Both the position numbers and the translations under genes were made by a program. The notes under the pieces are model-generated. The model was not told the origin of the DNA. It saw nothing but the letters and a program-made list of their open reading frames with translations, and made no database searches. This document shows positions 1 to 64,000 of a stretch of DNA of 64,000 bases, piece after piece. Each line of letters starts with the position of its first letter. Position 1 is the first letter of the stretch. The stretch lies in assembly GCF_007474605.1 (NCBI RefSeq), contig NZ_VHKL01000005.1:186001-250000 (forward strand). The letters run 5' to 3'. Origin of the DNA: Rhodoligotrophos appendicifer. GTDB taxonomy: Bacteria > Pseudomonadota > Alphaproteobacteria > Rhizobiales > Im1.

Positions 1-733
1 GCGCCCCGGTGTCCATGTAGAATTCGAAAAACGCGTCCCAGTGATGTTCCTTGAGGTCGCCTCCTGTGACCCACTCGACGCTGATCCCGCCACTCAGCGC
101 CTCCTCCCGCTCGCGCCGCAAGGTCTTTCGCTTGCGCGACTGCAGGCTCGCAAGGAAATCGTCGAAACTGTCGTAGCCGTCATTCTGCCAGTGGAACTGC
201 TGATCCTTCCGGCCGAGAAATCCGAGCCCCTCCAGGACCGTTCGATCCTCCTCCGTCAGGAAGGTGAAATGCACCGACGAGGCTTTCATCCGGCGCATCA
301 GTTCGACCGAGCCTGAGGCCAGGAGGGCCTGCCGCTGCAGCCTGTCGGGACTGTCCGGCACCAGCAGGCGCGGGCCCGTGACGGGGGTGAAGGGAACGCT
401 CACCTGAAGTTTCGGATAATACTGGCCGCCGGCCCGCTCATAAGCGTCCGCCCAGCCTTGATCGAAGACATATTCGCCCTGGCTGTGGCTCTTGAGATAG
501 CAGGGCATGCATCCGTCGACGCTGCCGCAGGGGCCGGCGAGCACGAGATGCTGTGGCAGCCATCCGGCGCGGGGCCCGACCGAGCCCGACTCCTCGAGCG
601 CCTTCAGGAAGGCATGCGATACGAAAGGATTGTAACTGCGGCCGACCGGATTGGCGCAAGCATCCCAATCCGCCGCAGCGATGCTGGCGATTGTGCTTTC
701 GACAGTGATAATCGCTTCTGGCCGATCATCCAT
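1..733 (-). CDS. FemAB-like GNAT-family acyltransferase (DUF482), 3' end cut by the window edge
   Basis: Reading leftward from the ATG at 733 gives about 244 residues without a stop before the edge. The segment DSFDDFLASLQSRKRKTLRR, after FLGRKDQQFHW, is characteristic of the DUF482 (FemAB_like, PF04339) family, a GNAT-fold acyltransferase group related to peptidoglycan bridge-forming FemABX enzymes. The substrate is not known for most members. The start codon overlaps the stop of the upstream phosphodiesterase gene by 8 bases, so the two are probably translationally coupled. The family is usually about 380 residues, so roughly the last third is missing here. The family call is secure; the function is inferred only from the fold. 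Confidence 0.85.
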   Translation of the reverse strand, partial: MDDRPEAIITVESTIASIAAADWDACANPVGRSYNPFVSHAFLKALEESGSVGPRAGWLPQHLVLAGPCGSVDGCMPCYLKSHSQGEYVFDQGWADAYERAGGQYYPKLQVSVPFTPVTGPRLLVPDSPDRLQRQALLASGSVELMRRMKASSVHFTFLTEEDRTVLEGLGFLGRKDQQFHWQNDGYDSFDDFLASLQSRKRKTLRREREEALSGGISVEWVTGGDLKEHHWDAFFEFYMDTGA

Positions 734-1559
734 GATGGTCTTCACGCCCGCTCACATCCGCCAACATTTGCGGTCGGTCGGGCTTGCGCAAGGGCACGGA
801 TGGCCGCAGGCCTTCGAAGATGATCTGGTCGGCGAATTGCGAGGCCCGTTCCCGGTCGGCCTCGGTGCGCACGGTCCAGGCGAGGACCGGCCGTCCAAGG
901 CTGCGATAGACGCGCGTCAGGGCGGAGGGGAGCCCGCGCACATGGTGGGCAAGGAAGTCCGGCTGCAGCCGGCTCAGAATGGAGAGACTGCGAACGTCGC
1001 GCCGACGCGCGATGGAAAGATGCTCGCCATCCGTCACATCTCCATTGGCCGCGCAGGTAAAGCCGATCACCGCCCAAGGCGCATAATGCCTCAAGGCCTC
1101 GACGCTGTCGGGATCGAAGGACATGAGCGCCGCCGGCCCGTCATAGCCGGCCAGGACCTCTGCGACCCGGCCCTCGAGCGGGCCGCAGCCGTCCCACTGG
1201 CTCTTGATTTCGATGAGGAGGGGGACGCGTCCATCGACCTGCCGGAGCAGTTCATCGAATGTCTGAATCCGATCGGCTGAGTCTTTGATCGGGAATCGTT
1301 TTAGCGCATCGACGCTGTGAGATCGAACCGGTCCCGAACCATCGGTCAGCCGGCCCAGTTCCGGGTCGTGAAAGACGATTGCATCGCCATCGGCCGTCAG
1401 CTGTAGATCGACTTCGACGGCATATCCGGCCGCGATGGCGGCGTCGACCGCCGAAGGCGTGTTCTCGATCACGCCTTCTGCTTTGTTGTGCAGCCCGCGA
1501 TGGGCGACCGGCCGCTCGACCAGCCAGTGCAGCGACCTTTGTCCGGGCGCCCACCGCAT
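726..1559 (-). CDS. glycerophosphodiester phosphodiesterase (GDPD/UgpQ type)
   Basis: 277 residues with the complete GDPD signature: HRGLHNK near residue 18, ENTPSA, VEVDLQLTADG and VFHDPELGRLTDG, then the acidic LLIEIKSQW strand. These supply the His pair and the Glu/Asp metal ligands that hydrolyse glycerophosphodiesters to sn-glycerol 3-phosphate and an alcohol. There is no signal peptide, so it should be cytoplasmic like UgpQ. It follows the RidA gene after a 6-base gap and overlaps the downstream acyltransferase start, so it is the middle gene of a leftward operon. Confidence 0.9.
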   Translation of the reverse strand: MRWAPGQRSLHWLVERPVAHRGLHNKAEGVIENTPSAVDAAIAAGYAVEVDLQLTADGDAIVFHDPELGRLTDGSGPVRSHSVDALKRFPIKDSADRIQTFDELLRQVDGRVPLLIEIKSQWDGCGPLEGRVAEVLAGYDGPAALMSFDPDSVEALRHYAPWAVIGFTCAANGDVTDGEHLSIARRRDVRSLSILSRLQPDFLAHHVRGLPSALTRVYRSLGRPVLAWTVRTEADRERASQFADQIIFEGLRPSVPLRKPDRPQMLADVSGREDHHG

Positions 1560-1565
1560 GCGGCC

Positions 1566-2030
1566 TCAGGCGATCTCGAAGACGGCGTCGATTTCGCAGG
1601 CGACGTTCAGCGGCAGCGAGCCGGCCCCCAGCGCGAAGCGGGCGTGCTTGCCCTTGTCGCCGAGCACTTCGACGATCAGGTCCGAGGCACCGTTGATCAC
1701 TTTGGGATGATCGGTAAATTCGGGAACTGCGTTGACGAAGCCGCCCAGCTTCACGCAGCGCTGCACCCGCTCGAGGTCTCCACCCACCGCCGCCTTGAGC
1801 TGCGCCAGGATGTTGATCGCGCACAGCCGCGCCGCCTGGGCGCCTTCCTCGACGGAAAAGTCTTTGCCGACCTTGCCGATATACTCGAATTTTCCGTCTT
1901 TCAAGGTGACTTGCCCGGAGATGAACACGAGTTTCCCGGTCACGACATATCCGACGTAATTGGCCACTGGAGCCGCGGGCTCTGGCAGGGTGATGCCCAG
2001 CGCGGTCAGCTTGTCTTGAATTTTACCCAT
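1566..2030 (-). CDS. RidA family protein (reactive imine/enamine deaminase family)
   Basis: 154 residues with the YjgF/YER057c/UK114 fold signature: FISGQVTLKDG, ARLCAINILAQLKAA and the C-terminal arginine segment KHARFALGAGSLPLN followed by CEIDAVFEIA. The family hydrolyses 2-aminoacrylate and related imines made by PLP enzymes. The protein is about 25 residues longer than RidA itself and fits the longer subfamily better, whose members are less well characterised. It is first in a leftward cluster with the GDPD gene. Confidence 0.88.
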   Translation of the reverse strand: MGKIQDKLTALGITLPEPAAPVANYVGYVVTGKLVFISGQVTLKDGKFEYIGKVGKDFSVEEGAQAARLCAINILAQLKAAVGGDLERVQRCVKLGGFVNAVPEFTDHPKVINGASDLIVEVLGDKGKHARFALGAGSLPLNVACEIDAVFEIA

Positions 2031-2072
2031 GATGTTGTCCTTCTTGATGTGAGAGGGGTTGTGGAACCGTGA

Positions 2073-3050
2073 TCAGCCATTGAGCGAGTCTTTAGGGCGC
2101 TTTCCGGCAAAGAATTCATCCAGATTGTCGAGGGCTCGCATGCCCATCGCGATGCGTGTGTCGAGAGTGGCACTGCCCAGATGGGGCAGCAAGAACGCGG
2201 TCTCGAGGGACCGATACCGCGGATCGATATCGGGCTCTCCCTTGAAGACGTCGAGCCCGGCCGCCGCGAGTTTGCCGCTCTGGAGGGCGTTGATCAAGGC
2301 GTCATCGTCGATGATGTCGCCGCGGGCACTGTTGACGATGATCGCCCCGTCCGGAAGCAACGCGATCCGGTCTGCGTCGATGGAACTGCGGGTCTCCGGG
2401 GTCGAGGCGCAATTGATGGACAGAAAATCGCACTGCGGCAGCATCTCATCTAAGGTTGCATGGTAGCGAGCGCCCTGCTCGAGAGGCTGCGGGAGGGCGT
2501 GGCGGCTGTGATAGTGGATCGTCATGTCGAAGGCCCGCGCTCTCCGTGCCACGGCTTGACCGATCCGCCCCATGCCATAGATGCCGAGCCTCTTGCCGGT
2601 CACCTGCACCCCGAGCGGGCCTGTTGGCGTCCAAGGTCCCCAGCGGTTTTCCCGCACGGTCCTGTCTCCCCAGGACGCCCCTCTGGCGGCGCCGAGAATC
2701 AGCAGCAGGGCGATATCGGCGGTGGCATCGGTCAGGACGTCGGGCGTATTGGTGACCCTGATGCCGCGCTCTGTCGCCGCAGCCACGTCGATGTGATCGA
2801 AGCCGACGGAGAAGGTTGCGATGATCTTGACGCTGGCCGGCAGGCGTCGGATCACCTCGCCGGTGAGCTTGTCGGTGGGTGTGACGAGGAGCCCCCCGCA
2901 ATTCTCAGCGTGCTCGATGAGCTCATCGGCTCTATAGAGGGTGTCGGTCGCATTGAGCCGCGCATCATAACTCTGCTCGATCCGCGTTTCGACATCTTGA
3001 GGCAATTTGCGCGACACGAGCAGGCGAGGACGAGAGATTGAAGCAGACAT
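2073..3050 (-). CDS. D-2-hydroxyacid dehydrogenase (glyoxylate/hydroxypyruvate reductase-like)
   Basis: 325 residues, the usual size of the family. The NAD(P)-binding Rossmann motif reads GIYGMGRIGQAVARR, followed by a YHSR strand end whose Ser-Arg pair suggests NADPH preference. The catalytic triad is visible: Arg in VNSARGDIID, Glu in FKGEPDIDP and His in LLPHLGSAT. This combination is typical of GhrA/GhrB-like enzymes reducing glyoxylate or hydroxypyruvate; the actual substrate cannot be read from sequence. It is leftward, 42 bases upstream of the RidA gene, and divergent from the eipB-like gene. Confidence 0.9.
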   Translation of the reverse strand: MSASISRPRLLVSRKLPQDVETRIEQSYDARLNATDTLYRADELIEHAENCGGLLVTPTDKLTGEVIRRLPASVKIIATFSVGFDHIDVAAATERGIRVTNTPDVLTDATADIALLLILGAARGASWGDRTVRENRWGPWTPTGPLGVQVTGKRLGIYGMGRIGQAVARRARAFDMTIHYHSRHALPQPLEQGARYHATLDEMLPQCDFLSINCASTPETRSSIDADRIALLPDGAIIVNSARGDIIDDDALINALQSGKLAAAGLDVFKGEPDIDPRYRSLETAFLLPHLGSATLDTRIAMGMRALDNLDEFFAGKRPKDSLNG

Positions 3051-3161
3051 TGAAGTGTTGCCTCATTTCTGGGACAGCATGGTGACGAAGGCCGAGGCAG
3101 AGGATCGCTTGTGCGACAACCTGCTTTCGAACTCTTTGGACGTGTGGCGTAGGGATTGTCA

Positions 3162-4004
3162 ATGATACGGTCAGCCTTGGTTTGCATTGCTATGGGCGTT
3201 TTCGCCGGCGTCCCCGCAGCGACGGCCGGCCCTTTGCCGATGCTTGCTGCCCATCGCGCCGTCTACGATCTGACGCTTGCGCGCGCCGAGACCAAAGCAG
3301 GTCTGACGGATGTGCGCGGTAAGCTTGTTCTCGAGGTTGCGGGCTCCCCCTGTGACGGGTGGACGGCGAATATGCGTGTCGTCAACCGTTTGGCACCGCG
3401 CACGGGCACGGCCAGTACCCTCGACACGCGCTCCACGTCCTGGGAGTCCGGGGAGGGCGACATGATGGAGTTCGCCACCCAGCGATTCATCAACGGGACC
3501 CAGGAGATGGAGCTGCGCGGTCGGGCGGAGCGCAATGCTGAAGGGGGCAAGGTCACCATTGAGGAGCCAGAGCCGGGCAGCTTCACCCTGCCTAAAGGAG
3601 TGATTTTCCCGGTTCAGCATACCCGTCGAATTCTCAATGCCGCCATGCAGGGCAGCAAGCGTGATGCAAGCGCGATCTTTGACGGCAACGAAGATCAGGA
3701 AGTCCTGACGGCTGTGACCTTCATCGGCAAACGCAACAAGCCGAACTCCGTCGTCCTCCCCATATCTCTCAAGGGCGGTCAGGATCTTAACAAGATGGCA
3801 TCCTGGCCCGTCAGCATCGGCTATTTCGAGAACAAGCCCAAAGAAGATCCCGATGGCGAACAGATGCCTGAGCATCAGGTGAGCTTCACGATGTTCGAGA
3901 ACTCCGTGGCCGCCAATCTCACTTTGGATTATGGCGATTTCGCCTTGAAAGGGTCCCTGGTCGAGCTCGATTACCTCCAGCAGGCGAAATGCGGCATGCA
4001 ATGA
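3162..4004 (+). CDS. eipB: EipB-family cell envelope integrity protein (DUF1849)
   Basis: 280 residues. The ATG at 3162 is chosen because AGGGA lies 6 bases upstream and a signal peptide (ALVCIAMGVFAGVPAATA) follows. The mature part matches DUF1849: HRAVYDLTLARA, then GKLVLEV, FEN and YFENKPKEDPDGEQMP. In Brucella EipB the family forms a periplasmic beta-spiral barrel held by one disulfide; two lone cysteines sit where it is expected (C64 in GSPCDGW and C277 in QQAKCGMQ). It probably acts in the periplasm in envelope homeostasis. A second family member follows directly downstream. Confidence 0.85.
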   Translation: MIRSALVCIAMGVFAGVPAATAGPLPMLAAHRAVYDLTLARAETKAGLTDVRGKLVLEVAGSPCDGWTANMRVVNRLAPRTGTASTLDTRSTSWESGEGDMMEFATQRFINGTQEMELRGRAERNAEGGKVTIEEPEPGSFTLPKGVIFPVQHTRRILNAAMQGSKRDASAIFDGNEDQEVLTAVTFIGKRNKPNSVVLPISLKGGQDLNKMASWPVSIGYFENKPKEDPDGEQMPEHQVSFTMFENSVAANLTLDYGDFALKGSLVELDYLQQAKCGMQ

Positions 4005-4124
4005 GCCGAGATCGGGTTCGGCTGCACAGGAACCGTCACAGGATTTCCGTCTAAACCCCCGATTGCCCTGCCATCCTTCTCACCGTCGACACGCCCGAGG
4101 GCGTTGAACAGCGGGGAGAGTGCG

Positions 4125-5000
4125 ATGGTCCTTCGCGGCACATTAAGCGTAACGAGTATGGTGCTGGCCCTGTATGGGCCGGTCTCCAAACCTGCGGAGG
4201 CCAGAGACCGGCTGCCGGGCGATGCGTTGACCGCCTATCGCGCCGACTACACGGTCAATCTGCGCAGCCGGATCTTCGAAGAGGCGGTCAAGGCCACCCC
4301 CGGCCGCATGACCATCCGCATGTACCGCCACCTCTGTCACAGCTGGGTGACGTCCTTCGAGCTTTCGCTTCGGGTCAGGCGGTCGGATGGTGCCGAGCAT
4401 CCGCTCAATCTTTTCGTCGAGCGCCAGGAGAGCATGAATGGCCGCACACTGCGCTACAACACCCGCGGCGTGATGGATGGCCAGCAGGAGCGGGTGAAGG
4501 TGGGAAAGGCCACCCGCGGGCCCGGGGACGGCGGCTGGGTCCATGAGGCGCTGCCCCAGATGGAGCGGCAGGACCTGCCAGCCGATACCGTCTTTCCACT
4601 GATGTTCCTCAAGGAGATCCTCGCCGCCGATCGGCTCAGGCGGCCCATGGTCATGCGCGAGGTGTTCAACACCCGTGTCGGCCCGGTGACGCAACTGGCC
4701 GTGACCAGGATCGGCAACCCCCTCCCGGGCTTTTTGCGCTTTCTCCCCTCGGCGGATGCAATGGCGCCGGATCTTCGGGAAAGAACGGCCTGGCCGATCA
4801 CGACGAGCTACTACGATGCCAAGGTGACGGCCCTGGTGGGCGCAAGTCCCAGCAGCACCGAGGAAGTGGTCATCTTGGAGGGCGGCATCGTCATCGGCGC
4901 CAATCTCGCGATCCAGGAATATCAGGTGTCGGCGGTGCTGGACCATCTCGACTTGCTGCCGCAGGCCGATTGTGACAAGAATCTCTCTGATGGCGGTTAG
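4125..5000 (+). CDS. second EipB-family (DUF1849) periplasmic protein
   Basis: 291 residues from the ATG at 4125, preceded by GGGGAGAG. An N-terminal hydrophobic signal ends near PAEARD. The order of motifs follows the neighbouring EipB gene: YRADYTVNLRS, HLCHSWVTSFEL, QDLPADTVFP, RTAWPITTSYYD and QADCDKN. The two disulfide cysteines are kept (C71, C283), but overall identity to the neighbour looks low. Tandem position suggests an old duplication, with a related but distinct periplasmic role. The family assignment rests on pattern and spacing, so it is less certain than for the first copy. Confidence 0.72.
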   Translation: MVLRGTLSVTSMVLALYGPVSKPAEARDRLPGDALTAYRADYTVNLRSRIFEEAVKATPGRMTIRMYRHLCHSWVTSFELSLRVRRSDGAEHPLNLFVERQESMNGRTLRYNTRGVMDGQQERVKVGKATRGPGDGGWVHEALPQMERQDLPADTVFPLMFLKEILAADRLRRPMVMREVFNTRVGPVTQLAVTRIGNPLPGFLRFLPSADAMAPDLRERTAWPITTSYYDAKVTALVGASPSSTEEVVILEGGIVIGANLAIQEYQVSAVLDHLDLLPQADCDKNLSDGG

Positions 5001-5104
5001 CCGAGAGGGCAGGGCCAGAGTCCCCTCTCCAGAAGATGCTCGGCCGAGCCGGCACAAGAGCAGCAGCCTCGCTCAAAGAAAGCGCGGCGCATGAGGAAGC
5101 CCAG

Positions 5105-6049
5105 ATGGATCTCTCAGCGAGCATCCATGCGAGCCGTCGCCAGCTTCTGGCCGGCGGCCTGTGCTTTTGTTGCCTGCCTATGCTCGGCGCGGCAGCGGCG
5201 CGGAGTGGCTTGCATGAGGTTGCGCCGTCGGTCTTCATAAGACGGGGCCTGGATGTCGATGCCGCCGCGGGCAATCGGGATGCTCTCGCCAATATCGGTT
5301 TCATAATCGGCAGGGATGCGGTGCTGGTAACCGACTCCGGCGGCAGCCTTGCCGATGGAGAATGGTTGCGGAGTGAAATTCGGAGACTGACCGACAAGCC
5401 GATCCGCTACGTCGTCATGTCCCATGTTCATCCCGATCACAGCTTCGGAGCCGGCGCCTTCGTTGCTGACGCTCCGGAATTCATCGGTCATGTGATGCTC
5501 AAACCGGCGCTTCAGGCGCGCGGTGAGTTCTACCGCGAGAAACTCTCCGACCTGCTCGGGCCAGGCAGTGTAGGCCCCGTTGTGATGCCCACCCGCGAGA
5601 TCGGAGCCGAAGGGGGCGAGATCGACCTCGGCGACCGCAGGCTCACCCTCCATGCCCATTCCGTGGCGCACACGGATAGTGACCTCTCGATCCTGGATCC
5701 ATCCGCCGGAGTGCTCTTACCCGCCGACCTTCTTTTCGTGACGCGGGTCCCGGCCCTGGACGGCAGCCTCTTGGGCTGGCTGCAGGAGCTCGACAGGCTC
5801 GAGGCGCTCGAGGCTCGAACCATCATACCGGGCCACGGGCCGGTGAGCGTCGGCACGTCAGCCTTTGCAGATCTTCGCCGTTATCTGGTGGCGCTGCGCG
5901 ATGGCACCCGTGCAGCAATCAGGCAGGGCGTCCCGATCGAGGCGGCCGCAGAGACCGTTGCGCTCTCCGAAGCGGAGCACTGGGTGCTGTTCGGCGACTA
6001 TAATCGTCGCAACGTCATTCAGGCGTTCAAGGAACTTGAGTGGGAATGA
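5105..6049 (+). CDS. MBL-fold zinc metallohydrolase, quinoprotein-relay type (SoxH-like), Tat-exported
   Basis: 314 residues from the ATG at 5105 (AGGAAG upstream). The N-terminus SRRQLLAGGLCFCCLPML is a twin-arginine signal, so the protein is exported folded. The metallo-beta-lactamase ligands are complete: SHVHPDHSFGAG, AHTDSD, and PGHGPV. It resembles the zinc metallohydrolases found next to PQQ-dependent alcohol dehydrogenases (TIGR04558/04559). The next two genes, a SoxYZ-like carrier and a CXXCW rhodanese, belong to the same recurrent set, which supports this reading. No quinoprotein dehydrogenase gene is nearby. Confidence 0.82.
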   Translation: MDLSASIHASRRQLLAGGLCFCCLPMLGAAAARSGLHEVAPSVFIRRGLDVDAAAGNRDALANIGFIIGRDAVLVTDSGGSLADGEWLRSEIRRLTDKPIRYVVMSHVHPDHSFGAGAFVADAPEFIGHVMLKPALQARGEFYREKLSDLLGPGSVGPVVMPTREIGAEGGEIDLGDRRLTLHAHSVAHTDSDLSILDPSAGVLLPADLLFVTRVPALDGSLLGWLQELDRLEALEARTIIPGHGPVSVGTSAFADLRRYLVALRDGTRAAIRQGVPIEAAAETVALSEAEHWVLFGDYNRRNVIQAFKELEWE

Positions 6050-6078
6050 TGCCGGGCAATAGGGTCGCTTGAGGTGAC

Positions 6079-6888
6079 ATGATGCAGATGAGGATCTTGG
6101 CTCTTGCAATCACTTTGACTGTCGTCGTGCCGGCCCATGGCCATGCCGCCGAGGGCGACGAGCCGGATCGGCAGCAGCGTTGGACGGAGCTGAGCGAGCT
6201 CCTCTTCGACGAGCGGCCGATGCAATCGACTCAAACGGTGATTTCCATCGATGCGCCCAAGCGCGCCGAAGATGCCGCCCTGGTGCCGGTGACCATCCGC
6301 ACCGAGCCCGGTGCGGAGATCGTGGGAACAGCCATCATCATCGACGACAACCCCTCGCCGGTTGCCGCCCGCATCAAATTCGGTCCGGCAGGCGATCCGC
6401 GCCAGATGAAGCTCCGGGTTCGGATCGACGGCTACACGAATGTCCACGCCGTGGCCGAGACCCGGGAGGGTAAGCTTCTGCAGAATGCCCGCTTCGTGAA
6501 GGCCTCCGGAGGCTGCTCGGCGCCCTCCGGCACCAGCGAGGAGGCGGCGGCCCGGAACATGGGCGAGATGCGCATGAAATTCGGTTCGAATGAGGAGATG
6601 GGCGGGGCCCCCGAAGCGACTTTGATGGTCCGGCACCCGAATTTCAACGGCATGCAGATGAACCAAGTCACGCGCACCTACACGCCGGCACGCTACATCA
6701 ACGCCATCGACGTCTCCCGGGGAGACCAGAACGTCTTCGCGATGGAGGCGGACATATCGCTGTCCACCAATCCCGTGATCACCTTCCTGTACAAGCCCGA
6801 GGGCAACCTGCCATTCCGCGTGACCGTGAGGGACACGGACGGCAATGTCTGGGCTCAGGATTTCACCTCGCCTCAGGCGACGAACTGA
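6079..6888 (+). CDS. quinoprotein dehydrogenase-associated SoxYZ-like carrier protein
   Basis: 269 residues with a signal peptide (ILALAITLTVVVPAHGHA). The N-terminal half is SoxY-like, ending in the KASGGCSAPSG segment whose cysteine corresponds to the sulfur-carrying Cys of SoxY. The C-terminal half is SoxZ-like, with LMVRHPNFNGMQMNQVTR and a final beta-rich RVTVRDTDGNVWAQ. Such fused SoxYZ proteins (TIGR04557) accompany PQQ-dependent dehydrogenases. It begins 29 bases after the metallohydrolase and is followed after 11 bases by the rhodanese gene, so all three are probably one operon. Confidence 0.83.
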   Translation: MMQMRILALAITLTVVVPAHGHAAEGDEPDRQQRWTELSELLFDERPMQSTQTVISIDAPKRAEDAALVPVTIRTEPGAEIVGTAIIIDDNPSPVAARIKFGPAGDPRQMKLRVRIDGYTNVHAVAETREGKLLQNARFVKASGGCSAPSGTSEEAAARNMGEMRMKFGSNEEMGGAPEATLMVRHPNFNGMQMNQVTRTYTPARYINAIDVSRGDQNVFAMEADISLSTNPVITFLYKPEGNLPFRVTVRDTDGNVWAQDFTSPQATN

Positions 6889-6899
6889 ACGGCGCCCCG

Positions 6900-7490
6900 A
6901 TGCACACTCTCCAGGCGGCCCTTCGCGCTCTGGCCGCTGTCTCGGTTTTGCTCTTGATTGCAGCGGCGCCGCCAGAGCCCGAGGGGCTCTGGACGGGACC
7001 CATGGTCAGCGACACGCCTGCGACGCTCCAAGGGGCCAAGGTGGTGGACGCCGAGGGCGTGAAGACGCTGATGGACGAGCGCCCCGTGCTCGTCGACTCG
7101 GGTCCTGCCGACCGCAAGCCCGACAACCTGCCCGCCACCACCCTGTGGAGGCCGACCCATCGTTCCATTCCCGGTGCTCTGTGGTTTCCCGGCGCCGGGC
7201 GCGGCGATCTCGACCCGGCCAAAGCCGCTGCCATGCTGGAGCGGATCGCCGAAGTGAGCGGCGGCGACAAGGCCAGACCCGTCGTGACATTCTGCAAGCC
7301 GCGATGCTGGGGCAGTTGGAACGTCGGCAAGCGGCTCGTCGCGGCCGGCTACACCTCCGTCTATTGGTTCCCTGGGGGCCTTGCCGCCTGGCAGGAGAAA
7401 TTCGACACCGCTGTCGTCGCTCCCCAGCCCGGTTGGGCGGCGGATCCCCTGGCGCCGAAGCCGCAACCGACGGCCAAGATTGCACCCTGA
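6900..7490 (+). CDS. PQQ-dependent catabolism-associated CXXCW rhodanese-like protein
   Basis: 196 residues with an N-terminal signal peptide and a rhodanese fold. The diagnostic CXXCW motif is present as FCKPRCWGSWN, followed by KRLVAAGYTSVYWFPGGLAAW. This matches the TIGR03865 family, found beside quinoprotein dehydrogenases and their SoxYZ-like carriers and thought to take part in a periplasmic sulfur or redox relay. The proline-rich tail after the domain is variable. Third gene of the operon. Confidence 0.85.
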   Translation: MHTLQAALRALAAVSVLLLIAAAPPEPEGLWTGPMVSDTPATLQGAKVVDAEGVKTLMDERPVLVDSGPADRKPDNLPATTLWRPTHRSIPGALWFPGAGRGDLDPAKAAAMLERIAEVSGGDKARPVVTFCKPRCWGSWNVGKRLVAAGYTSVYWFPGGLAAWQEKFDTAVVAPQPGWAADPLAPKPQPTAKIAP

Positions 7491-7515
7491 GACCCGAGGC
7501 GGCATCCTGTTGCGC

Positions 7516-8330
7516 CTAGGTGAACCCGTGAACAGCGCTGACCGCTGGCAAACCTTCGACCGCGGGGCGTCCGAAATAGAATCCTTGGAAAATCTGGATG
7601 CCCATGGCGCGAAGCGCCTGCACCTCCTCGTATGTCTCAACACCTTCGGCGATCACTGTGATCTCCAAGGCCTGGCTGATGGCCATGATGCCGCCGATGA
7701 TCGCTTGCCGGCTGGCTGAGCTGTTCACATCGCGGATCAGCTCCATGTCGATCTTGATGATATCGGGTTGAAACTGGGCGAGAAGATTGAGACTGGCATA
7801 GCCGGCGCCGAAATCATCGAGGGCGGTCCGAAACCCCATCCGCTTGTATTCCGTAACGATATGGCCGACATGGGCCACGTCGAGCGGCTCGTTCTCGGTG
7901 AATTCGAAGACGATGCGCTTAGGGTCGAAGCCGACTTTTGCAGCGGCGGTCAATGTCGACCGGATGCAGGCGGCGGGTTCATAGACGGCGTTGGGCATGA
8001 AGTTGATCGACAGCCGAACCTGAGATCCGGCGGCACCGGAGGCCGCGGCCAGTTCGATCGCTCGGACGCGCGACACTCCTGGTCGAACCTGTAACGGTTC
8101 TCCGCTGTGACCTGATCGAGGATTTCCGCGGCCGTTTCTCCAGCAGTCCCGCGCACCAACGCTTCATATCCCCAGATGCTTCGGTTGCCGAGATCGACGA
8201 TGGGTTGAAAGGCCATGGTGAAGGGCTTGGCGAAAGCGGTGCCCTCGCGACTGTGGCAGCCATTGCAATTCCTGTTGGTCACTTGGCGGCTCCGGCTGCG
8301 TGACGGGCTAGCTTGCGGATCATCCGTCAC
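7516..8330 (-). pseudogene. EAL-domain cyclic-di-GMP phosphodiesterase, frameshifted
   Basis: Two overlapping reading frames together encode one EAL protein. The N-terminal frame (8330 downward) contains a CNGCHSREG motif, MAFQPIVDLGNRSIWGYEALVRG and RYRFDQECR; the C-terminal frame continues with VRAIELAAASGAAG and carries LSINFMP, the E in VFEFTENE, DDFGAGYASL, IKIDMELI and VIAEGVE. All residues needed for c-di-GMP hydrolysis are there, but split. The break lies in a CGCGCG run at 8067-8072; removing two bases restores the expected Cys-Arg-Val-Arg join. It is either a real recent inactivation or a sequencing error. The start, GTG at 8330, is uncertain. Confidence 0.8.
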
Positions 8331-8365
8331 AAGAGGCTAAGAAAGTAACAATTTGGCTCGTGACC

Positions 8366-9679
8366 TTAGGCCTTCGCCTGCGGCCGCTTGGGGCTTGGCT
8401 GGAAGGCGAGACCCTTTCCCACCGCCAGGCTGCCGAATTTGTCCCGCACGCGATCCATGGCCCTTTCGGCATCCGCCAGCCGCACCGCCGCCGGATCGAG
8501 GGGACGTTGTGGATCGCAGGCCTCCGCTGCGCACAGGTCGCTGATCCCGACACCCAGCAGCCGGAACGCCGTCCCTTGTGCCTCACGCTGAAGCATCGGC
8601 CGGGCAAGCTGAAAGATCCGGATGGCGAGCTGGCTGGGCTCCTCGAGCCTGGCATTCCGGGTGCGGATCTTGAAATCAGCCGATTTGAGCTTCAGCACGA
8701 CGGTTGCACCGCCGAGCCCAGCGGCCTTGGCGCGGCGCGAGACCTTCTCGCACATCCGCCACAGGATCTGCTCCAACAGGCTGAAGTCGCTTATGTCCTC
8801 GTTGAAGGTGGTCTCGCCACTGATGCTCTTGGTGTCCCGCTCCGTGGTGACGCTGCGATCATCCAAGCCGCGTGACAGGTGATACAGCCGCGACCCCATG
8901 GTCCCATAACGCCGCATCAGATCGCCGAGATCCATGCTCTGCAGCCGCTCGATCCGTGTGATCCCGTCTTTCGCGAGCTTTGCCTGCATGGCGCGGCCGA
9001 CCCCCCAGATCAGGCCGACGGGCCGGGGCGCCAGGAAGCTCAAGGTCTCGGTGCGGCCGATGAGCGAAAAACCCCGTGGCTTGTCGAGATCGGAGGCAAC
9101 CTTGGCCAGGAACTTGTTGTGTGACAGGCCGATGGAGACGGTGATCCCGATCTCCTTCTCGACCTTGCGAGCCAGCCGGGCGAGGGCGGCGGCAGGACTG
9201 TAACCATGCAATCGAGCGGTCCCGGTCAGGTCGAGAAACGCTTCATCGATCGAGATCGGCTGCACAAGCGGTGTGAGCTCCTCCATGAGTGCACGGACTT
9301 TCCGTCCGACATCGAGATATTTCTCCATGTTCGGCCGGATCACCACGGCCTCTGGGCACAGCTTCAGCGCCTTGAACATCGGCATGGCCGATCCCACCCC
9401 GGAGATGCGCGCGATGTAGCAGGCGGTGGCAACCACGCCGCGGCGCCCGCCGCCGATGATCACCGGCTTGTCGATCAGCGAGGGATCGTCCCGCTTTTCG
9501 ATGGCCGCATAGAAGGCGTCGCAATCCAGATGGGCGATGGAGAGCTGATGCAGTTCGGGGTGCGAGACGGTGCGGGGACTGCCGCATTGACGGCAACGCC
9601 GTTGCGTTCCCTCCAGCATGTGAAAGCAGTCGCGGCAGAGCCCTTGTGATGGGAGTGAAGAGGGCGATGCCTCGACCAT
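8366..9679 (-). CDS. dinB: DNA polymerase IV (Y-family translesion polymerase) with N-terminal zinc ribbon
   Basis: 437 residues. The Y-family catalytic residues are visible: AHLDCDAFYAAIEKRDD (first Asp), then SIDEAFLDLTG (Asp-Glu pair), with RRGVVATACYIAR between them. The little-finger domain follows with KSISGETTFNEDIS. A stretch of about 45 residues before the catalytic core holds CRDCF and CRQCG, four cysteines that look like a small zinc ribbon; a subset of alphaproteobacterial DinB proteins carries this. The enzyme performs error-prone lesion bypass. It is a single leftward gene with no obvious partner. Confidence 0.92.
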   Translation of the reverse strand: MVEASPSSLPSQGLCRDCFHMLEGTQRRCRQCGSPRTVSHPELHQLSIAHLDCDAFYAAIEKRDDPSLIDKPVIIGGGRRGVVATACYIARISGVGSAMPMFKALKLCPEAVVIRPNMEKYLDVGRKVRALMEELTPLVQPISIDEAFLDLTGTARLHGYSPAAALARLARKVEKEIGITVSIGLSHNKFLAKVASDLDKPRGFSLIGRTETLSFLAPRPVGLIWGVGRAMQAKLAKDGITRIERLQSMDLGDLMRRYGTMGSRLYHLSRGLDDRSVTTERDTKSISGETTFNEDISDFSLLEQILWRMCEKVSRRAKAAGLGGATVVLKLKSADFKIRTRNARLEEPSQLAIRIFQLARPMLQREAQGTAFRLLGVGISDLCAAEACDPQRPLDPAAVRLADAERAMDRVRDKFGSLAVGKGLAFQPSPKRPQAKA

Positions 9680-9754
9680 GGGACGGCGCCTGATCTCGCC
9701 AGTTGGAGAACAACAGTAGAACGAGATCCGGCCTCGTGCAATGCCCGAATGGCC

Positions 9755-10669
9755 TCAGCCCTGCATGGTCCACAGCTTTGCTGCGCCCCGACCGCCACTG
9801 TCTGGTCCATAGTGGGCGGCAACGATCGGCAGGTCGCAATAGTCCGAGAAGAGGTACTGTCCCACACGTGCGGCAGCCGGTGCGTAGAGATCGGGAATCT
9901 CCGAGACGCCGCCCCCCAGCACGACGATGTCGGGGTCGAGCACATCGCCGACGGCCGCAAGGCCCCGCGCGAGACGATCGACGTAGCGGTCCATGGTCTC
10001 CTTGGCGCCTGCATCGCCGTGCCCGGCCCGCTCGCTGATCTGCCGTGCATCGAGGGTCTGCCCGGTGCGTCTTTCATGATCGGCCGCGAGGGCGGGACCG
10101 GAGATCCAGGTTTCCATGCATCCGCGCCGACCGCACCAGCATTCGGGGCCTGGATACTCGTCCGGTTGCGGCCAGGGCAGAGGGATGTGACCCCACTCGC
10201 CGCCGACGCCGTGGCGCCCGTCGTGAATGTGTCCGTCGATGACGATGCCGGCGCCGCATCCCGTACCGAGAATGACCCCGAAGACACAAGCATAGCCCTT
10301 TCCCGCGCCGTCCACGGCCTCCGAGAGGGCGAAGCAGTTCGCGTCATTGGCAACCTTCACCTCGCGACCCAGGATGGCCTCGACATCTCTCTTGAAGGCT
10401 CGCCCATTGAGCCATGTCGAGTTTCCGTTTCGCGCCAAACCGGTCCGTGGCGACAGCGATCCGGGCATGCCGATGCCCACCGTGCCGACGCTTTCGAGCT
10501 CGGTTTCGAGGTCCGAGACGACAGCACCTATGGCAGCGATTGTTCCCTGGTAATCGAAGCGCGGTGTGGGACGGCGCCGGACGGCGAGCGTCTCCCCGGC
10601 ATCGGATAAGGCGTAGCCTGCGATCTTGGTGCCGCCGAGATCGATTCCGATGCGCAGCGCGGAGGTCAC
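9755..10669 (-). CDS. ROK-family sugar kinase
   Basis: 304 residues from a GTG at 10669. This start is chosen because the GTG overlaps the TGA of the upstream HAD gene in a GTGA junction and is followed at once by the ATP-binding strand LRIGIDLGGTKIAGYAL. The ROK zinc site is complete: GEWGHIPL, then CWCGRRGCMETWISG. Members phosphorylate glucose, fructose, mannose or N-acetylated amino sugars at the expense of ATP; the substrate cannot be decided here. Second gene of a leftward HAD-ROK pair. Confidence 0.88.
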   Translation of the reverse strand: MTSALRIGIDLGGTKIAGYALSDAGETLAVRRRPTPRFDYQGTIAAIGAVVSDLETELESVGTVGIGMPGSLSPRTGLARNGNSTWLNGRAFKRDVEAILGREVKVANDANCFALSEAVDGAGKGYACVFGVILGTGCGAGIVIDGHIHDGRHGVGGEWGHIPLPWPQPDEYPGPECWCGRRGCMETWISGPALAADHERRTGQTLDARQISERAGHGDAGAKETMDRYVDRLARGLAAVGDVLDPDIVVLGGGVSEIPDLYAPAAARVGQYLFSDYCDLPIVAAHYGPDSGGRGAAKLWTMQG

Positions 10670-11334
10670 TGATCCAGGCCTTTGACCTCGATCAGGCGGG
10701 CGATGTGGTCGGCCGTCTCCTGCCAATTGTCCGAGCGCAGTGAAATGCGGTCGATGGGCGCGCAATGGCGGCCGAAGCGCTCGTCCTGCATGAAATGCAC
10801 GACATGAACCTCCGGCAGCGTGTCCCGGACGGATGTGATATTGCTGGGCGCATCGTCGATGAAGATCACGGGAGCCGCCGACGCCGCAGTGATCTGCCGC
10901 ATGGCCGGCCCCTTGGGACCGTCATTGACGACGATGGGGTAGGGCATCCCGAGGCCCAGCAGGTTTCGCTGCCGTGCGTCCAGATAGGTGTTCGGCAGGT
11001 TGGTCAGCATCACCACATCGGCGACATCGCTGAGCTCCCTCAAGGCATGGGCAGCGCCTTCGATTTCCTCGAATTCAGCCGTCCGGGCCGTGAAGAAGTC
11101 GACGAAATGCTGGGCGAGCTCCTGCGTCGCGATCGGTGCGCCCGTATCAATTCTCTTCACATTGCCGTTCAGCGCGAAGCTGACCGGGTCGAGCCAGCAG
11201 CCATGCTCCTCGAGCCATGTCTCGAAGGCACGCAGAAAATGCACGACGACCTCGTCGACGTCGCACACGATCAGTGGCTTGTGATGCGCGAGGGTGAGTC
11301 GCGCGATTTGGTCTCTGGTCTCTTGGGGAATCAT
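10666..11334 (-). CDS. HAD-superfamily hydrolase
   Basis: 222 residues with HAD motif I CDVDEVVVHF (nucleophile and acid Asp), motif II MLTNLP, motif III lysine in NDGPKGPAMRQ and motif IV FIDDAPSNI. A cap segment of about 60 residues lies between motifs I and II. The VDEVV variant of motif I is typical of an alphaproteobacterial subgroup without a known substrate. It sits between DUF3572 and the ROK kinase and overlaps the latter by 4 bases, suggesting co-translation. Confidence 0.82.
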   Translation of the reverse strand: MIPQETRDQIARLTLAHHKPLIVCDVDEVVVHFLRAFETWLEEHGCWLDPVSFALNGNVKRIDTGAPIATQELAQHFVDFFTARTAEFEEIEGAAHALRELSDVADVVMLTNLPNTYLDARQRNLLGLGMPYPIVVNDGPKGPAMRQITAASAAPVIFIDDAPSNITSVRDTLPEVHVVHFMQDERFGRHCAPIDRISLRSDNWQETADHIARLIEVKGLDQ

Positions 11335-11343
11335 AATGCGGTC

Positions 11344-11652
11344 TCAGTCGTAAATGGGAGCGCCGGGGAGCTTCGCTCGTGCACGCACCAGCAGCTCGGG
11401 CGTCAGGCGTTCCAGTTTGCAGAACGCCAGAATAAGGGTGTCATCGGACAGAATATGGTCAAGGATCGCGCCGAGAAAAGCGGGTTGGTTTGCCGCGGGC
11501 CGGAGATCTGCGGGACTGAGGCCCGAAAGGGAGAGAAAAGGTTCGATTCTGTCGGGCTCTTCGGCAAGGAAGACCAGGCCGCGCAGAGCGAGCGCTTCGG
11601 CCTCTTCGGGACCGATGCTGCGCTTCTGCCTGTCGCTCCCGAAATTCGCCAA
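11344..11652 (-). CDS. DUF3572 family protein
   Basis: 102 residues, with AEALALRGLVFLAEEPDRIEPFLSLSG and GLSPADLRP, the conserved core of the alphaproteobacterial DUF3572 family. All-helical and soluble; no function is known. It lies 9 bases upstream of the HAD gene and ends a block transcribed away from divK, whose gene starts to the right in the opposite direction. Confidence 0.85.
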   Translation of the reverse strand: MANFGSDRQKRSIGPEEAEALALRGLVFLAEEPDRIEPFLSLSGLSPADLRPAANQPAFLGAILDHILSDDTLILAFCKLERLTPELLVRARAKLPGAPIYD

Positions 11653-11829
11653 CGAAGTGCTCCCAAGGCCGGTAAATACGCTTAAACAGTTTATAACCCG
11701 ACCGGCGTATTTTCACGCAGCGACGAGAAGGCAACCGCGTTCACGGCGCTACGGGCGCGGGAACCATAAGAATGGGACCGATGCTCGTCAACGCCATCCA
11801 AGTGATGTGAGTGAAGTGTGGAGCGGGGA

Positions 11830-12204
11830 ATGGCGAAGACGGTTCTGATCGTCGAGGATAACGAGTTGAACATGAAGCTGTTCAACGATCTTCTGGAGGC
11901 CCATGGCTATCGAACGCTTCAGACCCGCGACGGGTTGTCGGCGCTGGACATCGCCCGCGAGCATCGGCCGGATCTGATCCTCATGGACATCCAGCTGCCT
12001 GAAGTCTCGGGTCTCGAGGTCACGAAATGGCTCAAGGAGGACGAATCACTTCGCCACATTCCGGTGATTGCGGTGACAGCTTTTGCTATGAAGGGGGATG
12101 AGGAACGGATTCGTGAGGGCGGCTGCGAGGCCTATATTTCGAAGCCCATTTCCGTGAACAGCTTCCTGGCCACCATCGACAGCTTTTTGCGAGCTGCGGG
12201 ATGA
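11830..12204 (+). CDS. divK: single-domain response regulator DivK
   Basis: 124 residues from the ATG at 11830, after GAGCGGGGA. One receiver domain with acidic pocket VEDNE, phospho-acceptor Asp in [10 protein letters not shown], Thr in [11 protein letters not shown] and Lys in ISKPIS. DivK is the polarity and cell-cycle regulator of alphaproteobacteria, phosphorylated and dephosphorylated by DivJ and PleC. Assignment is supported by its short length and by pleD following with a 4-base ATGA overlap, an arrangement known from Caulobacter and its relatives. Confidence 0.93.
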
Positions 12205-13586
12205 CTGCCCGCGTGCTCGTGGTCGATGACGTCCGCGCCAATGTGAAGCTTCTTGAAGCCAAGCTGACGGCGGAATATTTCGATCCGATCATCGCCATGA
12301 ATGGCCTGCAAGCCTTGGATCTGGTGGACCGGCTGCTGCCGGACATCGTCCTCCTCGACGTGATGATGCCGGGCATGGACGGGATCGAGGTCTGCCGCCG
12401 CCTGAAATCGAGTCCGCGGACCCAGCACATTCCCGTGATCATGATCACGGCCCTCGACCAGCCGGAGGATCGAGTGCGGGGGCTCGAGGCGGGCGCCGAC
12501 GATTTTCTGACCAAGCCTGTGGATGACACGGCGCTGTTCTCCCGCGTGAAGAACCTCGTTCGACTGAAGATGCTGGTCGACGAATTGCGGGCCCGCGCGG
12601 CGACCGGTGAGCGCATGGGCTTCATCGACAACACTTTGGGCGCGATCCTCGAGAAGCCCGGCGAGGTCATGCTGGTCGACGATACTGGCCATCTGGCCGA
12701 ACGAATTGCCGGCGGTCTGAGCGGAAGACATCATCTGTTGGTCGTCGACAACGTGAGCAAAGCCTTGTCTCACGCCACCGAAGGTCATTTCGATTTGATC
12801 ATGGTCGGCCTGGACCAGCGGTCCTTCGATGGTTTGCGTCTCTGCTCCCAACTGCGCTCCCTCAACCAGACCCGCCACATTCCGATCCTTGTGATCGCCG
12901 AGCCGGAGGACAATGAGCGCCTGTTGCGGGCGTTGGACATGGGCGTGAATGATTACCTCCTACGCCCGGTCGATCCCAATGAGCTCATGGCTCGGATGAA
13001 CACGCAGATCCGCCGCTGGCGCTATGCGGAGAGCCTTCGCGACAGCGTGCAGCGCTCGATCGAAATGGCGATCACGGATGAGCTGACGGGGATTTTCAAT
13101 CGCCGCTACATGGAGACCCATCTGGCGACCCTGATCGAGTCGGCCATGCATAGGGCGAGGCCGACGACCGTCCTCGCCATCGACATCGATTTCTTCAAGT
13201 CGGTCAACGATACGTTTGGACATGATGCCGGCGATCAGGTTCTACGTGAATGTGCCGCCAGGCTGCGCAACGTCATCCGCAGCGTGGATCTTCCCTGCCG
13301 GGTGGGGGGCGAGGAATTCATCGTCATTCTCCCCGATACCGACCAGCTTGTGGGTGCGCGGATTGCCGAGCGCATTCGTTCGGCCATCGGCTCGGCGCCC
13401 TTCATTGTCGGCAGTGAACAGACCCCCGTCACGATCACCGTGTCCATAGGCGTCGCCGGTCTTGGATCCGTTGACGACACCGCAGAGCTTCTGCTGAAGC
13501 GGGCCGACCAATCCCTGTACCAAGCCAAGCGCGCGGGTCGTGACCGCGTCGTCTCCGACATGCCGGACGTCCGTCGCCCAGGTTAA
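12201..13586 (+). CDS. pleD: diguanylate cyclase response regulator PleD (REC-REC-GGDEF)
   Basis: 461 residues. The first receiver has DDVRAN and the phospho-acceptor in [13 protein letters not shown]. The second receiver (about 150-275) lacks the canonical acceptor context, as in other PleD proteins, and serves as a dimerisation adaptor. The C-terminal cyclase carries the active-site motif GGEEF and an RSVD inhibitory I-site a few residues upstream (RxxD). It makes c-di-GMP when phosphorylated and governs the motile-to-sessile transition. Starts inside the divK stop codon. Confidence 0.95.
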
Positions 13587-13784
13587 GCTTACCCGTTGAC
13601 GAGCCTTTTGAATTTTCGGCTGGCGGAAGGGCTGGACGATTGAATTCAGGCTCATCCACATCCACTCTGTGTGGCATGCGCGCAGCCTCGGCTACATTCG
13701 GGATGCTGTTGCCGCTGCATCTCTGTGAGATGGTACGGGCGCGTTGCCAGGTCCGCCGCAAAAGTCCTGGTGACGTGTCGTACC

Positions 13785-13839
13785 GGCCGGCTTGATACGG
13801 TTCTGGAGTGGCCTCCTCGTTCTCCGTGTCGAGCCGGCC
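13785..13839. terminator. long inverted repeat between pleD and phaC, probable terminator
   Basis: Sixteen bases (13785-13800, GGCCGGCTTGATACGG) pair with 13824-13839 through two G-U pairs, leaving a 23-base loop. It lies 18 bases beyond the phaC stop codon and about 200 beyond pleD, in the gap between the two convergent genes. There is no long T-run, so the termination role is inferred from stem strength and position. I see no gene in the surrounding 13587-13856. Confidence 0.5.
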
Positions 13840-13856
13840 ACTTTATGGGGTGTGCC

Positions 13857-15656
13857 TCAGCTTCTCACGCGAACATACAATCCCGGGGCGTCCTCGATGG
13901 GCTTCAGCTTGCCATCTCCGGGCGTTCGCGCCGGCACCCTGTCTCCCGATTGGGCTTCAATCCATTTGAACCAGTCCGGCCACCAGGATCCCTCGTGCTC
14001 CGACGCGCTCTGCAGCCAGGCCTCAGGGGTGTCACCTCCGTTCACGCTGGTCCAATAGGAGTATTTATGGGCCTCGGGCGGGTTCACCACTCCGGCGATG
14101 TGCCCGGATCCTGCCACCACGAGGCGCGTATCGCCGCCCATCTTCTGACCCACCCGGAAGCCCGATGGCAAAGGGGCGATGTGGTCTTCCCGGGTGACCA
14201 GGTTATAGATCGGCTGCTTAGCTTTGGAGAGATTGATCTGGACGCCGTCAATGACCATCTCGCCCTTGGCGAGGCGATTGTTCAGATAGCACTCCCGCAG
14301 GTAATAGCTGTGCAAGGCCGCAGGCATGCGGGTGGCATCGGCATTCCAATAGAGCAGATCGAAGGGTAGGGGATTGCGGCCCAGCAGGTAGTTGTTCACC
14401 ACATACGACCAGATGAGATCGTTCGACCGCAGCATGTTGAAGGTGTTGGCCATCTTGCCGCCGTCGAGATAGCCGCGTTCGGCCATGCGCCGTTCGAGGC
14501 TGGCGATCTGTTCCTCGTCGATGAACACAAGCAGGTCGCCGGCCTTCTCGAAGTCGACCTGCGTCGCGAAGAAGGTCGTCGATTTGATCCGGTCGTCGCC
14601 TTTGGCTGCCATATAACCCAGGGTCGTCGCCATCAGGGTGCCGCCGACGCAATAGCCGATCGTGTTGATCTCCCGTTGGCCGGTTGCGGCTTCCACCGCA
14701 TCGAGAGCGGCCAGCACGCCGTCCTTCATATAATCCCCGAAGGTCTTCATGCCCAGCCGCTCATCCGGATTGACCCAGGAGATCACGAACACGGTGAGCC
14801 CCTGAGCCACGGCCCAGCGGATGAAGGACTTCTGTGCATTGAGGTCGAGAATGTAAAACTTGTTGATCCAGGGCGGCACGATCAGCAGAGGCCGGGAGAA
14901 GACGGTTTCGGTACTCGGCTCATACTGGATGAGCTGCATCACCTCGTTCTGGAACACGACCTTGCCCGGCGTGGTCGCGATGTTGCGGCCGATCTCGAAG
15001 GCTTCCATGTCGGTCTGCTTGATGCGCAGTTCGCCGCCGCCCGCCGCCATGTCTTCCGCGAGATGCTGCATGCCTTCGACCAGATTTTGTCCATTCGAAG
15101 CCAGCGTCGCGCGGAGGACCTCCGGATTAGTGAGGGCGAAATTGGAGGGCGACATGGCGTTGGCGAGCTGTTCCACATAGAAGCTCGCCTGCTGCCGGGT
15201 GCGATCATCCAGCTGTGTTGCGTCCTGGACCACGTCATTGGCCCAGCGGGTGGCGATCAGGTAGCTCTGCTTCAGGAAATCGAAGATCTGGTTGTCTTCC
15301 CAGTCTCTATCCGTGAAGCGTTTGTCGCCCCGGCCCGGCTGAACGGTGGCCTTAGCCGGCTCGCCGAGGAAGCGGCGCCAGGAATTCTGCCAGAGGTCGG
15401 AATATTGCTGCCAGAGCTTGAACTGTGCATCGACCAGCTTCTGTGGGTCCGACATGTAGCTTTGGGCGACGTCCTGGAACGCTTTCGCCATAGTGGCCGC
15501 ATCTGATGTCGGCATGTCCTGTCCCCCCCGTTCAGCGGCGGGCCGGGCAGCCATGATCTTGGCAGCCTGATCCATCACGCGCGCCATGTTGCGCATGAAT
15601 GTCGCCGGATCGGTGAGACCGGCCTCGCTTCGGGTGGTGGCGGGCTTTTCGGTCAT
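13857..15656 (-). CDS. phaC: class I poly(3-hydroxyalkanoate) synthase PhaC
   Basis: 599 residues, the normal class I length. The lipase-like box GYCVGGTLMATTLGYMAA contains the nucleophile Cys; PFDLLYWNADATRMPAALHSYYLRE and the later RVVVAGSGHIAGVVNPP-like segment (GSGHIAGVVNPP) supply the catalytic Asp and His regions. The enzyme polymerises 3-hydroxyacyl-CoA at granule surfaces. It is alone here, with no phaA, phaB or phasin gene adjacent. The N-terminal 90 residues are a variable dimerisation or substrate-channel domain. Confidence 0.95.
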   Translation of the reverse strand: MTEKPATTRSEAGLTDPATFMRNMARVMDQAAKIMAARPAAERGGQDMPTSDAATMAKAFQDVAQSYMSDPQKLVDAQFKLWQQYSDLWQNSWRRFLGEPAKATVQPGRGDKRFTDRDWEDNQIFDFLKQSYLIATRWANDVVQDATQLDDRTRQQASFYVEQLANAMSPSNFALTNPEVLRATLASNGQNLVEGMQHLAEDMAAGGGELRIKQTDMEAFEIGRNIATTPGKVVFQNEVMQLIQYEPSTETVFSRPLLIVPPWINKFYILDLNAQKSFIRWAVAQGLTVFVISWVNPDERLGMKTFGDYMKDGVLAALDAVEAATGQREINTIGYCVGGTLMATTLGYMAAKGDDRIKSTTFFATQVDFEKAGDLLVFIDEEQIASLERRMAERGYLDGGKMANTFNMLRSNDLIWSYVVNNYLLGRNPLPFDLLYWNADATRMPAALHSYYLRECYLNNRLAKGEMVIDGVQINLSKAKQPIYNLVTREDHIAPLPSGFRVGQKMGGDTRLVVAGSGHIAGVVNPPEAHKYSYWTSVNGGDTPEAWLQSASEHEGSWWPDWFKWIEAQSGDRVPARTPGDGKLKPIEDAPGLYVRVRS

Positions 15657-15824
15657 TGAGCGCTTCCTCGTTTCTTTCTTATACGAGCATTTGGGGTTCC
15701 GGATCGATCAGTCAAAGCGCGAGAGTGCAATATTCCTGCCTTTCTTGAAATGCGCAGCCATTCGCTTCATAAGAGCGTCGCCCGGGTGGCTTACTGAATC
15801 ACGAATTGAAGGATAGGCATCGAC

Positions 15825-17153
15825 ATGGAGCCATTGAGGTTGGGCATTGCCGGACTGGGCACGGTGGGGGGCGGTCTGCTCGAGCTCATCAAAGCCAGCG
15901 GTGATACGATCGCCCAACGCGCCGGGCGGCAAGTGGTGATAACCGGCGTGAGCGCCAGGGATCGGGCGAAAATACGTGCGGTAAGCCTCAAAAATGTGAC
16001 GTGGTTCGATGACCCGGTGGCGCTGGCGAAGAGCCCTGACATTGACGTCCTGGTCGAGCTTATCGGCGGGGACGGCGATCCCGCCAAATCGGCGCTGGAA
16101 GCAGCCCTTGCCAATGGCAAACATGTGGTCACCGCCAACAAGGCGCTCATCGCCCGGCATGGCAACGCATTGGCTCGGATTGCCGAGAAAAGTGGCGTCG
16201 CGCTTAATTTTGAGGCGGCCGTCGCAGGGGGTATCCCCATCGTCAAGACCTTGCGCGAGGCCTTGGCGGGAAACAGCATCACACGCCTTTACGGGATCAT
16301 GAACGGCACCTCCAACTTCATTCTCACCAAGATGGAGCAGGAGCGGCGCAGCTTCGCGGATGTTCTCGGCGAGGCCCAGCAGCTAGGCTATGCCGAGGCG
16401 GATCCGACCTTTGACATCGGTGGCTTCGACACGGCGCATAAGCTCGCGATTCTGACGGCCCTGGCCTTTGGAACGGAGCTGGATGTGGAGTCCATCTATA
16501 TCGAAGGCATCGATCAGATCACGCTCCAGGACATCAACATCGCGGGCGAACTCGGCTTTCGCATCAAGCTGCTCGGTGTGAGCGTTCAGACGGAGGCGGG
16601 GATCGAGCAGCGTGTGCATCCCACTTTGGTGCCCAAGGACAGTCCGATCGCGGATGTCCACGGGGTCTTCAATGCGGTCGCCGTCAGCGGAGACTTCGTC
16701 GGCGAGCTCATGCTTGAGGGTCGTGGTGCCGGCGCTCACCCCACGGCCTCCAGCGTCATGTCGGACATCATCGACATCGCCCGCGGTCACATCCAGAAAC
16801 CCTTCGGAGTGCCGGTCTCTGCCTTGCAGCCCTATCGCACGGCCGAAATGCCGGCCCACGAGGGCGGCTATTACGTGACCATGACCCTGCAGGATCGGCC
16901 GGGCGCCGTGGCCGCGGTTGCCCAGCGGATGGCCGAGCAGAATATCTCCATTGACAGCATCATTCAGCGCCCCGCCTTGGGCGCCAGTGTCGATGCTCGC
17001 GGCAAGCCGCCGACCGATGTTGCCACCAGGCCCGTGATCTTGATTACCCACGACACGCATGAACGGAACGTTCGTGAAGCGCTTTCACGGATCGAAAGCG
17101 ATAGGCACACCGTTGATCGGCCACGTATGATACGCATCGAAAAACTCAAATAA
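15825..17153 (+). CDS. hom: homoserine dehydrogenase with C-terminal ACT domain
   Basis: 442 residues. NAD(P) motif GIAGLGTVGGGLLE at the N-terminus, the catalytic-domain signature AAVAGGIPIVKTLREAL, YGIMNGTSNFILTKM and YAEADPTFDIGGFDTAHK. An ACT domain (about 355-440, YYVTMTLQDRPGAVAAVAQ) probably binds threonine for feedback inhibition. It reduces aspartate semialdehyde to homoserine for threonine and methionine synthesis. The order hom-glpX-recJ is conserved across Hyphomicrobiales. Confidence 0.95.
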   Translation: MEPLRLGIAGLGTVGGGLLELIKASGDTIAQRAGRQVVITGVSARDRAKIRAVSLKNVTWFDDPVALAKSPDIDVLVELIGGDGDPAKSALEAALANGKHVVTANKALIARHGNALARIAEKSGVALNFEAAVAGGIPIVKTLREALAGNSITRLYGIMNGTSNFILTKMEQERRSFADVLGEAQQLGYAEADPTFDIGGFDTAHKLAILTALAFGTELDVESIYIEGIDQITLQDINIAGELGFRIKLLGVSVQTEAGIEQRVHPTLVPKDSPIADVHGVFNAVAVSGDFVGELMLEGRGAGAHPTASSVMSDIIDIARGHIQKPFGVPVSALQPYRTAEMPAHEGGYYVTMTLQDRPGAVAAVAQRMAEQNISIDSIIQRPALGASVDARGKPPTDVATRPVILITHDTHERNVREALSRIESDRHTVDRPRMIRIEKLK

Positions 17154-17200
17154 CCTCTCTCGCTTGGCGACTTGCCATCCGTTCCCATGGAGACGAAGCC

Positions 17201-18184
17201 TTGAACAACAACATTTCGACCTTGGCGCGCACACTCACCTTGGAGGTTGCTCGGGTAACCGAAGTGGCGGCCATGGCGGCTGCGCGGCTGCGGGGCCGGG
17301 GGGACGAGAAGGAGGCCGACCGCGTGGCGGTCGATGCCATGCGTTCCGCTCTCAATCAGATGGATATCGACGGCACGGTGGTGATCGGCGAGGGTGAGCG
17401 GGACGAGGCGCCCATGCTCTATATCGGCGAGAAGGTCGGCACCGGCAACGGACCGCGCGTCGACATCGCGCTGGACCCTCTGGAGGGGACGACGCTTTGC
17501 GCCAAGGCGATGCCGAACTCGCTGGCCGTCATCGCCATAGCGGAAGGCGGCAGCATGCTGCACGCCCCCGACAGCTATATGGACAAGATTGCCATCGGTG
17601 GCGGCTATGCACCTGGCCTCGTTGATCTCGATCTGTCGCCGCGGGAGAATGTGAAGCGCCTCGCGGAGGCCAAGGGCGTGCCGATGTCCTCGATCACCGC
17701 CTGTGTCCTCGACCGGCCTCGCCATGCCGACATCATCGCCAGCCTGAGAAATGCCGGCGTCTCCGTTCACCTGATCACCGATGGTGACGTGGCGGGCATC
17801 ATTCACACCGCTGATCCCGAGGAGACCGGCATCGACATCTATATGGGCACCGGTGGAGCGCCCGAGGGGGTCTTGGCGGCGGCGGCGTTGCGCTGCATCG
17901 GCGGCCAGATGCAGGGCCGGCTGGTGATCAAGAATGACGAGCAGCGCGAGCGGATGATCCGCATGGGCATTGCCGATCCGACCCGGAAATTCGAGCTCGA
18001 GGACCTGGCATCCGGCGACGTGATGTTTGCGGCTACCGGTGTGACCGACGGCTCCATGCTGTCGGGCGTCCGCTTCAACCGCGACAACATCGTGACCCAT
18101 TCGGTCGTCATGAGATCGAAGACGGGAACGGTGCGGTGGATAACCGGTCATCATTCCACCTCGAAACTGCCTCCCATCGCTTAA
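17201..18184 (+). CDS. glpX: class II fructose-1,6-bisphosphatase GlpX
   Basis: 327 residues. The start is a TTG at 17201 with GGAGA upstream (17189-17193); an ATG at 17187 runs directly into a stop, so the rare codon is favoured. Metal-binding and lithium-sensitive phosphatase motifs are present: VVIGEGERDEAPML and DIALDPLEGTTLCAKA, then ATGVTDGSMLSGV. It dephosphorylates fructose 1,6-bisphosphate in gluconeogenesis. Between hom and recJ, probably one transcript. Confidence 0.93.
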   Translation: MNNNISTLARTLTLEVARVTEVAAMAAARLRGRGDEKEADRVAVDAMRSALNQMDIDGTVVIGEGERDEAPMLYIGEKVGTGNGPRVDIALDPLEGTTLCAKAMPNSLAVIAIAEGGSMLHAPDSYMDKIAIGGGYAPGLVDLDLSPRENVKRLAEAKGVPMSSITACVLDRPRHADIIASLRNAGVSVHLITDGDVAGIIHTADPEETGIDIYMGTGGAPEGVLAAAALRCIGGQMQGRLVIKNDEQRERMIRMGIADPTRKFELEDLASGDVMFAATGVTDGSMLSGVRFNRDNIVTHSVVMRSKTGTVRWITGHHSTSKLPPIA

Positions 18185-18228
18185 GATCCCCAGGACGGGC
18201 CGGGTGATTCGCGCCCGCCGAACTGCTG

Positions 18229-20025
18229 GTGGATATGAATTCGACATCGCCTCATTTTCTGGGAGTGAACGCCTCCGTCTCGGGCAAGAGCTGGCGGACG
18301 CGCCTTGAAAACACCCGCTTGGCGACCGCCATCGGCCAGCGTCATGATCTGCCTGAGATCCTCTCCCGGGTCCTCGCCGGGCGGGGTGTGATGGTCGATG
18401 AGGTCGAAGCCTTTCTCACGCCGACGTTGCGCTCGCTCATGCCTCAGCCGGAGGCGCTCCGCGATATGGAGGCCGGTGCCGACAGGCTCGCGCATGCGAT
18501 CCGCCGCGGCGAGGCCATCGCCATCATCGGTGATTACGACGTCGACGGAATGACCTCGACGGCCTTGCTCGTCCGCTTTTTGCGCAGCCTGGCCATCGAT
18601 CCCTTGGTTCATATTCCCGATCGCCTGGAGGAGGGCTACGGGCCGAGCATCACCGCTGTCGAGAACCTGCGCCGGCAGGGAGCGCAGGTTCTGGTGACGG
18701 TCGATTGCGGCACCATGGCTCACGTCGTGTTGGCCCATGCCACCGGTTTGGGGCTTGATGTCATCGTCGTCGATCATCATCAGGCCATCGCTGAACTTCC
18801 CTCCGCCCGCGCCGTCATCAACCCGAACCGTCTCGATGATCTATCGGGATTGGGCTATCTCGCCGCTGTCGGCGTGACCCTGATCCTTGTGGCGGCCGTG
18901 ATCCGGGTGCTCCGCCGTGCGGATTTTTTCAGCGCGGCGAACCCGGCACCGGATCTGTTCAGCTGGCTGGACCTTGTGGCTTTGGGGACCATCTGTGACG
19001 TCGTTCCTCTGGTTGGGTTGAACCGCGCCTATGTCAATCAGGGCCTGAAGGTCATGGGCAAGCGGTGCAGCCCTGGCCTTGCCGCCTTGGCCGACACCGC
19101 GCGCTTGCGGCGGCGCCCTGATCCCCATGCCTTGGGCTATGTGCTGGGCCCGCGCTTGAATGCTGCCGGCAGGCTCGGTCTGGCGTTGGAAGGGTTAGGC
19201 TTGCTGACCACAGATGATTCCGGCGAGGCCTCGATCCGAGCCCAAACCTTGGAGGTGCTCAACAAACAGCGCCAGGATATCGAGCTGAAGGCCTTCGAGG
19301 TGGCAGCGGCCGATGCGGAACGTCAGCTGGAGAATGACCCCCACCTTCGCGCCATCGTTGTCGCCGGGAGGGATTGGCACCCCGGTGTCCTCGGCCTCAT
19401 CTCCGCCCGCATCAAGGAGCGTTATGGCCGCCCCGCGATCGCCATGTCCACGCGCGCGGGCGAGCCATTTGCGACGGCCTCGGGTCGCTCGGTCCCCGGT
19501 ATCGATCTTGGTGCGCTGATCCGGGAGGCCCAGGAGGCGGGCATCGTGGTCAAGGGGGGAGGGCATGCCATGGCGGCTGGTCTCACTCTCGAGTCCAGGA
19601 GGATCGAGGAGTTCGCTGCCTTCATGAGTGACGCGCTCGCCCGCAACAACGAGCCGGCGGCAGCTCCGGAATTGGTCATTGACGGGGCTTTGTCTTCCGC
19701 CGCGGCAAAACCCGATCTCATCGAGCTGCTGGAGAGAGCAGGACCGTTCGGTGCGGGCAATCCGGCGCCTGTTTTCGCCTTTCCCGCCCATTTTTTCAGC
19801 TATGCCGATCTCGCCGGCAAGGATCACGTCCGTTGCACGCTCAAGGCCAGCGATGGGTTCTCGTTGAAGGCAGTGGCGTTTCGGTCTCTCGGCAGCCCCT
19901 TGGGGGAGATGATCCTGTCGCTGCGGGATAGACCTGCCCATGTGGCGGGGCGGCTGGTGATCGATGACTGGAATGGCGCCCGCGGGGCGCAATTGCTCAT
20001 TGAAGATGCAGCGATTGTCGAGTGA
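18229..20025 (+). CDS. recJ: single-stranded-DNA-specific exonuclease RecJ
   Basis: 598 residues. DHH-family motifs are intact: IIGDYDVDGMTSTALLVRF, TVDCGT, VVDHHQA, and in the DHHA1 domain VKGGGHAMAAGLTLE. An OB-fold domain closes the C-terminus. It degrades single-stranded DNA 5' to 3' in RecF-pathway recombination and mismatch repair. The start may be GTG 18229 or ATG 18235; neither has a strong ribosome site. Confidence 0.94.
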   Translation: MDMNSTSPHFLGVNASVSGKSWRTRLENTRLATAIGQRHDLPEILSRVLAGRGVMVDEVEAFLTPTLRSLMPQPEALRDMEAGADRLAHAIRRGEAIAIIGDYDVDGMTSTALLVRFLRSLAIDPLVHIPDRLEEGYGPSITAVENLRRQGAQVLVTVDCGTMAHVVLAHATGLGLDVIVVDHHQAIAELPSARAVINPNRLDDLSGLGYLAAVGVTLILVAAVIRVLRRADFFSAANPAPDLFSWLDLVALGTICDVVPLVGLNRAYVNQGLKVMGKRCSPGLAALADTARLRRRPDPHALGYVLGPRLNAAGRLGLALEGLGLLTTDDSGEASIRAQTLEVLNKQRQDIELKAFEVAAADAERQLENDPHLRAIVVAGRDWHPGVLGLISARIKERYGRPAIAMSTRAGEPFATASGRSVPGIDLGALIREAQEAGIVVKGGGHAMAAGLTLESRRIEEFAAFMSDALARNNEPAAAPELVIDGALSSAAAKPDLIELLERAGPFGAGNPAPVFAFPAHFFSYADLAGKDHVRCTLKASDGFSLKAVAFRSLGSPLGEMILSLRDRPAHVAGRLVIDDWNGARGAQLLIEDAAIVE

Positions 20026-20079
20026 CAACGAAGAAAGGCGGGATCTCTCCCGCCTTCGCTTACGCCATTTGGCTTGTCG

Positions 20080-20235
20080 CTATATTCGACCCATCAGAAC
20101 CAGGATCAGGACGACGACCAAAATCACACCCAGGATGCCGCCCGGTCCATAGCCCCAGTTTCTGCTGTGGGGCCAGGAAGGAAAGGCACCAATAAGCAAG
20201 AGAATAAGAATAATAATGAGAATTGTGCCTAGCAC
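20080..20235 (-). CDS. DUF3309 family small membrane protein
   Basis: 51 residues starting at the GTG at 20235, chosen because GGAGGG lies exactly 7 bases upstream and the family normally begins MLGTILIIILILLL. Two hydrophobic segments flank the conserved PSWPHSRNWGYGPGG loop, the DUF3309 signature. It is an inner-membrane protein of unknown role, common in alpha- and betaproteobacteria. Longer upstream starts would run through the ribosome site. Confidence 0.85.
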   Translation of the reverse strand: MLGTILIIILILLLIGAFPSWPHSRNWGYGPGGILGVILVVVLILVLMGRI

Positions 20236-20348
20236 AGTGTGTCCCTCCATCTCGGCCCCGGCGAGGGGGGCAGTTGACATGCTGCATCATGTCGCCCCAG
20301 AGAAACGGGAACCGGCGGCAAAGGTTCCGTGCTGCGAATGCTTTGCGT

Positions 20349-20687
20349 CTAAAAGCTCACACGCAAATTGACCCCAGCCCCTTGCCCGTAATCCTTCTGA
20401 GGAATCCAGTTGTAGCGGGGATCGGCAAGATCCGGCGGCGGCGCCTTGGCGCCCACGGATCCTAGGAAAACGGCGCCGGCCTGGTTCGTTTGCTTGTCCC
20501 TGAACGTGGACACCGTATAACCGGCGGCACTGGATCCTGGCTTTGTCGGGATGTCATAGACTTTGCGAGCGAGGAAGCTGTCATAGGCGGGGTCGATGCC
20601 CTCCGCCCGCGCCATCCCGGCTGACGCGGCGAGAAAAAGAACCGCCACCAGCATCCAGGACGGAAGCACCGTCAGCTCTCTTGGCAT
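20349..20687 (-). CDS. secreted protein of unknown function
   Basis: 112 residues from the ATG at 20687, preceded by GGCGGAG at good spacing. A signal peptide (VLPSWMLVAVLFLAASAGMARA) is followed by about 85 residues with VYDIPTKPGSSAAGYTVSTF and a C-terminal YGQGAGVNLRVSF that could be a final beta strand. I do not recognise a family. It may be periplasmic or outer-membrane associated. It stands alone. Confidence 0.65.
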   Translation of the reverse strand: MPRELTVLPSWMLVAVLFLAASAGMARAEGIDPAYDSFLARKVYDIPTKPGSSAAGYTVSTFRDKQTNQAGAVFLGSVGAKAPPPDLADPRYNWIPQKDYGQGAGVNLRVSF

Positions 20688-20708
20688 AAATACTCCGCCC
20701 ACGAACAA

Positions 20709-21063
20709 AGACCGTGGCTGTCCTCTAGCCGAACAAAGCTTCGCTGTCGATGATTATGGCGGTTGCATGGCAGGACTTGCATCCCGCCACGGGACGTCTA
20801 GAGTTGCGGAACGCCGGCGAGGACATGGATGGATCCGCACCGTCCCCGCCGGGTCCGCGACATCGCCACGATCCGGTGGGATCGGGCGATGTCCCTATAT
20901 ACGCGCTGCCGCGTATTAGTTGCATTGCACCATAGTTTAGGGTGCGACGCAATGAAGGTCATCGAGCTTTTGGCGCAACGCCGATTATCTATGCAGTTTT
21001 CGCGCCACATCCCTGGATTCTGACCAGTCTCGGCGCTCTCACCGCCAGTTTACTCGCGGTTAA
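20709..21063. other. gene-free stretch with an imperfect operator-like inverted repeat
   Basis: No convincing gene in about 350 bases. At 20920-20931 TTGCATTGCACC is mirrored by GGTGCGACGCAA at 20941-20952, 10 of 12 positions pairing around a 9-base centre. A 23-residue reading frame (20952-21023) begins in the right arm but has no ribosome site. TGC/GCA-type dyads are bound by regulators such as PhaR in related bacteria; nothing here proves which protein binds. Confidence 0.4.
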
Positions 21064-21879
21064 TCATAATCGAGAGTCTTCCGCCTCAGCTTCGTGATGG
21101 CCATGAGCGGCGCCCAAACCGCACTTCTGCAGGGTTTGCCACGTCTCCTCTGCCGTTTCTGCGAAGTGGAACAGGGCGAGATCCGCCGTGCTGATCATGC
21201 CCTCCTCCAGAAGGCCTTCAAAATTGACCATGCGCCGCCAATAGGCCTCATCGAACAAGATGATGGGCAGGGGCGGTGCCTTGTCCGTCTGCCTCAGGGT
21301 CAGGATCTCGAACAGCTCGTCGAACGTCCCAAAACCGCCGGGAAAGACGACCAGCGCATTTGCCCGCATGGCGAGGTGCATTTTGCGCATGGCGAAATAG
21401 TGAAAGCGGAAAGTGAGGTCCGGCGTCGAATAGGCGTTTGGCTCCTGCTCGTGCGGAAGGGTGATGTTGAAGCCGATGGAGGGGGCGCCAGCCTCCGAGG
21501 CGCCCCGATTGGCGGCTTCCATGAGTCCGGGCCCGCCACCGGTGGCGATGACGTTGTCCCGCCCCCCGTCGAGGACGGCGAGGGCGCCTCCCTTGAGCGA
21601 GGCGAGACGGCCGAAGCGGCGGGCCTCCTGATACCACTGCGCCTGCCGGCCGGGTCCGTTCTCCCTGACCCTGGCGCTGCCGAAGACCACGATGGTGGAG
21701 TTGACGCCCCATTCCCGCAACGCCTGCTCCGCCTTGGCATATTCAAGGAGGAACCGGACCCCCCGCATGGAGTCCCCGAGCAGGAAGTCCTGGTCGAGAG
21801 CAGGCAGTCGGTAGGCGGCGGAGGAAAGCTGTTCGGCATTGGACGGGCGTGCGGAAAGGGAATTCGGCATGATGGTCAT
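21064..21879 (-). CDS. LOG-family protein (TIGR00730, probable nucleoside monophosphate phosphoribohydrolase)
   Basis: 271 residues with the LOG signature pair GGGPGLMEAANRGASEAG and PGGFGTFDELFEILT. Family members release a base from nucleoside 5'-monophosphates; some activate cytokinins. The sequence is of the longer type (about 270 residues), with an N-terminal extension containing LLGDSMRGVRFLLEYAKAE, more typical of the nucleotide hydrolase PpnN-like branch than of plant LOG. It is first after a gene-free region, leftward. Confidence 0.85.
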   Translation of the reverse strand: MTIMPNSLSARPSNAEQLSSAAYRLPALDQDFLLGDSMRGVRFLLEYAKAEQALREWGVNSTIVVFGSARVRENGPGRQAQWYQEARRFGRLASLKGGALAVLDGGRDNVIATGGGPGLMEAANRGASEAGAPSIGFNITLPHEQEPNAYSTPDLTFRFHYFAMRKMHLAMRANALVVFPGGFGTFDELFEILTLRQTDKAPPLPIILFDEAYWRRMVNFEGLLEEGMISTADLALFHFAETAEETWQTLQKCGLGAAHGHHEAEAEDSRL

Positions 21880-21899
21880 GAAGTCCGTTGATTGAGGGG

Positions 21900-22640
21900 T
21901 CAGCGCAGGCGACCCAAGGGAATGATCTCTTCAGATGTGGGCGTGAAGGCAGTCCCGGACCAGTCCCCCAGCCATGCCTCCGCCACCAGTCCTGCAGTCT
22001 CCAAAAGCCGGCCCAGCTCGCCGTGAGAGACGAAGCAGATCTGGGACGTGGATTGGAAGTGCCGACCGGCCCCTTCGTAATGGGTCTCATAGGTGACGAT
22101 GCCGGTGAGCGCGTCATGAGCGACGTCGTTCCAGGCGAGCATATTTCCCAGACTGGGATGCGCTACCGCCCGTCGGGAAGCGGAGGGCGTCCAATCGCGC
22201 CACGCCTCGGCCACCGGGTTGCGCATGTCGAAGATGAAGCGGCCTTGCGGGGCAAGATGGGCTGCGATCGTTCTCAAGGCGGCGAGTTGGTCGTCCCATG
22301 TCAGGAAGACCTGGAAGGCGTGGCCCGTCAGCACCACGAGGTCGAACGTCGCGCCGAGTCTGACCGTGCGCGCATCGCCGCAGCGCCAGGTGACCTGCTC
22401 GCCTCCGGGCCGGACTCTCGCGACCGCCAGCATGGCTTCGGCGGGATCGACGCCGACGACCCGTCTCCCCTGGCCGAGTAGGGCTGCGAGCTGTCCTGTT
22501 CCGCAGCCGAGATCGAGCACCGAATTTGCTCCAGCGGCAAGGCGATGACAAAATTCGTGATCCGGTCCCCACCCATTCTCGAGGTCGTAGAACTGGACGA
22601 GGGCCGGGTCCTCGTAAAGCGGGTCCGTGGTCATCTCCAT
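21900..22640 (-). CDS. class I SAM-dependent methyltransferase
   Basis: 246 residues. The ATG at 22640 lies just past the bluB stop codon (22645), so I prefer it to a longer frame that reads into bluB. SAM-binding motif I is VLDLGCGTGQLAALL, with an acidic motif II (VVGVDPAEAMLAVAR), motif III GDARTVRL and motif IV FDLVVLTGHAFQVF. No substrate can be named. It is likely co-transcribed with bluB. Confidence 0.8.
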   Translation of the reverse strand: MEMTTDPLYEDPALVQFYDLENGWGPDHEFCHRLAAGANSVLDLGCGTGQLAALLGQGRRVVGVDPAEAMLAVARVRPGGEQVTWRCGDARTVRLGATFDLVVLTGHAFQVFLTWDDQLAALRTIAAHLAPQGRFIFDMRNPVAEAWRDWTPSASRRAVAHPSLGNMLAWNDVAHDALTGIVTYETHYEGAGRHFQSTSQICFVSHGELGRLLETAGLVAEAWLGDWSGTAFTPTSEEIIPLGRLR

Positions 22641-22644
22641 GCGT

Positions 22645-23352
22645 TCAGCGCAACTGCTCGAGCAGCGGTTCCGACCCCGAGCGTTCCTGCCACCGGTCGA
22701 ACCAGACGAGTTCATCGAGCTTCATGCGCGGCAGCCATCCCCGTGTTTCCAGTTCCGGCTTGTCGAGGAAATGAGAGACATATCCGATGCACAGATAGGC
22801 GATCGGCTGGACGCGGTCCGGGATCCCCAGGATCTCCCGCAGATCGTCATAGCGCAGGATGCTGACCCACCCCACGCCGACATTCTCGGCTCTGGCGGCG
22901 AGCCACAGGTTTTGCACCGCGCAGACGGCGCTGTAGAGATCCATTTCCGCCTGATGGGTGCGGCCCAGAACGGCGCGGCCGCTGCGCTCACGGTCGCAGG
23001 TCACGCAGAGCCCTATGGGCGCCTCGGTGATGCCCTCGAGTTTCAGGCTTTTATACAGGGACTGGCGATCCCCCTCGAACTGTCCCGCCGCTTCCTCATG
23101 CGCCACCTGAAACGCGTCGCGGATGCGCTGCTTCGTCCCCTGGTCCTTCAGGATGATGAAGTCCCAAGGCTGCATGAAGCCCACGGACGGCGCCCGGTGG
23201 GCGGCCTTGAGAATGCGGCCGAGCACCTCGTCGGGGACCTCGTCGCCGAGAAACTGCCCACGCACGTCGCGCCGGTCGAAGATACATCGATAGACGGCAT
23301 CGCGTTCCTCGGCCGTGAATTCAGCGTCACCTTGGCGGGACCCCCCTGTCAT
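22645..23352 (-). CDS. bluB: 5,6-dimethylbenzimidazole synthase BluB
   Basis: 235 residues, nitroreductase fold. BluB-specific motifs are present: YRCIFDRRDVRGQFL, HRAPSVGFMQPWDFIIL, and RTHQAEMDLYSAVCAVQNLW followed by GVGWVSIL. The enzyme cleaves reduced FMN with oxygen to make 5,6-dimethylbenzimidazole, the lower ligand of vitamin B12. No other cobalamin gene and no B12 riboswitch are visible nearby. Divergent from the amidase. Confidence 0.93.
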   Translation of the reverse strand: MTGGSRQGDAEFTAEERDAVYRCIFDRRDVRGQFLGDEVPDEVLGRILKAAHRAPSVGFMQPWDFIILKDQGTKQRIRDAFQVAHEEAAGQFEGDRQSLYKSLKLEGITEAPIGLCVTCDRERSGRAVLGRTHQAEMDLYSAVCAVQNLWLAARAENVGVGWVSILRYDDLREILGIPDRVQPIAYLCIGYVSHFLDKPELETRGWLPRMKLDELVWFDRWQERSGSEPLLEQLR

Positions 23353-23517
23353 TTCGCTACCTTCGATGCTTCATCACCCAAGAGGCGATCATAGCGAAAG
23401 ACCGAGGTGTCCAAGCGCACAAAAGCATGATCTCGAGGTTTCGGAGATTTCGCACGACGCTTGAACATCGTCTTGCCTGCGGCCATCATGCCGCTCCTGC
23501 CATCAGAAGGCCTCCCA

Positions 23518-24852
23518 ATGCATTCCAACGCCTCCCCCCATAGCGATGGCCGCCTCCCGGCGCGCGGTCGGATCGAACAGCAGATCGCGCGCATGGACGC
23601 CAACGCGGCCGACAGCGCGCTTGCCCTTCTAAGACGCCGCGACGCGGAGGCGCTGGCGGAGGCTTCTGCCTGGGACGCATTGGCCGCCGCGACACCGAAC
23701 CTGCCGGATCTGTTCGGTCTCGGCCTGACGGTGAAGGCCTGCTTCGACGTGACGGGGTGGACCACGACGGCCGGATCGAAGGTTCTGGCTGACACCGCGC
23801 CCGCCTCGGCGGATGCACCCCTTGTCGGTGCCTTGCGGCGTGCGGGTGCCATCGTCACCAGCCAGGCCAACATGACCGAATTTGCCTTCGGAGCCTTGGG
23901 TCTCAACCCTCATTACGGGACGCCCAGGACGCCGCTCGATCCTCAACGGGAGCGGATCGCCGGGGGGTCGACCTCGGGAGGAGCGGTGGCGGTTGCCTTG
24001 GGCTTTGCGGATCTGGCCCTCGGCAGCGATACCAGCGGCTCGATCCGCATCCCCGCCGCCTTTTGCGGCCTCGCCGGTTTCAAGCCGAGCCGGGGCCGTT
24101 ATCCCGAGGGCGGCTTGATCCCCTTGTCTCCGAGCTTCGACGTGCCCGGCTTCATGGCGCGCGATATCGAGACCTGCGCCCTGGCAGATCGTGTCGTGAC
24201 CGGAGACGTCAATTCAAGCCGCCATCGGCCGGACCTCCGGGGCTGCCGCTTCATCGTGCCCTCCGCCTTCGCTTATGACGGCACGGAGGCGGTCGTCGCC
24301 TCCGCCTTCCGCCGGGCCTTGCGTGTTCTTGAGCAGCAGGGTGCTATCATAGTGGAGAAGGAATGGCCGGAGCTCGCGACCTACGGTCAAATCGCAGCCG
24401 AGGGCGGCATGATCGTATCCGAAGCCTTCGTCTGGCATGAGGCGATCATCGAAGCCGGCGCCGACCGTTACGATCCGCGGGTGGGACCGAGGATCATGCT
24501 CGGCAAGGAGGTCAAAGCCGCGAGCTATATCCGCGCCAAGGAAAAGCTTGCAGAGCTGGCTCACGCCTATCATTGCGACATGGCGGATTGTGACGCGGTG
24601 CTCACCCCGGCCATCCCCTTTCTGCCACCGAAGATCGCCGACCTGACTGAGGATGCGACCTATTTCGCCCTTAATCGCGCCTGTTTTCGTTTCACTGAAC
24701 TTGCCAATCGCATCGATGCCCCGAGCGTCAGCCTGCCGATCGATCCGACCGAGCCGATCGGCCTGTTGCTGACTGGCAGGCGAGGGGGTGATCTCGATCT
24801 TCTGGATCTTTCCAGGCTGATTCAGACCGCCTTCAGGTCGCCGTCGCCATGA
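23518..24852 (+). CDS. amidase (amidase-signature family)
   Basis: 444 residues from the ATG at 23518 (AGAAGG 8 bases upstream); a longer frame from TTG 23461 has no support. The Ser-cisSer-Lys triad is in place: Lys in LTVKACFDV, GGSTSGGAVAVALG, and DTSGSIRIPAAFCGLAGFK. It hydrolyses an amide, but the substrate is unknown, and similarity to GatA or indoleacetamide hydrolase cannot be separated by eye. Monocistronic, rightward. Confidence 0.88.
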   Translation: MHSNASPHSDGRLPARGRIEQQIARMDANAADSALALLRRRDAEALAEASAWDALAAATPNLPDLFGLGLTVKACFDVTGWTTTAGSKVLADTAPASADAPLVGALRRAGAIVTSQANMTEFAFGALGLNPHYGTPRTPLDPQRERIAGGSTSGGAVAVALGFADLALGSDTSGSIRIPAAFCGLAGFKPSRGRYPEGGLIPLSPSFDVPGFMARDIETCALADRVVTGDVNSSRHRPDLRGCRFIVPSAFAYDGTEAVVASAFRRALRVLEQQGAIIVEKEWPELATYGQIAAEGGMIVSEAFVWHEAIIEAGADRYDPRVGPRIMLGKEVKAASYIRAKEKLAELAHAYHCDMADCDAVLTPAIPFLPPKIADLTEDATYFALNRACFRFTELANRIDAPSVSLPIDPTEPIGLLLTGRRGGDLDLLDLSRLIQTAFRSPSP

Positions 24853-24944
24853 GCCTGCGAGGCGGGAGCCGGATGGCCTCGCCGAGACTGTTCAACGCCT
24901 GTCACCTCTGTAAGCATAAGAGCCCCTAATCGATCGGAAGTCCC

Positions 24945-25721
24945 ATGCACGCTCATTTCGTTCTCGCCCATCCGGAGCCGCAATCCTTCAACGGACATCT
25001 CGTGCGATCGGGCACGGCGGCGCTCGAACAGGCCGGCTGGAGCGTCTCCGTCTCCGACCTCTACGCCATGGGGTTCGATCCCTGCGAGCGCGGGGAGCAT
25101 TTCATCGATCGGGCAGCGCCCGACCGCTTCGATGCTCAGACCGAGCAGCGGCATGCCACGGATACCGGGACCTTGCCGGCGTTCGTGCGCGACGAACTGG
25201 CGCTGATGGATCGCGCCGATCTCGTGGTTTTGCAGTATCCCCTCTGGTGGCACATGCCGCCGGCCATTTTGAAAGGCTGGTTCGACCGGGTCTTCGCCTA
25301 TGGCGAAGCCTATACGAGTGCCATGCGGTTCGAGCAGGGCCGCTTTGTCGGCAAGCGTGCGATGCTCTCGGTGACGGTGGCGACGAGTGCGAACACCTAT
25401 GCCCATGACGGCCGCAGCGGCGACATCAATCTCATGCTCTGGCCGGTGAACTTCTCGCTTGCCTATGCGGGTTTCGAGGTGGCGACGCCCTTCATCGGCT
25501 ACGGCGTGGAATCGGGGCTGCGCTATTCCGATGCCGGCGAGATCGAGCGCCGTCTGGCGGCGATCGTCGAGGACTTCCGCCGCATCCTGCCCCGTGCCCT
25601 GGAGCGCCCCACCATACCCTTCAACCGCAAGGATCAATGGGGCCAAGACGGGCGTATCATTCCTGGGGCGCCGGTCTATTCGCCGTTCATTCGCCGCAAG
25701 GAGCACCTGGAGCTCGAATAG
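24945..25721 (+). CDS. flavodoxin-fold NAD(P)H oxidoreductase (MdaB/KefF/quinone reductase type)
   Basis: 258 residues. AHFVLAHPEPQSFNGHLV binds the flavin phosphate; LVVLQYPLWWHMPPAILKGWFDRVF is the family's flavin-contacting loop. The cofactor should be FAD or FMN and the activity two-electron quinone reduction. Length and motifs fit the Flavodoxin_2 family well; the physiological acceptor is unknown. It follows the amidase by 92 bases. Confidence 0.87.
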   Translation: MHAHFVLAHPEPQSFNGHLVRSGTAALEQAGWSVSVSDLYAMGFDPCERGEHFIDRAAPDRFDAQTEQRHATDTGTLPAFVRDELALMDRADLVVLQYPLWWHMPPAILKGWFDRVFAYGEAYTSAMRFEQGRFVGKRAMLSVTVATSANTYAHDGRSGDINLMLWPVNFSLAYAGFEVATPFIGYGVESGLRYSDAGEIERRLAAIVEDFRRILPRALERPTIPFNRKDQWGQDGRIIPGAPVYSPFIRRKEHLELE

Positions 25722-25769
25722 CGCTGATGCAGATCGAGAGAGCTGGAGCTCAATGGAGGGGGAAGGTCG

Positions 25770-25844
25770 TGGCGGGCCCTACGGGAGTCGAACCCGTCTT
25801 TTCAGAATGAAAATCTGACGTCCTAACCGATAGACGAAGGGCCC
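25770..25844 (-). tRNA. tRNA-Glu (anticodon UUC)
   Basis: Read on the minus strand, a perfect acceptor stem GGGCCCT/AGGGCCC, discriminator G and encoded CCA bracket a complete cloverleaf. The anticodon loop is TTTTCAT closed by TCAGA/TCTGA, giving UUC. The T-arm is ACGGG-TTCGACT-CCCGT. All arms pair, so it should be functional. Confidence 0.95.
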
Positions 25845-25954
25845 GGTCGACGGTGGCCTTATTAGAGACCTTTGCTGCACAGTGCAAGCCTCTAACACGC
25901 AGCCGATCACACGGGGACCCCGCCCTCGTCAGACGAGGGAAGTCAGCTGAGAAA

Positions 25955-25981
25955 GGGCGGAATCAGGCTCTGCTTCCGCCC
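25955..25981 (-). terminator. rho-independent terminator after the 42-residue secreted peptide gene
   Basis: On the minus strand GGGCGGAA pairs with TTCCGCCC over an 11-base loop and is followed by TTTCTC. It begins about 8 bases after the stop codon at 25990. Confidence 0.6.
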
Positions 25982-25989
25982 CGGAAAGG

Positions 25990-26118
25990 TCACAGGCCGA
26001 AGCTGCTCCGGGCGATGTCGACAGCCATGGGCGCAGCGGCATGCGCCGACCCGATCGCCACCAGAGCTGCGGTGACGAGAAGAGCCGTCGTCACGGAAAC
26101 GGTACGGGTTACAGTCAT
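25990..26118 (-). CDS. small secreted protein, 42 residues
   Basis: Short reading frame with a strong AGGAG 8 bases before the ATG at 26118 and a terminator hairpin immediately after its stop. Residues 1-28 form a classical signal peptide (TALLVTAALVAIGSAHA, cleavage near AHA), leaving a mature peptide of only about 14 residues, APMAVDIARSSFGL. I know no family. Ribosome site, signal peptide and terminator together argue that it is expressed; the function is unknown. Confidence 0.6.
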   Translation of the reverse strand: MTVTRTVSVTTALLVTAALVAIGSAHAAAPMAVDIARSSFGL

Positions 26119-26212
26119 AGAAGCTACTCCTAGAACCCCAATAAATTCCCCGCTCGAATACCAACCCTATTCGCAAAGAACGGCAAGAATCGGGCATGCC
26201 CCGTCGGGAGGG

Positions 26213-26632
26213 CTACCAATGGCCCGTATTCGGCATGGAGGCCCAGGGTTCCTGCTTGGGCAGAGCTGAACCCTTCTGCAGCAATTCGATGGAAATATTG
26301 TCGGGCGATCTCACAAAGGCCATCCGCCCGTCCCGCGGCGGCCGGTTGATGGTGACGCCGTGCTTCTGCAGCGTTTCGCAGGTGGCATAGATATCGTCGA
26401 CCTCATACGCGAGATGACCGAAATTCCGCCCCTCGCCATAAGGTTCAGGATCCCAGTTATAGGTGAGTTCCACCTCGCCCCCCGAATCGCCTGGCGCGCT
26501 GAGGAAAATGAGGGTGTAGCGTCCCTGCGGAACTTCGCTGCGGCGTTTCTCGATCAGGCCGAGCTTGTTGCAGAAGAAGTCCAGCGACTGGTCCACATCG
26601 CTGATCCGCACCATGGTGTGCAGAAATTTCAT
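26213..26632 (-). CDS. gloA: lactoylglutathione lyase / glyoxalase I (VOC family)
   Basis: 139 residues from ATG 26632, preceded by AGGA. Two beta-alpha-beta-beta-beta modules with metal ligands in [18 protein letters not shown] (His), [19 protein letters not shown] (Glu), FGHLAYEV (His) and ISIELLQK (Glu). It isomerises the methylglyoxal-glutathione hemithioacetal to S-lactoylglutathione. Longer upstream frames run against the divergent sirtuin gene and are rejected. Confidence 0.9.
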
Positions 26633-26702
26633 GAGTCCTACCTCGCATCCGGCATTATCTGTGTGATGCGTAAGGTGTTCTTCCCGATACGGGTTTGCAA
26701 GC

Positions 26703-27461
26703 ATGTCTCGTTCCGATGATCTCCTGGATTTGGTTCTCGCCTCCCAGCGGCTGGTGGCCTTCACCGGCGCCGGCATTTCGACGGAGAGCGGAATCCCGGA
26801 TTTTCGCTCTCCCGGAGGCTTTTGGTCTCGCAACAAGCCGATCGAGTTTGGCGACTTTGTCCGCTCCGGAGAGATGCGCCGCGAAGCCTGGCGGCGAAAG
26901 TTCGAGCTCGATGACTTGGCCCGTGATGCGCAACCGAATGCGGGGCATCTCGTCCTGGCCCATCTCTCCGCCATCGGCCGATTGACCGCGATCATCACCC
27001 AGAATATCGACGATTTGCATCACCGCTCGGGTGTTCCCGCCGAGGCGATCGTGGAACTCCACGGAAATGGGAGCTATGCCCGATGCCTGGACTGCGGCGG
27101 GCGCCAGGAGCTCCACTGGATCCGGAGAGTGTTCGAGACGGAGGGAACCGCCCCTGACTGTCCTGCATGTGGCGGCCTCCTGAAATCGGCTACGATTTCC
27201 TTTGGGCAACAAATGCCTCCGGAACCCATGCGAGAGGCCGAGGCGGCGGCCCGCAACTGTGATCTGTTTCTGGCGATCGGCTCTTCCCTGGTGGTGCAGC
27301 CAGCCAACCAGTTTCTTTTGGTGGCCAAGCGCAGCGGCGCTCGGCTGGTCATCGTCAACCGCGATCCGACACCTTTCGATGATGTGGCCGACCTTGTGAT
27401 CCATGACGAGATCGGGGCGACGCTTGCTCCGCTCCGCTCTCTTGATCCGGCGCAGAAATGA
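26703..27461 (+). CDS. cobB: NAD-dependent protein deacylase, sirtuin family
   Basis: 252 residues. NAD-binding motif [22 protein letters not shown], of which the GAGIS and PDFR elements are invariant, then [12 protein letters not shown] and catalytic His in VELHGNG. The zinc module has CLDCGG and CPACGG. It removes acyl groups from lysines using NAD+. Single rightward gene; nothing ties it to a specific target. Confidence 0.92.
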
Positions 27462-27912
27462 ATCAAATTTTTGTGGCCTGTCCGATTGGATTGTGCCCAG
27501 CTGTCGTTCGATCGACATTATCGGGACGCAGATTTCGCTGGACAGACTCCGATGTGAGGCTCCCGAAGCAGCGACGGTGCAGGCATTTCCCTCTCTATGG
27601 CCATCGATCATCCTCGAGCCCGAGGCATCCCGTTGCATAAAAAACGTCCCTTCCGCTTTTTTCGGACCGGGGCTCACGCGCTCTGTACAAAGTCGCTCTA
27701 GTTGTTCCAAACTGGTAATGCAAAGCCAGGGTAGTAATGGTCCGTTTGTGCATCCTCTGATTGCAATGCCATCTTTTCTTTTTGGCGCTCGACAGCGGCC
27801 GGAGAAGGATTGAAATTGGTTTTGCGGGGGCAGGGGACATCAAGCGGCATTGGCCGCGGTGGAGTCGAGCTTTGGATCAGCGGAGGCTGAGGGCTAAGGG
27901 GGGCCTTGCCAC
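27462..27912. other. gene-free region, possible leader of the cold-shock gene
   Basis: About 450 bases without a credible gene between the sirtuin and the double cold-shock protein; the frames that exist lack ribosome sites. Short T-runs (for example 27656-27661) and a CCTCGAG/CCCGAGG self-complement near 27612 are the only visible structures. Long untranslated leaders are known for cold-shock genes, but I cannot define one here. Confidence 0.35.
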
Positions 27913-28461
27913 GTGGAAAGAGTGCAGCAAACGATCGAGCTTAGCGATGAACCCGTAGAGGTCGTGCGGGTTGCCGGATTCGTTAAGTGGTTTGATATGG
28001 TGAGGGGCTATGGCTTTATCATTCCTGATAATGGCATGCCTGATGTTCTGCTTCATCTCAGCTGTTTGAAGCGGGATGGGTATGGGGCTGTCTTGGAGGG
28101 AACCCGCGTCATTTGCGAGGCGGTCCGCCGCCAGAAAGGCTTCCAGGCCTCCCGGGTGCTTGCGGTGGACACGACGACCGCCATCCAGCCGGCACCGCGA
28201 ATGCCGCGGACTCATGTGACGGTTACGCCGACGAGCGAATGGATCCCGGCCACCGTCAAATGGTTTAATCGGATTCGGGGCTTTGGATTCTTAACCTTGG
28301 GGGATGGATCCCCTGATATCTTCATCCATATGGAGACTCTGCGGAAGCATGAGATCCTCGAACTGCAGCCGGATCAGAATGTTCTGGTTCGCTTTGGAAC
28401 GGGTCCGAAAGGTTTGATGGCCGCCGAGGTAAAGTTGCCGGATGGGCCAGGGGACGAATGA
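27913..28461 (+). CDS. double cold-shock-domain protein
   Basis: 182 residues with two CspA-like domains. The first (about 20-90) has GFVKWFDMVRGYGFIIPD with DVLLHLSCL; the second (about 110-177) has ATVKWFNRIRGFGFLTLGD with DIFIHMETL. Each retains the RNP1/RNP2 nucleic-acid-binding aromatic residues, so it should bind single-stranded nucleic acid. Tandem cold-shock proteins are a common alphaproteobacterial form. Start is GTG 27913 or GTG 27922. Confidence 0.88.
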   Translation: MERVQQTIELSDEPVEVVRVAGFVKWFDMVRGYGFIIPDNGMPDVLLHLSCLKRDGYGAVLEGTRVICEAVRRQKGFQASRVLAVDTTTAIQPAPRMPRTHVTVTPTSEWIPATVKWFNRIRGFGFLTLGDGSPDIFIHMETLRKHEILELQPDQNVLVRFGTGPKGLMAAEVKLPDGPGDE

Positions 28462-28480
28462 GACGGATGGGATATCGAGG

Positions 28481-28972
28481 ATGACTCGCTCACGATGGTT
28501 CCGCCGCGCATCGGTGCCGGTCGTCCTGGTGTTGATGGCCGCTTTCCTGTGGGTGCAGCAGGCTCACGCACAGGAGGCTGCCAACGCGGACGGCACGGAG
28601 CCGGTCACCCTGGCGACGGATTCCGGCTATGTGGTGATCGCCGCTGAAGTGGCGCGCACGAGCGCCCAGAAGCAGCAGGGGCTGATGAACCGGGACAGTT
28701 TGCCGGAGGGCCGCGGAATGCTGTTCATCTGGGACAGTCCCGCCCCGGTGACCATGTGGATGCGCAACACACGGATACCCTTGGACATGATCTTCATCAC
28801 GGAGCACGGACTGGTGCATCGAATCGTCGAGAACACGGTGCCGTTCTCGGAGGAGTTCATCTCCTCCCATGGCGACGTGCTGGCGGTTCTGGAAGTGCGG
28901 GCCGGTGTCTCCCATCGGGTCGGCTTGCGCCCTGGGCACAAGGTGCATCACTCGACCTTCGAGAAGAAATAA
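28481..28972 (+). CDS. DUF192 family exported protein
   Basis: 163 residues from the ATG at 28481. Signal peptide (VLVLMAAFLWVQQAHAQ) followed by the DUF192 domain: RTSAQKQQGLMNRDSLPEG, MLFIWDSPAPVTMWMRNTRIPLDMIFI and VLEVRAGVSHRVGLRPG. It is likely periplasmic; no biochemical role is established for the family. It is often found next to cold-shock genes in this group, as here (19 bases apart). Confidence 0.88.
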   Translation: MTRSRWFRRASVPVVLVLMAAFLWVQQAHAQEAANADGTEPVTLATDSGYVVIAAEVARTSAQKQQGLMNRDSLPEGRGMLFIWDSPAPVTMWMRNTRIPLDMIFITEHGLVHRIVENTVPFSEEFISSHGDVLAVLEVRAGVSHRVGLRPGHKVHHSTFEKK

Positions 28973-28977
28973 CACGC

Positions 28978-31362
28978 CTATTCAGCAGCCATGTCGCCGC
29001 CCTCGGCGGCATGCTTGCGATGATATTCGGCCTCTACCTGGGACATCAACTCATCGGCGATGAGCTGCAGAAGCTTCCGGTCCCGCGCGGAGAAGCGTCG
29101 GGGCTTGGTGTCGATCACGCATAGCGAGCCCAACGGATATCCTGAGGCCGAGCGCAGGGGAGCCCCGGCATAGAACCGGATGCCCTTCTCCAGGAGGAAG
29201 GGATTTTGGGCGCATCGTGCATCTTTCGCCACGTCCGGAATGACCACGACCTCATTGGCGGCGACCACATGCCCGCAGATTGAGAGGGCTCGGACCGCTT
29301 TGCGCGAGGCTTCGAGATCCTCAGGCAATCCCACGGCGCCAGGCCACAACTGATCCTCCTCGTCGATGACCGATACGAGAGCGATGGGCGTGTCGAAGGC
29401 ATCGGCCACACGCCGTGCCAGGGCATCGAAATGGGCCCCCCGCGCCCGGGTCAGGCCAAGCTGCCGCAGGGCGTCGAGCCGCTCCTGCTCATTCTCTGGA
29501 ATAGGCGGCGCCTCCAATGTCTCGACCTCGACCTGTGGCGCGGCGGCTGCAATCTGTTGGGCGGCTTCGTTGAGGGTTGTCGCGAGGGCGTCTGCGCCCA
29601 GTTTGCGAGCGGCTTCCTCGCCCACAGCGGCTTCGGAATCGGCGTTCCAGAAGCAGACCACGATCTTGAGCTGCGGCGCCCGCCGCTTCAGCCGGCGGCA
29701 GACGTAGCGCGCGAATACCTGAGGCCGCGAGGTCAGATAGGACAGGCACACCACGTCGACCCCGGTGAGCTCGAGCTGATTGATGGCATCCTGGCTGACC
29801 GCCATCGGCGCAAGGACCTTGGACGCGATCCCGCGATCCGCCAGAACTTGGGAGACGATTTCTGACGCCGCTCGATCGAGCTCGGTGCGGCCGCCGATGC
29901 AGAGAATATTCGCGGGCCGTGCCGGCGTGCTCTGCGCGTCCGCAGCCTCCGGCTCGTCCTCGGGTTCGACCTCCTCGCCGGCCTCCTGTTCCGCGATCTC
30001 CTGCATGATCATGACCACTCCATCGGCGATGCGCCGGCGGTGGACGAGATCACCGGCATTGCGTTGCCGATCGTCTTCGGCGATGCGCAGGGCGGGCAGG
30101 GCGACCTGGTCATAGAAGCTCAGGGCGGAGTTCTCCTCCACATAACGCTCCGCGATCTCGAGCGCCTCCTCGCTATTGCCGGCGAGAAGCCGTTGATACA
30201 TGCGCTCTTCCGGGGCAAGCACGGGATCGCTGCCGAGCAGCACGCTGAGAAAATCGAGATGCGGAACATAGCGTCCGATCACGATGAGGCAGACGGTCAA
30301 CGGCGTCGCCAGGACGAGGCCGATCGGCCCCCACAGCGTCGTCCAGAAGATCGCCGCCATGATGATGGCCAGCGAAGACAGCCCCGTGCTCGCTCCGTAG
30401 AGCCACGGCTCCATCACATTGTTGCTGATCAGTTCGATGACGACGAACAGCGCTGCGGCCCAGATCAGCATGGACCAGCCGGGATCGACCGCAAACGCCA
30501 TGGCCATGGGCAGGAGCGCGGCGAGGAAGGGTCCCAGATAGGGGATGAACCGCAGGATCGCCGCCAGCAATCCCCACAGGATCGCATTCGGGATTCCGAT
30601 GAGATAGAGCCCGACGCCGATGGGGATGCCATAGGTGAGGTTGATGATGACCTGCATGAGCAGATAGCGACTGACCCGGTTCGCGGCTTCGTTGAGCGCT
30701 TCGGTGCTCTTCTGCAGGTCACCCCGGCCGACCAGCTTGATGAAGCGGTCTCGCAGGTCGTCCCGCTCCAGCAGGACGAAGATGACGAAGACGATGACGA
30801 TCCCCGCCATGGCCAGTGGCTTGATCAGCGGCAGACCGATGGCTTGCAGCAGCTCCAGCGGCTTGGGATCACCGCTCTCGATGATCACCGGAATGGCTTG
30901 CGGACCCTCGTCTCGGCTCGCTGTGCTTCCTGGCGTCTCTGCTGGCTTGGACAGATCCTCCGTGACCGCATGGAAGGTATCTTTCAAGCGGTCGAGGATC
31001 CCGTGTCCGTCGCCCGAGAGCTTGAGATCCTGCAGCTTCTGCCGCATCGTGGTCTGGTATGTGGGCAGGTTTTCCGCCAGCTGGACCAACTGGCTCCCGA
31101 CGGTCAGGGAGATGCCTCCGATGACCATGAAGGCCATGCTGACGGCCATCATCACCGCGATAACCCGAGGCACGCGCAGGCGCCGGAGCCAGTTGACGAT
31201 GGGGGTCAGGGCGAAGGCCAGCAGGATGGCCAGCGTGAAGGGGATGAAGATGTCGCTTCCGAAATAGAGGGCGACGATGACGACGAGGATACCGGCCGCC
31301 GTCAGCACCGATGAACCTGGAGCCGATGGACGCTCGATCGGCGCAGCAGTAGGATCCGACAT
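28978..31362 (-). CDS. AI-2E-type transporter fused to a B12-binding-like domain and a GAF domain
   Basis: 794 residues in three parts. Residues about 1-390 are a PerM/AI-2E family membrane permease (AGILVVIVALYFGSDIFIPF, IIMAAIFWTTLWGPIGLVLA), with eight or so membrane segments. Residues 483-605 form a Rossmann-like unit (ILCIGGRTELDRAASEIV, VDVVCLSYLTSRP, KIVVCFW) resembling B12-binding domains but without the DxHxxG cobalamin motif. Residues about 643-775 form a GAF domain (IALVSVIDEEDQLWPGAVGL, SICGHVV, FYAGAPLRS, LGSLCVIDTK). Transport substrate is unknown; the cytosolic tail suggests signal sensing. Confidence 0.82.
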   Translation of the reverse strand: MSDPTAAPIERPSAPGSSVLTAAGILVVIVALYFGSDIFIPFTLAILLAFALTPIVNWLRRLRVPRVIAVMMAVSMAFMVIGGISLTVGSQLVQLAENLPTYQTTMRQKLQDLKLSGDGHGILDRLKDTFHAVTEDLSKPAETPGSTASRDEGPQAIPVIIESGDPKPLELLQAIGLPLIKPLAMAGIVIVFVIFVLLERDDLRDRFIKLVGRGDLQKSTEALNEAANRVSRYLLMQVIINLTYGIPIGVGLYLIGIPNAILWGLLAAILRFIPYLGPFLAALLPMAMAFAVDPGWSMLIWAAALFVVIELISNNVMEPWLYGASTGLSSLAIIMAAIFWTTLWGPIGLVLATPLTVCLIVIGRYVPHLDFLSVLLGSDPVLAPEERMYQRLLAGNSEEALEIAERYVEENSALSFYDQVALPALRIAEDDRQRNAGDLVHRRRIADGVVMIMQEIAEQEAGEEVEPEDEPEAADAQSTPARPANILCIGGRTELDRAASEIVSQVLADRGIASKVLAPMAVSQDAINQLELTGVDVVCLSYLTSRPQVFARYVCRRLKRRAPQLKIVVCFWNADSEAAVGEEAARKLGADALATTLNEAAQQIAAAAPQVEVETLEAPPIPENEQERLDALRQLGLTRARGAHFDALARRVADAFDTPIALVSVIDEEDQLWPGAVGLPEDLEASRKAVRALSICGHVVAANEVVVIPDVAKDARCAQNPFLLEKGIRFYAGAPLRSASGYPLGSLCVIDTKPRRFSARDRKLLQLIADELMSQVEAEYHRKHAAEGGDMAAE

Positions 31363-31540
31363 TCATCATTCCTGAGGACACCCGCCTGCCAAATGGCACA
31401 GCTGCGGGATTAAGTTCATAAACGTTCATACGACGAATAAGATCCGCGCGCTGCCTTTGTGAGGGAACTGTCGCGCGTCACCGGTTTGCGCTTGCACACA
31501 GCCCTCTTATCTGGCACCAACCGATGGGTTTTACAGGTCA

Positions 31541-31583
31541 CGGGGCATAGCGCAGTCTGGTAGCGCACCTGGTTTGGGACCAG
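31541..31583 (+). tRNA. tRNA-Pro (UGG), 5' half only; left attachment site of the prophage
   Basis: From 31541 the sequence matches a proline tRNA through the acceptor 5' strand CGGGGCA, D-arm, and anticodon arm CCTGG-TTTGGGA-CCAG. Expected G at 31584 is C, and no T-arm (GGTTCGAATCC type) or 3' acceptor strand follows. The integrase gene ends 28 bases further on. The prophage therefore joins the chromosome at the anticodon arm, and the 3' half should be at the other end of the element, unless it is lost. Confidence 0.75.
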
Positions 31584-31611
31584 CGCCGCTGAAGAAGACA
31601 AGCCCCTGAAG

Positions 31612-32748
31612 TTAAACACTCTTTTTCCTCCTGATGGGTGAATTCCGGGACTCTTTCCGGGACTTCGCGACTGCCTCCATGGCGGTCCGCACATCGTCGA
31701 GTTGAGCGTGCGCATATTTGGCCGTCGTGGACACATCGCTATGGCGCAACAGAGACTGCACGGTCTTGATGTTCCCCCCTCCATGACGAAGCATCCGGGT
31801 CGCTGCCGTGTGCCGGTTGTCGTGCCACCGAAAGGTGGCTAGAGACGGTTGCTCTTTCACGGCCTTGTCGCGAGCCCGTCGCCATGCGGTCTTAAGGCCG
31901 TTCTTGGTGATCGGCAGACGCTCATCTCGCTTTCGGCCATCACGGAAGCGCTGCACCGAATAGGTGAAGACCCGTGTCGGATGATGGCCACGTAACAGGG
32001 ACAGGATCGCCCTGGCATCCGAGTCCATGGGAATCACCGCTTCCTTGCCGCCCTTGCCGGTGATCGAAAGCGTTCCGCCTGACCAGTCGACCTGAGCCCA
32101 TGTCAGCGTCACAGCCTCCATCATGCGCAAGCCGGTGATGAGAGAGAAGCGCCAGATTGGCCTGTAGTCCTCGCGCAATGCCGCCTCGATGATATCCTCT
32201 TCATCGTCAGACAGCTCCCGGACGCGCTCCTTCGGCTCCCTCAATGTGTGGTCCTGCCAGTCCGGCTCGAACGGTATTGAGACCTTCCAGGTGCGAATGG
32301 CCTTCCGAAAGATTTGGCGAAGCGGCTCCACAATGGTCCGGTTGACCGTGGCATTGCTCAGGGGCCGCGCCTTGTCGCCTTCGCCGCGCATCTCTCCGCG
32401 GCGCCTGGCGACCAGGTTGGCCACGTCGTCATCGGTGATGTCTCTGAGCAGCTTCTTCGGCCCGATTCCCGCGACGACCCGTGTGATGTCCCGGAAGGTA
32501 TCGTTACTGTTTTTGTGGAACTGCCCGAACTGAAGCCAATACTTATCGGCCGCGACGTCGAGCGTCATTGGGGCGTCCTTGACGCGGGTCGATTCCCGCG
32601 CTTCTGCCTTCGCGAGCTCGCGACGCTCTTTGAGCTTTCCTTCAGCTTTCTTTCGGTCTCCAGTGCCGCACGGGCCATGAAACCGATGACCTTTGAATTG
32701 GAAGTCGTAATAGAACTTGCCCGTTCTTTTGTCTTTGTAGACGCCCAT
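31612..32748 (-). CDS. int: site-specific tyrosine recombinase (phage integrase)
   Basis: 378 residues. N-terminal arm-type and core-binding region, then the catalytic domain with Arg in ITGLRMMEAVTL, Lys in ITGKGGKEAVIP, HDNRHTAATRML (His-x-x-Arg), LLRHSDVSTTAKYAHAQ (His and nucleophile Tyr). It should integrate the phage at the adjacent tRNA-Pro. Last gene of the leftward operon. Its start lies inside the excisionase-like gene, overlapping by 184 bases. Confidence 0.93.
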   Translation of the reverse strand: MGVYKDKRTGKFYYDFQFKGHRFHGPCGTGDRKKAEGKLKERRELAKAEARESTRVKDAPMTLDVAADKYWLQFGQFHKNSNDTFRDITRVVAGIGPKKLLRDITDDDVANLVARRRGEMRGEGDKARPLSNATVNRTIVEPLRQIFRKAIRTWKVSIPFEPDWQDHTLREPKERVRELSDDEEDIIEAALREDYRPIWRFSLITGLRMMEAVTLTWAQVDWSGGTLSITGKGGKEAVIPMDSDARAILSLLRGHHPTRVFTYSVQRFRDGRKRDERLPITKNGLKTAWRRARDKAVKEQPSLATFRWHDNRHTAATRMLRHGGGNIKTVQSLLRHSDVSTTAKYAHAQLDDVRTAMEAVAKSRKESRNSPIRRKKSV

Positions 32749-32942
32749 ATATCGACTCCCCTGCGCGCCTCTATGAAGTCCTGGAGATCCTGCTCGGTGA
32801 ACCGCCTCCTCGGCCGGCGCTGTCCGTGGCCGATGATGACAGATTTAATGTCACCCCGGTGCACGTGCTCGCGCAACAGGTCTTCCGAGATGGCCAGGCG
32901 CCCGGCCGCTTCCTTCGGCGTCATCAGCATCGGCGCGGTCAT
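32565..32942 (-). CDS. excisionase-like helix-turn-helix protein
   Basis: 125 residues from ATG 32942 (GGAG upstream, TGATG overlap with the preceding gene). The first 60 residues look like a winged-helix excisionase: LMTPKEAAGRLAISEDLLREHV, IKSVIIGHGQRRPRRRFTEQ, DLQDFIEARR. Such proteins bend attachment-site DNA and favour excision. Residues after about 70 overlap the integrase start in another frame and are less protein-like, which leaves the real C-terminus uncertain. Confidence 0.7.
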   Translation of the reverse strand: MTAPMLMTPKEAAGRLAISEDLLREHVHRGDIKSVIIGHGQRRPRRRFTEQDLQDFIEARRGVDIWASTKTKERASSITTSNSKVIGFMARAALETERKLKESSKSVASSRRQKRGNRPASRTPQ

Positions 32943-33127
32943 CAAGCCCTCTCCTTTGGCGGCATCACGCACATGGCAGGCAGTCGGCCGTCGATTGTCT
33001 TGGCGTGGCTCGACCATGTGCGGATGAGACGGGCCTGTTCGGCGAAGTCGCCGATCACCGCCAGGAGCAGGCCGATGGTGATGCAGAGCGCGACGATGAA
33101 GCATTCGGCTGGTGACCAGTGGCGCAT
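32942..33127 (-). CDS. small membrane protein of the leftward phage operon
   Basis: 61 residues with one membrane segment (CFIVALCITIGLLLAVIG). It sits exactly between ssb and the excisionase-like gene: its start meets the ssb stop and its TGA shares the A of the next ATG (TGATG). The tight packing supports translation. No family recognised. Confidence 0.55.
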   Translation of the reverse strand: MRHWSPAECFIVALCITIGLLLAVIGDFAEQARLIRTWSSHAKTIDGRLPAMCVMPPKERA

Positions 33128-33603
33128 CAGAACGGCGCCTCATCGTCAAGATCTTCATGGATAGAGCTTTGCCGCGCCGCGGTGCTGCGGCCGGCGGCGC
33201 GATCGGGATCCAGGCCGCGCTGCTCGGCATCGTACCGGCCGCCATCGTCGCGCTTGCCGCCGAGCATGGTCAGGGTGGCGTTGAAGCCCTGCAGGACCAC
33301 CTCCGTCGTCCAGCGGTCGTTGCCGCTCTGGTCCTGCCATTTGCGGGTCGTCAGCTGGCCCTCGACATAGACCAGGCCGCCTTTCTTCAGATACTGCTCT
33401 GCGACTTTCACCAGGCCCTCGGTGAAGACGACGATGTTGTGCCACTCGGTGCGATCCTTGCGCTCGCCGGTAGTCTTGTCGCGCCAGCTCTCGGACGTGG
33501 CGAGGCTGAAGGAGGCGACGCCTCGGCCTTCGCGGGTGTGGCGGATCTCCGGATCCTTGCCGAGATGGCCGATGAGCTGAACCTTGTTGAGCGAGCCTGC
33601 CAT
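33127..33603 (-). CDS. ssb: phage single-stranded DNA-binding protein
   Basis: 158 residues. OB-fold with [38 protein letters not shown] and [17 protein letters not shown]. The C-terminus DLDDEAPF is the acidic tip that recruits partner proteins. It should coat single-stranded DNA during phage replication and recombination. It lies in the leftward operon, coupled to the upstream gene by a TGATG overlap. Confidence 0.94.
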
Positions 33604-33809
33604 CAGATTGTCTCCTTTGGAACTTCCCCTACGTCGATCATCACTGGTGGATGAACCGTGCCGAGCACGCGCAGGTGAATGGGTGCTCCTGAGACGAGCC
33701 GTTGCAGCGCCTGCACGGCCTCGACCACGTCAGTGAGCTTTTCCGTCAGCTCCTCGACCAAACGCCCGGCGTCGATCTCGCCGAGCACGTCACAAAAAGA
33801 CCGGCTCAT
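33603..33809 (-). CDS. phage hypothetical protein, 68 residues
   Basis: Small soluble protein whose first 40 residues ([25 protein letters not shown]) form a predicted amphipathic helix or coiled coil. It abuts the HD-domain gene and overlaps ssb by TGATG. No recognised family; translation is supported by the packing only. Confidence 0.55.
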
Positions 33810-33812
33810 ATG

Positions 33813-34403
33813 TCAGCTCCTCTCAGGGATGCCGGCGGCGAAGCAGAGCCGGCGATAGGTGCTCAGGAAAAGGCTTTCGGCATTGACCCAGGGGACGGGC
33901 TTCACGACGGCCCTGAACGGGCGGGGGAATCTGCCCGGGGGCGGCTCGATATCGGCCATGCAGTCGCGCCATTCGGTGGCAGCGGCTGAACCATCGGCGA
34001 GCCTGATGGCCAGTTGCGCCTCTTCGGTCTGCTCCGGCAGGTCGAGCGCCTGATAAATGGCGGCGTCGAGCGTTTCGGTCAGGACGTGCCAGACATCGGT
34101 TCCGACGACGCGGTGCAACAGTTGAATAGCCGGGGCGGTCAGGTCGCCGAGATAGGCCTCATGCGCGTCATGCATCAAGCCCTGAAGCCCAGCGAGCGGG
34201 CCCAGCTGGCGCTCGACCTCTTCTGCGACCAGGACCGAATGCTGGGCCACCGACAGCGGCACCTGCGTGGCGCCGCAATAGCGGTTGATCTTGGCCAGGT
34301 GTCTGGCGATATCGCGCAGTCGGATCTGGCTTGGCTGGGGATGGGCGAGATCGACGAAGATCCCCGACTCGGTCGGCATGACGATGGCGGTGGGGTCGAT
34401 CAT
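33813..34403 (-). CDS. HD-domain phosphohydrolase (YfbR-like)
   Basis: 196 residues. Metal ligands of the HD fold are visible: His in VAQHSVLVAEEVE, the HD pair with Glu in HDAHEAYLGDLTAPAIQLL, and a distal Asp in IRLADGSAAA. The start region (GIFVDLAHPQPSQIRLRDIARHLAKINRYCG) matches phage proteins that act as nucleotide 5'-phosphohydrolases. It probably adjusts nucleotide pools during infection. Confidence 0.82.
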   Translation of the reverse strand: MIDPTAIVMPTESGIFVDLAHPQPSQIRLRDIARHLAKINRYCGATQVPLSVAQHSVLVAEEVERQLGPLAGLQGLMHDAHEAYLGDLTAPAIQLLHRVVGTDVWHVLTETLDAAIYQALDLPEQTEEAQLAIRLADGSAAATEWRDCMADIEPPPGRFPRPFRAVVKPVPWVNAESLFLSTYRRLCFAAGIPERS

Positions 34404-34915
34404 TCGCCGCCCTCTGGGGCTGGCTGCGGGACCGCCAATGCCCCATCACAGATGGCCCGAATCTCAACGCGCGGCTTTTCTGACAGCTTCCTGCCCCTGT
34501 TGTGGGCATGGGCTATGGCGCGAATGCTGAGAAGCGCTTGCTCAAGATCATTGATCCGCACCAGAGCGGCATCACGTTGAGGAAATGCGCCGCCATAGCC
34601 CTTGGTCGCGATCTCCACGAATTTCGGCGGATGCATATGAGGAGACAGAACGGCAGACGTCTCTTCGCATAAAAACCGAAGGTGATTCTCCTCGTTACGA
34701 TGCCAATGGTCAGGCAAGCTATCGAGCAGCTCCAGGCTGGCTGTGATGAACTCCTTCAAGCGGCGTTCCGCGCGACAAACGTCCACGTAGAAAGCCTCAT
34801 TCATCTGCCTTTGGGTCGTCGGCGTGCTGCATTGAGGTCTGGCGGCATGCTCATGCAGGCCCGGCACGGGTTGCCGGCGGTCGCGGCATTTGTCGCAGGT
34901 GCATTCGTCAGACAT
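34400..34915 (-). CDS. phage hypothetical protein with N-terminal cysteine pairs
   Basis: 171 residues from the ATG at 34915. It begins MSDECTCDKCRDRR, a small C-x-C-x2-C cluster that may hold zinc, then a mostly helical body (RRLKEFITASLELLDSLPDHW). The stop overlaps the HD gene start in ATGA. I recognise no family. Confidence 0.6.
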   Translation of the reverse strand: MSDECTCDKCRDRRQPVPGLHEHAARPQCSTPTTQRQMNEAFYVDVCRAERRLKEFITASLELLDSLPDHWHRNEENHLRFLCEETSAVLSPHMHPPKFVEIATKGYGGAFPQRDAALVRINDLEQALLSIRAIAHAHNRGRKLSEKPRVEIRAICDGALAVPQPAPEGGE

Positions 34916-35003
34916 CGGAGTCTTCCTTGAGGATGAGCGCGCCATCGGCGAGGAAGGGCCCGATGGGCTGGCCCGGGGAGAAATCGCTGACGGTCTCCGT
35001 CAC
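34908..35003 (-). CDS. possible 31-residue coupled gene
   Basis: GTG at 35003 overlaps the previous stop (GTGA), and the frame ends 8 bases inside the next gene (ATGTCTGA). The peptide (VTETVSDFSPGQPIGPFLAD and 11 more residues) is short. It exactly fills a gap that otherwise would be the only break in the operon's overlapping gene chain. Confidence 0.4.
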   Translation of the reverse strand: MTETVSDFSPGQPIGPFLADGALILKEDSDV

Positions 35004-35353
35004 GCCGCGTCTCCGCCGGGGCGGCCGTGGCTCCTCACCTCGCCGCGCAGGCGGAGGGCAGAGAGGGGGTGGCAGATATGGGCGGCGCCATAGCCGCCCA
35101 GGGGGCAGACGCGGACATTGCCGCCATAGATCTCGCGATCGATGCCGGTGATGATGGCGGGCACGTAGCGGCCGCTGCCATTGAGATCCGGCACCAGGCA
35201 TTCATCGCCGACGCGCCAGAGATGGTCCGACTGCCCGTCCAGGCGTGAAGCCGGCTCCACGGGGCTAAGACCGCGGCGGGCGCGGGCCTCGGCCAGGCTG
35301 AGGATGCGCGCGCCCACAGGCGCGGTGCATAGGCTGCCGCTGTTAGTGATCAT
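35000..35353 (-). CDS. phage hypothetical protein
   Basis: 117 residues. A central SH3-like beta region, WRVGDECLVPDLNGSGRYVP followed by AIITGIDREIYGGNVRVCPL, resembles small beta-barrel adaptor domains. The last 25 residues (SHGRPGGDAA) are low complexity. Function unknown; overlaps both neighbours, as is usual in this operon. Confidence 0.6.
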   Translation of the reverse strand: MITNSGSLCTAPVGARILSLAEARARRGLSPVEPASRLDGQSDHLWRVGDECLVPDLNGSGRYVPAIITGIDREIYGGNVRVCPLGGYGAAHICHPLSALRLRGEVRSHGRPGGDAA

Positions 35354-35531
35354 TGAGCGCCTCCACGGGTCGGTCGATGCAGGCCCACAGCTCGATCGGG
35401 CCGAGCTGCAGGCTGATGATGCGCGTGCATGCGCCCTGGTCGAACAGGATGCCGAGGCCGAAGGTCTGCCAGTCGATGTCGGCGGCCACGGTGACGCTGC
35501 GGGTGTGAAACTTGGCGAGGGGGCGGATCAT
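35343..35531 (-). CDS. phage hypothetical protein, 62 residues
   Basis: Compact beta-rich sequence (HTRSVTVAADIDWQTFGLGI, CTRIISLQLGPIELWACI). Its ATG overlaps the upstream stop in ATGA form and its end overlaps the next gene by 11 bases. No family recognised. Confidence 0.55.
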   Translation of the reverse strand: MIRPLAKFHTRSVTVAADIDWQTFGLGILFDQGACTRIISLQLGPIELWACIDRPVEALNDH

Positions 35532-35875
35532 AATGCGTCCCTCAGCAGCCCGGGCAGGCAGGGCTCGATCTGTTTCGCGCGGGTGAAGGCCTCGTCCATG
35601 TGAGGCTTGGCCGCAGCGACCGACATGCCGATCTGCTCCAGGTCGCGCTCGGTGACGGCGCCGCGGCGGATGATGGCATCGGCGATGGCGTGGGCGAGCA
35701 GGTCGACGGCGACGTGTTTCGACATGGTGACCCGGCCGATGCGCACGGCGGCGCGCTGGCTGGGCCGGGGATGGGCGCGGTCATAGGCCTCGGCCCTGCG
35801 CCAATCATCTGATGTGGTGAGGCCGTCGAAGTTCTTGAGAGACTCGACGGCGGATAGGCCGGGGATGATGTTCAT
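35528..35875 (-). CDS. phage hypothetical protein, 115 residues
   Basis: Helical, soluble (HVAVDLLAHAIADAIIRRGAVTERDLEQIGMS). The second half resembles small helix-turn-helix-like phage proteins, but no recognition helix is clear. First of the tightly overlapping leftward series; coupled to the 62-residue gene by ATGA. Confidence 0.6.
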   Translation of the reverse strand: MNIIPGLSAVESLKNFDGLTTSDDWRRAEAYDRAHPRPSQRAAVRIGRVTMSKHVAVDLLAHAIADAIIRRGAVTERDLEQIGMSVAAAKPHMDEAFTRAKQIEPCLPGLLRDAL

Positions 35876-35927
35876 TGCGCGTCTTGCTCCTTCAACCTAT
35901 TCTTGCAAAAACGTGTCGGGCGGGGCG

Positions 35928-36242
35928 GTGAGCAGAGACGGCTTGACCAAATACAGCGAGTGGTATGTGGCGCTGCTGGCCATCGGGGGGCTCATCGCTG
36001 TGCCGGCGGTCGCAACAAGCAATGACAACGCCTTCTTGATCGGTGTTGGATTTGTTCTGCTTGGTGCTGGCGAGTTCATCAATCATCCGTTCCAAACAAT
36101 CTTACATTTTGATCGCTTTGATCGGGTGCAGGCTCAGCAAACAGGTCGCCCGCGCAGGCCGAAACCTTCGGGTATCGCTCTTGTTGCTGTCGGGATTGCG
36201 CTCGCCATCATTGGCATCGTGCGCATCGTCATCTGGCAATAG
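35928..36242 (+). CDS. membrane protein encoded against the leftward operon
   Basis: 104 residues from GTG 35928. Three hydrophobic stretches: YVALLAIGGLIAVPAVA, AFLIGVGFVLLGAGEFI and GIALVAVGIALAIIGIVRIV. A possible promoter, TTGCGC (35875) and TATTCT (35898) with a 17-base spacer, lies 25 bases upstream. Its 3' third overlaps the opposite-strand gene at 36102-36380. Separate orientation and own promoter suggest expression in the lysogen. Function unknown. Confidence 0.6.
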   Translation: MSRDGLTKYSEWYVALLAIGGLIAVPAVATSNDNAFLIGVGFVLLGAGEFINHPFQTILHFDRFDRVQAQQTGRPRRPKPSGIALVAVGIALAIIGIVRIVIWQ

Positions 36243-36380
36243 TTCGAAATACACGCCTTCCGGCAGGACGATTTCTTCGCCTGGCTTGGCCTCGCGGATC
36301 AGACGCGCGGCCTGTTCAAGGCGGCGTCGCCCGGAGGTGAAGATCCCGGCGAAAGCGGACAGGCTTGAGATGATGAACAT
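36102..36380 (-). CDS. first gene of the leftward early operon, hypothetical
   Basis: 92 residues. The ATG at 36380 is preceded by GGAGG at 5-base spacing and by the operator-controlled leftward promoter. The first 50 residues (GRRRLEQAARLIREAKPGEEIVLPEG) are credible protein; the rest overlaps the rightward membrane gene and is more random. No recognised family. Confidence 0.55.
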   Translation of the reverse strand: MFIISSLSAFAGIFTSGRRRLEQAARLIREAKPGEEIVLPEGVYFELLPDDDAHDANDGERNPDSNKSDTRRFRPARATCLLSLHPIKAIKM

Positions 36381-36411
36381 GGAGGCCTCCGCAGTGACTG
36401 CGGTGAACTTA

Positions 36412-36458
36412 GTGGGATGTTTCCCACCTTGTCAATGCCAAAGTGGGATTAAACCCAC
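36412..36458 (-). promoter_or_regulatory. leftward early promoter with two repressor operators
   Basis: On the minus strand TTGACA (36435-36430) and CTAAGT are 17 bases apart. Operator GTGGGATGTTTCCCAC (36412-36427) fills the spacer. A second copy, GTGGGATTAAACCCAC (36443-36458), lies just upstream of the -35. Both match the operators in front of the repressor's rightward partner promoter, so the CI-like protein should shut off this promoter in the lysogen. Confidence 0.78.
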
Positions 36459-36513
36459 GTGTCTAATTTTTAGCCCTGTCCTAATGTGGAATCTGAAGGC
36501 TTGGGAGGGCGAA

Positions 36514-37242
36514 ATGGGCAGACGGCTAGGGATAGCGCTCGTAGTCTGCATCGGCACGATTGCGGTGCTGGTCAATGTCGGGAAGAAGCCGGAAGACGGC
36601 AGCGCACCAAAAACGGCTCAACCGTCAACTGCGACAACAGATGGCGTGAACGCCGCTACCGTCATCTCAAGCAAAGCCGCGACTGCTACAGATACTGCTC
36701 CAATTGACGGTAAAACTGAATATATGAAGCGACTGGAGAGGGAACTGGCGTCGTTCGAAAAGCCATTAAACATCAAAGAATTTTTGAAAGATCGCGATAG
36801 TCTGCTCATAGGAACAAGTCTATTTTTGATCTATGCGAATATTTACGAAGATGGGGCGCAGTACGACCTTTCTTCGGCAGAAAGTGCCAAGAGGCAGCTT
36901 TTTCGGCAGAAGGCGATCAAGCGTCAGAGAGAAGCTTTCCCCAAGTTGAGGGACGCGGTTGGACCAATCTTCAGGCAGAAATTTTGGGAGTTGGACATTG
37001 AGGTCAGGACCGTCGGGGATGGGTATAGGACGGTTGCATTCACGGGTTGGCAGTTTGCCGCCAACAAAGCAAAATTAGCAGTCTATGAGCCTCTGAGAGA
37101 GTTTCTTCAGATATTGCGCTTCAAACGAATAACATTCAAATGGATGAAGGCGGCAAATGAATATAGCTATTGGGAGATCGAAAGTCCGAACGATGGCGAC
37201 TTCGGCAAGTTAGACAAGGGTGTATTCGTGGCCTTGGACTAG
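36514..37242 (+). CDS. AT-richer lysogeny-region gene, membrane-anchored protein of unknown function
   Basis: 242 residues from ATG 36514 (GGGAGG upstream). An N-terminal hydrophobic anchor (LGIALVVCIGTIAVLV) is followed by a Thr/Ala-rich linker of about 50 residues and a soluble domain (EYMKRLERELASFEKPLNIK, RQKAIKRQREAFPKLRDAVG, YRTVAFTGWQFAANKAKLAV). The A+T content is visibly above its neighbours. It converges on the repressor gene, overlapping its end by 4 bases. Position between the early promoters fits a lysogenic-conversion (moron) gene. No family recognised. Confidence 0.7.
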   Translation: MGRRLGIALVVCIGTIAVLVNVGKKPEDGSAPKTAQPSTATTDGVNAATVISSKAATATDTAPIDGKTEYMKRLERELASFEKPLNIKEFLKDRDSLLIGTSLFLIYANIYEDGAQYDLSSAESAKRQLFRQKAIKRQREAFPKLRDAVGPIFRQKFWELDIEVRTVGDGYRTVAFTGWQFAANKAKLAVYEPLREFLQILRFKRITFKWMKAANEYSYWEIESPNDGDFGKLDKGVFVALD

Positions 37243-37877
37243 CCTCGTCTATGAATCCACGAAATCGGTGCAGCCCATGCGAGTTCCACATCTTCGATGT
37301 CATCATATGCGTGGTTGTATGATCTTAATCTGAACATGTTTGGTTGGCTCCCGGCCAGCAAGATCTTCACGAAAGCGGCTCCGTCAGCGGTCATAATTGC
37401 ACAGTCTCGGTTCAATGCGCGCCTTATGTCAGTGCCCATGACGCGTGAGCAAATCAGGTCGTCTCCATCACGATAAACGGGAGCCATGGAAGTTCCCCGC
37501 ACGCGTATCGCGATCGCATCCGCATCACTCATGTCGAAAGAAATGAAGTCGAGGCCGCCGCCTTTTGCGTGATCGTCGAAGGGGTGCCAGCTCTCACCAC
37601 CTGAAACATAGCCGACAACAGGCACCGCTATTCCAGGTCGATAATCGGGATCCAGTATTTCAGCCAGTGAGATGTTCAGGGTCTGGCAAAGTCTGCCTAA
37701 CGTGTCGATCCTCGGTGTGGCCGCGACCCGGGCGGGTTGGGGGTCGAGCAGATCCCTGACGTAAGTTTCGTTTTGGCCCGCGTCTCTGGATAGACGCTTC
37801 CACGGACGGCCGTCTCTCTTCACAGCCGCAAGCAGTCGATTTCGCCATTCTTCGCTCATGCGTGGGATATTGCCCAT
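37239..37877 (-). CDS. CI-like phage repressor (helix-turn-helix plus S24/LexA-type peptidase domain)
   Basis: 212 residues. N-terminal helix-turn-helix region (WRNRLLAAVKRDGRPWKRLS, NETYVRDLLDP). C-terminal S24 domain with catalytic Ser in RVRGTSMAPVYRDGD and Lys in AAFVKILLAG; the cleavage site is expected near AVPVVGYVSGG. This design allows RecA-induced self-cleavage after DNA damage. It should bind the GTGGGA-N4-TCCCAC operators on both sides. Start may instead be ATG 37859. Confidence 0.88.
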   Translation of the reverse strand: MGNIPRMSEEWRNRLLAAVKRDGRPWKRLSRDAGQNETYVRDLLDPQPARVAATPRIDTLGRLCQTLNISLAEILDPDYRPGIAVPVVGYVSGGESWHPFDDHAKGGGLDFISFDMSDADAIAIRVRGTSMAPVYRDGDDLICSRVMGTDIRRALNRDCAIMTADGAAFVKILLAGSQPNMFRLRSYNHAYDDIEDVELAWAAPISWIHRRG

Positions 37878-37938
37878 TGTTCGCCTAACTGCACGTGGGA
37901 ACTATCCCCTTGACATGTGGGATTTATCCCACTTACCT
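37862..37938 (+). promoter_or_regulatory. rightward early promoter with repressor operators
   Basis: TTGACA (37910-37915), a 17-base spacer and TTACCT (37933-37938). Perfect operator GTGGGATTTATCCCAC (37917-37932) fills the spacer. Weaker copies are at 37895-37910 (GTGGGAACTATCCCCT) and at 37862-37877, the latter over the repressor's own start codon. The layout mirrors the leftward promoter and suggests autoregulation of the repressor. Confidence 0.78.
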
Positions 37939-37946
37939 TGACCGCC

Positions 37947-38243
37947 ATGACCAGCACCGATCAGCTACTTCGCGAAATTGAAGTGTTCGCAGACGAGCGC
38001 CAGCTGTCCGCCTCCACGGTGGCAAGGCTCGCGGCGAATGATGGAAAGCTCATCGCCCGTCTGCGGGCAGGCGGGACGGTTACCCTCGCCACAGCTGAGA
38101 AGCTGAGGGAGTTCATGCGGTCAGCCCGCGCCGGGGGACGAGAGGCTGGTGCTGGAAGGGCAACCCCTGCACTGCACAACGACGCCACCAAATCAGACGA
38201 GCAACAGGCTGTCACCGGGAACGGTGCGGAGGTTTTCCCATGA
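37947..38243 (+). CDS. Cro-like small DNA-binding protein candidate
   Basis: 98 residues from ATG 37947, just 9 bases after the -10 hexamer, so its message is nearly leaderless. A helix-turn-helix-like stretch STVARLAANDGKLIARLRAG is followed by TLATAEKLREFM. First gene of the rightward operon, the place of Cro in lambdoid phages. The tail is low complexity. Function inferred from position and this motif. Confidence 0.6.
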   Translation: MTSTDQLLREIEVFADERQLSASTVARLAANDGKLIARLRAGGTVTLATAEKLREFMRSARAGGREAGAGRATPALHNDATKSDEQQAVTGNGAEVFP

Positions 38244-38509
38244 CCGAAGGCGGGTCCTTAGTCGTCAAGACGGATGTCTCCATGGTCGAGGCCTTCCTTG
38301 CGGCCGTCATGGCGCTGCCGCAGATCGCGCTGCTCGATCTGGCCACGCAGGGCTTCATGAGCCGCGATTGGCTCACCGTTAAAACGTACTTCCTGAGCGA
38401 TGGCAGCGTTCTGATCAGCTGCCGGCCCATTCCCTTCTGGCGCGAATATATCGAGCGGAGATGGGGTCCTCTCGATCTCTCAACCGAGTATGAGTGGGTG
38501 GAGAAATGA
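38240..38509 (+). CDS. phage hypothetical protein, 89 residues
   Basis: Soluble alpha/beta sequence (MVEAFLAAVMALPQIALLDL, SRDWLTVKTYFLSDGSVLIS). Overlaps its neighbours by ATGA at both ends. No recognised family. Confidence 0.6.
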   Translation: MTEGGSLVVKTDVSMVEAFLAAVMALPQIALLDLATQGFMSRDWLTVKTYFLSDGSVLISCRPIPFWREYIERRWGPLDLSTEYEWVEK

Positions 38510-38985
38510 CCCTCACCCGTCCCCGCGAGGTGGGCTCGCCCTACGAGGCGCTGGCCCGGATGGTCGACCAATGCGGCGGCTTGAAGCCCGTCGCCGCCTT
38601 CATGGGTAATTCCACCTCCACGGTTCAGCGCTGGACGGTTCCCGAGGAGGATAGCGACGTTTCCTTCAGGCTGGTGTCCCAGATCGTCGATCGGTTCCAG
38701 GCGAGCGCGCCGGCCGAGCATCTGGCGCTGCTTGCGGGCGGGGTGTTCGTTCCGCTCGTGGGCACCGAGGTCTCGCCGCATTGGGGCGCGTTGACGGCCG
38801 AGTCGGCTTCGGCCTTCGCGGAGGCCATGGGCGAGGTTGCCCGGGCTCTGGCGCCGACGAGCGACGGGGCAGGGGTCGTCACCCGGCGCGAGGCGCGGCA
38901 TCTCGTGAAGACCATCGATCACGCCATTCGGGACATGGCCGCGCTGCGCGGCTTGGCGCTCGCGGTCGCAGAGGGGGAGCCGTGA
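38506..38985 (+). CDS. CII-like phage regulatory protein
   Basis: 159 residues from ATG 38506. The N-terminal segment YEALARMVDQCGGLKPVAAF followed by MGNSTSTVQRWTVPEED is a helix-turn-helix of the phage regulatory CII type, and FRLVSQIVDRFQASAPAEHLALLAGG continues that family's pattern. A helical C-terminal half (about 90-159) may tetramerise. It probably regulates establishment of lysogeny or late genes. Confidence 0.68.
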   Translation: MTLTRPREVGSPYEALARMVDQCGGLKPVAAFMGNSTSTVQRWTVPEEDSDVSFRLVSQIVDRFQASAPAEHLALLAGGVFVPLVGTEVSPHWGALTAESASAFAEAMGEVARALAPTSDGAGVVTRREARHLVKTIDHAIRDMAALRGLALAVAEGEP

Positions 38986-39374
38986 TGGGACAGCCGAATC
39001 GTGAACTCACCGATGCCGAGATGGAGCGCAAAGGTTTTGGGCCGTGCGTGCCGTGGTTCGAACCGCAGCGTGAGCCCGCCGAGGGGTGCCTGCCTGTCAA
39101 GGCCCGGTTCGACCTGTTGCCAGCCGATGCGCTGGAGCAGGTGGCGCTCGCCGGCACCTTCGGGATCGACGTCCATGGCGACCGCCATTGGGAGAAGGGC
39201 GGGTTTTGGGGCTCGCATTTCGGCGCGCTGATGCGGCACGCCTGGGCGTTCTGGCGGGGTGAGGATCGCGATCCGCAGAGCGGGTTGCCGCATATGGCGC
39301 ATGTCGCCTGGCGGGCCTTGGCGCTGACTTCCTATCTGCTGCGGTCACGCGGCACCGATGACAGGGGGATCTGA
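38985..39374 (+). CDS. dATP/dGTP pyrophosphohydrolase-like protein (DUF5664 type)
   Basis: 129 residues. The motif ARFDLLPADALEQVALAGTFG with DRHWEKGG, the HAWAFWRGEDRDPQSGLPHMA stretch and HVAWRALALTSYLL match phage proteins of the DUF5664 family (dGTP_diPhyd_N), all-alpha NTP pyrophosphohydrolase relatives. It may hydrolyse purine deoxynucleotides and shift the dNTP pool during infection. Family call is by motif; activity is inferred. Confidence 0.72.
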   Translation: MGQPNRELTDAEMERKGFGPCVPWFEPQREPAEGCLPVKARFDLLPADALEQVALAGTFGIDVHGDRHWEKGGFWGSHFGALMRHAWAFWRGEDRDPQSGLPHMAHVAWRALALTSYLLRSRGTDDRGI

Positions 39375-39375
39375 C

Positions 39376-39585
39376 ATGCTGCAGAAGACGCCGAGACGGC
39401 TGCTAAACGCGACCGCGCCAGAGGGCGGGACGCTCTCCTATTTCGACAGTGCGGAGGCATCGCCCCGGGAGCACGGGGCCCTACTGGTGCTGGTGATCGC
39501 CTCCGGGCGGCGCAGCGTGCGCGTGCCCCTGGGGCGGCACCAGGTGATCGCCACCATCAAGGCCATGGCGGAGGCGCTGTCATGA
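39376..39585 (+). CDS. phage hypothetical protein, 69 residues
   Basis: Starts one base after the upstream stop and ends in an ATGA overlap with the GcrA-like gene. A short beta-rich core (GALLVLVIASGRRSVRVPLG) ends in an amphipathic helix. No recognised family. Confidence 0.55.
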   Translation: MLQKTPRRLLNATAPEGGTLSYFDSAEASPREHGALLVLVIASGRRSVRVPLGRHQVIATIKAMAEALS

Positions 39586-40223
39586 GGGCGGCGTCACCGA
39601 TCGATGCCGCTGAGCTGGAGAGGCTTCTCGCCCTCGGCGAACGTGTTCGCGACATTGCACGGCGGTTCAGGACCGATGAGCGCAGGATCACTGAACGAAT
39701 GGCCGATCTGGGCCTGATGCGTCCTGAGGAGCGGCGGCGGGCCGAGGGCCACGCTTTGGATGCAAGGGTTGCGGAGCTGGCGCGGGAAGGCCTGACGGGG
39801 GCGAAGATTGCCGAGATCATGGGCCTGACCCGCAACCAGGTGATCGGCCGCGCCTTTCGCATGGGTGTCACCTTAGGTTTTGGCAGGAAGCGCGTTCTGC
39901 ACGTCAAGCTGCCTCCCAAAGCAGAGAAGGCGTCGAGGCCAAAGGTCGAGCGGAAGGCGGCGCCGCGCGCGGTTCCAAAGCCATCGCCGGCGGTCCTGGT
40001 GGTGCCGAAGGTTGATCTGGCGCCGGTGGTGCCGGGCCCGGCGGGCGGGGTGCCGTTCCTGGAGCTGGCACCGCGCGGATGCAAGTTCGCCGTAGGCCAG
40101 GACGCTCAGGGCTCGCATCTGTTCTGCGGCGGGAGCCGCGCCGAGGGGCTGCCCTATTGCCGGCATCATGCGCAGATCGCCTATCGGCCGGTTGAGCCGA
40201 AAATCCGCAAGAGGGCGGCATGA
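39582..40223 (+). CDS. GcrA-like cell-cycle regulator, phage-encoded
   Basis: 213 residues. Two related N-terminal segments look like GcrA helix-turn-helix units (LLALGERVRDIARRFRTDER; LAREGLTGAKIAEIMGLTRNQVIGRA), and the C-terminus has the GcrA cysteine/histidine module: APRGCKFAVGQ, LFCGGSRAEGLPYCRHHAQ. GcrA binds sigma-70 and activates promoters methylated by CcrM. A phage copy could redirect host transcription. Doubling of the N-terminal unit is unusual. Confidence 0.75.
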   Translation: MRAASPIDAAELERLLALGERVRDIARRFRTDERRITERMADLGLMRPEERRRAEGHALDARVAELAREGLTGAKIAEIMGLTRNQVIGRAFRMGVTLGFGRKRVLHVKLPPKAEKASRPKVERKAAPRAVPKPSPAVLVVPKVDLAPVVPGPAGGVPFLELAPRGCKFAVGQDAQGSHLFCGGSRAEGLPYCRHHAQIAYRPVEPKIRKRAA

Positions 40224-40873
40224 TGGAGTGGACCCGGGAGCGCGTCGATGCGGTGTTGATCATGGCTCGGAAGGGGTTCAAGGCCGACGACATCGCGAAG
40301 TATCATTTCACCAAGGTGGGGACGATCGAGGCGATTTGCCTGGCTGCGAACGTCGAGGTTCAGCGGGTCGATTATCTCTGGGGCAAACGCTTGTCCAAGA
40401 CCCGCAAAGGGGCGGCCGAGGCGGATGCCCACAAGATGCCGGCGGCGAAGAAGAATACCCAGGGGCAGTCTGGTACGGCGCGCGAGGCCCCCAGCACCAA
40501 GAGGGATGGTTCGACCATAGGGGCACAGCCCGCCGCCCGAACACTATTGAGCGAGGAGCACCGCGAGCGGGCGATGCCGGCGGAAGCGCCGGCTGCAGCC
40601 CCGAAGCCTCTCTGCAGGAATGCAAAGCCTCCCCAGGTTCCTGCAGGAACAGCGGCAAATTTCATCGCCTTCGGACGTGGTGTCGTAGTGGATCCTTCGG
40701 GGTTCGATGAGGGGCTCAGGCGCCTTGGCGCGGCACTTATGCGCGAGGCGGGCGTCGGATATGGCGGGATCGCATCGGCGCTGAGTGTGGACCTGGACAT
40801 GGTGCAGGTTCTGCTCACATCCGAGGCGCGGCCGATGAAGATCCCCGAGCCGACGACGCGGGGGGCTTGGTGA
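40220..40873 (+). CDS. phage hypothetical protein with possible N- and C-terminal DNA-binding helices
   Basis: 217 residues. N-terminus WTRERVDAVLIMARKGFKAD continuing DIAKYHFTKVGTIEAI resembles a GcrA-like or sigma-region-4-like helix-turn-helix. A long Ala/Pro/Lys linker follows, and the C-terminus EAGVGYGGIASALSVDLDMV could be a second one. No family recognised. Overlaps the GcrA-like gene in ATGA and the methyltransferase in TGATG. Confidence 0.55.
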   Translation: MMEWTRERVDAVLIMARKGFKADDIAKYHFTKVGTIEAICLAANVEVQRVDYLWGKRLSKTRKGAAEADAHKMPAAKKNTQGQSGTAREAPSTKRDGSTIGAQPAARTLLSEEHRERAMPAEAPAAAPKPLCRNAKPPQVPAGTAANFIAFGRGVVVDPSGFDEGLRRLGAALMREAGVGYGGIASALSVDLDMVQVLLTSEARPMKIPEPTTRGAW

Positions 40874-41555
40874 TGCAGAACACGTCATCCGCCGTCATGC
40901 AGCAGAGGCGCGAGCCGGACGATTCCCTAGACGACTTTCCGACGCCGCCATGGGCAACGCGGGCGCTCATTGAGCATGTGATCTGGCCAAATCTCGGGGT
41001 CTTTGCTCCGTCAGATCACATGCGGGAGAATCTGACCTGCTGGGAGCCGGCCTGCAATCGCGGGCACATGGCAAAGCCCTTGGCGGAATATTTTCGCAGC
41101 GTCCATGCCAGTGATGTTCACGATTACAGCCTTGAATGGCCTGGGCAGCATCGAGTCAAAGATTTCCTTTTCCCATACTCTGAGCCCCGGCACATCGAGG
41201 TGATGGGCGTCGACTGGATCATCACCAACCCGCCCTTCCGTCTGGCAGAGCAGTTCATCGCGCGGGCATGGCAGATCAAGGGCGTCGAGGGCGTGGCGAT
41301 GATCGTCCGCACCTCCTTCCTCGAGGGTGTCGGCCGCTATGAAAGCCTCTTCAAACGCAACCCTCCGTCGATCGTTGCGCAGTTCTCAGAGCGCGTTCCC
41401 ATGGTCAAGGGGCGGCTGACGGCGACCGGATCAACGGCAACGTCCTATTGCTGGCGCTGGTTTGGATGATGGGCGAGAAGGGGACACGGCTGGTCTGGAT
41501 CCCGCCCTGCCGAAAGCGGCTGGAGCGTGCGGATGACTATCCGGATCCCTGTTGA
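40873..41555 (+). pseudogene. DNA adenine methyltransferase-like protein, C-terminus shifted out of frame
   Basis: The first frame (40873-41469) gives 198 residues with SAM-binding motif CWEPACNRGHMAKPLAEYF and catalytic NPPF in DWIITNPPFRLAEQFIARA, ending at WRWFG and a stop. The expected continuation, MMGEKGTRLVWIPPCRKRLE followed by RADDYPDPC, is open in the adjacent frame to 41555. One missing T in the TTT at 41461-41463 explains the break. The catalytic part is intact, so the shortened enzyme may still work. Confidence 0.72.
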
Positions 41556-41788
41556 GCTCGGACCTAAGCGATCCGCCATTCTGGTGCGATGTCCCGGGAT
41601 GTGGCGCCTATGCCAGCCGGGGCGAGGGATGGTCGGGCAGGCGCTCGATCCGGGGGAGGTGGTGGTGCTGGCCGCATTATCAGGAGCTTCAGGCGCGGCG
41701 TGCTGCGGCGCCGGAGGAGCCGAGGCGGGTCGATCAACGGGCTGCTCCGGTGCGGGGAAGAGACCAGAGAAGATTTGAGGGGCTATGA
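41552..41788 (+). CDS. small zinc-binding phage protein
   Basis: 78 residues starting at a TTG that overlaps the restored methyltransferase stop (TTGA). Potential zinc ligands: PFWCDVPGCGAY and RWWCWPHYQE. The C-terminal third is Arg-rich. A parallel frame (41527-41778) lacks such motifs and is rejected. Overlap ATGA with the primase start. Unknown function. Confidence 0.55.
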   Translation: MSSDLSDPPFWCDVPGCGAYASRGEGWSGRRSIRGRWWCWPHYQELQARRAAAPEEPRRVDQRAAPVRGRDQRRFEGL

Positions 41789-44496
41789 CGCGAGACGGTC
41801 AAGACACAGGCGCCGGCCAATTGCTCGCTGCCGCGCTGGACTATGCGCGGCGGGGCTGGCCGGTGTTCCCCTGCTCCCCCTCCCAGACCAAGGGAGAGAG
41901 CAAGCAGCCGCTGACGCCAAAATCATCTCCCGGTAAGAAGGATGGCGGGCTTTATCTGGCCACCACGGATGAGGCCCAGGTCCGCGCCTGGTGGGAGCGG
42001 TTTCCGAAGGCGCTGATCGGTATGCCCACGGGGGTGCGCGCCGGGGTGTTCGTGGTGGATCTCGACCCGCGCAAGTTTTCAGCTGATGACATGCTCGAGT
42101 CTCTCGCGGGGTTCTGCGGCGGGGTCCTGCCGCCATGCCCCGTGGTGCGCACGCAATCGGGCGGGCTGCATCTATGGTTTGCCTATCCCGACATGCCTGA
42201 AAGCGAGCGCTTGGGGAATCGGGCGGGCCTGTTCGCCAAGATCGACGATATCGACGTGACGATCGCCGAGCATGTCGATATCCGCGGGGAGGGCGGCTAT
42301 GTGATCGTGCCGCCTTCCATCATGGTCGATGGTGCCGCTTATTCCTGGGAGCAGGCGCCGGAAGGTGATCCGGTGTGCAAGGCGCCGGCGCGGCTGCTCG
42401 ATGTGATCTTGCGGCGTGGCGAGTTCGCCCGTGGACAGGCGCCCGCAGCCCAGGCTATGGGGTTCGAGGCCGACGACGCTGTTCGGAAATACGCGCTGTC
42501 CGCCTTGGACGCCGAGGCGCGCGCTCTGGCGGCCGCCGCTGCCGGGAGCCGTAATCAGCATGCGGCCGAATCGAGCTTCAAGATCGGCCAGCTGGTTGGG
42601 GCGGGGGCGCTGAGCCGCTCGATGGCGATCGCCGCCTTGACAGATGCCGCCTTGTCTTGGGGTATCCCCTCCAATGACAAGGCTCTGGGGCCCACGGGAA
42701 CGATCGCGCGCTCGATCGACGCCGGCGCAGCGCAGCCCCGCGATCTTTCCGACATCCGGCGCAAGGCTGAGGAGCGGGCCCGGCGATACGGCGCTCATGA
42801 CCGACGTCCTGAGGCGCCCTTTCCTGAGCATCCGCACGGCCCCGCAGCCCCAGATGATGACGGCGGCGGCGATGAACCGCCCGAAGATGGGGTCGCCATT
42901 CTCGGCGATGGTACTGATTGGGAAGCGATCAAGGCCTGTGCGCAGCTTGAGCAGAACGACACGGACAATGGGCAGCGTCTGCTGATCCATTTTGGCGATC
43001 AGATCATCCATGTGCGAGATCTCGGCTGGGCGGCATGGTCGGATAGTCATTTCGAGCTGAAGGGCGGATCCGAGGCCGTGGAGCGCCTGGCGCAGAAAGC
43101 CGCTAAGCTGATCGCGCTCGAGGGTGGTTTCCTGCAGGTGTCGGATCGGGACCGGAAGTTGATTTCCGACCTCGATCAGCTCCTGAAGCTGCCCAAGGAT
43201 GGCCTGAGCAAGGATCAAGAGGCCGCCATGGCCGCCGGCACCGAAGCGCGTGACCGGCTGGCAAAGCGGAAATCAGATAGGCGGAAGTTCTCCATTTCTT
43301 GCGGGAATTCAAGCCGCCTCTCAGGCATGATCGGCCGCGCCCTGGCGCATTGCACGGTGGCCCAGGACCAGCTTGATGCGGATCCCCAAGCCATCAATCT
43401 GATCAATGGCGTGATCGACGTGCGGCGCATCGCCGATCTGGAATGCCCGGATCCGGATGTGACCCGATTCACAGCCGAGATCGTCTTCACCCCCACGCAT
43501 GACCCGAAGCGGTTGATGTCGAAGCGGATGGAGGTGCGGTATGATCCGGCGGCGAAGTGCCCGCAGTGGCTCGCCGCGCTCGAGCGCTTCCAGCCGAACC
43601 CGGAGATGCGACGCTATCTGCAGAAGCTCCACGGTTATTGCCTGATGGGTCTGACCGGCGAGCAGTCGCTGTGGTTCAATTATGGCGGCGGATCGAACTG
43701 GAAATCGACCTTCATCCGGGTGATCGCCACCCTGATGGGCTCGTATGCCACGGCCATCCCCTTCGCCTCGCTGGTGAACGAGCAGACGCGGGGTGGCAAT
43801 CAGGCGTCCCCCGATATCGCCCTGCTGCCGCGCATGCGCATGGCCCATGCCTCCGAGCCGCCGAAAGACCAGCGATGGGATGAGGCCGTGATGAAGCGCC
43901 TCACCGGCGGGGAGATGATGCAGGCGCGCGGTCTGTATCAGGCCTTCTTTGAGTTCCGACCGACGCACAAGCTGGTGGTGGCTGGTAACGACAAGCCGCC
44001 CGTTTCCGGTGTCGATCACGGCACCTGGCGCCGCATGAAGTTGCTCCCCTGGACGGTGACGATCTCGGAAGACGAAAAGCGCGACATGGACGACGTCGTC
44101 GCCGAGTATTTGGCCGAGGGATCCGGCATCCTGAACTGGCTGCTCGAAGGGATCCGCTTCTATTTCGAGGAAGGGTTGAAGCCGCCTGAGCTGGTGCGGG
44201 AAGCGACCCGCGAATATCGGGACGAGAATGATCCCGTGGGCCCTTTCATGGCGGCGTGCGTGCGACACCTGCCCGGCGGGAGTGTCACGGCTCGGGAGAT
44301 GTATGAGGCCTTCTGCCAATACACCGAGGCCAATGGCGGCAAGCCCATCTCGGAGCACCGATTTGGACGCCTGTTGCCACAGAAGGGCCTGAAGAAGACA
44401 GACGAGCGCATCCGCCGATATCTCGATGTCGAGCTTCATGACGTGCCGCGGCCGTCCCGCAGCCCTGGTGATGATTGGCACAACCGAGATGGGTGA
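41785..44496 (+). CDS. phage primase-polymerase / SF3 helicase (P4-type)
   Basis: 903 residues. N-terminal primase-polymerase (about 10-210): DYARRGWPVFPC, metal-binding VFVVDLDPRKF, and SGGLHLWF. A D5-N-like linker domain follows, then the SF3 helicase (about 600-800) with LWFNYGGGSNWKSTFIRVIA (Walker A), LPRMRMAHASEPP (Walker B region) and KLVVAGNDKPPV (sensor). A winged-helix domain ends the protein. It should prime and unwind phage DNA. The Walker A glycine before Lys640 is Trp639. Confidence 0.92.
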   Translation: MTRDGQDTGAGQLLAAALDYARRGWPVFPCSPSQTKGESKQPLTPKSSPGKKDGGLYLATTDEAQVRAWWERFPKALIGMPTGVRAGVFVVDLDPRKFSADDMLESLAGFCGGVLPPCPVVRTQSGGLHLWFAYPDMPESERLGNRAGLFAKIDDIDVTIAEHVDIRGEGGYVIVPPSIMVDGAAYSWEQAPEGDPVCKAPARLLDVILRRGEFARGQAPAAQAMGFEADDAVRKYALSALDAEARALAAAAAGSRNQHAAESSFKIGQLVGAGALSRSMAIAALTDAALSWGIPSNDKALGPTGTIARSIDAGAAQPRDLSDIRRKAEERARRYGAHDRRPEAPFPEHPHGPAAPDDDGGGDEPPEDGVAILGDGTDWEAIKACAQLEQNDTDNGQRLLIHFGDQIIHVRDLGWAAWSDSHFELKGGSEAVERLAQKAAKLIALEGGFLQVSDRDRKLISDLDQLLKLPKDGLSKDQEAAMAAGTEARDRLAKRKSDRRKFSISCGNSSRLSGMIGRALAHCTVAQDQLDADPQAINLINGVIDVRRIADLECPDPDVTRFTAEIVFTPTHDPKRLMSKRMEVRYDPAAKCPQWLAALERFQPNPEMRRYLQKLHGYCLMGLTGEQSLWFNYGGGSNWKSTFIRVIATLMGSYATAIPFASLVNEQTRGGNQASPDIALLPRMRMAHASEPPKDQRWDEAVMKRLTGGEMMQARGLYQAFFEFRPTHKLVVAGNDKPPVSGVDHGTWRRMKLLPWTVTISEDEKRDMDDVVAEYLAEGSGILNWLLEGIRFYFEEGLKPPELVREATREYRDENDPVGPFMAACVRHLPGGSVTAREMYEAFCQYTEANGGKPISEHRFGRLLPQKGLKKTDERIRRYLDVELHDVPRPSRSPGDDWHNRDG

Positions 44497-44505
44497 CCTG
44501 AACAC

Positions 44506-44780
44506 GCGAGGTTCGCGAGCTTCCGCGAGGTTGCTGCGAGCATGCTCGCTGAGAAATATAGACGGTCTGCCAGTGGGTTAGGGGATCTCTGCGAGCTTTG
44601 CGAGCTTTTTCGTCGCTCGCGTATACAAGCTTCGGGGCTCAGGGGTCCTAATCTTTCTTATGTATATGTCTCTCTTTATCCTCGCTAAGCTCGCAACTAA
44701 AGGATAAGTGAATGATAAATAAAGTAAAATGTGCTCCGAGCTTTGAATTTAGAAGCTCGTTAGATGCTCGCGAAGCTCGC
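44506..44780. repeat. iteron-like GCGAG repeat cluster with AT-rich stretch, candidate phage origin
   Basis: The paired unit GCGAG-CTTN-GCGAG recurs: 44591-44604 direct, 44681-44694 and 44767-44780 inverted, with near copies at 44506-44519 and 44515-44529. A perfect 14-base palindrome GCGAGCATGCTCGC is at 44536-44549. An AT-rich segment (about 44651-44740) lies between the inner units. Location just after the primase-helicase fits a replication origin. The last unit lies inside the next gene. Confidence 0.6.
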
Positions 44781-45389
44781 AGACCTATATTGAGGCCGGA
44801 TCTTCGGCGTGAAACCGATGCTTGGTCTCTGTTGGTGTGGGCCTATAAGGCCGAATGCGTGCGGGCTGGCGTGGGTGGTGATGATGGGGCGATGCTCGGG
44901 TATTCGACATCGTCGGTCTGGTCTGCCGCCAAGCTGAATTCACAAGGGGATCACCGCTCGGCCACGATCAATGGATGGCTTCCGGTGCATGAGGATGCGC
45001 TTTCGGTGCATGCGTGGGTAAAGGGCCTGCCGAGGGCGGAGTTCTGGCTGATCGTGAACGCGGCCGAGCAAGGCGAGATGCCGAGCCGGGTGGTGGATCT
45101 GCCGCCGCTGCAATGCCGGCCGATCATGCGGCAGACCAGTGCGGGGCTGAAGCCGAAGATGCTGCGGCATCCGAGGACCCATCAGGGCTATGCGTGCCTT
45201 GTTGAGTTCGTGGGGTATTCGGTCGAGCAGATCGCCGAGGAGCAGGGCAGGGTCGATGCTCGGTTCGAGAGCTTCTGCGATGTACTGCTTTCGCTCTATC
45301 AGCATTTCGGAGAAGGGGAAGCGCTGACCAAATGGCGGGTCTCCCAACCTTGGAAGGGCTATCGAGAGCAGCTAGAAAACGCTGCTTGA
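44712..45389 (+). CDS. phage hypothetical protein after the candidate origin
   Basis: 225 residues, soluble. Segments that look structured are TDAWSLLVWAYKAECVRAGV, LSVHAWVKGLPRAEFWLIVN and RFESFCDVLLSLYQHFGEGE. It lies between the replication and packaging modules, where many phages carry a late-gene antiterminator, and a terminator follows; but I see no diagnostic motif. The first 22 residues are encoded over a GCGAG repeat, so the true start may be further in. Confidence 0.6.
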   Translation: MINKVKCAPSFEFRSSLDAREARRPILRPDLRRETDAWSLLVWAYKAECVRAGVGGDDGAMLGYSTSSVWSAAKLNSQGDHRSATINGWLPVHEDALSVHAWVKGLPRAEFWLIVNAAEQGEMPSRVVDLPPLQCRPIMRQTSAGLKPKMLRHPRTHQGYACLVEFVGYSVEQIAEEQGRVDARFESFCDVLLSLYQHFGEGEALTKWRVSQPWKGYREQLENAA

Positions 45390-45448
45390 CAATTCTCGCA
45401 AAAAACTTGACATTACCCCCAAGAATGCAGGGAACTGCGCCACAGACT

Positions 45449-45483
45449 AACCCCTCCGGGCAACCGCGAGGGGTTTTGTTTTT
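45449..45483 (+). terminator. rho-independent terminator closing the early rightward operon
   Basis: AACCCCTC (45449-45456) pairs with GAGGGGTT (45468-45475) over an 11-base loop and is followed by TTGTTTTT. It separates the replication module from the packaging genes. Confidence 0.8.
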
Positions 45484-45505
45484 ATGGGGTTGAGATGTAA
45501 CGCGC

Positions 45506-46297
45506 GTGCCTGTTGCACCCAAGACGTTCCGCTCACCATCCCAGCCAAGCCGACAGCATAAGCGCCGCCGTTATGACCGGGTACGTGACCAGGAACCCTC
45601 GCGTGCCTGGTACAAGACGGCGCGTTGGCAGAAGCTGAGATGGTCGATCCTGGTGCGGGATCTGTTCACCTGCCAGAAGTCTGGATGTGGACGGGTCGAG
45701 ACCGAGACATCGCAGCTGGTCTGCGATCACGTCGAGCCGCACCGAGGTGATGAGGCCCTGTTCTGGAATGGGCCTTTCCAAACATTGTGCAAGGCCTGTC
45801 ACGACCGGGACAAGCAGCGCGAGGAAAGGCTGGGCGATAGGTTCCAGCCTTACTCCATCCCGAGTGGGGTGAAGCCCTCGCGCATCCCCGTGCATCTGGT
45901 TTGCGGTGCACCTGGTTCAGGCAAGAGCACCTATGTCAGGCAGCATGCCCAGGCGGCAGACTATGTGATCGACTTCGACGACATTCGCGAGCGCCTGGGG
46001 CTTGGCCGATATGGGGGGCAGGACCTGGGCTTTGCCTATGCCGAGCGGGATAGGATGATCCGGTCGCTCGAGCATCGACATCATGGTGAGTGTTGGTTGA
46101 TCGTGATGGCACCGACCGATGCCGAGCGTCGTGCATGGATGCGCGCTTTGGGTCGGGTCACGGTGCACACGATCGACACGGACGAGGATGAATGCCTGCG
46201 GCGGATCATGGCTGACCCGATGAGGCAGGGGTACCTCCCCCCCCTGGTGGCCGCTGTTGCGAAATATTTCGAAGAAAATCGCAAGCAATTTCGCTGA
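45506..46297 (+). CDS. HNH nuclease fused to a P-loop kinase/ATPase domain
   Basis: 263 residues. Residues about 35-105 are an HNH domain with zinc cysteines C56/C61 and C95/C98 and the core CDHVEPHRGD...NGPFQTLCKACHD. From residue 128 a P-loop domain begins: VHLVCGAPGSGKSTYVRQHA, then DYVIDFDDIRERLG and IVMAPTDAERRAWM, like polynucleotide- or zeta-toxin-type kinases. HNH proteins near terminase assist cos cleavage and packaging. The fusion is uncommon. Start at GTG 45506 is uncertain. Confidence 0.78.
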   Translation: MPVAPKTFRSPSQPSRQHKRRRYDRVRDQEPSRAWYKTARWQKLRWSILVRDLFTCQKSGCGRVETETSQLVCDHVEPHRGDEALFWNGPFQTLCKACHDRDKQREERLGDRFQPYSIPSGVKPSRIPVHLVCGAPGSGKSTYVRQHAQAADYVIDFDDIRERLGLGRYGGQDLGFAYAERDRMIRSLEHRHHGECWLIVMAPTDAERRAWMRALGRVTVHTIDTDEDECLRRIMADPMRQGYLPPLVAAVAKYFEENRKQFR

Positions 46298-46372
46298 TGA
46301 GGCCGGGGGGTGGTCCAAAAGTCTGGAGATCTTTCGCTTCTAGACCGGCGGGGTAACGAAAAACATTTGGGC

Positions 46373-46394
46373 GCAAGTTTCGGAAACTTTTTTT
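46373..46394 (+). terminator. short hairpin with T-run before the terminase genes
   Basis: AAGTT and AACTT flank a 5-base loop (TCGGA) and are followed by five Ts. The stem is short, so it is at best a weak or attenuating terminator. Confidence 0.35.
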
Positions 46395-46410
46395 CTAAGG
46401 ACCGGCTGTT

Positions 46411-46962
46411 ATGAGGAGAGGCCCCAAGCCCGAGCCCGCCAGTGTGAAACTGGCGAAGGGCAATTCCGGGCGCCGTCCGATCGGTGCGGAAGCCGAAGTC
46501 AAGGATGATGCCGCAGCAAAGGCAGCCGTCTCGCCGCCAGCATGGCTGAAGAAAGACGGCCTGGTGGTCTGGAACAGGATCGCACCACGAATCATGAAGC
46601 TCAAGCTTTTGAGCGTCGCGGATTCGGAAACCTTCGCTCGCTACTGCCGCAACTTCGCCCGCTGGCTGAGGATGCAGGAAACGCTGGACAGGGAAGGGGA
46701 GACTTACGAGAGCGAAAGCGCCCACGGCAAGCTCAAGCGGGCTCACCCGGCGTTCCTGATCGGCGATCGCCTCGAGCGCCAGCTCCTGGCTGCCGAGGCG
46801 AATTTCGGCCTTAACCCGGCCGAGCGCCAAAGGATCTTTGCAGCTCGCGCGGGCGCTGGTGCACCGGGCGATCTGTTCGATCCGCGCAGACCGGACGATC
46901 GAGATCCTCCACCCGGTGGAGACAAGCCTATGGCCAAGCCGGCAATCGGCCTGCTGAACTAA
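46411..46962 (+). CDS. terS: phage terminase small subunit, P27 family
   Basis: 183 residues. N-terminal RRGPKPEPASVKLAKGNSGR and PPAWLKKDGLVVWNRIAPRI are the P27-family signature; HPAFLIGDRLERQLLAAEANFGLNPAERQRI ends the conserved part. It recognises the packaging site and hands DNA to the large subunit encoded 4 bases downstream. Confidence 0.92.
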   Translation: MRRGPKPEPASVKLAKGNSGRRPIGAEAEVKDDAAAKAAVSPPAWLKKDGLVVWNRIAPRIMKLKLLSVADSETFARYCRNFARWLRMQETLDREGETYESESAHGKLKRAHPAFLIGDRLERQLLAAEANFGLNPAERQRIFAARAGAGAPGDLFDPRRPDDRDPPPGGDKPMAKPAIGLLN

Positions 46963-46966
46963 GGTC

Positions 46967-48697
46967 ATGGCTGTGAAGTCGAAGGGTCAAGCGCGCTTGC
47001 GATCACCGCAGCGGCCCAGGGCGCTTGGTCCAAGGCCAGTATGGGACCAGGATCGGCAGGTCTGGTGCGAGGGTGATTATTGGTATGACGAGAAGACGGC
47101 GTCCAAGGCGGTCGCCTTCTTCCCCGAGCACCTCCGTCTGACGGAGGGTGAGTGGGCGGGCCGACCCTTCACCTTGGAGGCGTGGCAGGAACACGACATC
47201 ATTCGCCCGCTGTTCGGCTGGAAGCGGCCGGACGGCACGCGGCGATTTCGACGCTGCTATGTCTGGATCGCGCGCAAGAATGGAAAGACGGAGCTGGCCG
47301 CCGGCGTGGCTCTGCTCGTCCTTCTGGGAGATGGAGAAGAGGCCGGCCAGGTCTATTCGATCGCTACCGATCAGAATCAGGCGCGGCTCGTTTTCGACAA
47401 GGCGACCGCTATGGTCAACAAGTCGGAGACGCTGTCGCAACACCTGGTTTGCCTCAAGCCGTCGATCTATTGCCCGTCGTTGAACGCCTCGTTCAAGCCG
47501 CTGTCGGGAAGACCTGGCGGCAAGCATGGCTTGTCAGCGTCGGGGCTCATCGGAGACGAGCTGCATGAATGGGCTTCGGGAGAACTCTACGGCTTCGTGC
47601 ATGACAGCGAGGGATCGCGGCGGCAGCCCCTGGAATTCCTGATCTCGACTGCGGGCAAGAAGGGCGGCTACGGCGAGGAGGTCTGGGAGGACTGCCAGAA
47701 GATCCTCGACGGCACGCTTGATGACCCGGAGACGCTGGTGGTGGTCTATGCGGCCGATCCGGAGGACGACTGGACGAAGCCCGAGACCTGGATGAAGGCG
47801 AACCCCAATCTCGGGGTGTCGAAAAAGCTGGAATTCCTACAAAACGAATGTCGCCAGGCGCAGCAATTGCCGCGACTAGAGAACGATTTCAAACGCTACC
47901 ACCTGAACATGTGGACCGAGCAGGCGGTGCGCTGGCTGCCGATCGACGGCATCGACGATGAGGGGAACAGATTCGGCTGGGACCACTGCGCCGGTCCGGT
48001 CGAATGGCAGGATCTGAACGAAAAACTGATCGGAAAACGGTGCTTCGGGGGGCTGGATCTGTCGGCAGTGAGCGATCTCTCGGCTCTGGTCTGGTACTTT
48101 CCAGAGCAGGATGGGCTCGACATCCCTGCGGTTTTGGCCCGGTTCTATAAGCCCGAAGCTCTGGTCAGGTCTCACGCCAAGCGGGACAAGCTCCCCTATG
48201 AGAAGTGGGTGGAGCAGGGGGCCTTGGTGGCGACGCCAGGAAACGTCGTCGATTACGCTTTCATCCAGCAGCAAATCTATTCGGATGCTGAGCGCTATCG
48301 CATCGCTCATGTGGGGAATGCCAAGCGCGAGGCGGATCAGGGTGGGCTCGCCATCGACCGTTGGAACGCGACCGAAACGGCTGTGAAGCTGGAGCAGGAA
48401 GGCCTGCCGGTGGTGCTGTTCGGGCAGGGCTTCGCATCTTTGGGTGCACCATCATCAGCGCTCGAGCGCCTGGTGCTCTGCAACGGTTTTCATCATGGGG
48501 GGCATCCGGTCCTTCGGCGCCATGCACAGGTAGTGGCCGTTGAAACGAATGCTGCCGGCGGGATCAAGCCAGCGAAGAACAAGTCGACTGAGCGGATCGA
48601 CGGCATCGTGGCGCTGGTGATGGCCCTGGGGATCGGCGCCAAGGATGAGGGTGAGAAACGATCGGCCTATGCCGAGCGTGGAATCTTGGTTCTCTGA
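46967..48697 (+). CDS. terL: phage terminase large subunit
   Basis: 576 residues. Walker A of the terminase type, YVWIARKNGKTELAAGVALL; adenine and coupling motifs around QVYSIATDQNQARLVFDKA; Walker B region LIGDELHEWASG; nuclease Asp in CFGGLDLSAVSDLSALV. It forms the packaging motor and cuts the concatemer. Full family length. Confidence 0.95.
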   Translation: MAVKSKGQARLRSPQRPRALGPRPVWDQDRQVWCEGDYWYDEKTASKAVAFFPEHLRLTEGEWAGRPFTLEAWQEHDIIRPLFGWKRPDGTRRFRRCYVWIARKNGKTELAAGVALLVLLGDGEEAGQVYSIATDQNQARLVFDKATAMVNKSETLSQHLVCLKPSIYCPSLNASFKPLSGRPGGKHGLSASGLIGDELHEWASGELYGFVHDSEGSRRQPLEFLISTAGKKGGYGEEVWEDCQKILDGTLDDPETLVVVYAADPEDDWTKPETWMKANPNLGVSKKLEFLQNECRQAQQLPRLENDFKRYHLNMWTEQAVRWLPIDGIDDEGNRFGWDHCAGPVEWQDLNEKLIGKRCFGGLDLSAVSDLSALVWYFPEQDGLDIPAVLARFYKPEALVRSHAKRDKLPYEKWVEQGALVATPGNVVDYAFIQQQIYSDAERYRIAHVGNAKREADQGGLAIDRWNATETAVKLEQEGLPVVLFGQGFASLGAPSSALERLVLCNGFHHGGHPVLRRHAQVVAVETNAAGGIKPAKNKSTERIDGIVALVMALGIGAKDEGEKRSAYAERGILVL

Positions 48698-48711
48698 AAC
48701 AAGGATCGCAG

Positions 48712-49995
48712 ATGGGTTATCTGACAAATCTGCGGAACGCTTTACTCGGGAGGGCCCAGGCGAGTTCGACGTTCGACCTGACAAGCATGACCCCGGCGCA
48801 GGTCGGTGAGTTCCTGCGGATCGGCGGTTCCATGGAGACCGCCTCAGGGGTGAGCGTAAACGACACGACGGCTATGCGGGTAGCCGCGGCGTGGCGGTGC
48901 GTGAACATCATCGCCGGCACGGTGGGTTCCCTGCCGCTCGATCTGGTGATGCGGGTCAGCGAGAATGTCAGGAAGCCGGCTGTCGGGCATCCGCTTAGGA
49001 CGCTGTTGACCGTCAAGCCTAACCCTTGGCAGACGCCGAGCGAGTTTCGGCGGATGCTTCAGGCGCATCTGATGCTCAGGGGAAATGCCTATGCCCGCAA
49101 AGTGAGGGTCGGCAGGGACACTGTCGCGCTGATCCCGGTCGTTCCAGACCGTGTCCAGCCGTGTCAGCTCGACAATCTGTCGATGGAATATCGGGTGACG
49201 CTGCGTAATGGCTCGCAGGTTCGCCTGCCGCAAACGGAAATGCTGCATCTTCGAGGCATGTCTCTCGATGGTGTGACCGGGCTTTCGACGCTGTCCTACA
49301 TGAAGGAAAGTTTGGGGCTCGCGCTGCAGGGGGAAAATTCCAGCGCCAACCTGATGAAGAATGGCCAGTTCGTTTCGGGTGTCTTCAAGCATCCAGAGCA
49401 GCTGAGCAAAGACGTCTTTGATCGGTTGAAGGCTTCGATCGAGGAATATCGCAACGGCGGGGCGCGCGCCGGCGGAGCAATGATCCTCGAGGACAAGATG
49501 GATTATGCGCCGGTGAGCATGTCGGCGGTCGATCTGCAATTCCTGCAGATGCGCGACTTCCAGCGCTATGACATCGCCATGTTCTTCGGCGTGCCACCTC
49601 ACATGATCGGCGCCACGGACAAGGCGACGAGCTGGGGCTCCGGCATCGAGCAACAGGGCATCGGCTTCGTCACGTACACGCTGAACGACTGGCTCGTCAC
49701 ATGGCAGGAGAGCCTGAAGCGAGACACCATTCCAGAGGCCGAGTGGGAAAAGCTCGACGTCCGGTTCTATCCGCAGGCGCTGCTCAAAGGCGACAGTAAG
49801 GCGCAATGGGATGCCTTCGTGAAGGGGCGTCAGTGGGGCGTCTACAGCGCCAACGACGTGAGGGCTCTGCTGGACATGAATCCCCGCGACGACGAGGCGG
49901 GCAACGAGTATGCGGTGCCGCCCAATCAGACACAGGCTACGGCAGGTGATCCCGCCGAGCCGCCAGTAGGGGATCCGATCAATGAGCCTGCGTAA
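48712..49995 (+). CDS. HK97-family phage portal protein
   Basis: 427 residues. Signature segments: AMRVAAAWRCVNIIAGTVGSLP, GNAYARKVR, HLRGMSLDGVTGLSTLSYMK, FFGVPPHMIGATDKATSWGS and GIGFVTYTLNDWLVTWQESL. It forms the dodecameric DNA entry ring. It overlaps the protease gene by 14 bases. Confidence 0.95.
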   Translation: MGYLTNLRNALLGRAQASSTFDLTSMTPAQVGEFLRIGGSMETASGVSVNDTTAMRVAAAWRCVNIIAGTVGSLPLDLVMRVSENVRKPAVGHPLRTLLTVKPNPWQTPSEFRRMLQAHLMLRGNAYARKVRVGRDTVALIPVVPDRVQPCQLDNLSMEYRVTLRNGSQVRLPQTEMLHLRGMSLDGVTGLSTLSYMKESLGLALQGENSSANLMKNGQFVSGVFKHPEQLSKDVFDRLKASIEEYRNGGARAGGAMILEDKMDYAPVSMSAVDLQFLQMRDFQRYDIAMFFGVPPHMIGATDKATSWGSGIEQQGIGFVTYTLNDWLVTWQESLKRDTIPEAEWEKLDVRFYPQALLKGDSKAQWDAFVKGRQWGVYSANDVRALLDMNPRDDEAGNEYAVPPNQTQATAGDPAEPPVGDPINEPA

Positions 49996-50845
49996 GCTGC
50001 CTGAGGTGAAGGCCTTCTCGCCGCCTGAAGGATACACTTGGGATATGCCGCCGGCGGCTCTCGACGAATGGTCGGGCCGCCCTCAGGCCGCCGAGGCTGA
50101 CGATCCTAATACCGTCTCGATCTTCGGGGCCATCGGTGAGGATTTCTGGTCCGGAGACGGGTTCACCGCAAAGCGCATGGCGGGTGCCCTGCGGTCGATC
50201 GGCAAGAATGCCGTGACGGTGAACATCAACTCGCCCGGCGGCGATATGTTCGAAGGCCTCGCGATCTATAACCTTCTGCGCGAGCACAAGGCGCAGGTCA
50301 CCGTCAAGGTGATGGGCATCGCCGCGTCTGCGGCGTCCATCATCGCCATGGCGGGGGACACCGTGCAGATGGGCGTCGGATCCATCATGATGATCCACAA
50401 TGCGTGGGGCCTGGTGATCGGCAACCGCAATGACTTCGCCGATGCGGCGGATGTCTTCAAGACATTCGACGAGTCCATGGCCGCGATCTATGCCGACAGG
50501 ACCGGCATGACGATCAAAGAGATCCTCGCCATGCTCGATGGGCCTTCGCGGGCCTCGGATGGCAGCTATCTCACGGCGGCCGAGGCCATCGAGAAGGGCT
50601 TCGCCGATGGAACATTCGAGGGTGATAGTGCCGCAATTGAAGCGCGCGTCGTCATTCCCGCAGACGTCATGGCCAAGCGCCGCATGGAGGCGGCCCTGGC
50701 TAAGGATGGGGTGGGGCGCAAGGAGCGCTTCGACCTCATCAACTCTCTTCTGGGTCAGCGCGATGCAGCCCAGCCCGCCCGGCGTGATGCAGGCGCGCTC
50801 CCCACGGCCGACATCTTGTCGGCCATCGCTGTTCTCCGTTCATAG
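49982..50845 (+). CDS. ClpP-like prohead maturation protease
   Basis: 287 residues. Clp-type serine protease core: VNINSPGGDMFEGLAIYNLL, catalytic Ser in GIAASAASIIAMAGD, His in IMMIHNAWG. It cleaves the scaffold region of the capsid protein during head assembly. The gene lies between portal and capsid, as usual. Confidence 0.93.
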   Translation: MSLRKLPEVKAFSPPEGYTWDMPPAALDEWSGRPQAAEADDPNTVSIFGAIGEDFWSGDGFTAKRMAGALRSIGKNAVTVNINSPGGDMFEGLAIYNLLREHKAQVTVKVMGIAASAASIIAMAGDTVQMGVGSIMMIHNAWGLVIGNRNDFADAADVFKTFDESMAAIYADRTGMTIKEILAMLDGPSRASDGSYLTAAEAIEKGFADGTFEGDSAAIEARVVIPADVMAKRRMEAALAKDGVGRKERFDLINSLLGQRDAAQPARRDAGALPTADILSAIAVLRS

Positions 50846-50854
50846 GAAAACTCA

Positions 50855-52186
50855 ATGAACATTCAGACCCTGCGGAACAGTGTGTCCGCTCGCGGGATCA
50901 TGTCCGTTCGCGCCGACATGTCCGATCCAAAGAAAGTGCTGGCCGAGCTGCAGACGGCGTGGACCGAGTTCCAGGCCAAGAACGACGCCCGACTGAAGGC
51001 TGTCGAGACCCGGCAGGAAGACGTCGTTCAGAATGAAGAAGTGGACCGCATCAATGCGACGATCACTCAACTGCAGGCCAACCTGACCGAGCTGGCCACG
51101 CGCGCTGCCGGCGCTGGTCTCGCGGGCGGGGCGGGTGGTAACGCCGATGATGAAAGGTTTGCCCAAGCTTTTGCGATGGAGCGGGGCCTTGAGGCAGTCA
51201 GCGTCGAAGACTTCCGGTCCTATCGCAACGCTCTCAACGTCTATATGCGTCGCGGACAAGGAACGCCGCGGGACGTGATGGCGGCGATGTCCGTGGGGTC
51301 CGATCCGGACGGCGGCTATACCGTCACCCCCGATACTTCCGGGCGAATCATCAAGAGGCTGTATGAGACCTCCCCCATGCGGCAGGTGGCATCGGTCGAC
51401 ACGATCGGCACCGATCGCCTCGAGGGGTTCAACGATCTCGGCGAAGCGGGCGCGGGCTGGGTGGGTGAAACCGAGGCGCGGCCGGCGACGACCACGCCGC
51501 AGCTCGGCAAGTGGGAGATCCCGGTTCACGAAGTCTATGCCTTCCCAATGGTGACTCAGAAGCTGCTCGATGACTCCATGTGGGACATCGAGAGCTGGCT
51601 GACGAACAAGGTGTCCGACAAGTTCGCTCGCATGGAAAATGCAGCGTTCCTGAATGGCAATGGTGTTGGCAAACCGCGCGGTCTGTTGACGTTCACCACG
51701 GCTGCGACTGCCGACTCAGCTCGTGCATGGGGCGTGTTTCAGCATGTGCTGACTGGCACGGATGGAGGTTTTGGGACCACCACCAATGGCTCAGACAAGC
51801 TGATCGATCTGGTCTATGGGCTGAAGGCCGGATATCGCCAGAACGCGAACTTCATGATGTCCCGTGCCAGCGTGGCGGGCGTCCGGAAGCTGAAGGATGG
51901 CCAAGGCAACTATCTCTGGGCGCCCAGCCTGGAGGTGCTCCGCGCCGGAAACCTCATCGGCTTCCCGATCGTCGAGGCGGAGGACATGCCGGTGATCGCT
52001 GCCGACGCGCTGTCGATCGCCTTCGGTGACTTCCGCGAGGCCTATCAGATTGTCGATCGCATCGGCGTGCGGGTGTTGCGCGATCCCTTCACCAACAAGC
52101 CCTATGTCGGCTTCTATACGACCAAGCGGGTTGGTGGTGCGCCGATCAACTTCGAGGCCGTGAAGTTCCTGAAGTTCGGCGATTGA
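50855..52186 (+). CDS. HK97-type major capsid protein
   Basis: 443 residues. An N-terminal coiled coil of about 90 residues (VLAELQTAWTEFQAKNDARL, VVQNEEVDRINATITQLQAN) is the scaffold delta domain removed by the protease. The capsid fold follows (GGYTVTPDTSGRIIKRLYET, VHEVYAFPMVTQKLLDDSMW, AFGDFREAYQIVDRIGVRVL). Confidence 0.95.
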   Translation: MNIQTLRNSVSARGIMSVRADMSDPKKVLAELQTAWTEFQAKNDARLKAVETRQEDVVQNEEVDRINATITQLQANLTELATRAAGAGLAGGAGGNADDERFAQAFAMERGLEAVSVEDFRSYRNALNVYMRRGQGTPRDVMAAMSVGSDPDGGYTVTPDTSGRIIKRLYETSPMRQVASVDTIGTDRLEGFNDLGEAGAGWVGETEARPATTTPQLGKWEIPVHEVYAFPMVTQKLLDDSMWDIESWLTNKVSDKFARMENAAFLNGNGVGKPRGLLTFTTAATADSARAWGVFQHVLTGTDGGFGTTTNGSDKLIDLVYGLKAGYRQNANFMMSRASVAGVRKLKDGQGNYLWAPSLEVLRAGNLIGFPIVEAEDMPVIAADALSIAFGDFREAYQIVDRIGVRVLRDPFTNKPYVGFYTTKRVGGAPINFEAVKFLKFGD

Positions 52187-52194
52187 TCTGACGG

Positions 52195-52216
52195 CAGGGC
52201 GGCTAAGGCCGCCCTG
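52195..52216 (+). terminator. 9-bp perfect hairpin after the capsid gene
   Basis: CAGGGCGGC and GCCGCCCTG pair around TAAG, 9 bases after the stop. No T-run follows, so it may stabilise or attenuate the message rather than terminate it. Confidence 0.45.
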
Positions 52217-52275
52217 TTCACGCTCTGACGTCTTCGCTGCCGACGCAGCACACTCTCATTCATAGGATTGAACCC

Positions 52276-52662
52276 ATGCGAGATCTCGCCTCCAACCTGG
52301 CGCCGATCGCGGCTGTCGTTCCCGCCGTGCTCACCGCCAACAACACCTCCGCGGCCATCGACCTGCAGGGCTTCGATGCCGCTGCTGTCATCATCAACAC
52401 GGGAGCCATCGTCAGCTCCGGGAACTTCACTCCGAAGCTCCAGGAATCAGACACGACGACAAACGAGGACTTCACCGACGTGGCGGCTGGCAGTCTCATC
52501 GGGACCTTCCCCACCGCCCTGGCCGCGTCGAGCGTCTACAAGGTCGGATATGTCGGCACTAAGCGCTACATCCGAACCGTCCTCACGCTGAACAGCGGCA
52601 CCTCGATCGCGGCAGGTGCCGTGGTGCTCAGGGGGCGGGCAGCTCAGCTTCCCCAGAGCTGA
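52276..52662 (+). CDS. probable head decoration/structural protein
   Basis: 128 residues, Ala/Thr-rich beta sequence (VLTANNTSAAIDLQGFDAAA, IGTFPTALAASSVYKVGYVG, IRTVLTLNSGTSIAAGAVVL). Similar short beta proteins commonly follow the capsid gene and are virion components. Role inferred from position. It is flanked by hairpins on both sides. Confidence 0.6.
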   Translation: MRDLASNLAPIAAVVPAVLTANNTSAAIDLQGFDAAAVIINTGAIVSSGNFTPKLQESDTTTNEDFTDVAAGSLIGTFPTALAASSVYKVGYVGTKRYIRTVLTLNSGTSIAAGAVVLRGRAAQLPQS

Positions 52663-52679
52663 GCCGGATAACGGATAAA

Positions 52680-52703
52680 GGGTCGGGCTCAGGAGCCTGA
52701 CCC
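52680..52703 (+). terminator. hairpin between decoration and connector genes
   Basis: GGGTCGGGCTC pairs with GAGCCTGACCC (one mismatch). A second small hairpin, GCTCAGCT/AGCTGAGC, covers the upstream stop codon. No T-run follows. Confidence 0.4.
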
Positions 52704-52721
52704 ACATCCTCGAGGGTTCCC

Positions 52722-53312
52722 ATGCATCGTCCTGTGCTCGTCACCGCGCCGACCGTCCTGCCGGTCACCCTGGCAGAGGTGCGTAGCCAGCTTCGTCTCG
52801 ACGAGTATGACGAGGATCCGTTGCTCTCGATCCTGCTGGATGCGGCGATCGAGCGGCTGGATGGATGGAACGGAATTCTCGGACGGGCCCTGTCGCAGCA
52901 GATCTGGCGGCAGGATTTCGACAGTTTCTCGGAGTGCCTGCGGCTTCCTCTGGGTCCGGTCATCAGCGTCGGCAGTGTCGTCTATCGCAATGCCGAGGGT
53001 CAGCTGAGCACCGTAGGGACTAGCTCTTACGCTCTGCTGAACGATGAGGCCGGCGCTCGCGTCTTCATGAAATCGGGCTTCACCGCGCCGACTTCACTGG
53101 CCGAGACCGTGCCGATCTCGATCACCTATACCGCGGGCTATCCCGTCGTGAACGATTTCAGCACGGTCCCCGCTCCGCTCAAGATGGCGATCCTGCAGCT
53201 GGTGGGGCACTGGTACCAGAACCGCGAGGCCTCAGTGGTGGGGACGAGTGCCATGGAACTGCCGCTCTCGGTGTCATCGCTCATCGCGCCCTATCGCTAC
53301 ATCGGCATCTGA
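52722..53312 (+). CDS. head-tail connector protein (phiE125 gp8 / HK97 gp6-like)
   Basis: 196 residues. VTLAEVRSQLRLDEYDEDPL with ILLDAAIERLDGWNGILGRA, then the VPISITYTAGYP strand and PAPLKMAILQLVGHWYQNRE are the usual connector pattern. It should form the first ring below the portal. Confidence 0.88.
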   Translation: MHRPVLVTAPTVLPVTLAEVRSQLRLDEYDEDPLLSILLDAAIERLDGWNGILGRALSQQIWRQDFDSFSECLRLPLGPVISVGSVVYRNAEGQLSTVGTSSYALLNDEAGARVFMKSGFTAPTSLAETVPISITYTAGYPVVNDFSTVPAPLKMAILQLVGHWYQNREASVVGTSAMELPLSVSSLIAPYRYIGI

Positions 53313-53342
53313 CAACACGCCTTCATAGGATCGGAGATCATC

Positions 53343-53753
53343 ATGGCTGATTTGACCATCACGGCCGCCAACGTCGTGCCCGGCGCCGGTTCCGTTATCG
53401 AGGCGGGCACGGCGGGGGAAACTTTGGCTGCAGGCAAGGCTGTCTATAAGGCTGCTGCGACCCGGAAATGGATGCTGGCCGACTCGAATTCCGCAACGGC
53501 CGAGGCCCGCAGGGCGACCGGCATCGCCTTGAACGGTGCGGCTCTGAATCAGCCCGTTTCGGTGCTCAAAGGCGGAGATATCACCATTGGTGCGACCCTC
53601 ACCGCTGGGACGGACTACTACCTTTCAGACACACCGGGCGGGATCTGTCCGCGGGCTGATGTCGGGTCGGGTGAATACGTCTGCCTGTTGGGCCTAGCGA
53701 AGACCACCGCAGTGCTGACGGTCGACATCCAGTTCCCGAACGTCGCTCTCTGA
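53343..53753 (+). CDS. phage structural protein of unknown role
   Basis: 136 residues, beta-rich, with an AGETLAAGKAVYKAAATRKW start, TGIALNGAALNQPVSVLKGG and TLTAGTDYYLSDTPGGICPR. The pattern resembles DUF2190-like capsid or tail decoration proteins. Overlaps the next start by one base. Confidence 0.6.
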   Translation: MADLTITAANVVPGAGSVIEAGTAGETLAAGKAVYKAAATRKWMLADSNSATAEARRATGIALNGAALNQPVSVLKGGDITIGATLTAGTDYYLSDTPGGICPRADVGSGEYVCLLGLAKTTAVLTVDIQFPNVAL

Positions 53754-54097
53754 TGGCATTCGGGTCGCTGCTTGCTGCCGGCGAGCTTGACCGCAGGATC
53801 ACGATCCAGCGGTCGGCTCCGGTGAGCAACCGGTTCAACGAAAAAGTCGATGTCTGGTCTGACCTGGCGACCGTGTGGGCGAAGAAAGAGGACCTCAGCG
53901 ACCGCGAACGCATCGCTGCGCAAGAGGTCTCGGCGGAGGCCATGGCTCGCTTTCGCATCCGCTGGTCAGCTCGGGTGGCGGATGTGAACGCAAAGGATCG
54001 CATCGTCTACAGGGGCAAGGTCTACGGCATCACTGCCGTAAAAGAAATCGGCCGCCGGGTCGGCTTGGAACTCTCGGCGACGGCGGGGGCTGACTGA
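53753..54097 (+). CDS. phage head closure / head-tail adaptor protein (SPP1 gp16-like)
   Basis: 114 residues. GELDRRITIQRSAPVSNRFN with VWSDLATVWAKKEDLSDRER and ARFRIRWSARVADVNAKDRI are typical of the Phage_H_T_join family. It closes the connector and binds the tail. Confidence 0.88.
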   Translation: MAFGSLLAAGELDRRITIQRSAPVSNRFNEKVDVWSDLATVWAKKEDLSDRERIAAQEVSAEAMARFRIRWSARVADVNAKDRIVYRGKVYGITAVKEIGRRVGLELSATAGAD

Positions 54098-54270
54098 TGG
54101 CGATCTCGGCAGTGACGATCCGTGTTCGTTGGTGGGTTCGTCCATTTGTGTGGGTGGCCCTGATTGCGATGCTGGTGGCGGCGCCGTTTATCTCCAGAGC
54201 ATCTGCCGAGCGGATCGCGGTTCGCATCGGTGATCTTGTCGACCGTCGAGGTTTGACCGTCGATGGCTAA
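54097..54270 (+). CDS. small membrane protein between head-closure and gp10-like genes
   Basis: 57 residues with one membrane segment (PFVWVALIAMLVAAPFI) and a short charged tail (ERIAVRIGDLVDRRGLTVDG). Its ATG overlaps the preceding stop (TGATG) and its end overlaps the next start by 8 bases, so it is inserted cleanly in the overlapping chain. Function unknown. Confidence 0.6.
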   Translation: MAISAVTIRVRWWVRPFVWVALIAMLVAAPFISRASAERIAVRIGDLVDRRGLTVDG

Positions 54271-54793
54271 GGCGAGGCCTATCCGCGTGGAGGGGCTGCG
54301 CGAGCTGGACAAGGCCTTGGCGGAGATGAGCAAGGCGACTGCCCGCAACGTGTTGAAGCGCGCGCTGATCAAGGCTGCCGAGCCGATAGCGGACAAGGCC
54401 AGGCAGCTGGTGCCGAAAGACACGCATGCGCTCGAGCGCAGCATCATCGCCTCATCGAAGCTGGCGAACCCTGTGGGCAAGGCCGAGTACGCCGCCGCCA
54501 TGAAGGCAGGCAAGGGAAAGTCAGCTGCCGCCGGCGCCATGCGTGAGGCGAGGCGCGAGGCAGGGGGCGAGTTCTTCGCGGAGATTTCGGTTGGTCCGGG
54601 GCAATTGCCTCATGCCCACCTGGTGGAGTTTGGTTCGTCGAAGATGGCTGCTCAACCCTATCTGCGGCCTGCCTGGGATGCTCACAAAGTGGATGCGCTG
54701 GACGCCATCAGCGGGGAACTGAAGTCGGAGATCGACAGGGCCGCAAAGCGTGCTGCGCAGAAGGCCGCCAAGCTCAAGACCAAAACGGCATAG
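54263..54793 (+). CDS. HK97 gp10-family tail completion protein
   Basis: 176 residues. VEGLRELDKALAEMSKATAR, NVLKRALIKAAEPIADKARQLVP, and AHLVEFGSSKMAAQPYLRPAW with a helical C-terminus are diagnostic. It acts at the head-tail junction. Confidence 0.9.
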   Translation: MAKARPIRVEGLRELDKALAEMSKATARNVLKRALIKAAEPIADKARQLVPKDTHALERSIIASSKLANPVGKAEYAAAMKAGKGKSAAAGAMREARREAGGEFFAEISVGPGQLPHAHLVEFGSSKMAAQPYLRPAWDAHKVDALDAISGELKSEIDRAAKRAAQKAAKLKTKTA

Positions 54794-54812
54794 CCGCAGC
54801 ATCGGGGGGCGT

Positions 54813-55223
54813 ATGGAAGAGGTTCTCGTCAACCACCTGCTGACCTCGTCCGCCCTGGCCGCACTGGTGTCCGACCGAGTCTTTCCGGTGGTCCGACCGC
54901 AGGCTTGGCTGCGGCCGGCCATTGTGATCACGAAGATCTCGGGCCTGCCGGATTACACGAATGACGGGCCTTCCGGCCTGGCCTCGTCGCGGTACCAGGT
55001 CGACTGCTGGGCGGACACCTATGCTGCCGCGACTGATGTGTCCCGGGCCGTCAAGGCGGCGCTTTCGGGCATGGACGTGCAGGGTGGAGACGGGGGAACG
55101 CCGGAGCGCATGTGGCGCCTGCGCGGGGGCTTCGTCGAGGGCGAGCGTGAGAGTGCCGAGTCAGACACGGGGGGCAGCCTGCTGTTCCGCGTCAGCCTCG
55201 ATTTGATCATCTGGAGCAGCTGA
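54813..55223 (+). CDS. DUF3168-type tail completion protein
   Basis: 136 residues from ATG 54813. LLTSSALAALVSDRVFPVVR, RPAIVITKISG and SSRYQVDCWADTYAAATDVS fit DUF3168 (lambda gpU / HK97 gp11-like). Terminates or caps the tail tube at the head end. Confidence 0.85.
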   Translation: MEEVLVNHLLTSSALAALVSDRVFPVVRPQAWLRPAIVITKISGLPDYTNDGPSGLASSRYQVDCWADTYAAATDVSRAVKAALSGMDVQGGDGGTPERMWRLRGGFVEGERESAESDTGGSLLFRVSLDLIIWSS

Positions 55224-55240
55224 AAGAAGGATGCCTTCCC

Positions 55241-55672
55241 ATGGCAGAAACTGAAGTCACCATTGGCTATGGCTCTACGTTTGCCATCGGGGATGGTGGG
55301 TCGCCCGAGGTCTTTACGGCTCTGGCCGAGGTCTACGACATCACCCCTCCAAGCGATACGCTGGACGTGATCGACGCCACGCACATGACGTCTCCCAATG
55401 CGACGCGGGAGTTCATCCTGGGGCTCAGCGATCCCGGGGAATGTTCATTCGAAATGAACTTCATCCCTGGCTCGGATGCGGATGCCGCCATCCAGGCGGT
55501 CAAGGTGGCGCGGCAGCGAGTCAATTGTCGAATCACGTTCCCGAATAATGTGACCTGGACGTTCTCCGGGATCCTGACCGGCTATGAGCCTGCGGTTCCC
55601 ACTGAGGATAAAATGACGGCGACTGTCACGTTCAAAGTGACGGGCAGCTATGTGGCGGGAGTGGCTTCATAA
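55241..55672 (+). CDS. phage tail tube protein
   Basis: 143 residues. IGYGSTFAIGDGG, VYDITPPSDTLDVIDATHMT and EFILGLSDPGECSFEMNFIP are tail-tube (lambda gpV-like) signatures. It polymerises to form the tail. TAATG overlap with the chaperone gene. Confidence 0.9.
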   Translation: MAETEVTIGYGSTFAIGDGGSPEVFTALAEVYDITPPSDTLDVIDATHMTSPNATREFILGLSDPGECSFEMNFIPGSDADAAIQAVKVARQRVNCRITFPNNVTWTFSGILTGYEPAVPTEDKMTATVTFKVTGSYVAGVAS

Positions 55673-56046
55673 TGGCTAATCCTGTCAGGGGTGAGGTGGG
55701 GTTCGACGTCGAAGGAAGGGAATATACGCTCAGGTTTTCAACGAACGCTCTCTGCGAGCTTGAGGCCGAGACAGGGCTCAATGCGAACAAGATCGTCGGC
55801 CAGATGCAAGACCCTGACGGTGTCAGTTTGCGCTTGCTCAGGGCCATCATCTGGGCGGGGCTGATCGATCACCATCAAGGGATAAAGGTGGCCGATGCAG
55901 GGGTGATCGTCGATCGTATCGGAATCGCAAAGGCTGGTGAATTGATCGGAAAGGCTTTTACCGCGGCCTTTCCTGCGGCGGCGGAGGAAGCGGCATCTTC
56001 GCGCCCTCCGAAGGGGGCGCGGGCTGGAACTGGCAAGGCATCCTGA
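55672..56046 (+). CDS. tail assembly chaperone, first frame (gpG-like)
   Basis: 124 residues. GEVGFDVEGREYTLRFSTNA and LCELEAETGLNANKIVGQMQ match GTA gp10-like chaperones (lambda G analogue). A CGGAAAG heptamer at 55947-55953 (codons GGA AAG) resembles lambda's GGGAAAG slippery site. Slipping there would join the next feature. Confidence 0.85.
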   Translation: MANPVRGEVGFDVEGREYTLRFSTNALCELEAETGLNANKIVGQMQDPDGVSLRLLRAIIWAGLIDHHQGIKVADAGVIVDRIGIAKAGELIGKAFTAAFPAAAEEAASSRPPKGARAGTGKAS

Positions 56047-56327
56047 TCACGTTCGTCGATGTCGGTCTTGATCCAGAGACCTTTTGGCACCTTACCCCCC
56101 GAGAAGTCACAGACAGGATCGAAGGCGCGTCGCGCCGCCTTCGTCGGGAGCACAACAGCCTGATGTCGCTTGCGTGGCACACGGTGGCCCTGAACAGGGC
56201 CAAGAGGCTCCCAAAACTGAAGACATTGCTTGTTGTTGAGCCTGCCCCCGTGAAGCGCCGCAGATCCGTTGATGAGCAGATCGCAATTGCTCTCGCCTGG
56301 ACTAAGGCTTTGCAGCGGAAGGGCTGA
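55953..56327 (+). CDS. tail assembly chaperone extension readable by -1 frameshift (gpT-like)
   Basis: Continues in the -1 frame from the slippery heptamer to TGA 56327 with no stop. It encodes GWNWQGILITFVDVGLDPET followed by FWHLTPREVTDRIEGASRR, the conserved core of the second chaperone domain, and LMSLAWHTVALNRAKRLPKL. The frame opens at TGA 55938-55940 and has no ATG, GTG or TTG before the conserved core, so independent initiation is unlikely. The fused product would be about 218 residues. Confidence 0.72.
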   Translation, partial: GFYRGLSCGGGGSGIFAPSEGGAGWNWQGILITFVDVGLDPETFWHLTPREVTDRIEGASRRLRREHNSLMSLAWHTVALNRAKRLPKLKTLLVVEPAPVKRRRSVDEQIAIALAWTKALQRKG

Positions 56328-56374
56328 TCTAGCAGCTGTGCCCCCGGCAGCGCTGCATTCATTGAGGGATCATT

Positions 56375-58186
56375 ATGGCAGGTTCGGCAGTCATTGGGGC
56401 ACTGAGGGTCAACCTCTCAGTGGACACCGCCGCTTTTGAACAAGGCTTGCGGTCTGCGAACACCAGCCTGGGCAAACTTGGCGCGGCCATGAAGGTGGGT
56501 GCTGCCGCAATCGCGGCGGGCATGGTTACTGCCTTGGGATCTTTGTCTGTCGCTATGAAGGGTTCCATTGATGAGATGGACGAGATGTCCAAGACATCTC
56601 AGAAGATGGGCGTTCCCGTCGAGCAGCTTGGTAAGTTGAAGTATGCAGCGGACCTTTCCGGCGTGAGCATGGAGGGACTGACGACGGCGTTCACGAAGCT
56701 GTCGAAGAACATGGCCGATGTCGCGTCTGGCGGCGGGAAGCAGGCGGCGGCAGCCTTCGATGCTCTCGATATCTCAGTCAAGAACTCGGACGGATCGCTT
56801 CGGGCCACCAATGACGTCATGCAGGATGTGGCGGCCAAGTTCGCGGGCATGGATGATGGAGCGACTAAGACGTCGCTCGCGATGCAGATTTTCGGCAAAT
56901 CGGGCGCTGACCTGATTCCTCTTCTGAACTCTGGCGCATCGGGTTTGAAGGAGATGGGGGATGAGGCCGCGAAGCTTGGCCTCGTGTTCTCAACCGAAAC
57001 AGCCAAAGCTGCTGAGGGGTTCAATGACAACCTAACCCGTCTCGGAAAGGTTCAGACTGGTCTGACCACTCAATTCACAGCCGCGATGTTGCCATCGCTT
57101 AAAAGCATGACCGACTCGCTGGTCTTGGTGGCGAACAAGACGGATCTGGCGTCAAACGCCGGCATCGCGGTGGGTGGGGTGCTGAAGGTTGTTGCTACGG
57201 GAGCTCTGGTTGTGGCGACCGCCATGGGGTCAGCGGCCGATTATACTTCTGGTTTTGCGAATGCAGCTTACCTTCTCTTCTCTGGTGAATTCAAAAAGGC
57301 TTTTGACAGTTGGGTTGGTGGCTTTACCAGCATCGGCGATCGCCTCAAGAACACCGGTGAAATTCTAAAGACGATATGGAGTGAATCGACAGCCGTCATT
57401 GCAGATAAGATCGTCACGCTTCCTGAAAAAATCGTGCCGCCACTTGAGATCGTGAAAGGGGCGGTGGGTGGCGTGAATGCTGAGATTCAATCGACTGCGC
57501 TTTCGACCCAAACCCTCAGTGTCGCGCTTACGGAGGCGGGCGTCATCCTTGAGGAAAACATGACGCCTGCTGAGGCCTATCGCGCCAAGATGGATGAGTT
57601 GGATCAGCAGTTTGCGACCTTCAAAATCAGCCAAGAGAACTACTCAAGGGCCTCGCAGAAGACAGCTCAGCAGTATGCGGTGACGTGGAATCAAGCAGCC
57701 GGGTCGATCGCTGGCAGCCTTGCTCAGATCACCGGCAGTTTTGGAAAAAACAACGAGGCCATGGCAGTGGCAGGAAAGGCCTTCGGCATCGTCCAGGCCA
57801 TTATTTCGACCTATACTGGTATGGCAAAAGCGCTTGAATTGCCGTTCCCGGCCAATCTCGCGGCAGCCGCCACGGTCGCTGCACAAGGCTTCGCCTTCGT
57901 GGCGAGCATTAAATCTACTGCCATCCCCTCCTTCGCCCATGGTGGATCGTTCAAGGTGGGCGGTGCCGGAGGCATCGACAACAATCGCGTGATGATGGAC
58001 CTCACCCGCGGCGAGCGCGTCGACATCACCCCGGCCGGCCAGGATCGCGGGGGCGAAGGCAAGGAGATCGTCATCCAGATGGCGCCACAGCGTCGGGCTT
58101 ACGATCATGAAGAGGTCATCATGATGATCTCAGGGATCAACGACGCCCTCTCCGACGGTCATGTGCTAAAGATCAGGGGCGCGTGA
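56375..58186 (+). CDS. tail length tape measure protein
   Basis: 603 residues. LRVNLSVDTAAFEQGLRSAN, AASMEGLTTAFTKLSKNMAD-type repeats (VSMEGLTTAFTKLSKNMADV), two hydrophobic segments near 38-58 and 268-288, and a C-terminal beta region (GGIDNNRVMMDLTRGERVDI). It sets tail length and enters the host envelope on injection. It is rather short, predicting a tail of roughly 90 nm by the 1.5 angstrom per residue rule. Confidence 0.85.
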   Translation: MAGSAVIGALRVNLSVDTAAFEQGLRSANTSLGKLGAAMKVGAAAIAAGMVTALGSLSVAMKGSIDEMDEMSKTSQKMGVPVEQLGKLKYAADLSGVSMEGLTTAFTKLSKNMADVASGGGKQAAAAFDALDISVKNSDGSLRATNDVMQDVAAKFAGMDDGATKTSLAMQIFGKSGADLIPLLNSGASGLKEMGDEAAKLGLVFSTETAKAAEGFNDNLTRLGKVQTGLTTQFTAAMLPSLKSMTDSLVLVANKTDLASNAGIAVGGVLKVVATGALVVATAMGSAADYTSGFANAAYLLFSGEFKKAFDSWVGGFTSIGDRLKNTGEILKTIWSESTAVIADKIVTLPEKIVPPLEIVKGAVGGVNAEIQSTALSTQTLSVALTEAGVILEENMTPAEAYRAKMDELDQQFATFKISQENYSRASQKTAQQYAVTWNQAAGSIAGSLAQITGSFGKNNEAMAVAGKAFGIVQAIISTYTGMAKALELPFPANLAAAATVAAQGFAFVASIKSTAIPSFAHGGSFKVGGAGGIDNNRVMMDLTRGERVDITPAGQDRGGEGKEIVIQMAPQRRAYDHEEVIMMISGINDALSDGHVLKIRGA

Positions 58187-59013
58187 TGATCATTCTTTCG
58201 GATGCCCTGGTCCTCTCATCGTCGGGGGATGCCGTCGATGCGGACAATCCCGTCATCGGATGGGAAAGCGTCGTGACCATCGGCAATGTTGTCGCCAATA
58301 CTGAAGATTCAAATTATCCGGCAACCAACCTGGCCAATTCCTCGACCGCCTCCAAGTGGGTGGCCGAGGATACGACAGAGCAATATCTGACGGTTTCCCT
58401 CAGCCCGTCTCGGTCGCTCGATTACCTGGCGGTTGCCCGGCATAATTTCGGCAGCGGTGCCATTCCCGTCTCTGTCGAGGGCCGGTTGTCGACCGAGGAT
58501 TCCTGGGAAGAGTTGGTCGAGGACGTGCTCCTGCCGGACGATGGCCCAGTGATCTTCCGATTTGAGCCGCAGCCCCTGCTGCAGGTTCGCTTGCGGATGC
58601 AGGCAGGCGATCTGCCGCCGCAGGCCGCCGTTCTCTACCTGGGGTCGCTCCTGGTCATGGAGCGCAGTTTCGACATCGAAAGTCCCTTCACGCCGCTGCC
58701 ATTCGGCATGGCCAGGGACATCGTGACGGGTCGCAGCGAGAGCGGAAACTTCCTCGGGCGCATCGTCACGGGCGGACGTAGCGAAAGCTTCGTCTCGTTC
58801 TCGCATCTGACGCCGGCATGGTATCGGGCGAGCTTCCATCCGTTCATGCAGGTTTCGAAAAGCACGCCGTTCTTCTTCGCCTGGGCGCCGCAGAGTTATC
58901 CGCGCGAGGTGGGCTATGCGTGGATCAGCCCTGAGGGCAACCCGCAGCCGCTGCTCGACCCGGTCACGCGGCGCTTCGGGATCACTCTTCCCATGGAAGG
59001 CATCCTCACGTGA
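58183..59013 (+). CDS. phage tail protein (distal tail candidate)
   Basis: 276 residues. Beta-rich, with a jelly-roll-like middle (VSVEGRLSTEDSWEELVEDV, VRLRMQAGDLPPQAAVLYLG) and FAWAPQSYPREVGYAWISPE near the end. Located between tape measure and the hub gene, as distal tail proteins are. Overlaps both neighbours by 4 bases. No specific family recognised. Confidence 0.65.
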   Translation: MMIILSDALVLSSSGDAVDADNPVIGWESVVTIGNVVANTEDSNYPATNLANSSTASKWVAEDTTEQYLTVSLSPSRSLDYLAVARHNFGSGAIPVSVEGRLSTEDSWEELVEDVLLPDDGPVIFRFEPQPLLQVRLRMQAGDLPPQAAVLYLGSLLVMERSFDIESPFTPLPFGMARDIVTGRSESGNFLGRIVTGGRSESFVSFSHLTPAWYRASFHPFMQVSKSTPFFFAWAPQSYPREVGYAWISPEGNPQPLLDPVTRRFGITLPMEGILT

Positions 59014-61322
59014 CCGAGGTGCTGACCTATGTCGAAGTCGATGTCGATTATTGCTCCCTGAGCTATGGCGTCGCCCCTTGTACGGCAGAGGTCGGCGTCA
59101 CGGGCGACGCGAAATGCTTCAACACCCTGGCCACCTGCCAGGACCGGGCGAATTTCGCCAACTCTCCGGTGACGCTGAGGTTCGCCCAGGATGCCGACTT
59201 CCTGCCGCGCGAGATCGACGCGATCCCGTCGCTCATCAGTGTCAACTTCTCGCCGGCGGCGATCTCGCTGGGGGAGAATTTGGGCACGCGCGCCTCGATC
59301 TCGATCGACTTCGGCGATCATCCATGGCCGGACACGGGGCAGGGCTTCGACAAGTATGTTTCCGAGCGGGGCTATGACCCGTTTCGGCAGGGGACATTCT
59401 GGGGAAAGTTCCGTGCGCGGCAGCCCTTCCTGCAGGGGCGGCCGATCCGACTGATCCGGGGTGCTGTCGGACAGAGCCTGGCAGAGATGGAGACGCGTCA
59501 CTTCATCATCGAGAGCTTCACCGGGCCCGATCAGGAGGGGAAATACCGGATCGTCGCGAAAGACGTGCTGAAGCTGGCCGATGCCGATCGCGCCCAGGCG
59601 CCCCTTCTGAGCAACGGCTTCCTGCTGACGTCGATCGACGCCGACGATATGGCGATCACCCTGACGCCCTCGGGTGTGGGCAATGCTGAATATCCGGCAT
59701 CCGGCTATGCGGCGATCGGGGGCAGCGAGATCGTCACCTATACCCGCACCGGGGATGCGGTGACCATCACGGCGCGCGCGCAGCTGAACACGCTGGCCCA
59801 GGAGCATGATGGCGGCGATCGCTTCCAGGTGGTCCTGCGCTATGTGGCGGAGGATCCAGCCGAGATCATCAGCGACCTGCTGCAGACCTATGCGTCGGTG
59901 CCGAGCGGCTACATCCCGCTTGCCGACTGGCAGACGGAGACCGCCACCTATCTGCAGCGGGTCTATTCGGCCGATATCGCTGAGCCCACGGGGGTGGACA
60001 AGCTCGTCTCCGAGCTGGTGGAGCAGGCGGCTTTGGCGCTCTGGTGGGATGACATCAATGCCAAGATCAAGTTTCAGGTGCTGCGGGCGATTCCGACGTC
60101 AGCCACCCGCTTTGATGAGGAAAATGTGCTGGCCGGTAGCTTCGGTTTCGCCGAGCAACCTGCCAAACGGCTTTCGCAGATCTGGACCTATTTTGGGCAG
60201 ATCAACCCGCTGCTGCGACAGACGGATCCGAACAATTATCGTTCCGTCGCCGCAACGATCGACGCAGAGGCAGAGGCGGATTATGGCTCACCGGCCATCC
60301 GGAAAATCTACTCACGATGGATCCCGCAATTCGGGCGGTCCATCGCCCTGCGGCAGAACGATATTCAGCTCGGCCGCTTCCGTGATCCGCCGCGCAAGTT
60401 CAATTTTTCAGTCATGCGCTTCGGTCCTCAGGGCATCATTCTCGGCGGCGGCTATCGGGTCTCGTCGTGGAATATGCAGGACGCTTCCGGCGTCCAGATC
60501 GACGCGCCGATCCAGATCACGCGACTGAGCCCGGGGCCGGCTTCCTTCGACGTCGATGCGGAGGAAGTGCTGTTCACCCATTTCGACCCTGACGATCTGA
60601 ACAACCGCTTCATCATCGTCGATGGCAACACGCTGAATTTCAACCTGCGCACGGTGCATGACACGCTGTATCCGGAGATCACGGCGGGGCAGAACCTGAC
60701 CTGCATCGTCGAGACCGGTGTCATCGTCGGCGGGTCGGGCGCTGGGAACAAGGCGTTCGACGTCGGGTCCTGGCCCGCCGATATCAACCTCTTCCTGATC
60801 GTCCGAGGGCGCATCCAAGGATGCGGCGGGCGCGGTGCTGACACGGAGGACGGGGAGAACCCGGCAGCGGCCGGTTCGCCTGGCGGGATTGCTCTCTACA
60901 CCCGCTATGACATCGAACTGGACGTGGACGAGGGGGAAATCTTCGGCGGTGCCGGTGGCGGCGGTGGCGGAGGCATGACCTTTGACGAACCGGGATCGCG
61001 CGCTGGCGGTGCCGGCAGCGGTGGCGCCGGTTATCTTCCCGGCGCAGGAGGGTCGGTCACCTCCTCTGCAGGCGGCTCGGTGCCGGGTGTCGCGGGAACG
61101 ACGGAGGCCGGCGGCGTGAGCTCCACACCAAGTGGCGCCCGCGGCAAAGGTGGCAATGGGGGTGGGCCTGGTCTCGCGGGCCAGGCCGGGGCGAATGGCG
61201 GCAGCCTCGGGTTGCCCACCACGGGCGGCGCCGGTGGTGCTGCGGGCGCGGCGATCGACGGGATCAGTTACGTCACCGTTTCAGAGGGGCCCGGCGACAT
61301 CCGCGGATCCCAGATCAACTAG
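59010..61322 (+). CDS. tail hub/tip protein with C-terminal glycine-rich segment
   Basis: 770 residues. The first 560 are a tail hub-like protein: DFLPREIDAIPSLISVNFSP, LGTRASISIDFGDHPWPDTG, ETRHFIIESFTGPDQEGKYR and VDKLVSELVEQAALALWWDD. Five cysteines are near the N-terminus (YCSLSYG, PCTAEV, CFNTLATC). About residues 620-745 are Gly-rich (GGAGGGGGGG, GGAGSGGAGYLPGAGG), a feature of adhesin tips. The join of the hub to a glycine domain suggests host binding. Confidence 0.75.
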   Translation: MTEVLTYVEVDVDYCSLSYGVAPCTAEVGVTGDAKCFNTLATCQDRANFANSPVTLRFAQDADFLPREIDAIPSLISVNFSPAAISLGENLGTRASISIDFGDHPWPDTGQGFDKYVSERGYDPFRQGTFWGKFRARQPFLQGRPIRLIRGAVGQSLAEMETRHFIIESFTGPDQEGKYRIVAKDVLKLADADRAQAPLLSNGFLLTSIDADDMAITLTPSGVGNAEYPASGYAAIGGSEIVTYTRTGDAVTITARAQLNTLAQEHDGGDRFQVVLRYVAEDPAEIISDLLQTYASVPSGYIPLADWQTETATYLQRVYSADIAEPTGVDKLVSELVEQAALALWWDDINAKIKFQVLRAIPTSATRFDEENVLAGSFGFAEQPAKRLSQIWTYFGQINPLLRQTDPNNYRSVAATIDAEAEADYGSPAIRKIYSRWIPQFGRSIALRQNDIQLGRFRDPPRKFNFSVMRFGPQGIILGGGYRVSSWNMQDASGVQIDAPIQITRLSPGPASFDVDAEEVLFTHFDPDDLNNRFIIVDGNTLNFNLRTVHDTLYPEITAGQNLTCIVETGVIVGGSGAGNKAFDVGSWPADINLFLIVRGRIQGCGGRGADTEDGENPAAAGSPGGIALYTRYDIELDVDEGEIFGGAGGGGGGGMTFDEPGSRAGGAGSGGAGYLPGAGGSVTSSAGGSVPGVAGTTEAGGVSSTPSGARGKGGNGGGPGLAGQAGANGGSLGLPTTGGAGGAAGAAIDGISYVTVSEGPGDIRGSQIN

Positions 61323-61331
61323 GACACAAAC

Positions 61332-61736
61332 ATGGCCCTTGGAGCCTTTCAGCGAACCGTTGTCGACGACGCGGGGAACGTGGTCCCGTCTGCCTCAATC
61401 GAGGTGCGCGACCAGGTGTCGGACAGCATCGTGTCGATCTATTCGGATCGTGACGGGGAGGTTTCCCTCGGCAACCCGTTCACGGCCGACACGGAGGGGT
61501 TCTTCCGGTTCCACGTTGCTGGGGGAGCCTACAAGATCTCGGCGACATCCGGCGCCTTCACGCGGGTCTGGGAATGGGTCGCCATCGGCCTGCTGCAGGA
61601 GCAGGATGAGATCGAGCTGCCGGGGACCGTGGTGCAGAGCGAGGATGTCTCGCAGATCGTCACGCTCACGCAATCGGCTTATGACGCGCTCGATCCTCCG
61701 GACGAGGGCACGCTTTATCTGATTATCGAGGCCTGA
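61332..61736 (+). CDS. tail-tip associated protein with carboxypeptidase-regulatory-like fold
   Basis: 134 residues. FQRTVVDDAGNVVPSASIEV, GNPFTADTEGFFRFHVAGGA and YKISATSGAFTRVWEWVAIG resemble a peptidase-regulatory-like beta sandwich common in phage tail fibres. Location between glycine-rich genes supports a tip role. Confidence 0.65.
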   Translation: MALGAFQRTVVDDAGNVVPSASIEVRDQVSDSIVSIYSDRDGEVSLGNPFTADTEGFFRFHVAGGAYKISATSGAFTRVWEWVAIGLLQEQDEIELPGTVVQSEDVSQIVTLTQSAYDALDPPDEGTLYLIIEA

Positions 61737-61740
61737 TCGC

Positions 61741-62544
61741 ATGGGCTTCGCGGTCGAGGATGTCCCGATCATCACGGCCTATAAAGGCGTGCGAAAGGTG
61801 GCGGCGGGATATTACGGCGAGGACCTGGTGTTCTGGCCGGGGCGGGCCTTCAAGATCTCTCCGGCGGTCTCGGGCAAGGCCCTCTGGGATCTCGACGAGG
61901 ATGGTCCCCTGACGCTCAGCACGGTGGGCAGCTGGGAGATCATCCCCGGGCCAGAGTTCGCCGGGGTCGTCGACATGAACGGGCCTGGTGGCTCCTCCGG
62001 TGGCCTGGGAGCGTCTGCGGCGACCAATGGCGGCGCCGGCAGCGCCACCACCTTCGGAACGCTCTCAGGGGGCCCCGGAGCGCCCTCCAATGGGGCGATT
62101 ACCAACACGGCCACCTCCGGTGGAGCGGGCGGCACGGCGAGCGGTGGTGATACGAACACGGCGGGGTCGGCGGGCACGGCCGGCACGACGAACGGATTCA
62201 GCAACGGCACCGGCGGATCCGGAGGCGCCTCGCCCAATGGTGGCGCGACCCGAACCGGGCCCACGGCCTCCGGCGGCGGCGGAGGAGGGGACAATCAAGC
62301 GGGCATCGCCGGCAATACACCGGGGGGCGGTGCAGCGGGCGGGGCACGGTGGAGCAACGTCTCGTCCGGCACCCGGCGCTATATCGGCGGCGGAGGGGGC
62401 GGCGCGCGCTGCATCAAGACCTATTCGGCTGGAGATCTGCCGATGTCGCCCATCACGATCGTGGTGAGCGACAGCGGTGCCGCGGGAACGGGAGACTATG
62501 CCGCCGGCGCCAAGGGTGCCGCCGGCCGGGTCGTCATCACTTAG
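61741..62544 (+). CDS. glycine-rich putative tail adhesin
   Basis: 267 residues. The first 75 are an attachment domain (VEDVPIITAYKGVRKVAAGY, GEDLVFWPGRAFKI). Residues about 80-250 are dominated by Gly, Ala, Ser and Thr, with patterns such as NGPGGSSGGLGASAATNGGA and GGGAAGGARWSNV. Glycine-rich tips of this kind in other phages form polyglycine-II helix sandwiches with host-range loops. Function inferred from that resemblance. Confidence 0.6.
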   Translation: MGFAVEDVPIITAYKGVRKVAAGYYGEDLVFWPGRAFKISPAVSGKALWDLDEDGPLTLSTVGSWEIIPGPEFAGVVDMNGPGGSSGGLGASAATNGGAGSATTFGTLSGGPGAPSNGAITNTATSGGAGGTASGGDTNTAGSAGTAGTTNGFSNGTGGSGGASPNGGATRTGPTASGGGGGGDNQAGIAGNTPGGGAAGGARWSNVSSGTRRYIGGGGGGARCIKTYSAGDLPMSPITIVVSDSGAAGTGDYAAGAKGAAGRVVIT

Positions 62545-62556
62545 GAGGGTCAGGGC

Positions 62557-62862
62557 ATGGCATCGGTATGGATCACGGAATTTCAGGGGGGCGGGTTCGA
62601 GCCCGGCGGGCGGTTCCTGTCGACGGTCGACCGCACCCGGCCGGTGACGACGCAGAAGAAGACGATCGCCGGGGCGACGAAGAGCGATGCCTTCGCGGCG
62701 ACCACCATTTTCGTCACGCTGACCTGCGACGTCGCCTTCCATGCGCGGTTCGGCGACACCGATGTGGCGGCGACGACGGATGACGAGCCCTATGCTGCCG
62801 GCGAGAAATGCGAGGGTGTGGTGACGCCGGGCGCCTTCGTTTCCGTGATCGCGGCCGTGTGA
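62557..62862 (+). CDS. phage tail-region hypothetical protein
   Basis: 101 residues. WITEFQGGGFEPGGRFLSTV then a predicted beta domain (AATTIFVTLTCDVAFHARFG, EGVVTPGAFVSVIAAV). Short proteins of this type often follow glycine-rich adhesins. Not recognised. Confidence 0.55.
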   Translation: MASVWITEFQGGGFEPGGRFLSTVDRTRPVTTQKKTIAGATKSDAFAATTIFVTLTCDVAFHARFGDTDVAATTDDEPYAAGEKCEGVVTPGAFVSVIAAV

Positions 62863-62908
62863 TCAAGGTCGACGAAGCATCGGGCTCCCCTCCGATCTGA
62901 GGTAAACC

Positions 62909-63232
62909 ATGCAGACTTATGATTGGGAAATCTTCAGGGGTGACAGCCTGCCGAGCCTAGAGTTCGGGCCGAGCTTTGTGGACGAAGAGGGCAATGAGCT
63001 GGCCTTTGCCGATTACGATTGGGCGCTGTCCATCAAGCCACCGCGGGGCGCGAAGATCACGCTCACCGTAGGGGATGGACTTACGATTGATGAAGAGGCC
63101 GATACGCTCACCGCTCGGATGACGGCAGAACAAACAGATGCTTTGCCCCTCGGCGGGCTCACAAAGTGGCAACTCCATTCGTCCGATATCACGCCCTATA
63201 TCGGTTCGATTGTAGTGCTGGAACGGGTGTAG
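62909..63232 (+). CDS. phage tail-region hypothetical protein
   Basis: 107 residues. YDWEIFRGDSLPSLEFGPSF and DYDWALSIKPPRGAKITLTV with TARMTAEQTDALPLGGLTKW resemble BppU-like N-terminal baseplate adaptor domains, a weak match by eye. Confidence 0.55.
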   Translation: MQTYDWEIFRGDSLPSLEFGPSFVDEEGNELAFADYDWALSIKPPRGAKITLTVGDGLTIDEEADTLTARMTAEQTDALPLGGLTKWQLHSSDITPYIGSIVVLERV

Positions 63233-63236
63233 CCTG

Positions 63237-64000
63237 ATGGGTTTGCCAGTAAAAGCAGTCCGGCGGGTGAGCCTGGGGGTTGAGTTCCCATCCTCGGTTC
63301 CGCGCCAAGGATGGGTGCCAGAAGCAGGCGACGTTAAGGCATCGATTGATGCTGACTTTACCCGTGATCGCTACTGGGACGGGGATGCAGCATCATACTC
63401 GTTCGAAAGGTTCATGGCGAGTAATCGACTTCGGGGCTCTTACGCGCGCGCAGGACAGCGCATCGTTCAACGCCGTCAAGGCTGGGTCGTTGTTCCCGCG
63501 AATGACGATGCGAAGCCATATGATGCTTTGGGGCAGCCAAAGGGCTTTCGCGCCGATGCTTCGCGAACCAACAAATGCACGTGCGCAAAGTACAATCTTA
63601 TTGATCTGACCAATCTCACGAAGGGCGGGGATGCCGCGGCGACTCTTTCTGTCGCCAGCAACCCATCCATGATTTCATCTGCCAAATTCGCAAAGGTGGC
63701 GACGAACGGCAAAGTCTACCGCCTGGACAATTCTAGCGGGGCTTTACCGGCCACTGCCAGCAGCGGCGTGTCCGGCAACACCAATAAGCATTCCGTTCGC
63801 GCCTTGGTTGGAGGCGGTTCCGGGACGATCGGATTGTCGAATGCGGCTGGACAGCAGGAATTTGAGGCTGGCGAACCTCGGTTGATTAAACAAGAGAATG
63901 TCACCCCTGATAGTTCAAGCGTGGGGTGGCAGATCCAGGCTAATGCTGGCGAGGTCATCGACTTCTTGTTCTGCGAGATGGTTGAGGTCGTCGCTCTGCC
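63237..64000 (+). CDS. phage tail fibre-like protein, 3' end beyond the window
   Basis: 254 residues visible from ATG 63237, open to the edge. The N-terminal part (VSLGVEFPSSVPRQGWVPEA, FERFMASNRLRGSYARAGQR) is followed by a beta-rich, Ser/Gly/Asn-rich part (NTNKHSVRALVGGGSGTIGL, NAAGQQEFEAGEPRL), as in carbohydrate-binding-type fibre domains. Start overlaps none; GGGTGTAGCCTG precedes it. Family not recognised. Confidence 0.6.
   Translation, partial: MGLPVKAVRRVSLGVEFPSSVPRQGWVPEAGDVKASIDADFTRDRYWDGDAASYSFERFMASNRLRGSYARAGQRIVQRRQGWVVVPANDDAKPYDALGQPKGFRADASRTNKCTCAKYNLIDLTNLTKGGDAAATLSVASNPSMISSAKFAKVATNGKVYRLDNSSGALPATASSGVSGNTNKHSVRALVGGGSGTIGLSNAAGQQEFEAGEPRLIKQENVTPDSSSVGWQIQANAGEVIDFLFCEMVEVVAL

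What the first reader, a model, noticed from the sequence alone, without database searches (positions are those of the whole stretch)
28978..31362. Fusion of AI-2E-type permease, B12-binding-like domain and GAF domain
A membrane permease carries two cytosolic sensor-like domains. The Rossmann unit lacks the cobalamin-binding DxHxxG, and the GAF domain is the type seen at sensor kinases. A permease whose activity is gated by two ligands would be new to me. Whether it transports AI-2 or anything else is unknown.
Basis: partly seen in the sequence, partly recalled or inferred. Interest (0 to 1): 0.55.

Follow-up and report, generated by a model that had tools for sequence, protein, structure and literature searches.

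The report
Stress-linked permease with built-in sensors
A bacterial membrane transporter of the AI-2E family carries, probably on its inner side, a reshaped vitamin-B12-type module and a second sensor-type (GAF) domain; the design is shared by many bacteria and one relative was already touched on in print, but what it moves and what it senses remain unknown.

Summary
ORF 28978-31362 (-, 794 aa) is an AI-2E permease fused to a cap-plus-Rossmann module of the cobalamin (CarH/AppA/MetH) fold and a GAF domain; the parts are modelled with fair to high confidence and match solved structures. It is not unique: the permease-cap-Rossmann fusion is in 85 of 397 sampled genomes of the order (my row count) and in other phyla; 30 of 98 members read have a GAF. 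One relative, 'HaAI-2E', was a negative control in a 2024 paper and bound only hydroxocobalamin (PMC11796333). Seen here: Asp at the cobalt-ligating His position in 96 of 97 members; a permease Arg/Glu signature; LuxS in 0 of 25 carriers examined; EcfG-type stress promoter sites upstream of many alphaproteobacterial copies, the window's in a variant form. Best reading: a stress-induced AI-2E-type permease tuned by cytosolic ligand sensing. Gating, ligand and substrate are inferred. New variant of a known kind, moderate interest.

The parts
28978..31362 (-). whole gene, 794 aa: AI-2E permease, cobalamin-type cap and Rossmann module, GAF
30280..31290 (-). AI-2E permease domain, residues 25-361, with R206, R229, R271, E318
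   Evidence: Pfam PF01594 E 3.7e-48; TqsA 7nb6 E 2.3e-31, Z 23.6; these residues in 98 of 98 members
29977..30225 (-). four-helix cap of the cobalamin-type module, about residues 380-462
29911..29976 (-). acidic, probably flexible linker between cap and Rossmann unit, residues 463-484
   Evidence: pLDDT under 50 at 465-482
29542..29910 (-). Rossmann unit of the cobalamin-type module, residues 485-607, without DxHxxG
29875..29877 (-). Asp496 codon, in the position of the cobalt-ligating His
   Evidence: aligned to His of 8jbs and CarH; Asp in 96 of 97 members with a letter there, Asn in 1, His in none; codon checked
29032..29499 (-). GAF domain, residues 622-777, with the SICGHV Cys
31421..31445 (-). 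EcfG-type promoter-like site in variant form, GGATC-N16-CGTT, 58 bases before the start codon
   Evidence: on its own within chance in a 64-kb window, the support comes from relatives

Best explanation
It is an AI-2E-family membrane permease, probably a TqsA-like oligomer, whose C-terminus, on the cytosolic side if the topology is that of TqsA, carries a cobalamin-type cap-Rossmann module and a GAF domain. In alphaproteobacteria it is probably induced by the general stress response (sigma EcfG). Its transport is most likely tuned by what the two soluble domains bind: the corrinoid-type module, with a near-invariant Asp in place of the axial His, would respond to a corrinoid in a form other than AdoCbl or MeCbl, or to another ligand, and the GAF would add a second input or couple neighbouring subunits. 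The substrate is probably not self-made AI-2 and, by a printed signature, probably not Na+/H+; the invariant Arg residues of the permease hint at an anionic or polar solute. Shown here: domains, predicted folds, conservation, distribution, promoter-site enrichment. Inferred: induction, gating, ligands, substrate, topology, oligomeric state.
For: Three domains with solved counterparts. The module stays with this permease across phyla; in the distinct frames without a GAF the tail after the Rossmann unit never exceeds 70 residues except in one frame with masked letters (75, 100 distinct frames in all). Asp496 in 96 of 97. R206, R229, R271 in 98 of 98 fused against 0 of 10 plain AI-2E rows, E318 in 98 of 98 against 1 of 10, so the permease looks like a subfamily of its own. 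LuxS in 0 of 25 carrier genomes examined. GGAAC-N16-18-GTT in 25 of 63 alphaproteobacterial upstream regions against 7 of 63 on the reverse strand and 0 of 32 non-alpha (2 of 32 reversed); seven control patterns gave 0 to 6 of 63 forward. GGATC-N15-17-CGTT in 11 of 63 against 0 of 63 reversed and 0 of 32, window included. NepR in 16 of 16 alphaproteobacterial carriers examined and 0 of 9 others. A printed relative binds hydroxocobalamin only (PMC11796333).
Against: No experiment shows that the domains gate transport. Both congeners in the sample have a copy without the GAF, and the GAF has decayed in several members, so the GAF is dispensable. Cap and Rossmann diverge strongly (21-52% identity to the window over 30 relatives). 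3 of 8 plain AI-2E genes with a usable upstream region also have the stress-type site, so that link is not special to the fusion. 23 of 63 alphaproteobacterial members have neither form even loosely, and of the window and its five nearest kin only 4 of 6 have the variant form and none the standard one. Carriers outside the alphaproteobacteria lack NepR (0 of 9), so EcfG control cannot be general. No conserved neighbour names a pathway.
Confidence: 0.45

Rival explanations
1. Transceptor reading: the permease part senses a solute or membrane state, and the cap-Rossmann-GAF tail is an output that docks or sequesters a partner protein, as the related AppA SCHIC module does with PpsR2.
For: The closest folds include AppA SCHIC (Z 18.5-18.8, one entry being the AppA-PpsR2 complex 4hh3) and AerR (Z about 16); both are anti-repressors that work on a transcription factor (PMC10734443, passages).
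Against: No conserved neighbour that could be the partner; the Asp in the ligand position is more conserved than the rest of the module.
Confidence: 0.2
2. The tail is a structural remnant: it folds but binds no ligand and only helps oligomerisation, stability or placement.
For: GAF absent in two congeners and decayed in several clades; the axial His is lost throughout.
Against: Asp496 near invariant (96 of 97), R391 in 94 of 98 and R552 in 85 of 97 argue for a kept site; a relative binds hydroxocobalamin.
Confidence: 0.2
3. A cation/H+ antiporter of the UPF0118 type with regulatory domains, used in salt or alkaline stress.
For: Another branch of the family has this activity (PMC7221264 abstract and passages; PMC5379678 search listing); a stress-type promoter site fits.
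Against: Of the printed signature, D251 corresponds to Arg271, R292 and R293 to Asn314 and Asn315, K298 to Trp320; E296 (E318) and S307 (S329) are kept (motif text aligned by eye; residues checked). The other four signature residues were not compared.
Confidence: 0.1
4. An autoinducer-2 exporter regulated by cytosolic sensors.
For: TqsA is the nearest solved structure.
Against: LuxS in 0 of 25 carrier genomes examined, while the control rings in 5 of 14 genomes; R229 and R271 are Ser and Asn in TqsA by the alignment.
Confidence: 0.03

Closest known systems
HaAI-2E, WP_052573826 (PMC11796333, FEBS J 2024)
   Same: AI-2E domain, cobalamin-type domain and a further C-terminal domain in one protein; no light signature; axial His absent.
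   Different: The paper calls the last domain a diguanylate cyclase and places an Arg at the His position. In the Haloferula locus L043, which I take to be this protein or a near copy (not verified), the last domain is a GAF and the His position aligns with Asp. The window lies in another phylum and its own ligand is untested.
TqsA (E. coli), structure 7nb6
   Same: Permease fold, Z 23.6, 27% identity over 300 aligned residues.
   Different: The solved chain of 344 residues leaves no room for sensor domains; R229 and R271 are Ser and Asn there.
CarH, photocobilin and MetH cobalamin modules
   Same: Cap plus Rossmann fold over the module, Z about 13-19.
   Different: Asp instead of the axial His; fused to a membrane permease; the next domain is a GAF, not the phycobiliprotein-like biliverdin domain of photocobilins (PMC11796333, section 9).
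AppA SCHIC and AerR
   Same: Same fold, Z about 16-19; regulatory, non-enzymatic use of the module.
   Different: Those are anti-repressor proteins (PMC10734443, passages); heme or cobalamin binding of the window protein was not tested.
GAF domain of the diguanylate cyclase Dcsbis, 4zmu
   Same: GAF sequence and fold, E 1.5e-21, Z 24.2.
   Different: There the GAF is the N-terminal half of a cyclase; here it ends a permease.
UPF0118 Na+(Li+)/H+ antiporter (PMC7221264)
   Same: Same Pfam family.
   Different: Several signature residues are replaced.

Membership tests
AI-2E family (PF01594) | Profile match over the curated cut-off and TqsA-type membrane fold | tested here: met
   164.8 bits against a cut-off of 34.3; 7nb6 Z 23.6
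AI-2E family (PF01594) | Export of autoinducer-2 (function of TqsA that named the family) | not testable with these tools
   No transport assay; indirect: LuxS in 0 of 25 carriers examined
UPF0118 Na+/H+ antiporter group | Signature D251, R292, R293 (PMC7221264) | tested here: not met
   Arg271, Asn314, Asn315 by eye against the printed motifs; Arg271 in 98 of 98
Cobalamin-binding module (MetH/CarH type) | Four-helix cap plus Rossmann fold | tested here: met
   (predicted model)
Cobalamin-binding module (MetH/CarH type) | DxHxxG with the axial His | tested here: not met
   Asp in 96 of 97, Asn in 1, His in none
Cobalamin-binding module (MetH/CarH type) | Binds a corrinoid | not testable with these tools
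   A printed relative bound hydroxocobalamin only
GAF domain (PF01590) | Profile match over the cut-off and GAF fold | tested here: met
Photocobilin | Phycobiliprotein-like biliverdin domain next to the cobalamin module | tested here: not met
   The next domain is a GAF by Pfam and fold
SCHIC (heme instead of cobalamin) | Heme binding | not testable with these tools
   Fold similarity only, Z 18.5-18.8
EcfG general-stress regulon | GGAAC-N16,17-CGTT promoter and the PhyR-NepR-EcfG system | tested here: inconclusive
   The window has only the GGATC form; enrichment in relatives; NepR in the own genome (PhyR and EcfG not searched); no expression data

The most novel reading that the evidence does not exclude
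A permease gated by the chemical state of cobalamin: a stress-induced AI-2E-type transporter whose cytosolic module, with Asp in place of the axial His, reads hydroxocobalamin (the oxidised or photolysed form) but not AdoCbl or MeCbl, and combines that with a GAF signal to open or close transport. It would be a membrane transporter controlled directly by corrinoid damage or redox state.
Probability: 0.1. Interest if true: 0.8.

Novelty: new variant of a known kind. Interest (0 to 1): 0.42.

Why it matters
AI-2E permeases ring in 13 of 14 well-known control genomes, yet what most of them move and how they are controlled is unclear. This branch carries its own soluble sensor-type domains and, in many alphaproteobacteria, a stress-type promoter site, so it offers a handle: find the ligand of the tail and the inducing stress, and the substrate question becomes testable. 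It also adds a case of the cobalamin fold kept with a conserved Asp instead of the axial His.

Tried and rejected
Rejected: (1) A spurious or unfolded C-terminus: models say otherwise. (2) A light sensor of the CarH or photocobilin kind: no axial His, and the printed relative was light-independent. (3) Bilin binding by the GAF: I saw no Cys-His at the phytochrome position by eye (motif recalled); not a formal test, and bilin-binding GAFs do appear among the lower-ranked fold matches (Z about 14-15). (4) A fusion private to the window: excluded. (5) A conserved operon: of 56 neighbourhoods, 46 were usable (in 10 the greedy ORF caller did not pick the target); no group of neighbours keeps a constant place. 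A cluster in 4 loci (two checked: DUF892) and one in 3 loci (one checked: BrkB) are the only hints of stress-type genes.

GAF history: on the quick tree of 98 rows the GAF label needs 7 changes, at least 5 forced by starred branches. The AI-2E GAFs lie on one side of a branch against 22 other GAFs, support only 60/93, not starred (21 of the 30 GAF members used, the 9 short decayed GAFs of family f5 left out by length). One ancestral fusion with repeated loss is the simplest reading, not proven.

Rows dropped: alignment A1 used the window and 30 of the 34 references (L058 for masked letters; L054, L061 and L019 as cut or broken). Of 100 distinct frames 98 were kept for conservation and tree (L045 and L054 out). 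Upstream tests used 95 of 98; alpha or non-alpha was assigned by hand from kinship codes and record titles, and one alpha row (L019) is a broken copy whose region lies inside the gene. One search counted 3 of 11 plain genes with the site; one search shows that one of the 11 is that broken fused copy and two had regions inside the gene, hence 3 of 8. The share 30 of 98 is not a frequency: I fetched chiefly long frames, and 9 of the 30 GAFs are decayed.

Full report
What is there. The gene at 28978-31362 on the minus strand encodes 794 residues. Pfam finds the AI-2E permease (25-361, E 3.7e-48) and a GAF domain (645-773, E 3.5e-14) clearly, and B12-binding_2 and B12-binding only weakly. Modelling the weak part alone, with an alignment of 21 sequences (the window and 20 relatives), gave a four-helix cap followed by a Rossmann unit (pLDDT 85.4, pTM 0.83). 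Against solved structures it matches photocobilin (Z 19.4), AppA SCHIC (18.5), the MerR-type 8jbs/8jbt (16.4), methionine synthase (16.2) and CarH (about 13-15). The full model matches TqsA over the permease (Z 23.6, 300 residues, rmsd 4.4) and the GAF of 4zmu (Z 24.2, 166 residues, rmsd 1.8). Relative placement of the domains is not resolved (pTM 0.57), and the permease loop at about 117-165 is poorly modelled.

The altered cobalamin site. A profile of the cap-Rossmann region finds 8jbs (E 6e-6), photocobilins (E 2.7e-4) and CarH (E 0.005), and aligns the family's RxxxD stretch so that Asp496 falls on the cobalt-ligating His. Over 98 members read, Asp stands there in 96 of the 97 with a letter, Asn in one, His in none; Arg492 is Arg in 74. 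This is a family-wide replacement, not decay in one gene.

A separate permease subfamily. In 98 of 98 fused members residues 206, 229 and 271 are Arg and 318 is Glu; among 10 plain AI-2E rows (three of them from the window's own genome, which has four further AI-2E genes) none has Arg at 206, 229 or 271 and one has Glu at 318. The plain rows are distant and few, so the exact columns carry some alignment risk. The printed signature of the Na+/H+ antiporter branch has Asp, Arg and Arg where the window has Arg271, Asn314 and Asn315 (PMC7221264, abstract and passages; aligned by eye).

Distribution and history. In 397 genomes of the order, 85 have a match at E 1.7e-19 or better by my count of the rows (the tool's tally of 195 at E 0.001 includes short weak Rossmann-type matches, which I do not count). 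At E 1e-10 the tally is 30 of 398 in the phylum sample and 11 of 240 in the phylum of Luteolibacter. The scan of named genomes returned 28 loci, among them Verrucomicrobiota, Planctomycetota, Alpha- and Gammaproteobacteria; one, L066, is only a plain AI-2E match. In frames without a GAF the tail after the Rossmann unit is short. On the tree the window sits with two congeners lacking the GAF (98*) inside a set of 15 rows of which 13 have it (96*), so a loss in the congeners is the simplest reading. The GAFs attached to these permeases group together only weakly (60/93). The window keeps the Cys of 'SICGHV'; its near kin L010, L073 and L088 have lost it, and family f5 has lost most of the first half of the domain.

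Regulation and context. Upstream regions of alphaproteobacterial members are enriched for the EcfG-type site: GGAAC-N16-18-GTT in 25 of 63 regions, 7 of 63 on the reverse strand, 0 of 32 in non-alpha members (2 of 32 reversed), and 0 to 6 of 63 forward for the seven control patterns; shuffles of the 95 regions expect 1.2 with a site. The one-letter variant GGATC-N15-17-CGTT occurs in 11 of 63 forward, 0 reversed and 0 of 32 non-alpha. It includes the window (31421-31445), one of the two congeners and two of its three near GAF-bearing kin at 119-146 bases before the permease domain; L010 and L012 have none. No other single-letter variant of GGAAC has more than 3 forward. The base rate of either form in 30 alphaproteobacterial neighbourhoods is 0.03 per 400-nt region. 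The printed consensus is GGAAC-N16-CGTT or GAAC-N16,17-C/GGTT (PMC3892343 and PMC4814048, passages); the GGATC form is in no passage that those two look-ups returned. In the window taken alone the site is within chance (3 matches, 2.55 expected). NepR is encoded in the own genome and in 16 of 16 alphaproteobacterial carriers examined, 0 of 9 others. 3 of 8 plain AI-2E genes with a usable upstream region also have the site, so stress control may be a trait of alphaproteobacterial AI-2E genes more widely. LuxS is absent from 25 of 25 carriers examined. No neighbour is conserved. A search of the window against Rfam gave one tRNA and nothing else, so no cobalamin riboswitch was found.

What is in print. 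One paper expressed a relative, WP_052573826 ('HaAI-2E'), as a negative control without the light signature. It describes AI-2E, cobalamin-binding and diguanylate-cyclase domains in an AlphaFold model, an Arg at the axial position, binding of hydroxocobalamin only, and no binding of AdoCbl or MeCbl (PMC11796333; passages and section 9 read). The short name suggests Haloferula, and locus L043 from Haloferula sp. BvORR071 has this architecture with a GAF at the end; I could not check the accession. Among the 100 distinct frames no tail without a GAF is long enough for a GGDEF domain. Searches for 'AI-2E family transporter' with 'GAF domain', TqsA with AI-2E and cryo-EM, and AI-2E with EcfG gave no paper; the search that found this paper is, and 'autoinducer-2 exporter' with cobalamin gave five papers, this one first. 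The library lacks most subscription journals, so absence from print is not claimed beyond these searches.

How it most likely works. A general-stress-induced AI-2E-type permease of a distinct subfamily, with the C-terminal module on the cytosolic side (inferred from TqsA), whose transport is tuned by ligand binding to the cobalamin-fold module and, where kept, the GAF. Domains, conservation, spread and promoter-site enrichment are shown. Induction in vivo, ligand, substrate and gating are inferred.

Verdict. The architecture is widespread, and one member was touched on in print, so it is a variant of a known family rather than a new kind of system. Interest is moderate because ligand, substrate and coupling are open and testable.

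Noticed in passing
window 31541 to about 73,200 in window numbering (far end at L212:9210-9286): A tailed prophage of about 41 kb (integrase, SSB, primase, terminase, portal, head protease, capsid, tape measure, tail fibre) sits in a tRNA-Pro(TGG) gene right upstream of the permease: the first 43 bases of the tRNA are left at 31541-31583 and a full tRNA-Pro stands at the far end.
   Followed up: yes
window 31421-31445 (-) and upstream of L011, L073, L079, L088, L090, L092, L096, L101, L114, L122: An apparent GGATC variant of the EcfG -35 element, recurrent before alphaproteobacterial copies of this gene and absent on the reverse strand.
   Followed up: partly
L024, L025, L031 (plain AI-2E genes): Plain AI-2E permeases of the order also carry EcfG-type sites, 3 of 8 with a usable upstream region, so stress control may be a broader trait of the family.
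   Followed up: partly
L105-L112 and L116 (family f5 of the order): A branch of nine copies whose GAF has lost most of its N-terminal half, including the conserved Cys, but keeps the final part.
   Followed up: no
window 28442-28972 (+) and 27913-28461 (+): A DUF192 protein and a protein with two cold-shock-domain stretches lie convergent to the permease; their frames overlap by 20 bases.
   Followed up: no
L019, L061, L063, L064, G228:C34 and G374:C1 matches: Several copies of the fused gene are split, shortened or cut by frame breaks; described only, not mended.
   Followed up: no
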